DNA of 21,416 nt from a virus, in IMG/VR virus record IMGVR_UViG_3300037843_000174, positions 1 to 21,416 of that record. One strand, 5' to 3'. Of this stretch, positions 1 to 21,416 are shown one piece after another. Position numbers and translations under genes: made by a program. Every line of letters starts with the position of its first letter. Positions within the stretch are counted from its first letter, which is position 1. The notes beneath the pieces were generated by a model. The model was not told the origin of the DNA, made no database searches, and was given only the letters and a program-made list of their open reading frames with translations.

Positions 1-2
1 CA

Positions 3-410
3 GCGGTCCTTGTTGACGAAGCCGTGCGGCAGTACAAGATTGCCAAGGCTAAGGAATCGAAACGCGAATGGGCCGAGCGGCAGACGCGCGAAGCCTTGGT
101 GGAAATGGACGCGATCAAGGCAAAGCTGCGAAACGAGTGGACGGTACGCGAAGCCGCCGTCATGCGATCCTATGAGGATCAATCATTCTGGAAAAACTAC
201 GATGACGAAGCCTACTACTATGAGCAAGACGAACGCGACCACCACTTCTCCATGCTCAATCGGTTCAAAAACGTGACGATACTGGCGACGACCATTACCG
301 GCAGGGAACCGGGCGATACCTACTCCGACAAGATCATGGAGCTATCACCGGACGCGTTGGAGATGATGGAACCTCCACCTCTTGCGGATAGACCACCAGT
401 AGACTTTTAG
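3..410 (+). CDS. Hypothetical protein, 5'-truncated by window edge
   Basis: The reading frame is open from the first bases of the window, so the true start is probably upstream; a GTG at 24 is the first candidate start inside the window. About 135 residues are visible. The N-terminal part is charged and helical, rich in Lys, Glu, Ala and Arg, and could form a coiled coil. The middle is acidic and aromatic (several Asp, Glu and Tyr in a row), and the C-terminus is Pro-rich. I recognise no family. It precedes a small Cys-pair protein by 8 bases and probably belongs to the same early transcription unit. Coding status rests on the long open frame, the phage codon style and the tight spacing. Confidence 0.65.
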   Translation, partial: AVLVDEAVRQYKIAKAKESKREWAERQTREALVEMDAIKAKLRNEWTVREAAVMRSYEDQSFWKNYDDEAYYYEQDERDHHFSMLNRFKNVTILATTITGREPGDTYSDKIMELSPDALEMMEPPPLADRPPVDF

Positions 411-418
411 AACCGATC

Positions 419-616
419 ATGGCTGACATACTCTTTGACCTTGAGGATTCGCCCGCTATGGTCCGTTGCGGAGAGTGCGGCCAGGAATCGCTACTGGACG
501 ATTGCGATGCACTAGGGGCCGACGAAGACTGCTGCTTCTGTGCCAACTGCCAAGCGGAAATCAAGATCGAAGTACTGGACCAGGAAGACAGGGATAATGC
601 AACATCCATCGACTAA
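419..616 (+). CDS. Small zinc-ribbon-like protein
   Basis: This 65-aa acidic protein has two Cys pairs, CGEC near residue 17 and CANC near residue 41, a spacing that fits a zinc ribbon. The start is the ATG at 419, 8 bases after the previous stop, with no strong Shine-Dalgarno, so coupling to the upstream gene is likely. Its 3' end overlaps the next gene by 20 bases. It is one of several small Cys-pair proteins around the helicase-methyltransferase gene. The function is unknown; nucleic-acid or protein binding is the generic expectation for zinc ribbons. Confidence 0.6.
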   Translation: MADILFDLEDSPAMVRCGECGQESLLDDCDALGADEDCCFCANCQAEIKIEVLDQEDRDNATSID

Positions 617-986
617 GCCAATCACCCGCGACGAATGGCGACGGCAGCAAGACGCATGCCACAATCCAGGATGCAAGGCTAGTCTCCGTAGTGGCGACAT
701 TATGGACGTTCACGAGATCATCGGAGGCCCGATACGGTCTAAGACGATCACTATGCCGGAAACGTGGATTTTCCTTTGCCGCCGTTGCCACGAGCACGAG
801 ACGAGTTGCCCGAGCCAAGACAGGCTTGTCAGACTTCTCACTGTCAAGCAGTGGGCCGACCCGGAGCACTCCAACCCATCAGCCGTCATCCGCCTCTGGC
901 GTCCGAAGTGTACCAAGGAGTTCTTGGCCGAGATGCTGAACGCCGTGGCGAAAGAATACGCGAAGATCGTCAAGGAGCTTCAATGA
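597..986 (+). CDS. HNH-endonuclease-like protein
   Basis: The 129-aa product starts at the ATG at 597, preceded by AGGAAG at a suitable distance; the frame is open further upstream, but that part overlaps the previous gene. It carries CHNPGC, then DVHEI, then LCRRCHEH. This is the arrangement of HNH nucleases: a Cys pair, an Asp-x-His-x-Ile step, and a Cys-x-x-Cys-His step, with zinc held by the Cys pairs. HNH proteins are metal-dependent DNA nucleases, common in phages as homing enzymes or as packaging partners of terminase. Here it is far from terminase and next to the helicase-methyltransferase gene, so a homing or DNA-processing role is more likely. The stop overlaps the next start (ATGA). 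Confidence 0.7.
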   Translation: MQHPSTKPITRDEWRRQQDACHNPGCKASLRSGDIMDVHEIIGGPIRSKTITMPETWIFLCRRCHEHETSCPSQDRLVRLLTVKQWADPEHSNPSAVIRLWRPKCTKEFLAEMLNAVAKEYAKIVKELQ

Positions 987-1222
987 AACAGGAATCCAAT
1001 ACCTGCAAGAACTGCTGGGCAGCAGCCGGCACGCGACGGTACACGGCAGATCGTACCGTCAAACGTCTTTGCCGCAAGAGCGGGCTAATGGTCGTTGTCA
1101 CACAGCGTGGGGTAGGCTCTTGCGAAGCATGGCAACCGCGACCGGCCAACTCGGACATCGCCAAGCGGGCAAATTCGGATGCAAACCACCGTATCAGCGG
1201 AATCAAAGAGGAGAAATTGTGA
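983..1222 (+). CDS. Small cysteine-containing basic protein
   Basis: This 79-aa protein starts at the ATG at 983, overlapping the previous stop by 4 bases. It has a CKNC pair near residue 8, Cys near residue 30 and another Cys near residue 47, so a zinc site is possible. The rest is basic (many Arg and Lys). Its stop overlaps the GTG start of the large helicase-methyltransferase gene (GTGA), so the two are probably translationally coupled. No family recognised. Confidence 0.6.
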   Translation: MKQESNTCKNCWAAAGTRRYTADRTVKRLCRKSGLMVVVTQRGVGSCEAWQPRPANSDIAKRANSDANHRISGIKEEKL

Positions 1223-4200
1223 GCACGACCGTAGACCTTGCCGCCTATCAGAAGTTCCTTGAAGATAAGGTGTCTATCTCTAAGGACGCCGGCTGCGAAT
1301 GCAAGCTGGAAGACATTCACCCACTTCTGAAGCCGCACCAGAAAGCAATCGTCCAATGGGCAGTCCAAGGAGGACGCCGGGCAATCTTCGCTAACTTTGG
1401 CCTCGGCAAAAGTCTGATCCAGCTGGAAATCTGCCGCATCATCACCAAGCACCTCGGCCCGCAGTCGAAAGCCTTGATCGTGTGTCCCCTCGGCGTCCGC
1501 CAGGAGTTCGCCCACGATGCCGCCATGATCGGACTGCGAACGTGCTTCATTCAGCACATGGACGATCTTCAAAGCCAGGTCAACCAGAAGGAACTGGTAG
1601 ACCTTGGCACGCCGATCTACGTCACGAACTACGAATCGGTACGCAACGGAAAACTCGACCCGCGCGGATTCGATGTAGTGAGCCTGGACGAGGCGGCCAT
1701 CCTGCGCGGTTTTGGATCGACGCTGACCTTTCGTAAGCTCATGGGCCTGTTTGAGGGAACAAGCACATTCCGCTTTGTGGCGACGGCGACCCCGGACCCG
1801 AACGAATACATCGAGCTACTGGCCTACGCGGACTGGCTTGGCGTCATGCCAACAGGCGAGGCTAAGACCAGGTTCTTCAAGCGTGACTCGACTAAGGCCG
1901 ACCATCTGACGTTGCACGCCAACAAGGCGGAAGAGTTCTGGCTATGGGTCAGTACTTGGGCGACGTTCCTGTCCACGCCGAGCGATCTTGGCTACTCGGA
2001 CGAGGGCTACATCCTTCCGCCAATGACGGTGAATTGGCACGAACTGCCGACAAACAACGACACGGCCGCCATCGACCGCGACGGGCAGAAGAAGCTATGG
2101 AAGGACGCCGCCGCCGGTCTATCGCAGGCCGCCGCCGAGAAACGGGACAGCTTGGCGGATCGTATCGCCAAGATGAAGGCGATCATCGCGGAATCTCCGA
2201 ACGAGCACTTCCTGATTTGGTGCGACCTGGAAAAGGAACGGAAAGCGATTCACAAGGCCCTGCCGGAATGCACATCGGTCTACGGCACACAGAAATGGGA
2301 GGAACGCGAGGCCGCCGTCATGGGATTCGCTAACGGTACGATTCCGTATCTATCCTCAAAGGCATCCATGCTGGGGCAGGGGTGCAACTTCCAGAAGCAT
2401 TGCCACCGGGCTATCTTCGTCGGCATCGGCTACAAGTTCGCCTTGTTCGCCCAGGCCATGCACCGCATCTATAGGTTCCTACAAGAGCAGCCTGTCACCA
2501 TCGACATCATCTACACCGAGGCTGAATCCGGCATCCGCGACGTGCTTGAAGCCAAGTGGGAACGGCACAAGAAGCAACTCAGCAAGATGGCCGAGATCAT
2601 CCGCGAGCACGGCCTGGCGTCCGCTTCCAAGATCAAGGCCCTGCAACAAGGCATGGGCATCAAGCGGGTGGAGGAAACCGGAGAGAACTGGCGACTCGTC
2701 AATAACGATACCGTGCTGGAAACGGCAGCCATGAAGGAAGACACGGTATCGTTAATTATCACCAGTATTCCTTTCTCATTCCAATATCAGTACTCCGCAA
2801 ACTACGCGGACTTCGGAGAGAGTGAAACCAACGACGCCTTTTGGGCACAGATGGACTTTCTGACGCCGAACCTGCTCCGCGTGCTTCGCCCCGGCCGAGT
2901 TTGCTGCATCCACGTCAAGGACAGGATCGTACCGGGCGGATTGACCGGCCTTGGATTCCAGACGCTTCATCCATTCCACGCGGAAGCCATTGCCCACTAC
3001 ATGAAGCATGGATTCGCCTTCCTGGGGATGAAGACCGTCACGACGGACGTTGTGCGGGAGAACAACCAGACATACCGGCTAGGCTGGTCCGAACAATGCA
3101 AGGACGGGAGCCGCATGGGTTGCGGAGTGCCGGAATACGTCCTGTTGTTCCGCAAGCCGCCGAGCGATCTATCGAACGGCTACGCGGACGATCCTGTTCT
3201 CAAGAGCAAGCCGGACACGGAGTTCCCGGACGGGCATATCGGCCCCTACGATTACGACGGCGGCAAGGTAGTGCCGGGTACGGGCTACTCGCGGGCGCGC
3301 TGGCAACTTGACGCCCACGGCTACATGCGAAGCAGCGGCAACCGCTTTCTGACGCCGGAAGATATGGACAGCCTGCCGCACGCACAAATCTACCGCCGCT
3401 GGAAAGAAGAGTGCCTTTCGACGGTCTATGACTTCGAGCACCACGTCAACTTAGGCGAGTTGATGGAACGCGACAAGCGGTTGCCATCTACGTTCATGGT
3501 CATGCCGCCGCACAGCCCGCACCCGGACGTGTGGAGCGACGTTGCACGGATGCGGACGCTGAACATGCTCCAAGAGAGAACCGGGCGTGTCATGCACCTC
3601 TGCGTTGCCGTTGGGTCTCTTGTTCTCACGCGGCAGCATGGGTACATCCCAATCGAAACCGTCGTTACTGGAGACGAGGTTTTGACCCACATGGGCCGTT
3701 GGAGAAAAGTAATCGTCAGCCAGAGTACTGGCATACGTGAAACCGTGGAATTGCTGGCACAAGGCGTTCCCGGCTTGAAGTTGACGCCAGACCACAAGCT
3801 ATGGACTCGCAAGGTGAGACAGATTCCTTGGGCGAGAGCCAAACGGCGTCTTGACGCGATCAAGCGTGATCCTCTCTGGGTTGAAGCATCTGAGACGGTG
3901 GGCCATTTCGTCAATCTCAAATTACCTCCAGTCGAGACTCCGCACAACGACAGCATGCATCATTGGTGGATTGTCGGACGCTGGCTTGCCGATGGTCACA
4001 AGGGAGGCCACGAAGGACGCGACGGTCAGGTGTTGAGCTACACGATCAGTTGTGGCTACCATGAGACTGAGTATCTTGTTGAGACACTTGGCGTCCACGC
4101 GGGAGTTCCGCACGATGTTGGCACAGGAATGCAAATCACTCTGCGGGATGAAGATTTCGCAATCCGAAGCATCCTAGCGAAGTGCGGAAGAGGGGCGGCT

Positions 4201-4923
4201 AATAAGCATCTCCCACCGGAAGCATTTACGCTTCCACCCGCCCACGCCAAGATTCTACTTGATGGATACCTGTCAGGGGACGGACATTATTTAGACGAGC
4301 GGAAACGCTTCACAGGTAGTAGCGTTTCCAAGGCGTTACTTCTCGGAATGGCCATGCTTGCCCAGCGGGTCTACGGGGCTATCGCCAGCATCTACCGTGG
4401 GCGACCGGAACGGGAAGCTACGATCCAAGGAAGGACTGTTCACTGTCAGCAGGATTACGCATTCTGCTTCGATGATCCAACTGATAGGCAACTCAGTAGG
4501 GTAACAGTTCCATTTGTCGTCGAAGATGGGGCATGGAAGACCGTTCGATCCGCCGAACCTTCGGAATGCGTCGAAACATGGAATCTACGCGTGGAAGAGG
4601 ACGAGAGCTATACGGTGGAAGGCTGTATTGTCAAGAACTGTCCCCTGCAGGAGGATATCATCAAGCGTTTGATTACGCAATTCACGATGCCAGGGGAAGT
4701 GGTCTATGATCCTTTCGACGGCATCGGGAGTGTGGCGTATTGGGCCGTGAAGCTCAAGCGGTTCGGCATGGGTTGCGAACTGAACGCCAGCTATCACGCC
4801 GACGCCGTGATCTACTGCACGCAGGCGGCATTGAACCGCGACGTTCCGATGCTGTTCGATGCCTTGGAAGAGGAAAAAGAAATCGCCGTGTCCGACTCAG
4901 GCGACCACGGCGGGGAGGAATGA
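1219..4923 (+). CDS. SNF2-type helicase / beta-class DNA methyltransferase fusion, intein-containing
   Basis: The precursor is 1234 aa from a GTG at 1219, chosen because it overlaps the previous stop and follows GAGGAG. The N-terminal half is a superfamily 2 helicase: Walker A FGLGKS at residues 60-65, Walker B-like DEAA at 157-160, TATPDPN (motif III-like) near residue 193, and QAMHRIYR (motif VI-like) near residue 412. The second half is a DNA amino-methyltransferase in beta-class order: TSIPF (motif IV) at 515-519, then a C-terminal AdoMet-binding motif I, DPFDGIGS, from residue 1164. Such fusions occur in phages and probably modify phage DNA against restriction; the specificity is unknown. 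A 346-aa intein (separate entry) interrupts the HLCPLQ motif. Splicing would leave 888 aa. The Ile in TSIPF, in place of the usual Pro, is to my knowledge a variant seen in phage relatives. Confidence 0.9.
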   Translation: MSTTVDLAAYQKFLEDKVSISKDAGCECKLEDIHPLLKPHQKAIVQWAVQGGRRAIFANFGLGKSLIQLEICRIITKHLGPQSKALIVCPLGVRQEFAHDAAMIGLRTCFIQHMDDLQSQVNQKELVDLGTPIYVTNYESVRNGKLDPRGFDVVSLDEAAILRGFGSTLTFRKLMGLFEGTSTFRFVATATPDPNEYIELLAYADWLGVMPTGEAKTRFFKRDSTKADHLTLHANKAEEFWLWVSTWATFLSTPSDLGYSDEGYILPPMTVNWHELPTNNDTAAIDRDGQKKLWKDAAAGLSQAAAEKRDSLADRIAKMKAIIAESPNEHFLIWCDLEKERKAIHKALPECTSVYGTQKWEEREAAVMGFANGTIPYLSSKASMLGQGCNFQKHCHRAIFVGIGYKFALFAQAMHRIYRFLQEQPVTIDIIYTEAESGIRDVLEAKWERHKKQLSKMAEIIREHGLASASKIKALQQGMGIKRVEETGENWRLVNNDTVLETAAMKEDTVSLIITSIPFSFQYQYSANYADFGESETNDAFWAQMDFLTPNLLRVLRPGRVCCIHVKDRIVPGGLTGLGFQTLHPFHAEAIAHYMKHGFAFLGMKTVTTDVVRENNQTYRLGWSEQCKDGSRMGCGVPEYVLLFRKPPSDLSNGYADDPVLKSKPDTEFPDGHIGPYDYDGGKVVPGTGYSRARWQLDAHGYMRSSGNRFLTPEDMDSLPHAQIYRRWKEECLSTVYDFEHHVNLGELMERDKRLPSTFMVMPPHSPHPDVWSDVARMRTLNMLQERTGRVMHLCVAVGSLVLTRQHGYIPIETVVTGDEVLTHMGRWRKVIVSQSTGIRETVELLAQGVPGLKLTPDHKLWTRKVRQIPWARAKRRLDAIKRDPLWVEASETVGHFVNLKLPPVETPHNDSMHHWWIVGRWLADGHKGGHEGRDGQVLSYTISCGYHETEYLVETLGVHAGVPHDVGTGMQITLRDEDFAIRSILAKCGRGAANKHLPPEAFTLPPAHAKILLDGYLSGDGHYLDERKRFTGSSVSKALLLGMAMLAQRVYGAIASIYRGRPEREATIQGRTVHCQQDYAFCFDDPTDRQLSRVTVPFVVEDGAWKTVRSAEPSECVETWNLRVEEDESYTVEGCIVKNCPLQEDIIKRLITQFTMPGEVVYDPFDGIGSVAYWAVKLKRFGMGCELNASYHADAVIYCTQAALNRDVPMLFDALEEEKEIAVSDSGDHGGEE
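3601..4638 (+). other. Intein with LAGLIDADG homing-endonuclease domain
   Basis: This in-frame 346-aa insertion is residues 795-1140 of the helicase-methyltransferase. It begins with Cys795 in CVAVGSLV (block A) and has TPDH with His859 (block B). Two LAGLIDADG-type motifs follow, WIVGRWLADG near residue 917 and LDGYLSGDGH near residue 1014, each with its acidic residue. It ends IVKN, followed by Cys at +1. Removing it joins MHL to CPLQEDI, restoring a motif typical of these methylases, which fixes both splice sites. The penultimate residue is Lys1139 rather than the common His; such exceptions are known in active inteins. The endonuclease would cleave intein-free alleles and spread the element. 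All visible key residues suggest it is active. Confidence 0.92.
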
Positions 4924-5075
4924 TCGTGCCGTTGAAGGGATGGGAAATTGGTTGCCCGGAATGCGAGTTTCGCGGTTCACCAGAGGACTTTGATTGCTCT
5001 TGTGCGGGAGAGTGCTTCTGTCCTAAGTGCGGTTGCAAATTTCTGTTTGAACCGAAAGACTACGAAGAGGAATAG
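4920..5075 (+). CDS. Small zinc-ribbon protein
   Basis: This 51-aa protein starts at the ATG at 4920, overlapping the stop of the methyltransferase gene (ATGA), with GGAGG just upstream. Two Cys pairs, CPEC at residue 12 and CPKC near residue 34, with extra Cys between them, predict a small zinc ribbon. The tail is acidic. It is likely co-translated with the methyltransferase and may be an accessory protein, but no function can be assigned. Confidence 0.65.
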   Translation: MIVPLKGWEIGCPECEFRGSPEDFDCSCAGECFCPKCGCKFLFEPKDYEEE

Positions 5076-5076
5076 C

Positions 5077-5460
5077 ATGACAGACAGCACACCAGTCATC
5101 ATCAAGATTGATCGTTCTACGATACGTCGAAACCCATCTGCCGGAAGTACCACGACTATGGTTGCTGTCATGAAGTACGTTGACGATAACGGAACGATAC
5201 GCCAACATGTGCGAGAATACGGTCACGAACCGGAGCCAGAGTGGCTTTACGAATACATCCCTACCGAAGTCCGTTGCTGCGAATGTGGTGGGACATTCAA
5301 ACACACAGAACTAAGAGACGACTACACCTACACGGAAGACGATAACGAGTTCTGGAGCAGTAATGTTTGCCCGCTTTGCGGAACATGGGATTGCTGCGAA
5401 GTGGAGTACAAGAAACTTACGGACGCATTGCGGGCGGAAGCTAAGGAACCGAAGCCATGA
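5077..5460 (+). CDS. Hypothetical protein with zinc-ribbon-like Cys pairs
   Basis: This 127-aa protein starts at the ATG at 5077, one base after the previous stop and with GAAGAGGAA upstream. The N-terminal half looks like a beta-rich domain. The C-terminal half has CCECGG near residue 67 and CPLCGTWDCC near residue 97, a four-Cys zinc site with extra Cys. It ends KEPKP, and the bases coding for that tail (AAGGAACCGAAG) also act as Shine-Dalgarno for the next gene. Family unknown; a nucleic-acid-binding role is a generic guess. Confidence 0.65.
   Translation: MTDSTPVIIKIDRSTIRRNPSAGSTTTMVAVMKYVDDNGTIRQHVREYGHEPEPEWLYEYIPTEVRCCECGGTFKHTELRDDYTYTEDDNEFWSSNVCPLCGTWDCCEVEYKKLTDALRAEAKEPKP
5443..5459 (+). 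repeat. Shine-Dalgarno-bearing gene junction, copy 1 (AAGGAACCGAAG)
   Basis: AAGGAACCGAAG followed by CCATG codes for the end of one protein (KEPKP) and serves as the ribosome-binding site of the next. The same 12-mer recurs at two other gene junctions in this window, and a diverged form (GGGGTCGAAGCCGTG) stands at 6506-6520. Confidence 0.65.
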
Positions 5461-5663
5461 ACCCAGGCGGCCAGAAGAAGATTACGCGGGCGGTTTACGA
5501 CAGCCTTTCGCCTTACAACCAAGGCTACGCGAGCTACATGCAAGCAGCATGGAATCCTGAGGTTCCGAAGAAGTGCCCTTTCAAGAGCGATTCACAAGAA
5601 GCCGTCCAATGGGCGGACGGCCAACACGCGGCCTACTTGGCCGTATTAGAGCTTGAGGAGTAG
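5457..5663 (+). CDS. Rmf-like small protein (ribosome modulation factor family resemblance)
   Basis: This 68-aa protein starts at the ATG at 5457, overlapping the previous stop (ATGA). Its second half, NQGYASYMQ then KKCPFKSDSQEAVQWADG, resembles the Rmf pattern: an aromatic Gly-Tyr helix, then Cys-Pro-(Tyr/Phe), then Ser-Glu-Ala and Trp-x-x-Gly. Bacterial Rmf causes ribosome dimerisation and hibernation. Phages and other genomes carry many small Rmf-like proteins of unproven role. The match is by eye only. Effects on host ribosomes are possible but unproven. Confidence 0.6.
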   Translation: MNPGGQKKITRAVYDSLSPYNQGYASYMQAAWNPEVPKKCPFKSDSQEAVQWADGQHAAYLAVLELEE

Positions 5664-5665
5664 AC

Positions 5666-6280
5666 ATGAAAGAACCAGTACAAATTACACGCCACGTTTC
5701 AAGAAACACAGACAAGACTCCGGCGATTGAATCGAGATTCGGAATCAGCCTGTCGGATGAAGCAGTAGCCATGTTCCAAGAATCTGCTACGCTCTACAAG
5801 ACGGCGCGTGATCTTTTCGAGAAAGCTTGCGACTTCGCAATGTCACAATTGGAAGAAGTTCGGACGAATAAACACGATAGGATGAAGTTAGTTCTCGCGC
5901 TAGCCAGGCCGATATGTCTCAAGTACATGAACTACCAGCAATTTGACTCCTATGCGGAAACAGAAAAGAAGATGCTTCTCTTCCGCGTTGACCGCAAGAC
6001 AGCATCTCTACCCGTCTCAGTGTTGTCCGCAGCAGCCGACGCCGTACTTGAAAAGAAAGACGAATACAAGGACATTGAGAGGACGGATGCCATTCAGATG
6101 GAAGCCAAGAACATCAGAGAGAAGTCCAAGGCGACCATCGAGACAATTCTACCGAAGTTGAACGCGGCATTCTTTATCATTTCTAAGCTTGTTCGCAATG
6201 TTGGTGGACAGAAAGACCGTGAGGCGTGGCAGATCATTACAGAACATTTTGAAGAACATTTTGAACTCGACTACTCGTAA
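5666..6280 (+). CDS. Hypothetical helical protein
   Basis: This 204-aa protein starts at the ATG at 5666, two bases after the previous stop, with GAGGAG as Shine-Dalgarno. It is predicted largely helical and rich in Lys, Glu and Ala, with no Cys pairs, transmembrane segments or motifs that I recognise. Its base composition looks richer in A and T than the methyltransferase gene, which could mean a separate origin. About 43 bases follow it before the HTH gene, the longest gap in this block. Function unknown. Confidence 0.7.
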   Translation: MKEPVQITRHVSRNTDKTPAIESRFGISLSDEAVAMFQESATLYKTARDLFEKACDFAMSQLEEVRTNKHDRMKLVLALARPICLKYMNYQQFDSYAETEKKMLLFRVDRKTASLPVSVLSAAADAVLEKKDEYKDIERTDAIQMEAKNIREKSKATIETILPKLNAAFFIISKLVRNVGGQKDREAWQIITEHFEEHFELDYS

Positions 6281-6323
6281 CACGTAATTATCGGTAAGTA
6301 TCAGAAACTTTAGGAGTAGGCCA

Positions 6324-6521
6324 ATGGAGACATTAACGACCGGACAGATAGCCAAGATATGCAACGTCGCCAATCGAACGGTTGCAAAATGGATTGACAT
6401 GGGCCTCTTGAAGGGCTACGTCATTCCAGGCTCGAAGCATCGGCGGGTTGTGAAGGCGGACCTTGCGGCCTTCGTAAAAAAGCACGGGATTCCGTGCAAG
6501 TTGGAGGGGTCGAAGCCGTGA
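6324..6521 (+). CDS. MerR/excisionase-type helix-turn-helix protein
   Basis: This 65-aa protein starts at the ATG at 6324 behind AGGAG. It opens with LTTGQIAKICNVANRTVAKW, followed by a short wing (GYVIPGSKHRRV) and VKADLAAFVKKHG. That is the layout of the small winged-helix DNA-binding domain of the excisionase/MerR type. Members act as excisionases or as small transcription regulators; nothing here decides which. No integrase is in the window. Its last bases contain GGAGGGG, which serves the next gene. Confidence 0.8.
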   Translation: METLTTGQIAKICNVANRTVAKWIDMGLLKGYVIPGSKHRRVVKADLAAFVKKHGIPCKLEGSKP

Positions 6522-6745
6522 CGGAAGCAGTGAACCATCCACCACATTACGGAGGAGAAAATAATCCGTATGAGGCGATAAAGGTTATCGAGGCATGGGA
6601 GCTTGGATTCTGTCTCGGTAATGCCGTGAAGTATATTGCACGGTCGGGGAAAAAAGGTGATGCCGTACAAGACCTAGAGAAAGCCGTATGGTATCTTTCC
6701 AGAGAAATCCAGAACCGTAAACAATTTCCGAAGATTGAACAATGA
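6518..6745 (+). CDS. DUF3310 family protein
   Basis: The product is 75 aa from the GTG at 6518, which overlaps the previous stop (GTGA) and follows GGAGGGG. A GTG at 6494 is possible but less well placed. The sequence VNHPPHYGG, then VIEAWELGFCLGNAVKYIARSGKKGD, then DLEKAVWYLSREI in the second half (given here in pieces of one continuous stretch) is the hallmark of DUF3310, a small family frequent in phage genomes and often near nucleotide metabolism genes. The biochemical role is not established. Its overlap with thyX supports a role in nucleotide or DNA metabolism, by inference only. Confidence 0.85.
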   Translation: MTEAVNHPPHYGGENNPYEAIKVIEAWELGFCLGNAVKYIARSGKKGDAVQDLEKAVWYLSREIQNRKQFPKIEQ

Positions 6746-7401
6746 GATTGATACGACCGAGCTACGAAATCCTCACAGACCTTGACGGCCTACCGCGAAT
6801 CATCGAACGGGCGGGACGCTGCTGCTACAAGAGCGAGGCTAAGATCGGCCCGGAAACCGCTGATCCATTTTGCGAAATGCTTATCAAGCGGGGCCATGAA
6901 TCCGTGATTGAGCACGCGAGCCTCATGGTCAAGTTCACAATCGACCGTGGCGTATCGCACGAACTTGTGCGGCATCGTCTTTGCTCTTTCTCGCAAGAAA
7001 GCACGCGGTATTGCGACTATTCACCTGGCGGAAAGACTGCTGGAATCACGTTCGTTATCCCGCCGTGGTGTTTGGAACTTATCGACGGCGAACATTCTGA
7101 ACAACCGACCATCCGAGATTGTGCTATACGGCAATGGTTTGAATCCATGCTTGCCTCCGAGGCTTCATACATCCGACTCCGTGGTATCGGATGGAAGCCT
7201 GAACAAGCCCGCTCCGTCCTGCCGAATAGCCTCAAGACAGAGATCGTCGTCACGGCAAACCTCCGCGAGTGGCGTCATATTCAGCGACTTCGCACGGCTA
7301 CCGCCGCACACCCGCAAATGCGAGAGGTTATGATTCCACTTTTCCGCGATCTTCACGCAAAATTGCCATCTATCTTTCCGATAACGGACGCCATGCAATA
7401 G
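6742..7401 (+). CDS. thyX: Flavin-dependent thymidylate synthase ThyX
   Basis: This 219-aa protein starts at the ATG at 6742, overlapping the previous stop (ATGA). The ThyX signature RHRxxSxxxxSxRY is present as RHRLCSFSQESTRY near residue 77. The C-terminal substrate-binding region QARSVLPNSLKTEIV and NLREWRH follows at about residues 155-175. The length is usual for the family. ThyX makes dTMP from dUMP with FAD, NADPH and methylenetetrahydrofolate in the cytoplasm. Phages carry it to raise dTTP supply for DNA replication. With DUF3310 it forms a small nucleotide metabolism unit. It ends just before a strong promoter. Confidence 0.96.
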   Translation: MRLIRPSYEILTDLDGLPRIIERAGRCCYKSEAKIGPETADPFCEMLIKRGHESVIEHASLMVKFTIDRGVSHELVRHRLCSFSQESTRYCDYSPGGKTAGITFVIPPWCLELIDGEHSEQPTIRDCAIRQWFESMLASEASYIRLRGIGWKPEQARSVLPNSLKTEIVVTANLREWRHIQRLRTATAAHPQMREVMIPLFRDLHAKLPSIFPITDAMQ

Positions 7402-7407
7402 GTCCGC

Positions 7408-7436
7408 TTGACAGCCAGCCTGATTCGTGGTAAAAT
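7408..7436 (+). promoter_or_regulatory. Near-consensus sigma70 promoter
   Basis: A perfect -35 hexamer TTGACA (7408-7413), a 17-base spacer and the -10 hexamer TAAAAT (7431-7436, 5 of 6) predict a transcription start near 7443, about 50 bases upstream of the first exported-protein gene. It is the best housekeeping-type promoter seen in the window and separates the metabolic block from the exported-protein block. Confidence 0.85.
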
Positions 7437-7493
7437 ACGCGATTATCTCAGTGTAGATTCTATTTTCACCCTGTTTTCTCGAAAGGAAGACCC

Positions 7494-7697
7494 ATGAAAC
7501 GCCTCGCTTGCCTCTTGTTTGCCGCTTGTTTTCTCTTTTCCCCGTGTTCCGTCGAAGCCGGCCCGCTGGCCCGCGTCCGCCAATGGAACCAGACTCGCCG
7601 GCACGTCCTGCCGCTGCGGCGTGTCGTGATCGTCAAGGCCCCGGCCGCGTGTGCCCCGGACGCATGTGCCCCGGCGACCTGTTCGCGTGCCAAGTAG
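7494..7697 (+). CDS. Small secreted Cys/Ala-rich protein
   Basis: This 67-aa protein starts at the ATG at 7494 behind AAAGGAAG. Residues 1-22 form a clear Sec signal peptide: MKR, a hydrophobic core, and a predicted signal peptidase I site after VEA. The mature part is about 45 aa, basic, with a Cys/Ala/Pro-rich tail (CAPDACAPATC). The function is unknown. It is the first gene behind the strong promoter at 7408 and sits just ahead of a secreted protease, so the two may act together outside the cytoplasm. Coding status rests on the signal peptide and ribosome-binding site. Confidence 0.65.
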   Translation: MKRLACLLFAACFLFSPCSVEAGPLARVRQWNQTRRHVLPLRRVVIVKAPAACAPDACAPATCSRAK

Positions 7698-7743
7698 AGG
7701 CCCGCATCCAACCCCTTACCTCATTTTCAGTTTGGAGAAACCC

Positions 7744-9162
7744 ATGAAATTCTTTTCCCTGTTCGCAATCGTGCTTTGCTGCAACGTGGCCGGAAGTCTG
7801 GCCCAGCAGCCGGCCCCCGATCATTCGCTCATCGTCAATGGCCAATGGATGCTCGTCCCGGTCCTTCCGACGCCGCCGCTTGCCGCGCCTTGCGGATGCA
7901 AGACTTCCTCTGACGACAATGCCGACATGGCCGAGGCCGTCGCCCGCGGCTTCGGTTCTCGACTGGCCATCGGGCCATTCAAGGAGGCAACCACTGCCGT
8001 CCGCGCATGGCGCGCAAGTGACGGGAACGACCTAAAGAAGTTGCAGGCACGACTTGATCGGACGCCTCGGTTCACGGAGTGTCAGAAGGCCACAATGGCC
8101 TTGATCGCCCTGGAAATGACCAACTCGTTTTCTCCGGGTACGATCCCGCCCCAGGTAATTCAACTGGCGATTCAACTCCAGGCTGCGGCTTGCTCGGCTC
8201 CTCCTGTTCCGACACTCGCACCGATCGGCAAGATTCCGCCCGTTCCGAAGAAGCACGCTACCGGCCTGATCATCCTTCCCGAGAAGACCCGAAACGCCTT
8301 GCACGTTAGGGACGCCTTGACCCACAAGGCATTCCACTCCAAACACGGCGCGATCACGATTCCAAGTAGCCTTGACCTTCGCTCCGGTTGCCCGGCAATC
8401 GAAGACCAGGACGGCGTGGGGACGTGTCACGACCATTCAGGCGTCGATACGGTCTGTTGCGCCAACATTAAGGACGGAAACTTGACGATTTCGCAACCGC
8501 TATCCGTGCAGTACATCGTGGACCTAGATCCGAACGGTGACGGCACTTGCGACGGCGGTGATGCAACCACGATCTTCCAATGGCTCAAACAAGGCAACGG
8601 TATTCCTACCGTCCAATCCTACGGGCCGGAAGATAATGCTTGCAATCAGGGTTGCCAACTCAGTGGTACGGCGTCGGGATTTACGATCCAAGATTGGGGA
8701 TATGCCGGTACGGTCACTGGCCCTGCCGACGTGCAATCTGTCGAGGAATCGCTTGTGACCTACGGCGTGACGAGCGTGTGCATAGGCTGCCCCGACGACT
8801 TCATGAACTACAGCGGCGGAATCTACGTCGGAGACCTGTCGAGTGGCATCGACCATCAAGTCAGTCTCGTCGGCTACAAGATCGACCCCACGGTTTCCGG
8901 CGGCGGATACTTCATCCTCCGCAACTCATGGGGCACCGGCTGGGGCGAGAAAGGATACGCCCGCGTGGCATTCTCCTGCAATGCGACGACCGAGTCCATG
9001 TGGGCTACGGCCAAGAAGGGACAGACCACGGTGGTTCAACCGTTTTCAAGCCCGACACCTTCGGATAGGGTGTTGAAGCTCTATGAGATGGGTAGGAAGA
9101 ACCCGACCCTCGCAAAGAAGGCACTCAAGGCCGCAGAGGACGTTTTCCAGAACGCTCCTTGA
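7744..9162 (+). CDS. Secreted papain-family (C1A) cysteine protease
   Basis: This 472-aa protein starts at the ATG at 7744 behind TTGGAGAAA. Residues 1-20 form a signal peptide (cleavage after SLA). A region of about 190 residues follows that could be a propeptide. The papain-like domain starts at LDLRSGCPAIEDQDG. The oxyanion Gln222 and nucleophile Cys228 (GTCHDHSG) have the six-residue spacing of papain Q19/C25. His371 (DHQVSLVGY) and Asn394 (RNSWGTGWGEKGY) complete the triad. The Trp usually after the catalytic Cys is His here. C1A proteases cut proteins; in a phage this is unusual. Possible roles are envelope or S-layer degradation, an exported virulence-type factor, or virion processing. 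The target is unknown. Confidence 0.88.
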   Translation: MKFFSLFAIVLCCNVAGSLAQQPAPDHSLIVNGQWMLVPVLPTPPLAAPCGCKTSSDDNADMAEAVARGFGSRLAIGPFKEATTAVRAWRASDGNDLKKLQARLDRTPRFTECQKATMALIALEMTNSFSPGTIPPQVIQLAIQLQAAACSAPPVPTLAPIGKIPPVPKKHATGLIILPEKTRNALHVRDALTHKAFHSKHGAITIPSSLDLRSGCPAIEDQDGVGTCHDHSGVDTVCCANIKDGNLTISQPLSVQYIVDLDPNGDGTCDGGDATTIFQWLKQGNGIPTVQSYGPEDNACNQGCQLSGTASGFTIQDWGYAGTVTGPADVQSVEESLVTYGVTSVCIGCPDDFMNYSGGIYVGDLSSGIDHQVSLVGYKIDPTVSGGGYFILRNSWGTGWGEKGYARVAFSCNATTESMWATAKKGQTTVVQPFSSPTPSDRVLKLYEMGRKNPTLAKKALKAAEDVFQNAP

Positions 9163-9228
9163 TAATTCTAAAGCCCACGGCAAGGGACACAAGGAAGTGG
9201 CCCGCCTGTGGCTTGAAGGAGAATAACA

Positions 9229-9783
9229 TTGCGATTCTTCCAAGCACTTCTTGAAGGTTGCGTTGAAACCGACACACTGTCGGACATCGACAACCCATCC
9301 CACTGGCTAGTCGTTTATGTGTGCCCAGGTGTATGGCTCTACTTTGAACTTCTTGGGCCTTGGACTGATTCTCTAGGCCGCATCGTAGCGGCCATAACTC
9401 AATCATCGACCTACCACGTCGCCATAGCCATTGATCCAGAGACCGCCCCGGCTTCGATGCTGGCCTACCTACAAGCCCGCGTAGGCTGGCCTTACGACCT
9501 TGAGGGGGCACTTTCCGCTTGGAAGAACAGCGGCTACCATACGCCGCACCATGAGTTCTGTTCAGGATGGGCATACGAGGACTTGCAGGTTATTCCGACA
9601 TTGCCGACCATCGACCCTTACCCGAACCCTGGCAAGCTATTCAGCCAAGTCACCGGGAAGCCGGTGTTGCTTGCCACGCCGGTTGAAGTCACGCAAGCGG
9701 ACCTAGACTGGCTTGACAGCCTTCCTACCGAACGATTGGCTACGGGAACGAAACAGGAAGTGCAGGGGGTGCTCCAGTCATGA
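9229..9783 (+). CDS. Permuted NlpC/P60-like (YiiX-type) hydrolase, possible lysin
   Basis: The 184-aa product starts at a TTG at 9229, chosen because AAGGAG lies about 7 bases upstream; no better ATG exists near the N-terminus. It contains YHVAIAID with His63, then ARVGWPYDLEGAL, then HHEFCSGWAYEDL with Cys111. His before Cys is the order of permuted papain-fold NlpC/P60 hydrolases. Members cleave peptidoglycan stem peptides or other amide or thioester bonds. It has no signal peptide. The genes after it encode small membrane proteins, so an endolysin role in a lysis cassette is reasonable, but a virion-associated hydrolase is also possible. Confidence 0.72.
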   Translation: MRFFQALLEGCVETDTLSDIDNPSHWLVVYVCPGVWLYFELLGPWTDSLGRIVAAITQSSTYHVAIAIDPETAPASMLAYLQARVGWPYDLEGALSAWKNSGYHTPHHEFCSGWAYEDLQVIPTLPTIDPYPNPGKLFSQVTGKPVLLATPVEVTQADLDWLDSLPTERLATGTKQEVQGVLQS

Positions 9784-9959
9784 AAACATCCATCGTAACC
9801 CTGATCGACAAGGCCCGCGACGATTTCATATCCGGGATTCTGGCGGGGTACTTCAATCCGGGATCGCAACAAGCTGGCGATCCGGCGAAGTGCCTTGAGT
9901 TGATCGCGCGGGTCGACGGGCTTCACGCGGACCTGCAAAAGGCAGCGGAGGGAAAATGA
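9780..9959 (+). CDS. Small hypothetical protein (59 aa)
   Basis: The ATG at 9780 overlaps the stop of the hydrolase (ATGA), and its TGA at 9957-9959 overlaps the ATG of the next gene, so it fills the interval exactly. The product has Lys/Asp-rich helical ends and a central segment ISGILAGYFNPG; the C-terminal half looks helical (CLELIARVDGLHADLQKAAEG). There is no transmembrane segment. Double overlap with neighbours is the main evidence that it is real. Its place suggests a part in lysis or a structural accessory role, but nothing proves it. Confidence 0.6.
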   Translation: MKTSIVTLIDKARDDFISGILAGYFNPGSQQAGDPAKCLELIARVDGLHADLQKAAEGK

Positions 9960-10156
9960 GCAGTAACCTTTTGCCGTGCGTCATCTGTGGCGGCCTGATT
10001 ACCATAGCATTATCTTGTGTTGCTTCTGCGGCGTATCTCGGATCAAACGCGATTACGGCTACAACTGTGACGACGTTACTTATCATCGCAAGCAATGTTG
10101 TCAGCGGACTCTTGGGATACGTCACGTCAGCAGTTACTCCAAAGGAACCGAAGTAA
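9956..10156 (+). CDS. Small membrane protein, holin candidate
   Basis: This 66-aa protein starts at the ATG at 9956, overlapping the previous stop; GGAGGG lies upstream. Two hydrophobic segments, about residues 5-27 and 32-58, joined by a short turn and ended by a Lys-containing tail, fit a two-transmembrane (class II type) holin. Holins form membrane lesions that release endolysin. The hydrolase gene two positions upstream supports this. Sequence similarity to a named holin family is not visible to me. Its tail codons contain AAGGAACCGAAG, a Shine-Dalgarno-bearing junction for the next gene (TAATG). Confidence 0.6.
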   Translation: MSSNLLPCVICGGLITIALSCVASAAYLGSNAITATTVTTLLIIASNVVSGLLGYVTSAVTPKEPK

Positions 10157-10158
10157 TG
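10142..10158 (+). repeat. Gene junction repeat, copy 2 (AAGGAACCGAAG then TAATG)
   Basis: The same 12-mer ends the two-transmembrane protein gene (tail PKEPK) and precedes the single-pass membrane protein start. The stop and start share one base. Confidence 0.6.
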
Positions 10159-10302
10159 AGCAGCGCGATCGTCCTAATCGGCGTTGTGGCTATGATCGTA
10201 GCAGTAGACGCGACGATTTTGGCTTGCCATCTCCAGGCTCTGGGCGTATCATTCACGCCGTCTGGATCGAAGAATCAGCAACAAAAGGAACCGAAGCCAT
10301 AG
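10156..10302 (+). CDS. Small single-pass membrane protein
   Basis: This 48-aa protein starts at the ATG at 10156, sharing one base with the previous stop codon (TAATG). Residues 3-25 form one hydrophobic segment; the C-terminus is polar and ends KEPKP. One N-terminal membrane helix and a small size would fit an accessory lysis protein (holin partner or spanin-like), but this is inference from position. The bases of the last codons again form AAGGAACCGAAG. Confidence 0.55.
   Translation: MSSAIVLIGVVAMIVAVDATILACHLQALGVSFTPSGSKNQQQKEPKP
10285..10302 (+). repeat. Gene junction repeat, copy 3 (AAGGAACCGAAG then CCATAG)
   Basis: The same 12-mer ends the single-pass membrane protein gene (tail KEPKP). 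Where copy 1 has ATG this copy has ATA, in the frame of the small terminase, which is the basis for the AUA-start proposal. Confidence 0.6.
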
Positions 10303-10985
10303 AAACAGCCACTCCGAAAACCAAACGTCGCAAACGGCCAGTCAACGGCCTTTCGACCGAACTCATGGACGCCATGCTCCGTGAGTATACGGAGTGGCAG
10401 TCCCGCGTCCAAGCCGAAGACCCGAATCTACCGGCAACTCTATCAGCGGACGACCTCTACTTCCTTGAATCAGGCCGGATGCCGGTAGACCAGGTTCAAT
10501 CTCTCCGCAAGCGAATCTTTGCCGATCTCGTCAGTCGGGGGTTTTCGGAAGCGGACGTGTGCCAGCGGCTTGTCTTGTCGCATAAGAGCTATTGCAAACT
10601 TGCACTTCGCAGCTTCGGCGTAGACGATCCGAAGCTCGTTCGGGCGCAATGCTCCGCAAGGAACCTTGAAAGGCAAGGGAAGATCAAGGACGAAATCAAT
10701 CGAATGGACGAAATGAGGCAGCAGCGCATAGGGGGAGACCGTAGCTTCACGACTGCCGAACGGGATTCCTACTTCAAACTCATCAAACTCGCCAACGACC
10801 TCGACGAATCGTACCGCAAGTTGCACGCCGCCGATGCACCGGAACAAGTTGAAGTCAAAGAGATCAAACAGTACGACATCACCTTGAACGTCCGGGGCAC
10901 GCGAGAGGAGCTATCCGACATCCTGGAAGGCCAAGTGATCGACGTGCCAGCCCTGCCACCACCGGAGGTTTCCGATGGTAGCTGA
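10299..10985 (+). CDS. Probable terminase small subunit; start codon uncertain (possible AUA)
   Basis: The frame ends at 10985, overlapping the large terminase start, and encodes a basic N-terminus (KTKRRKRP), an HTH-like segment (GFSEADVCQRLVLSHKSYCKLAL) and a Lys/Glu-rich helical region, as in DNA-recognising small terminases. Position directly before terL supports this. The start is unclear. The frame is open back to 10095, but that overlaps two membrane protein genes. At 10299 an ATA lies exactly where the same junction sequence at 5443-5459 has ATG, behind AAGGAACCGAAG. ATG at 10365 has no Shine-Dalgarno and would drop the basic tail; TTG at 10224 is another option. From 10299 the protein is 228 aa. 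Confidence 0.68.
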   Translation: METATPKTKRRKRPVNGLSTELMDAMLREYTEWQSRVQAEDPNLPATLSADDLYFLESGRMPVDQVQSLRKRIFADLVSRGFSEADVCQRLVLSHKSYCKLALRSFGVDDPKLVRAQCSARNLERQGKIKDEINRMDEMRQQRIGGDRSFTTAERDSYFKLIKLANDLDESYRKLHAADAPEQVEVKEIKQYDITLNVRGTREELSDILEGQVIDVPALPPPEVSDGS

Positions 10986-12306
10986 AAGGAAATCAGTCGA
11001 GACTTATCCAAAGCAGAAGGCATTCTGCTTGGCAGATTACTTCTCCGTGGCAATGACAGGCGGCGTGGGTAGCGGAAAAAGTCGTAGTGGCGCGATTCGG
11101 TTGCTAACTCGGTCCAAGCCGCATTGTCACTACATGGTTGTGGCCCCGACATACAAGATGATGGATAAGTCTACGTTCTCGATCTTCCAGGAATACGCGG
11201 AACAATTCGGCCTATGGAGACGCGGCTGCTACAACGAAACGAAGAAGACCGCACAACTCGCCAATGGGGCAACCTACTATTTCTGTTCAGCGGAAGACCC
11301 TGATGGATTGCGGGGACCGAGCCTCAGTGAACTATGGGGCGATGAAATGCAGGGAACCAAGGAGGAAGCCTACACGATATTGAAGGGGCGACTCCGCGAA
11401 GGCGGCAAGCGTGGCAAGAGCCAATGGACGTTTACCCCAGGCAGCCCCGACCACTGGACGAGCAAGCACTTCATTAAGAATTGCACGATTGAGGCATACG
11501 AGCAGATAAATACTAAATTCGGCCCGGCCAGGATCAAGTGCCTGAAAAACCCGGAAGGCGACAGCGTTTTCTTCCGGGCGTCCCTCAAAGAGAATACATT
11601 CATAGAGCCGTCATTCTACGCCTCGCTTCTACGCGACTACGCTGCTTCACCCATGCGTATCCTACGCGAGCTTGAAGGCGAGTGCGTCTACATGGAAGGG
11701 GCCGAGTGGCAGGCGGAATACTTCGATAACCTCTGGTTCAAAGAATGGCCGCCAATGGCACAGGGAGGAATCCGCGTCGTGTCGCTCGATTCGTCGCTTG
11801 GCAAGGAAGGCAAGGGCGACGACTACGCGGCCTACGTCAAGTGCCTATGGCAGAACGGGATCATGTACCTTGACGCCGATATGAGGAAGCGAGAGGACTC
11901 ATCCAAGATATGCCACAACGGCGTGGAAATTTACCGCGACTTCAACCCGCATTACTTCGTGGTTGAGGAAGAAATGGGGATGAATCTGCTCATCGCGGAA
12001 ATGCACAAGATTGCCGACGAACAGAAAGTAGTAATGGCTATCACGCCAATGGGGACGGACAAGATTCCAAAGGAGCAACGGATTCGCCGGTTGACGCCGT
12101 ATGTTTCTCGCAGGCAGTTTCGCTTCAAGGCCAATTCGCCGGGGGCGAAATTGCTAGTCGAGCAGATGATGGCTTTCCCACTTGCTGAAAATGACGATGG
12201 GGTAGACTCCCTGGAATACGCGGTTCGCTGTCTTGTTCTCGCAACCACGGGACAGATTTTGCGTCCACGACTGATAGCCTACAATATGATGCAGCAAGCG
12301 GTATAA
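10975..12306 (+). CDS. terL: Terminase large subunit
   Basis: This 443-aa protein starts at the ATG at 10975, overlapping the small terminase by 11 bases, with GGAGG upstream. The ATPase domain has Walker A GGVGSGKS at residues 29-36 and a Walker B-like WGDEMQ near residue 122. The C-terminal RNase H-like nuclease shows its acidic residues in VVSLDSS, in FVVEEEMG and in DDGVDSLEY near the end. TerL docks on the portal, pumps phage DNA into the prohead and cuts the concatemer. The length is at the short end of the family. The last codons overlap a TATAAT that precedes the first CRISPR-like repeat. Confidence 0.92.
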   Translation: MVAERKSVETYPKQKAFCLADYFSVAMTGGVGSGKSRSGAIRLLTRSKPHCHYMVVAPTYKMMDKSTFSIFQEYAEQFGLWRRGCYNETKKTAQLANGATYYFCSAEDPDGLRGPSLSELWGDEMQGTKEEAYTILKGRLREGGKRGKSQWTFTPGSPDHWTSKHFIKNCTIEAYEQINTKFGPARIKCLKNPEGDSVFFRASLKENTFIEPSFYASLLRDYAASPMRILRELEGECVYMEGAEWQAEYFDNLWFKEWPPMAQGGIRVVSLDSSLGKEGKGDDYAAYVKCLWQNGIMYLDADMRKREDSSKICHNGVEIYRDFNPHYFVVEEEMGMNLLIAEMHKIADEQKVVMAITPMGTDKIPKEQRIRRLTPYVSRRQFRFKANSPGAKLLVEQMMAFPLAENDDGVDSLEYAVRCLVLATTGQILRPRLIAYNMMQQAV

Positions 12307-12307
12307 T
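12302..12307 (+). promoter_or_regulatory. Perfect -10 hexamer ahead of the first CRISPR-like repeat
   Basis: TATAAT spans the terL stop codon. Six to seven bases downstream is the expected start site, near 12314, which is the first base of the solitary repeat. I see no convincing -35 hexamer at 16-18 bases upstream and no extended -10 TG. This is therefore only a candidate promoter for a repeat-initiated RNA. Confidence 0.4.
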
Positions 12308-12313
12308 TGCACA

Positions 12314-12345
12314 GTCGCCCGCCGCGTGCGGGCGTGGATTGAAAC
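12314..12345 (+). repeat. Solitary type I-C CRISPR-like repeat unit, copy 1
   Basis: The 32-base unit is GT, then the arm CGCCCGC, loop CGCGT, arm GCGGGCG, then the 11-base tail TGGATTGAAAC. The arms form a perfect 7-bp stem. Size, hairpin and tail match type I-C CRISPR repeats, whose RNAs are cut by Cas5d at the 3' base of the stem to leave an 11-nt 5' handle. No second repeat follows at array spacing, and there are no cas genes. It lies between terL and the portal gene, 46 bases before the portal ATG, on the same strand. I read it as a phage-borne solitary repeat. It is not a terminator because no U-tract follows. Confidence 0.9.
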
Positions 12346-12391
12346 CACCACGGGCAACGGCCTACGCAGCAATGGGACAGGCGGTGTAACT

Positions 12392-14686
12392 ATGAACATC
12401 CTATCTCGCATTACGGAAGTCTTTCGCGGAAAGCCGGAACGACCGGCCCCGCCGCCGGTATCCTTCGTCACACCGGAAGTATTCCGGGACATTAACCGTT
12501 TGAAGCAGGAATGCACCTGGCTTTCCCGCCTCTTGGAAGACGACATCACCGGCGAAATAGGCTTCACCAACGGGCTTGATGGTACGGACTTCTGGGGCCA
12601 GCAATCGCAAGTAGGCGACTTCCGCGACGGGAGCTACCGATTCGCTTACGATATGTGCATGTTCCGACCGTGCTACGGGGCCGCGTTCTACATCAATGAG
12701 GTTCAGCACCGTCGCATCAGGGCCAAGTCTAGGGCTTTCTGTTCGATCAATCCCTACTCGCACGGAATCCTTCATTCGCTGAAAACGCACGTCATCGGCA
12801 AGGGCCACAACTGGACGGCCGGGTGGCGGAATCCAAACTCCAAGGGTCCAGAGGATATGCTGACGCGAGTGCAAGCGGACCTGGACGAGTTCTACGCCGC
12901 CGGCTACCGCGAACACCAGAAAGAATCCATCGAACGCCGCAGCCGCGACGGTGAATTCTTCCGCCGCTTCAAGGTTCAAGGGGGACGCTTGCGGGTGTCT
13001 TTCGTTGAACCGCTGAACGTCTGGACGCCGCCGGGATCATCGGAGACTACCAACTGCTACTTCGGTATCCAATTCGACGGCGACGATTACGAGAACCCAC
13101 AAGGCTACTACATTCGCCGCACGAACTATCTCGGTGCACAGACGAAAGCACTCGAAGGATGGCAGCGGATGGTCTCTGCCGACGAAATCCAGCACGTCAA
13201 AAACAACGTCGATAAGGGGACACCACGCGGAATCCCGGACACCTACTGGACACAGGCCCGGCTAGAGCAATCCTTGAAGACCTTGAAGGCATCGGGCAAC
13301 CTCGTCCAATTCAGGAACAAGGTCGGCTTGATCCGGCAGCATGTTGACGCGCTAGCCGGAAGCATCCAGCCGCTTCTGTCGCAGAATGCCGTCACGACGA
13401 TCCACACGCCGACAGGACGGCAGGATACGCTTTGGGATTTGCCAGACGCAGCAGTTGTCGATGCCTCGAATCAGACGCAGTACACCTTCCCGTCTCAGAA
13501 TCTTGAGATCAAGGAAACCATAGCGGCGATCCAGGCCGAGCTTCAATCCGTCGCTACGTCGATGGGTTTGGCCGATTACATGGTGTCAGGTACATTAGGG
13601 GCAGGTGCTTCCTACAGTGCGAGCATGGTAGCAGAAGGGCCGGTAGTCAAGACATTTGAGGATCATCAGTACGATACCATCGACGCCGATACTTTGGTCG
13701 TTGCAAAGATCATCGACGTAGGCATTGAGTACGGCCGCTACCCGGAGGAAGCACGCGAACTAGTCCGCGTGGAAATGAGGGGACCGCCACTTGGACGACT
13801 TGGAATCCAGGCCGCCCAGGAGATGCAGATCGAAAGCCAATGCGGCATAACGTCCAAGCGTACATGGCGAATGCTTATAGGCCGTGACGACGAAACCGAG
13901 ACGGCGAATCTTGCCGCTGAGAAGGAAGCTGAAGCAAAGACGGAAGCCGAGCTTGCGAAGAAGTACCCGCAGCCTATGCCGACGCCGGGAGTGAACGGCA
14001 ACGGCAAGCCTGGCACAAACGGCCAGCAGAATGGAACCGGACCCAGGAACCGCATGACGCCAAATGCGCGGCCGTTCTCTGCCGATCAAGAGGGACGGCA
14101 GATGCAGCGGGCCAGCGGGGCCACAGTCGAGGAAGCGTTCGACACGTGGTTCCAATCGCGGTTACAAGAGAGTAGTCACGACCCGGCAGGGCACGACAAG
14201 CCTACCGAATCAGAATTAGCAATGGCGACGGTTTGGATTACCGACGATTTCCTTGCGAAAATCAAGTCCGAAATTCTTTCCCTGCCACGAATGAAAGAGC
14301 CTATCGACCCGGCAACGGCAGGGGAGTACGAACCTGGCGTAAAAGGCTTACGGCTTGGCGTCGTCGATAACCAGACTGTATGGGCGGTTGACATGCGGGA
14401 GATGTCTGTCCGCCACGATTCCGCCGACACGATTGTAGCGGGCAACTCGGAACGCTGGCCTTTCTTGCCACCTGAGATCATCTTCGTGGATTGGTCCTTT
14501 GTCGCCTATGATCGTAATTGCGACCTATTGCACGAATGCTGCGAGTTTGTTATGATGCGGGATGGGAAGTTCAGCTACAGCCTCGCTCATAAACTATCCA
14601 ACTACTTTGAACGCGAGTGGCTTTTTGTCTTGCGGCCTGAATTGAAAGTCTTGGCTGAAGCAGTAGCGGCTACGGAAACAGAATGA
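12392..14686 (+). CDS. Portal protein with C-terminal HExxE-type extension
   Basis: This 764-aa protein is read from the ATG at 12392; the frame is open back to a GTG inside the CRISPR-like repeat, but that start has no support. It follows terL and contains portal-like segments in residues 1-540 (for example RRSRDGEFFRRF, VKNNVDKGTPRGIPDTYW, and GLADYMVSGTLGAGASYS), so it is probably a lambda-type portal, the dodecameric DNA gate. A low-complexity linker rich in Pro, Gly and Asn (about residues 530-560) leads to an added domain of about 150 aa. That domain ends with LLHECCEFVMM (His714, Glu715, Glu718) and SLAHKLSNYFERE, a putative metal-site pattern that I have seen as separate small phage proteins. 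The function of the extension is unknown. Confidence 0.85.
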   Translation: MNILSRITEVFRGKPERPAPPPVSFVTPEVFRDINRLKQECTWLSRLLEDDITGEIGFTNGLDGTDFWGQQSQVGDFRDGSYRFAYDMCMFRPCYGAAFYINEVQHRRIRAKSRAFCSINPYSHGILHSLKTHVIGKGHNWTAGWRNPNSKGPEDMLTRVQADLDEFYAAGYREHQKESIERRSRDGEFFRRFKVQGGRLRVSFVEPLNVWTPPGSSETTNCYFGIQFDGDDYENPQGYYIRRTNYLGAQTKALEGWQRMVSADEIQHVKNNVDKGTPRGIPDTYWTQARLEQSLKTLKASGNLVQFRNKVGLIRQHVDALAGSIQPLLSQNAVTTIHTPTGRQDTLWDLPDAAVVDASNQTQYTFPSQNLEIKETIAAIQAELQSVATSMGLADYMVSGTLGAGASYSASMVAEGPVVKTFEDHQYDTIDADTLVVAKIIDVGIEYGRYPEEARELVRVEMRGPPLGRLGIQAAQEMQIESQCGITSKRTWRMLIGRDDETETANLAAEKEAEAKTEAELAKKYPQPMPTPGVNGNGKPGTNGQQNGTGPRNRMTPNARPFSADQEGRQMQRASGATVEEAFDTWFQSRLQESSHDPAGHDKPTESELAMATVWITDDFLAKIKSEILSLPRMKEPIDPATAGEYEPGVKGLRLGVVDNQTVWAVDMREMSVRHDSADTIVAGNSERWPFLPPEIIFVDWSFVAYDRNCDLLHECCEFVMMRDGKFSYSLAHKLSNYFEREWLFVLRPELKVLAEAVAATETE

Positions 14687-14856
14687 CACGCACTATTCAG
14701 ACTTCTGGGATATACCGGATTCGTAACACGGTAAACAACCGTGCGTACTACGGAAGTTCCGTGAACATGCACCAGCGATGGCTGCGGCACCGAACCGACT
14801 TAATTCCGCTTGGCCGCCGTGCCTTCCTTGAACGCCGTGGAGTGCTTCACGCATGA
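14683..14856 (+). CDS. Mini GIY-YIG-like protein (57 aa)
   Basis: The ATG at 14683 overlaps the portal stop (ATGA), and the TGA overlaps the next ATG. Residues 8-33 follow the start of a GIY-YIG nuclease domain: SGIYRIRNTVNNRAYYGSS then QRWLRH, that is GIY, YYG in place of YIG, and the catalytic-type Arg. The domain normally continues for about 50 more residues to a metal-binding Glu; here it ends after GVLHA. It is therefore either a degenerate remnant of a homing nuclease or a miniature derivative. It is unlikely to cut DNA by itself. Confidence 0.65.
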   Translation: MTRTIQTSGIYRIRNTVNNRAYYGSSVNMHQRWLRHRTDLIPLGRRAFLERRGVLHA

Positions 14857-15080
14857 CCATCCAGCCCGGCAGTCTCTACCAAGTTTCGATATCTGACCGT
14901 GGAAGCGGAACGGTCAAGGCTGTTCGCACGACCGGCGACGGCATGGTATGCAGCATCATCGTGCATGGGAGGTTCAAGAACCGCGTGCCGAACAGTCAGG
15001 TCAGGATCGACGGCGACCATTTATGTTTCCGCCCAGAAGGCAAGGGAGTTACCGTGAAACCCTTGAAATTGGAACCTTAA
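14853..15080 (+). CDS. Small hypothetical beta-rich protein
   Basis: This 75-aa protein starts at the ATG at 14853, overlapping the previous stop (ATGA). Alternating polar and hydrophobic residues (SLYQVSISDRGSGTVKAV, then MVCSIIVHGRF) suggest a small beta-barrel. It ends with a Lys/Pro-rich tail. It has no motif that I recognise. Its position between portal and head genes suggests a virion assembly or accessory role, but this is only inference. Confidence 0.6.
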   Translation: MTIQPGSLYQVSISDRGSGTVKAVRTTGDGMVCSIIVHGRFKNRVPNSQVRIDGDHLCFRPEGKGVTVKPLKLEP

Positions 15081-15097
15081 CACGAAAGGAAAGTGAA

Positions 15098-15478
15098 GTG
15101 CGTTTTGAACCGCCCTTAGACAGCGTGATCGTTGAGCGTGAGCTTGTACACAAGAGTCCCGAAGGCATCACGTACCCGCAACCGCTTGTCCAGTGGTACG
15201 GCCGCATCGTCGCCGCTGGACCGGGGATGCTTCGGACGATGCAAGCAGTGGTACGTTTAATCGACCCGCCAGGCTGCGATCTTGACCGTTTCCCCATGCA
15301 GTACAAGGTGGGCGACCTGGTTATCTGCCCGCCCGGCATGACGGCGTTTCCAGAGGAGATTCCGGTCCCGAAGTCCGGCAACACCCGCCTGTTCGTGTGC
15401 AGTGAGCGGCAGTTGCTTGCCAAGGTCATCTTTGAGGACGGAGATAAGCAACCAGCCAGCAACGGAAAGGCGGGGTAG
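15098..15478 (+). CDS. GroES-like co-chaperonin
   Basis: The 126-aa product starts at a GTG at 15098 behind AAAGGAAA. It has the order of a GroES chain: PLDSVIVERE at the N-terminus, a middle loop (SPEGITYPQP), GRIVAAGPG near residue 40, YKVGDLVICPPG near residue 70, and a final beta strand LFVCSERQLLAKV. GroES caps GroEL for protein folding in the cytoplasm. Phage T4 gp31 is a GroES replacement needed to fold the capsid protein. Location between portal and capsid genes fits the same job here. It is longer than bacterial GroES (about 95 aa), with extra residues at the C-terminus and in the middle. Confidence 0.78.
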   Translation: MRFEPPLDSVIVERELVHKSPEGITYPQPLVQWYGRIVAAGPGMLRTMQAVVRLIDPPGCDLDRFPMQYKVGDLVICPPGMTAFPEEIPVPKSGNTRLFVCSERQLLAKVIFEDGDKQPASNGKAG

Positions 15479-15530
15479 GCTGTGAGTGTGGCGTCCCCAT
15501 TGAGCAGATTCACCCGGAGGTCAAGGAGTA

Positions 15531-15932
15531 ATGGCGAAGAATCGAATGGAAGAACTTCTCTCACGGCCATTGCGCACCGCCGACGAATTGCATGCCGCCG
15601 AGGCAGGCGAACAGTCTGGCGGCGTGCCGTGGGCTGAACCATCGGAACAAGAGGGGCAGACTCCCAATCCGACTCCGCTACGGGAATCTGAAGACCGGCT
15701 ATACCGTTTCCCAGAGCCGCCAGCGGCAATCACGCCTATCCTGTCCACGAACAACCGCGAGAAGTTGGAACGTGCCAAGGCTCATATTGAGAAGCTATTT
15801 CTACTCGCGGCGGCAGGATTGATTGAAGGCGTTCACTTCTATGGCAAGACGAGTATTGAAGTGTCTTGGCAGGATGGTTCCGCCCAGCAGATAAGCACGT
15901 CAATCTCTGCCAAGGACCAAATGCTGCAATAG
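15531..15932 (+). CDS. Hypothetical protein
   Basis: This 133-aa protein starts at the ATG at 15531 behind GGAGG and AAGGAG. The N-terminal half is polar and probably disordered (Glu, Pro, Gly and Ser rich). The C-terminal half has a helix (NREKLERAKAHIEKLFLLAAA) and a short beta-rich part (VHFYGKTSIEVSWQDGSAQQ). I recognise no family. It ends 60 bases upstream of the second CRISPR-like repeat. A head or DNA-accessory role is only a guess from location. Confidence 0.65.
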   Translation: MAKNRMEELLSRPLRTADELHAAEAGEQSGGVPWAEPSEQEGQTPNPTPLRESEDRLYRFPEPPAAITPILSTNNREKLERAKAHIEKLFLLAAAGLIEGVHFYGKTSIEVSWQDGSAQQISTSISAKDQMLQ

Positions 15933-15991
15933 CGAACAATGGCCAATGACCTAGTTCTATCGAAGATCAATTCTGCCCGTGGTGTTCTTGC

Positions 15992-16023
15992 GTCGCCCGT
16001 CGTGTGCGGGCGTGGATTGAAAC
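15992..16023 (+). repeat. Solitary type I-C CRISPR-like repeat unit, copy 2
   Basis: The unit is GT, arm CGCCCGT, loop CGTGT, arm GCGGGCG, tail TGGATTGAAAC, again 32 bases. It differs from copy 1 at two positions, both C to T: the last base of the 5' arm, which becomes a G-U wobble so the stem survives, and one loop base. The 11-base handle is identical. No array neighbour exists. It stands 14 bases before the ATG of the sigma factor gene, so its hairpin would lie in that gene's leader and could affect its translation. Confidence 0.9.
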
Positions 16024-16037
16024 AATAAGGGGACAGG

Positions 16038-16718
16038 ATGCCCACAGCTACACGGAATATCGACACGGAAGCCTCACTTTGGCGGGCCTATTGGCATGGA
16101 CGCTGCGATGATGCGTTCAATAGGCTCGTCAACTTCTATCTGCCGTGGGTGAAGCAACTAGCCTTCAATCAGGCCGCCAAGTTGCCTGATAGCGTCGATT
16201 GGCAAGACCTGTTTCAAGACGGCTCGATAGCCCTATTGGATTGCATCCGACGATTCGACAAGCGGCGTGGCTTGAAGTTTAAGACGTTCGCCATGCGACG
16301 GATCGCAGGGTCGTTCTCTGACGGGCTGCGAAATATGGATTGGGTTCCTAGACTCGTCCGACAACGGAAAGAACCCGTCGTTGTCATGCGTCAGGAGAAG
16401 ATTCTCTACAACGAAAACGCCGACGAGAAACAGGATGCTTCCCACCCAAAAGTATACGACCGCAAGACAATGGAGTTACGGGACGAAGTGCGGCGTGCCT
16501 TGCGTGGATTGCGAAAGAACCAGCGATTATCCGTGATTCTCTACTTTTTGGAAGGTCTAAGCATGAAGGAAGCCGCGGAATCCATCGGCGTTTCCGAGTC
16601 CAGAGTCAGCCAGATAATCAGTGAAACCATCGTATTTATCCGTTCCAGGGAGAGAATTTCCGTCCAAGACCACGGAAATATAGGGAATCATCGAAAATCT
16701 GCTATTGCGATTCCATGA
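16038..16718 (+). CDS. Phage-encoded sigma-28-like (FliA/WhiG type) sigma factor
   Basis: This 226-aa protein starts at the ATG at 16038. The leader GGGGACAGG is close to the start. Region 2 (about residues 10-105) follows the FliA/SigB type: LWRAYWHGRCDDAF, LVNFYLPWVKQLA, LPDSVDWQDLFQDGSIALLD, RFDKRRGLKFKTFAMRRI and DWVPRLVRQR (separate fragments). Region 4 (about residues 155-210) has LRKNQRLSVILYFLEGLSMK and the recognition helix ESIGVSESRVSQI. The stretch between is short and polar, so region 3 seems missing. It would redirect host RNA polymerase to phage promoters, probably late ones. Its gene is the only clear transcription regulator among the head genes. It is preceded by a CRISPR-like repeat and followed by a terminator. 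Confidence 0.88.
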   Translation: MPTATRNIDTEASLWRAYWHGRCDDAFNRLVNFYLPWVKQLAFNQAAKLPDSVDWQDLFQDGSIALLDCIRRFDKRRGLKFKTFAMRRIAGSFSDGLRNMDWVPRLVRQRKEPVVVMRQEKILYNENADEKQDASHPKVYDRKTMELRDEVRRALRGLRKNQRLSVILYFLEGLSMKEAAESIGVSESRVSQIISETIVFIRSRERISVQDHGNIGNHRKSAIAIP

Positions 16719-16733
16719 GAATTGCCGTAGTAT
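16705..16733 (+). promoter_or_regulatory. Weak sigma70-like promoter candidate
   Basis: TTGCGA (16705-16710) and TAGTAT (16728-16733) have a 17-base spacer, each matching four of six consensus bases. It overlaps the end of the sigma factor gene and would start RNA about 25-30 bases ahead of the terminator at 16769, giving a possible attenuated leader for the head genes. Chance occurrence is quite possible. Confidence 0.25.
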
Positions 16734-16768
16734 AGAAGAGAACGTGAGGTACTTGGCAACGACCAACG

Positions 16769-16796
16769 GCCCCGCGAACCACCCGGTTTGCGGGGC
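16769..16796 (+). terminator. Rho-independent terminator after the sigma factor gene
   Basis: A 12-bp GC-rich stem (arms 16769-16780 and 16785-16796, with one G-U pair), a 4-base loop ACCC and a U-rich tail TATTTTCGTTT form a classical intrinsic terminator. It lies 50 bases after the sigma factor stop and 23 bases before the next gene. It therefore separates the portal/sigma unit from the capsid genes, which then need their own promoter or readthrough. Confidence 0.88.
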
Positions 16797-16819
16797 TATT
16801 TTCGTTTAGGGGCCGAATT

Positions 16820-18367
16820 ATGCCTTGGTCTGCTAAAGATGCTGAGGAAAAGACTTCCAAAGCCGACACCCCAGCCAAGAAGAAAAAGTGGTCGGAAATC
16901 GCCAATGAAGCCCGCAGGAAGGCCATTGCGGACGGAAAGAGCGAATCGGAAGCTGACGCATCGGCAATCAAGATAGCGAACGCAGCGGTAGGGAACATGA
17001 AGGAATCCGATCAATCCGGTAACGGCAGGCTCCAGGAATCAACCATCTGGCAGTCCAAGCCGGTTGAAGTCGTCACCGAAGACAACGGCGAAACGACCGT
17101 CTTAAAGGACGTGCTGATCCTCGGCAAGACCAGCCGCAACCGCGTCGATTATCTGGACGAGGCATTGCAAACCGGCCACAGGCTGTTTGAGAGTTGCAAT
17201 TCCTTCGCCGGTCACGACCGCGATGGTCGGGGGCAAGGAGTCCGCGATAACATTGGCGTCATGCGAAACCCGCGTGTAGCATCCGATGGAATCCACGCCG
17301 ATCATGCCATGCCGACAGCGGATCCTCTCACGCCGAAACTCGTTTGGCGGGCCAAGCATGCGCCGAAGAATATCGGCTACTCACCCGATTTCGATTGTCA
17401 TTGGAACCTTGATTCCAAGGGCCGTAAGCAGGTCTACCGTATCGACCGTGTTCTATCCGCAGATGTGGTTATGCGACCCGGAACAACCAACGGCATGAAA
17501 GAGGACGAGGAATCCATTCCCACCGACCAGCAGCCGCTTGCGGAATCGGTCCTGTCTGCCGGCGACAATCTCCGTTCCATCATGCTTGCGGACGGCACGC
17601 TCGAAGAGAAACGCGGCAGGCTCTTGGAAGCGGTACTCGACCTTCACGGAGAATTGATTGAAGGCGAGATTGCCGACGAACTCGCCAAGGATGCGCCGCG
17701 TCGACGAATGCGGGAAGTTGCTGACGTTGCCTCACGCAAGCTAGATGAAGCCATGTGGGACAGCAGTAAGTACCCGCAGCACCATGCCAAGCGGAACCGG
17801 CAAATCGCCGTTCTCAAGGATCATCTCAAGGAACTTTCGTCCATCGAATGTAACTGCCCCGACTGTTGCGGCGGCAAACCCAAACTCACAGAGGAGACTT
17901 CCGATATGGAATTCAAAGACATCACGGTCGAAACACTGACCAAAGAACGACCCGATCTTGTCGCCAAGCTCACCGGGACCGACGAACACGGCCGCTTGAC
18001 CGAAGAGGTCAAGACGACCAAGGCCCAACTCGAAGCGGCACAGGCGGAAGTGACCAGACTTCAAGGACTCGAAGCCGGTCGCCTCAAGGAAGCGGAAATC
18101 GCCGCCGAACTCAAGACCGCAGGCATCGACGCCACGACCGCCTCGACGGCACCGGCCACGAAGGGCCTCTTCGGCCGCTTGCGGGAGCAGTTGCTTTCCG
18201 CAGCCGACAAGACCATTCGGGCCGCGATCATCCAGGACTACAAGCCGGCGTTCAGCGGCCGTGTCCAAGAGGCAAGGATGCCTGGCCCAATGGAGGAGCT
18301 ACGCGATCCGAACGCCGGCCAGCGCGGCACGCTCGCACCCGAAGCGAAGAAGAAGTATTTCGGGTAA
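16820..18367 (+). CDS. ChaB-like / head maturation protease / scaffold fusion
   Basis: This 515-aa protein starts at the ATG at 16820 behind AGGGG. Three parts can be seen. Residues 1-58 (MPWSAKDAEEKT, KKKKWSEIANEARRKA, ASAIKIANAAV) are the ChaB-like segment often fused to phage capsid assembly proteins. Residues about 78-225 resemble a head maturation protease: NIGYSPDFDCHW then RIDRVLSADVVMRPGTT, near the usual end of this domain. Residues about 370-515 include a coiled coil (EEVKTTKAQLEAAQAEVTRL) as in internal scaffolds. In HK97-type phages the scaffold directs prohead assembly and the protease then digests it. I cannot identify the catalytic residues with confidence. Position ahead of the capsid gene supports the call. 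Confidence 0.75.
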   Translation: MPWSAKDAEEKTSKADTPAKKKKWSEIANEARRKAIADGKSESEADASAIKIANAAVGNMKESDQSGNGRLQESTIWQSKPVEVVTEDNGETTVLKDVLILGKTSRNRVDYLDEALQTGHRLFESCNSFAGHDRDGRGQGVRDNIGVMRNPRVASDGIHADHAMPTADPLTPKLVWRAKHAPKNIGYSPDFDCHWNLDSKGRKQVYRIDRVLSADVVMRPGTTNGMKEDEESIPTDQQPLAESVLSAGDNLRSIMLADGTLEEKRGRLLEAVLDLHGELIEGEIADELAKDAPRRRMREVADVASRKLDEAMWDSSKYPQHHAKRNRQIAVLKDHLKELSSIECNCPDCCGGKPKLTEETSDMEFKDITVETLTKERPDLVAKLTGTDEHGRLTEEVKTTKAQLEAAQAEVTRLQGLEAGRLKEAEIAAELKTAGIDATTASTAPATKGLFGRLREQLLSAADKTIRAAIIQDYKPAFSGRVQEARMPGPMEELRDPNAGQRGTLAPEAKKKYFG

Positions 18368-18418
18368 TCCGGCTGCAAACCCGACAACAAATCAATCCAC
18401 ACTTTTGGAGAAATAACC

Positions 18419-19864
18419 ATGTCGAACCAGTTCAGGTATATGAAGGGCGACACGAAAAGTGAAATCTTTCGTTGCCCGCCCAAATCCGTCATGCAGGGCA
18501 CGCAGGCCGTTCCGTTCCTTGGAAGCACAACCGTCGTGTTCTGCATCCGACGCGGCGAATTGCTTTTCCTCGACCTCATCAGCGGCTGCGTCTACCCGGC
18601 GTGGCTCTTGTCCTACACCGGAAACAGCGTGGGGGCCACGACCGCAGCCGGTTGGCAATCCGCTTTCGCCGCCGTCTTCGTCGGCGTGGCGGAAGAGAAG
18701 GTCGGGCTTGCCCCCGGCGAATTCTCTCCGAACCCGAGCCTGATGTATCAGGACGCCATCAAGGTTGCGACGGCCGGCGTGTGGGAGTACGATTGCCCGA
18801 ACCAGATTTTCCCGAGCTTCGTCACTCCCCTGGGAATCGCGGCCAATGCCAACGGAATCTGCAATTCGCAGTACGTCAATGCCACGTCCACTGTCAACGA
18901 CGCCCAGACGGTCGATGCACTCTACGGGGCGAACACGACAACCACCAACACGGTCGCGGCCACAGTCACGACCATCCCTGTCGCAAGCGGGGCGGGAATC
19001 GCCAACGGCAGCGTGATCGAGGTTTCGACCACCGGAAGCGCGGCAACGACCGTTACAGCAAACGTCAACACTGTCATTCCGGCCAGCGGAACCGGCGTGG
19101 CAGGCACGTCCATAGGAAGCGCCTTCATCCCGATTCTCACCGGAACCGGCATCGGACCTGGAACGACCTTGACCGTTGCGACCACCACTCCGGCAGGAGT
19201 GGAGGAAGTCTATGTCACGGCCGTTTCCGGCGTCCTTGCCAGCACTACGCTCGAATACGCGATCAGCGCAAGTCAGACGACGCTCAGCGTTACCAGCATC
19301 CCATCTGGCTTGGCCATTGGTTGTGCATTGCTGATCGGCACCGAATTGATGGTCGTCACTGGGTTCAATCCGGCCGCACAGCCGTATCCGACAATCACAG
19401 TCGGAACCAGAGGATCGGCCGGAACCGCGCAGGGCTTTGGAAGCACCGCAGCTACAGCCGCAGCGGCCGCCGCCGTCACCGTCTATCCGGTTCTTACCGT
19501 TATCCGTGGTTACAACCAAACCACGGCTGGCACGATTGCGGCTTCCGCGCCGGTTACGCCAGTCTCCACGCCTCCTGAGCAGATGCTCGTCACGGCCGGC
19601 GGCGGAACAACGAGTCTGACCGTCACCCGTGGATGGAACAACACGGGAACCTACGGCGGCGGGTCCGGGATCGTCGGAACTGGCTACGCCATCGCAAACG
19701 GGGCCATCGTCACGGCAATGAGCACGAACATGCTCCAGCGGATCGGCGTTGTCAATCCCTCTTGGGGAATGAACCGCCAAGTGGAAAACGGCCAGCAACA
19801 GAACCGGGTGTGCATCACCATCAAGCCGACGATCATCGAAGGCGGCATCCCCGTTTCGGCCTAA
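18419..19864 (+). CDS. Putative virion (decoration-like) protein with internal repeats
   Basis: This 481-aa protein starts at the ATG at 18419 behind TTGGAGAAA. The ends are ordinary (residues 1-165 and about 440-481), and the middle is very rich in Thr, Ala, Gly and Val with predicted beta strands. Within it, ELMVVTG then TITVGTRGSAGT, and later EQMLVTA then SLTVTRGWNNT, are two copies of a motif E-x-M-x-V-T followed by T-V-(x)-T-R-G; a third related stretch is TTIPVASGAGIANGSVIEV. Similar repeats are seen in phage surface proteins. The gene lies between scaffold and capsid genes, so a head decoration or adhesion role is likely but not proven. Confidence 0.7.
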   Translation: MSNQFRYMKGDTKSEIFRCPPKSVMQGTQAVPFLGSTTVVFCIRRGELLFLDLISGCVYPAWLLSYTGNSVGATTAAGWQSAFAAVFVGVAEEKVGLAPGEFSPNPSLMYQDAIKVATAGVWEYDCPNQIFPSFVTPLGIAANANGICNSQYVNATSTVNDAQTVDALYGANTTTTNTVAATVTTIPVASGAGIANGSVIEVSTTGSAATTVTANVNTVIPASGTGVAGTSIGSAFIPILTGTGIGPGTTLTVATTTPAGVEEVYVTAVSGVLASTTLEYAISASQTTLSVTSIPSGLAIGCALLIGTELMVVTGFNPAAQPYPTITVGTRGSAGTAQGFGSTAATAAAAAAVTVYPVLTVIRGYNQTTAGTIAASAPVTPVSTPPEQMLVTAGGGTTSLTVTRGWNNTGTYGGGSGIVGTGYAIANGAIVTAMSTNMLQRIGVVNPSWGMNRQVENGQQQNRVCITIKPTIIEGGIPVSA

Positions 19865-19901
19865 CCAAACCATTTCACTCTTTCACAGAGGACAAACGAA
19901 C

Positions 19902-20363
19902 ATGAAAAACTTTCTCCGCTTCGTCATTCCGTCGATGCTCATCCTCGGCGGGATCATCGCTTTCGCAATCGCCGCGAACACGGCAACGAACGTGCAAACG
20001 TGGCACAACGCGGCAGGCACGGCCGTTGCAGGAGTCGATACCAACGGCTCATACAACTGCAATGCCGCTATCTCCACCAGCACGTCGGCATCGTCTAGCC
20101 CAACGATCAGTAACAACGGCACGATCACCTTTGCAGAGCCTTTCGACGGGACGTACTACAAGAAGGCCATCATCGGATGTACGACAGTTATAACGTCGGC
20201 AACAACAACCTTCACGTTCCCTGTTGCATTCACCTACACGCCGATCCTGACTAGCGGAACGTCCGCCGGCCAATTCGGGACATTGACGCCGAGCACCACT
20301 AGCGTCACAATGGCATCGACAACTGCATCGACGACCGGCGTTATCGTAGTTGAAGGGCAATAA
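19902..20363 (+). CDS. Putative beta-rich virion surface protein with N-terminal hydrophobic segment
   Basis: This 153-aa protein starts at the ATG at 19902 behind GAGGAC. Residues 1-25 are a signal peptide or membrane anchor (KNFLRF then a hydrophobic run to AIAA). Residues 30-55 (VQTWHNAAGTAVAGVDTNGSY) resemble the Trp-x-Asn-x-x-Gly opening repeat of phage fibre-like proteins. The remainder is Thr/Ser-rich and beta (TTTFTFPVAFTYTPIL, TTGVIVVEG at the end). Export would be unusual for a head protein; it might be membrane-attached during assembly or the segment may be cleaved. Role unknown beyond probable virion surface. Confidence 0.6.
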   Translation: MKNFLRFVIPSMLILGGIIAFAIAANTATNVQTWHNAAGTAVAGVDTNGSYNCNAAISTSTSASSSPTISNNGTITFAEPFDGTYYKKAIIGCTTVITSATTTFTFPVAFTYTPILTSGTSAGQFGTLTPSTTSVTMASTTASTTGVIVVEGQ

Positions 20364-20410
20364 CGCCGCAACTCACACCGAACACTAAACCTGAACTCAG
20401 GAGAATACAC

Positions 20411-21416
20411 ATGAAACCCGCAATCGACATCGGCCGCATGTTCCGCATGGCCGTCCAACAGGAAGCGGCGGAACGCGGATACCGCGGCCGGTTGAGCGAA
20501 GAGTTTATCGAGGAAACGGAAACCTTTCACGGCTTCCGCGAAAACTCTCTCGCCTTGAACCGGCACCAGCACCAGAACATTCGCATTCCCGGCAAGTCGC
20601 CCCAAGTCCTCTTGGAGGATATGGGTGGCGTCAGCATCCGCGAGATCGCAGAAGAGACGATCTTGGAACGCGACGGTAGCCCGATCGGACGCAGCCGCGT
20701 CCTCGAACTGTTCCACCCGGCGGACCAGACTCGCCTCTTGGAACGCGAGATCGAACGATCCATGCTCGCCGGCCGGTTGCGTGAAGCCGGGGCGGAAACG
20801 ACCGCAATGGACTTCACGATGTTCCAAATGCTCGTCGGCCAACTGCTCATCAATTCGACCCTCAAGGGATTCGAGCACGAGGACTTCATTCTGTCCAAGG
20901 CAGCCGGCATCTACCCCACGGAGTTTGTCACCGGCGAAGTCGTTCCCGGCATTTCGACGCCGCTCGTCAAGGACACGATGGGGCCAACTCCCGGTCAGAC
21001 CGGGCCCGTGAAGAATACGCTGCTCCATAAGCCTGGCGAGACGTACCGGCAGGCATCGGCTGCGGAGAACTACATCCGCTTGCCGGCCACCGAGGAACAC
21101 GGCCTCATCATCGGACTCGACAAGACGGCCGTGTATGCAGACCGCACGGGCATGGTCTCCAAGATCGCGGGCGACATCGGGGAGGAACTGGCAGCCGAGA
21201 AGGAGATCAACGGCCTCGACATGCTCATCGGCGTTACGAATCTGATTGCACCGTACACCGAGAAGTATGCGTGGGACGACGCGGACATCTCCATCGACCC
21301 GTATCAGGCGGGCAACACGGCGTTGAACAATGGTACGGGACAGTTGGCGAAGACCTACCCAAATCGCCCATTCCCATTCGTCAACGAAGTGGACAACAAC
21401 GCCCTGAACAACTGGC
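20411..21416 (+). CDS. Probable HK97-fold major capsid protein, 3'-truncated by window edge
   Basis: The frame runs from the ATG at 20411 (CAGGAG upstream) to the last base of the window without a stop; 335 residues are visible. The N-terminal 130 residues are charged and helical (several Glu/Arg-rich stretches), like a delta-domain or N-arm that is removed on maturation. The later part includes EDFILSKAAGIYPTEFV, a long loop with TPGQTGPVKNT, and helices such as KIAGDIGEELAAEKEIN, which fit a spine-helix region. Order after the scaffold/protease and decoration-like genes, plus length, make the major capsid protein the best call. No signature motif proves it. Confidence 0.72.
   Translation, partial: MKPAIDIGRMFRMAVQQEAAERGYRGRLSEEFIEETETFHGFRENSLALNRHQHQNIRIPGKSPQVLLEDMGGVSIREIAEETILERDGSPIGRSRVLELFHPADQTRLLEREIERSMLAGRLREAGAETTAMDFTMFQMLVGQLLINSTLKGFEHEDFILSKAAGIYPTEFVTGEVVPGISTPLVKDTMGPTPGQTGPVKNTLLHKPGETYRQASAAENYIRLPATEEHGLIIGLDKTAVYADRTGMVSKIAGDIGEELAAEKEINGLDMLIGVTNLIAPYTEKYAWDDADISIDPYQAGNTALNNGTGQLAKTYPNRPFPFVNEVDNNALNNW

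Follow-up and report, generated by a model that had tools for sequence, protein, structure and literature searches.

Two solitary type I-C repeats in a terminase-portal-sigma factor region

The window analyzed here, a stretch of 21,416 nucleotides that covers positions 1 to 21,416 of the IMG/VR viral record IMGVR_UViG_3300037843_000174, carries two lone copies of a type I-C CRISPR repeat, both on the + strand and each placed ahead of a phage gene. Unit 1 (12314-12345; GTCGCCCGCCGCGTGCGGGCGTGGATTGAAAC) lies between the stop codon at 12306 of the terminase large subunit gene, terL (10975-12306, + strand, identified by PHROG matches), and the ATG at 12392 of a portal protein gene (12392-14686, + strand; phrog_21, E = 2.4e-25). 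Unit 2 (15992-16023; GTCGCCCGTCGTGTGCGGGCGTGGATTGAAAC) follows at a spacing of 3678 nt, between the stop at 15932 of an ORF of 133 amino acids with no family match (15531-15932, + strand) and the ATG at 16038 of an RNA polymerase sigma factor gene (16038-16718, + strand; phrog_351, E = 2e-20). An earlier note on this DNA had placed both repeats in gene leaders of a phage late region. The leader placement is borne out, with unit 1 ending 46 nt and unit 2 only 14 nt upstream of the respective start codons, and both units are intergenic. The word “late” suits terL and the portal gene but fits less well with unit 2, which leads a sigma factor gene.

The leader from unit 1 to the portal start codon (12346-12391, + strand) occupies the place of a “pseudo-spacer” after the repeat, and the 14 nt between unit 2 and the sigma factor ATG (16024-16037, + strand; AATAAGGGGACAGG) contain a likely ribosome-binding site. 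Small reading frames not in the ORF list run across both units; the one overlapping unit 2 exists because the frame of the 133-residue ORF stays open past its TAG, from 15933 to 16029, and passes through the repeat to a TAA (RTMANDLVLSKINSARGVLASPVVCGRGLKQ, then stop). A search for sigma-70-like promoters found none between 10900 and 16800, where the promoter type used by the phage or its host may differ from sigma-70.

Both units stand alone, as the earlier note had stated. No repeat flanks either of them, what lies between them is genes rather than a spacer, and none of the window proteins that were scanned matched a Cas family. The same phage is also represented by a longer contig, IMGVR_UViG_3300018019_000025 (33,447 bp), which holds the whole window at 99.95% identity and has no third copy even when 9 mismatches are allowed. 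No known acr gene was recognized near the units.

Several neighboring genes deserve mention in their own right. Just after the portal gene, a 54-residue frame (14692-14856) matches the beginning of the GIY-YIG catalytic domain (Pfam, E = 2.3e-6) and is probably a truncated homing endonuclease. An ORF at 15098-15478 looks by eye like a GroES-like co-chaperonin (VIVERE...GRIVAAGPG...YKVGDLVI), with no match in Pfam, and upstream of terL a 503-residue protein (7651-9162) has a papain-family cysteine protease domain (Pfam, E = 4.1e-30).

Sequence and predicted fold of the repeats

The two units are 32 nt each and identical at 30 of 32 bases, and both have the layout of type I-C repeats, GTCGC...GCG followed by TGGATTGAAAC, which corresponds to a 7-bp stem, a 5-nt loop, and an 11-nt handle; positions and folding agree with the earlier description on all of these counts, including the separation of 3.7 kb. 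In unit 1 the stem pairs 12316-12322 with 12328-12334 around a loop at 12323-12327, and the handle occupies 12335-12345. In unit 2 the hairpin spans 15994-16012 and the predicted handle 16013-16023. Cleavage of type I-C pre-crRNA by Cas5d produces an 11-nt handle at the 5′ end; the enzyme remains bound to the 3′ hairpin, and the 5′ handle is proposed to be held by a second Cas5 (PMC5965380). With this cleavage geometry, the predicted Cas5d cut in unit 1 falls after 12334.

The two positions at which the units differ are both C in unit 1 and T in unit 2. Position 9 of the repeat turns a C-G stem pair into U-G, and position 12 falls in the loop, so that in predicted folds both differences preserve the RNA structure, as had been proposed. 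Folded alone, the units reach −14.0 (unit 1) and −12.3 kcal/mol (unit 2), and the repeat of the Bacillus halodurans I-C system is predicted to take the same shape, a 7-bp stem with a 5-nt loop. In the context of their leaders most stem pairs of both units keep a probability of 0.7-1.0, with the outermost pair of unit 1 lost (probability 0.01-0.03). No family was matched in a search of Rfam. Shuffled sequence gave 0 matches to the units within 3 mismatches, and a chance origin of the unit matches is therefore excluded.

The sequence directly 3′ of unit 1 carries a trace of its history. A frame at 12346-12389 (PPRATAYAAMGQAV, then stop) resembles the end of TerL (RPRLIAYNMMQQAV, then stop), with a score over 13 positions of 28 against a background maximum of 11 in 845 windows, and can be read as a copy of the terL 3′ end that has since diverged. 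Lying directly behind the repeat, it suggests that unit 1 marks a site of recombination or duplication where terL ends. If the unit and the duplication arose together, the flanks would by now have drifted to about half identity, and a repeat still no more than one base from known arrays would point to selection. A swap of terL between phages would account for the junction equally well.

Matching arrays in bacteria and a second phage

The earlier note had called for a search for type I-C arrays with the same repeat, and a scan of genome contigs, whose listed matches give minimum numbers, finds them. Among the matches listed, a Bacillota MAG (L049) has a 6-copy array whose repeat is identical to unit 1 and two bases off unit 2; the proteins tested from its contig gave no cas match. 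The matches listed also include a Phycisphaerae MAG (L081), where csd1-csd2-cas4-cas1 adjoins an array of 9 copies whose repeat differs from unit 1 by one base. Two further genomes among these matches, G161 and G483, belong to one Planctomycetota order and share an array repeat (GTCGCCCGCCGTGTGCGGGCGTGGATTGAAAC) that is one base from each unit and thus exactly intermediate between them. The array of G161 adjoins cas3-cas5d-csd1-csd2-cas4-cas1, a type I-C cas operon, and the subtype of the phage units is assigned by their match to these known repeats and by the csd1, csd2, and cas5d genes that neighbor the arrays. The simplest history would be that one repeat of the G161/G483 type gave rise to two copies, each of which then took one structure-neutral change.

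These matches leave the host less sharply defined than the repeat. The spacers of arrays with such repeats, approximately 1,220 in all, include none that matches the phage above chance; the matches reach up to 16 nt, which is the chance level. Tetranucleotide usage leans weakly toward the order that includes G161 and toward phage G002, described below, with other phyla close and G161 itself in the middle of the list. ThyX homologs in the G161 order are only about 45% identical, a level that is uninformative.

Phage G002 (IMGVR_UViG_3300029258_001507, 64.8 kb) has an exact copy of unit 1. The flanks differ, no other nucleotide similarity to the window occurs in the stretch compared, and the proteins of the two phages are only distantly similar. 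The occurrence of the same lone repeat in two phages that are at most distantly related argues against an accident; in G002 a short reading frame may enclose the repeat. Searches of IMG/VR for relatives by TerL, portal, and sigma factor returned only the same phage and one TerL fragment of 31% identity, and a nucleotide search of a phage collection with the window gave no match.

Solitary I-C repeats across IMG/VR

A survey of all exact GTCGC-N13-GCGTGGATTGAAAC sites in IMG/VR yielded 93 nonredundant solitary units. Intergenic placement is common among them (61/93, compared with 19% of random positions), and both flanking genes are co-directional with the repeat in 28 cases and both opposite in 11. 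A ribosome site and ATG lie ≤60 nt downstream of 22 units in the sense direction and of 6 in the antisense direction, with about 6 expected at random positions (p = 0.004). The gene calls were simple, the criteria were settled while viewing the data, and the sites are few, and we take the sense-strand, start-proximal bias as an indication, not proof.

More than one solitary copy also occurs on other viral contigs, for example L160 and L204. This bears on the earlier argument that two different copies in one phage reflect selection rather than chance: chance is excluded by the shuffled sequences, but copy number is weak evidence for selection when other contigs are also multicopy. The exact unit 1 in G002 and the near-perfect matches to bacterial arrays are better evidence of retention.

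Two other loci in the survey stood out. On L181 (reverse strand; position 5724 when the locus is reversed) a lone I-C repeat sits between the two copies of an exact 34-nt direct duplication, inside a gene that looks by eye like an IS3-type transposase. The target-repeat-target order resembles the outcome of recombination between a repeat-spacer unit and its own protospacer. On another viral contig a solitary I-C repeat is followed after 34 nt by the gene for a protein with a restriction-alleviation (Lar) domain (L248:1077-1667, − strand), a possible anti-defense neighborhood.

Relation to known systems

Solitary repeat units (SRUs) of viruses are an established class, with 2,103 already catalogued in viral sequence, including IMG/VR version 3 (PMC10651486). 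The earlier note was right that solitary phage repeats have been published as RNA anti-CRISPRs (Racrs), one of them, RacrIC1, an inhibitor of type I-C, and it set the implied novelty too high. The kind of element has been described before; what is new is the placement of the units upstream of start codons and the bias found in the survey.

RacrIC1, from a Bifidobacterium pseudocatenulatum prophage (PMC10651486), resembles the present units in being a solitary I-C repeat on a phage without cas genes and in sharing a transcript with a protein gene, which here would follow from the placement of the units. It follows the acrIC5 gene and its activity was tested, whereas the units described here are known from sequence, number two, and precede portal and sigma factor genes with no acr gene recognized. 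RacrIF1, from a Thiocystis violascens prophage, is likewise a lone repeat predicted to divert crRNA-binding Cas proteins, in its case as a small noncoding RNA with a strong native promoter, and in type I-F the Racr RNA traps Cas6f and Cas7f (PMC10651486). Our units differ in being type I-C and in having no promoter that could be found, and the RNA trapped would be the phage's own message. The mini-arrays of other viruses (PMC11656645) also combine host-type repeats with a lack of cas genes, but they hold a spacer between repeats, usually one matching related viruses, in contrast to single repeats 3.7 kb apart.

Possible functions of the solitary repeats

Units 1 and 2 are SRUs and are probably RNA anti-CRISPRs against a type I-C host, which we consider their most likely role. 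Of the earlier proposal that they are candidate Racrs, the solitary I-C repeats and the matching arrays and cas operon are in place, and the functional part stays conditional. In the mechanism we envisage, the units would be transcribed inside phage mRNA leaders, and host Cas5d would bind each hairpin and cut it where the stem ends. The 5′ product would keep Cas5d on its hairpin, and the 3′ product would be the portal or sigma factor mRNA, whose first 11 nt would now form a genuine crRNA handle. This phage mRNA could be loaded with Cas5d and, after it, Cas7, although it has neither a matching target nor a closing second repeat, and Cas proteins would thereby be withdrawn from real crRNAs to the benefit of the phage.

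The timing of such a decoy is a difficulty. The terminase and portal neighborhood is late for blocking CRISPR, and the late position together with the lack of a recognized promoter weighs against an early-acting anti-CRISPR. Validated Racrs have a promoter and are free small RNAs (PMC10651486), and the leader placement without a sigma-70-like promoter, being unlike these, leaves room for a role in cis. Here Cas5d-responsive regulation comes into view, in which the leader repeats would be cut or coated so that active type I-C proteins alter how the portal gene and, in particular, the sigma factor gene are translated. On the sigma factor mRNA a Cas filament would cover the start codon, which means that this alternative has to be taken seriously, unlikely as we judge it to be. 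The short gap between unit 2 and its ATG, with the ribosome site inside it, speaks for such control, as do the excess of sense over antisense repeats just upstream of viral start codons and the lack of a separate promoter in the sigma-70-type search. Unit 1, however, leaves 46 nt to the portal ATG, many other SRUs have no start codon nearby, a phage that shut off its own sigma factor would be damaged unless this served some use, and the need for transcription would by itself predict sense placement. That host repeats in phage 5′ leaders serve at once as decoy and as a switch reporting active CRISPR immunity to the sigma factor is an improbable combination.

Origin by recombination with a host array, leaving functionless repeats as neutral debris, seems unlikely. 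The terL-end duplicate does mark a recombination or duplication junction, and the 34-nt duplication on L181 illustrates that an accidental origin of a lone repeat is possible; against this, both copies are structure-perfect and in gene leaders, the same 32 bases recur in G002, and viral SRUs in general show an intergenic and sense bias. We give very little credence to a use as crRNA, in which the sequence after the handle would direct the Cascade of the host to a competing virus or to a gene of the host, in the manner of viral mini-arrays. A handle with approximately 35 nt behind it could load like a crRNA, judging from the type I-C cleavage geometry (PMC5965380), but the second repeat needed to close the unit is absent and the sequences after the handles are the phage's own leader, with 0 matches in 50,697 phage records, the unit 1 pseudo-spacer also being without a match in four genomes carrying such arrays. 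Least credible of all is a decayed array once carried by the phage: both copies do lie on the same strand, but 3.7 kb of phage genes intervene (portal, the GIY-YIG fragment, and ORFs of unknown function), and the 33,447-bp contig shows no degenerate copies, on which grounds we rejected this reading.

The RNA anti-CRISPR reading, if the units are functional, would extend such inhibitors to a phage that may infect Planctomycetota and would mean that decoys can ride in the leaders of late mRNAs, not as separate small RNAs. The bias across the 93 viral I-C repeats would then make regulation of the downstream gene by Cas5d cutting a testable proposition.

Follow-up and report, generated by a model that had tools for sequence, protein, structure and literature searches.

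Solitary CRISPR repeats carried by viruses act as RNA anti-CRISPRs, termed Racrs (Camara-Wilpert et al., PMC10651486). The Thiocystis violascens prophage repeat RacrIF1 is solitary and intergenic and mimics the hairpin of its cognate repeat; the repeat nuclease of the host cuts it, and it ties up Cas6f and Cas7f. RacrIC1, from a Bifidobacterium pseudocatenulatum prophage, inhibits type I-C systems (PMC10651486). The type I-C nuclease Cas5d (Cas5c) cuts at the hairpin base of the repeat, which gives an 11-nt handle, and remains bound to the product that contains the hairpin (PMC3890593). Viral CRISPR mini-arrays consist of repeats of host type in viral genomes that lack cas genes, and contain one or two spacers, most of which target related viruses (PMC11656645). 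With the locus described here, a phage of little-studied, probably planctomycete hosts provides a further candidate type I-C RNA anti-CRISPR, a new example of this described counter-defence class and not a new kind of system. As with RacrIC1, the type I-C repeat is solitary and no cas genes accompany it in the viral genome, and its proposed expression in a longer transcript with a phage gene would parallel that of RacrIC1, but RacrIC1 follows acrIC5 and is experimentally proven, whereas here two candidate copies precede the portal and sigma-factor genes with no recognised acr gene. With RacrIF1 it shares the intergenic position and the mimicry of the cognate hairpin, whereas RacrIF1 is of type I-F, is processed by Cas6f and has its own strong promoter. 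Compared with the mini-arrays, the host-type repeats and the lack of cas genes are the same, but the two repeats of this phage lie 3.7 kb from each other, separated by whole genes, and a spacer with a viral target between repeats, by which mini-arrays are recognised, was not found. The published solitary-repeat survey included IMG/VR3 (PMC10651486), and this phage may therefore figure in it already.

The window, by which we mean the whole stretch of DNA analysed, is one IMG/VR virus record of 21,416 bases. Copy 1 of the repeat, GTCGCCCGCCGCGTGCGGGCGTGGATTGAAAC, occupies positions 12314-12345 of the plus strand and has the typical type I-C features, namely a length of 32 nt, a hairpin and a GTGGATTGAAAC end. 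It follows the stop codon of the terminase large subunit gene (terL, 10975-12306, plus strand; PF04466, phrog_2) after 7 nt and precedes the portal protein gene (12392-14686, plus strand; PF05136, phrog_21), whose ATG is at 12392. The portal leader behind the repeat (12346-12391, plus strand) measures 46 nt, in agreement with the roughly 46 bases of the original prediction. The predicted fold pairs 12316-12322 with 12328-12334 around a loop at 12323-12327, and, with a cut at the base of the hairpin as made by Cas5d (PMC3890593), the predicted handle is the 11-nt UGGAUUGAAAC at 12335-12345. The isolated copy is predicted to fold as a hairpin of -14 kcal/mol; with 34 nt of leader added the predicted fold loses the hairpin and with 55 nt it is kept, and in such models the flanking RNA may compete with it.

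Copy 2 lies 3,678 bases away, at 15992-16023 of the plus strand, and matches copy 1 at 30 of 32 positions, differing by C to T changes at repeat positions 9 and 12. These substitutions spare the pairing, position 9 still pairing as G-U and position 12 lying in the loop, and copy 2 alone is also predicted to fold into a 7-pair hairpin (stem 15994-16000 with 16006-16012, handle 16013-16023). Upstream of it is a gene without a family in Pfam, PHROGs or PADLOC (15531-15932, plus strand), and 4 nt 3' of it is AAGGGG (16027-16032, plus strand), from its sequence the likely ribosome-binding site of the next gene, whose ATG stands 14 nt past the end of the repeat. This gene (16038-16718, plus strand) had been predicted to encode a sigma factor and indeed belongs to the sigma-70 family by PF04542, PF04545 and phrog_351. 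Allowing up to three mismatches, the repeat pattern is found at these two sites only in the window and at none in 100 shuffles. Genes were called with our own codon-based script, which replaced a coarser length-based caller; by these calls both copies are intergenic and on the coding strand, in the gaps 12307-12391 and 15933-16037, and because only 4.5% of the 32-nt slots in the window are gene-free, the probability of both being intergenic by chance is about 0.002. As asked of a viral solitary repeat unit (SRU), they show at least 90% identity over at least 90% of the length of a known repeat, no repeat or partial repeat within 100 bp and an intergenic position, and, as asked of a type I-C Racr, both copies alone are predicted to take the cognate repeat hairpin fold. 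No second or partial repeat was found near either copy, the 200-nt flanks scoring at background. An Rfam scan of the window gave no match, and no anti-defence genes adjoining the copies were recognised with Pfam and PADLOC.

Upon scanning a genome collection with the exact pattern, we retrieved three contigs (L003, L004 and L005), all with tandem repeats at normal spacing. The L003 array, in a metagenome-assembled genome (MAG) labelled Bacillota, matches copy 1 exactly in six repeats and has one further, degenerate repeat, and in L004 and L005, both from Planctomycetota MAGs, the array repeat is one base from either phage copy. On the L005 contig, cas3, cas5c, cas8c, cas7c, cas4, cas1c and cas2 precede the array, and the L004 contig carries cas7c, cas1c and cas2. 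With type I-C cas genes alongside the L004 and L005 arrays, the phage repeats are equal to, or one base off, type I-C array repeats; the CRISPR-like repeat predicted at 12314-12345 is thus present, and its type I-C assignment is strongly supported. Among 392 Planctomycetota genomes, the closest repeat occurs in one and a version with two mismatches in two others. In the viral collection, the exact pattern occurs in the same phage species and in one different virus of 64.8 kb (L007). The spacers of the three arrays do not match the phage. From the repeat likeness, the hosts of the phage are probably Planctomycetota bacteria.

Next, we surveyed solitary type I-C repeats across viruses. Scanning IMG/VR with the core GTCGC-N13-GCGTGGATTGAAAC gave at least 119 stretches, and the survey sample comprises the 57 distinct solitary copies with enough flank among the matches listed; counts are approximate because genes were called with our own script. 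Among these listed matches, 42 of the 57 are intergenic, and where the neighbouring genes are co-directional the repeat lies on their strand in 31 cases and on the opposite strand in 5 (p = 1.3e-5). The repeats are somewhat nearer the upstream stop codon than expected (p = 0.011, matches listed). An unrelated phage (L111) carries a solitary type I-C repeat at 1651-1682, 1 nt past the terL stop with portal downstream, and another virus (L040) has one 65 nt ahead of portal. Many viral type I-C repeats, the survey suggests, share the direction of the ordinary phage genes between which they lie, and packaging genes are among these. Furthermore, free stem positions covary strongly in the listed matches, with 34 double-change cells versus 12 in shuffles, a covariation that may be inherited from host repeats.

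Regarding transcription, a possible -10 box, TATAAT at 12302-12307 (plus strand), overlaps the terL stop codon and is the sole exact TATAAT of the window on either strand, with about 2.3 expected; a start 7 nt past it falls at 12314, the first base of the repeat. The hexamer includes the terL stop TAA and is therefore partly constrained by coding. The -35 had been called poor, and rightly so, as no hexamer spaced 16-18 nt from the box agrees at more than three of six positions, and scanning 12000-16400 for sigma-70 promoters gave none. Copy 2 has no -10 box at the spacing of copy 1, and among the matches listed a TATAAT-like hexamer 5-6 nt upstream accompanies 3 of the 42 intergenic repeats, copy 1 included; a common -10 rule for viral solitary type I-C repeats was rejected, there being no build-up at that spacing among the 42. 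The predicted TATAAT-driven start at 12314 therefore keeps its exact hexamer and right spacing and loses a usable -35, a counterpart at copy 2 and a general rule, and an RNA start at the first base of copy 1 is, from the sequence, plausible but unproven. The active part of RacrIF1 lies in the RNA upstream of the cut (PMC10651486), and a transcript that begins exactly at 12314 would not contain such a part; if the same is valid for type I-C, read-through from terL would be the better decoy.

The locus is positioned as other viral solitary repeats are and is probably functional, and we consider it likely that the two solitary repeats mimic the host type I-C repeat and act as an RNA decoy, a candidate Racr whose transcription, cutting and inhibitory activity we infer. 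Both copies would be carried in phage mRNAs, copy 2 in the sigma-gene leader and copy 1 across the junction of terL and portal, with its TATAAT perhaps giving a second source of copy 1 RNA. Host Cas5c would recognise the hairpin together with the single strand that follows, cut at the hairpin base, with predicted cuts after 12334 in copy 1 and after 16012 in copy 2, and remain on the hairpin product. The upstream RNA would then keep the hairpin and the portal and sigma mRNAs would carry the handle; once exposed, the handle and the neighbouring RNA could nucleate incomplete Cas assemblies, so that Cas5c, and possibly Cas7c and Cas8c, would be drawn off real crRNAs. Speaking for the decoy are the identity or one-base difference to array repeats, in two MAGs beside type I-C cas genes, the intergenic placement on the coding strand, the pairing-neutral changes, the retention in a second assembly, the viral survey and the published Racrs. 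Against it stands the position of copy 1 among late genes, from which expression could come late for counter-defence, except where early RNA is supplied by read-through or by a promoter of its own. Also against it are the predicted loss of the copy 1 hairpin with 34 nt of leader and two points that weaken the probable host link: the spacers of the three arrays do not match the phage, and the exact copy 1 repeat lies in a Bacillota-labelled MAG.

The placement in leaders also fits a Cas-responsive switch, in which cutting or binding by Cas5c at the portal and sigma leaders would alter expression in type I-C hosts. Both copies lie in short coding-strand leaders, copy 2 close to its start codon, and among the matches listed 18 of the 42 intergenic viral repeats stand at most 100 nt before a same-strand start with no terminator between. 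We consider the switch unlikely, however, as the viral repeats do not hug the downstream start codon, 13 lying within 50 nt versus 13.6 expected by random placement in the same gaps (matches listed), and at least five copies are followed by a terminator-like stem of their own. The latter indicates that stand-alone and mRNA-borne forms both seem to exist. A dual role, in which leader repeats serve as decoy and sensor in one RNA and Cas5c cutting tunes portal and sigma expression by the type I-C status of the host, strikes us as equally improbable. The locus nonetheless raises the question of whether phage mRNAs serve as CRISPR decoys, and whether Cas5c cutting affects the genes behind.

Alternatively, the repeats could be leftovers of a CRISPR array, either a relic without function or a mobile scrap, to which we assign a similarly low probability. 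The locus is carried by only one phage species in our data: searches for relatives through terL, portal and the proteins at 20411 and 16820 returned the same species and one 31% terL fragment only, and among named phages terL matches were weak and portal matches absent. A second assembly of the same phage, IMGVR_UViG_3300018019_000025, is 99.97% identical and has both copies unchanged. A relic sits poorly with two intact copies in coding-strand gaps that differ in pairing-neutral ways, and with the same arrangement in many other viruses.

Still less probable is the guide originally proposed, in which a dedicated small RNA from 12314 would become a crRNA-like molecule whose spacer, 12346-12379 within the portal leader, is aimed at another phage or the host. 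The well-spaced TATAAT, unique in the window as an exact match, speaks for it, as does the length of that segment, about equal to that of the spacers in arrays with this repeat. However, no downstream repeat follows 12346-12379 to close the guide, and the region 12290-12400 has no match in 50,697 phage records. A search for targets next to a type I-C PAM was likewise fruitless: across the window, the sister phage and the host cas regions, the one full-seed match next to TTC agrees at 15 of 34 positions overall, which is not meaningful. At copy 2 the counterpart of the spacer runs into the sigma gene, leaving no room for one, and the pseudo-spacer is accordingly not upheld. Least credible of all is a decoy integration site, in which a leader end and repeat captured from a host array would draw off spacer insertion by Cas1-Cas2 or serve as a site of recombination with host arrays. 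The 20 nt before copy 1 (12294-12313) do resemble the L004 array leader end, about 0.02% of window positions reaching such a score, but this likeness, after several comparisons, with two gaps and post hoc, is suggestive only, being seen with one of the host leaders compared. Copy 2 shows nothing similar, and neither copy adjoins a spacer or duplicated repeat.

Finally, several further features were observed. Among the matches listed, AAAC directly follows 9 of the 42 intergenic viral repeats (L036, L037, L042, L046, L056, L059, L061, L062 and L097), versus 0 of 58 array spacer starts in the same scan; it extends the handle's own AAAC and is a possible signature of decoy repeats. Several dispersed solitary type I-C repeats per phage were seen in L041, in L057 and in the contig IMGVR_UViG_3300031673_000079 (L042 and L046), and within one phage these are either identical or have quite different stems, as if for different hosts. 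Elsewhere in the window, positions 1219-4923 encode a 1,234-residue protein with matches to an SNF2-like helicase and an N6/N4 DNA methylase, and the stretch between the matches suggests, on visual inspection, an intein that interrupts the methylase. Additionally, the 472-residue protein encoded at 7744-9162 resembles, by eye, a secreted papain-type cysteine peptidase.

Follow-up and report, generated by a model that had tools for sequence, protein, structure and literature searches.

Why does a CRISPR-like repeat stand directly in front of a phage sigma factor gene? We approached this question in the whole 21,416-nt stretch of virus record IMGVR_UViG_3300037843_000174 (here called the window), in which all genes called by a codon-usage gene caller run in the same direction. 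The sigma gene (16038-16718, + strand) encodes a 226-aa factor of the sigma-70 family, with regions 2 and 4 recognizable (Pfam Sigma70_r2 and Sigma70_r4, 1.4e-12 and 3.2e-10; PHROG 351). That it is a late factor, as originally labelled, we infer from its location among head genes. Further upstream on the same strand are the genes for the terminase large subunit (10975-12306; Pfam and PHROGs) and the portal protein (12392-14686; Pfam Phage_portal_2, PHROG 21). Several small genes without assigned function lie between portal and sigma gene, including a 133-aa gene (15531-15932, + strand; no Pfam or PHROGs match) that immediately precedes the repeat. The regions at 16820-18367 and 20411-21415 have counterparts 3' of the portal gene in Planctomycetota prophages.

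The original prediction described a repeat unit of 15992-16037 as the sigma leader. A type I-C-like repeat of 32 nt is present there, but the repeat proper stops at 16023 (copy 2, GTCGCCCGTCGTGTGCGGGCGTGGATTGAAAC, 15992-16023, + strand), and the sequence bears out that it ends 14 nt before the sigma ATG at 16038. This copy lies in a 105-nt gap (15933-16037), 59 nt behind the upstream gene. A solitary sister unit (copy 1, 12314-12345, + strand) occupies the 85-nt gap between the terminase and portal genes (12307-12391) and starts 7 nt past the terminase stop. The copies are direct repeats, 3,678 nt apart and identical at 30/32 positions. There is no third copy in the window, where the next-best match reaches only 20/32, and the presence of two copies is therefore not due to chance. 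Placement wholly within gaps is possible at 436 of 21,385 positions, and the chance that two random 32-mers would both be so placed, as the two copies are, is about 4 in 10,000. A search against Rfam gave no match.

Both copies are predicted to fold alike into a 7-bp stem with a 5-nt loop, and the two differences between them amount to the replacement of a G-C by a G-U pair and one loop base. Cutting by the Cas5d of B. halodurans takes place at the foot of the repeat hairpin and produces tags of 11 nt (5') and 21 nt (3') (PMC3890593). For copy 2, whose stem and loop span 15994-16012 (+ strand), the cut would be expected after 16012, the 3' base of the stem. In its native context the copy 2 stem has a predicted mean pair probability of about 0.95-0.98, and that of copy 1 is lower, at 0.74-0.86, chiefly because the outermost pair is lost. 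Both copies retain the stem and a complete 3' tail.

To find the source of these units, 84,980 species genomes were scanned with a pattern permitting C or T at both variable positions. Three places matched, every one of them an array whose spacers measure 33-36 nt. Two belong to Planctomycetota MAGs (L007 and L008) and adjoin genes that we read by eye as cas7, cas4, cas1 and cas2; the third belongs to a MAG with the label Bacillota (L006). Copy 1 is identical to the repeats of the Bacillota-labelled array (32/32), and the Planctomycetota array repeat is one base off each window copy (copy 2, 31/32 to both arrays). An exact copy 2 was found in no array among the 84,980 genomes, one of its bases being unmatched by known arrays. 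Judged by these matches, the window units are copies of a type I-C CRISPR repeat. As originally proposed, the sigma leader appears to contain a Cas5d substrate, which we base on the intact stem and 3' tail, the array matches and the stem predicted in context. The spacers of the matching arrays showed no match to the window above 11 exact bases.

The host of the phage probably belongs to the Planctomycetota, a candidate link that rests on the matching I-C loci in this phylum and on the terminase relatives that also occur there. These relatives were present in 26 of 392 evenly sampled Planctomycetota genomes, with identities of 36-41% in the best and up to 46% in a short match; the repeat itself was found in this sample only in the one genome already identified. 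Terminase relatives also occur in 79 other viral contigs, and 91 terminase-related loci were compared in total (79 viral and 12 from genomes). Many of these loci also carry the portal gene and the head genes that follow it. Both the sigma gene and the I-C repeat (mismatches allowed) are absent from all 91, several of which lie on short contigs, so that the absence is weak evidence. The only relative of the sigma gene in viral contigs came from the same virus (99.99% identical), and no DNA relatives were found among reference phages. A second contig with both units is likewise the same virus, at 99.99% over 9,444 bases, and therefore carries no evolutionary information. To date, the sigma gene and the repeat units are known from this virus only. 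A lone repeat identical to copy 1 was seen on another phage contig of 64.8 kb (L002:3142-3173, - strand), near a gene for a single-strand DNA binding protein and with no tRNA nearby, hinting at hosts that share this repeat.

To see how such repeats are placed in general, we surveyed 80 distinct lone repeats among the matches listed for the general I-C pattern in viral contigs, taking those that stand outside arrays with 150 nt or more between them and the locus ends, and including both units of this virus. Genes in these loci were called with a codon-usage caller written for the purpose, which returned sensible genes for the window. Among these listed matches, 56/80 lone repeats were intergenic where about 12 were expected, and between same-direction genes 40 were in sense against 10 in antisense (P = 2e-5). 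It follows that lone I-C repeats work, if at all, as RNA inside operons. The start codon that follows, in contrast, was no nearer than expected by chance: within the listed set the median distance was 63 nt versus 74 nt for random gap positions (P = 0.34), and 33% versus 34% lay within 30 nt of a start, so that lone repeats were neither concentrated at leaders nor closer to them. The 14-nt spacing before the sigma gene is therefore unremarkable. Within their gaps the listed repeats were shifted towards the stop codon of the upstream gene (KS P = 0.001, 40 gaps; P = 0.026 in 29 short gaps), part of which may be explained by the space that a ribosome-binding site requires. Viral lone I-C repeats, as far as the listed matches go, thus obey a simple rule: sense orientation in operon gaps with no leader preference.

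Some further features emerged from the survey. Structural genes made up 8/10 annotatable genes downstream of the listed lone repeats, but also 7/9 control genes from the same loci, and we therefore saw no enrichment signal. AAAC directly follows the repeat (…GATTGAAAC-AAAC) in 10/80 listed cases (L009, L010, L015, L019, L029, L032, L034, L035, L070 and L124), as against 0/99 I-C array spacers of the fetched loci; both window units lack it. One 50-kb contig, IMGVR_UViG_3300031673_000079 (L015 and L019), carries three identical lone I-C repeats, and possession of several units by one phage is therefore not unique to the window.

Some solitary repeat units have a known function: inhibition of CRISPR-Cas has been demonstrated for nine, among them RacrIC1 of type I-C (PMC10651486). 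RacrIC1 is co-transcribed with acrIC5, just behind which it lies in a Bifidobacterium pseudocatenulatum prophage, and in the case of RacrIF1 most inhibition came from the fragment 5' of the cut, which carries a long Cas7 filament (PMC10651486). Both window units match a known CRISPR repeat with 90% identity or more over 90% or more of its length, are intergenic and have no full or partial repeat within 100 bp. They resemble RacrIC1 in being lone intergenic I-C repeats that are operon-borne and follow an upstream gene at short distance, 7 nt (copy 1) and 59 nt (copy 2) as compared with 11 nt. Unlike RacrIC1, which was tested experimentally and follows an anti-CRISPR gene, they are candidates known from sequence, and they are two, located in the head-gene region with one of them preceding a sigma factor gene. 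With the SRUFinder units (PMC10651486) they share a single host-like repeat with no second one nearby. No Cas protein was seen among the proteins scanned around the units, which comprise part of the ORFs of the window in an incomplete record. The window units differ from the SRUFinder set in being operon-borne, with no sigma-70-type promoter predicted nearby.

We consider it likely that both units are solitary type I-C repeat units that serve as candidate RNA anti-CRISPRs, i.e. Racr-like decoys. Both would be transcribed in sense within the one-way operon mRNA, and host Cas5d would bind each hairpin and cut at its base, as the intact stem and tail suggest. Cas5d, and perhaps Cas7, would then be trapped on the products, as with RacrIF1 and RacrIC1, leaving fewer working I-C complexes; by analogy, each unit would yield an mRNA fragment with a Cas5d-bound hairpin at its end. 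The decoy reading is favoured by the exact or one-base matches to I-C array repeats, two of them in Planctomycetota, the phylum in which the terminase relatives also occur. It is further favoured because stem and 3' tail are kept and both units lie wholly in gaps, and because lone I-C repeats among the listed matches are intergenic and sense-oriented, as an RNA function requires. The location 5' of the sigma gene is probably incidental, since this gap is among the few with room for 32 extra bases. A phage with two I-C decoy repeats would join a proven anti-CRISPR strategy.

Some observations weaken the decoy reading, namely that no array spacer matches the phage, that copy 2 occurs in no known array and that the units are absent from the 91 loci. 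No sigma-70-type promoter was found in 10500-18500, although the promoters of the host group may differ; expression of the units would thus be with the operon, which is possibly late for an anti-CRISPR. Each unit is followed by the phage's own ribosome-binding site and gene start, so that a guide derived from this sequence would have its match in the phage itself. The motif of type I-C is TTC. The site after each unit is flanked by the repeat itself (AAC) rather than by TTC, and self-attack is therefore not expected.

The alternative that survives best, though we regard it as unlikely, is that the units are inert relics, acquired by chance from host arrays and without present function. Their lack of conservation in the 91 related loci is consistent with this, as is the base of copy 2 that is absent from known arrays. 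However, mere relics would not readily account for two copies that are both in sense and in gaps, that keep stem pairing and a complete tail and that differ only by one loop base and by a G-U in place of a G-C pair, nor for the sense bias in the wider set of lone I-C repeats among the matches listed.

A more far-reaching alternative was that the sigma leader acts as a switch: binding or cutting by Cas5d would raise or lower sigma translation, and later phage genes would be expressed differently in hosts with I-C immunity. Host Cas5d would then be a sensor through which the amount of sigma factor, and perhaps of portal protein, is altered and the phage gene programme changed under CRISPR-Cas. 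This would be a phage gene switch run by the host's own CRISPR processing enzyme; to our knowledge none has been described, and a brief literature search found none. Copy 2 does end only 14 nt from the ATG, and a cut at the stem base would yield a 25-nt leader that retains the ribosome-binding site. In the predicted fold, moreover, base pairing between the ribosome-binding site and an upstream arm around ATTCTGCCC encloses the hairpin, and the cut would separate the two arms. This fold gives the most attractive model for a switch, but the model received no support: the site needed as much energy to open when the upstream arm was shuffled (z = -0.02 for copy 2, -0.46 for copy 1), and the mean over 22 further repeat leaders among the listed matches was z = -0.02. 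Hiding of the ribosome-binding site by an arm 5' of the hairpin, although seen in the fold, is thus no better than with shuffled sequence. Also against a switch are the distances of the listed lone repeats to start codons, which are no shorter than chance, and the downstream genes, since 0/28 others examined at the listed loci matched a sigma family. Nor do any of the 91 terminase-related loci, several on short contigs, keep sigma gene and repeat together. We therefore found no support for the predicted Cas control, the position of copy 2 being what random placement within a short intergenic stretch of a one-way operon would give and the site not being specially hidden. A Cas-sensing role for the host enzyme appears improbable, and a Cas5d-sensitive sigma leader, an idea drawn from position alone, is doubtful to the same degree.

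More improbable still is that the units are boundary or recombination sequences, which would mark a moved 3.6-kb block or recombine with host CRISPR arrays. The units are direct repeats 3,678 nt apart, and recombination with arrays has been suggested for solitary repeat units, as cited in PMC10651486. The block between them, however, contains the portal gene, whose place behind the terminase is kept in relatives that lack the repeat, and there is no additional flank similarity. The original prediction also suggested that repeat and leader had moved as one piece, given that the octamer GGGACAGG follows both copies. We confirmed the octamer at 12374-12381 and 16030-16037, its only two occurrences in the window. 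One-piece transfer was nevertheless rejected, because GGGACAGG starts 29 nt past the end of copy 1 and 7 nt past that of copy 2, and the other flanks cannot be aligned. A common 8-mer is found in 3.4% of random 46-nt pairs drawn from the window. Both octamers sit within G-rich stretches just 5' of start codons, the second in the likely ribosome-binding region of the sigma gene (16027-16037, + strand), and the pair is better read, from its sequence setting, as similar ribosome-binding regions than as a joint transfer.

That the units form a mini-array, or specify a crRNA against a competitor virus, is extremely improbable: virus-borne CRISPR mini-arrays exist and likewise bring host-like repeats into a virus genome (reviewed in PMC11656645), but these comprise at least two repeats at spacer-length separation, whereas the reading fails here because there is no second repeat within 3.6 kb and hence no repeat-spacer-repeat unit, and each unit is followed by the phage's own ribosome-binding site and gene start instead of a foreign spacer.

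Beyond the repeat units, the window holds three other features. A likely intein of about 346 aa (3601-4638; N-terminus CVAVGSLVLTRQ, CIVKN at the end before C; weak Hint match) is located within the methyltransferase portion of a gene (1219-4923) in which helicase and methyltransferase are fused; on the 64.8-kb phage contig, helicase and methyltransferase are separate genes without the intein candidate. The region 7744-9162 encodes a phage-borne papain-family cysteine protease (Pfam Peptidase_C1, 3.5e-30; no PHROGs match). Directly 3' of the sigma gene is a strong terminator-like hairpin (16768-16797; 13 pairs, T-rich tail). It ends 22 nt upstream of the ATG at 16820, where the next gene starts, and might thus serve as a leader attenuator for the genes that follow.
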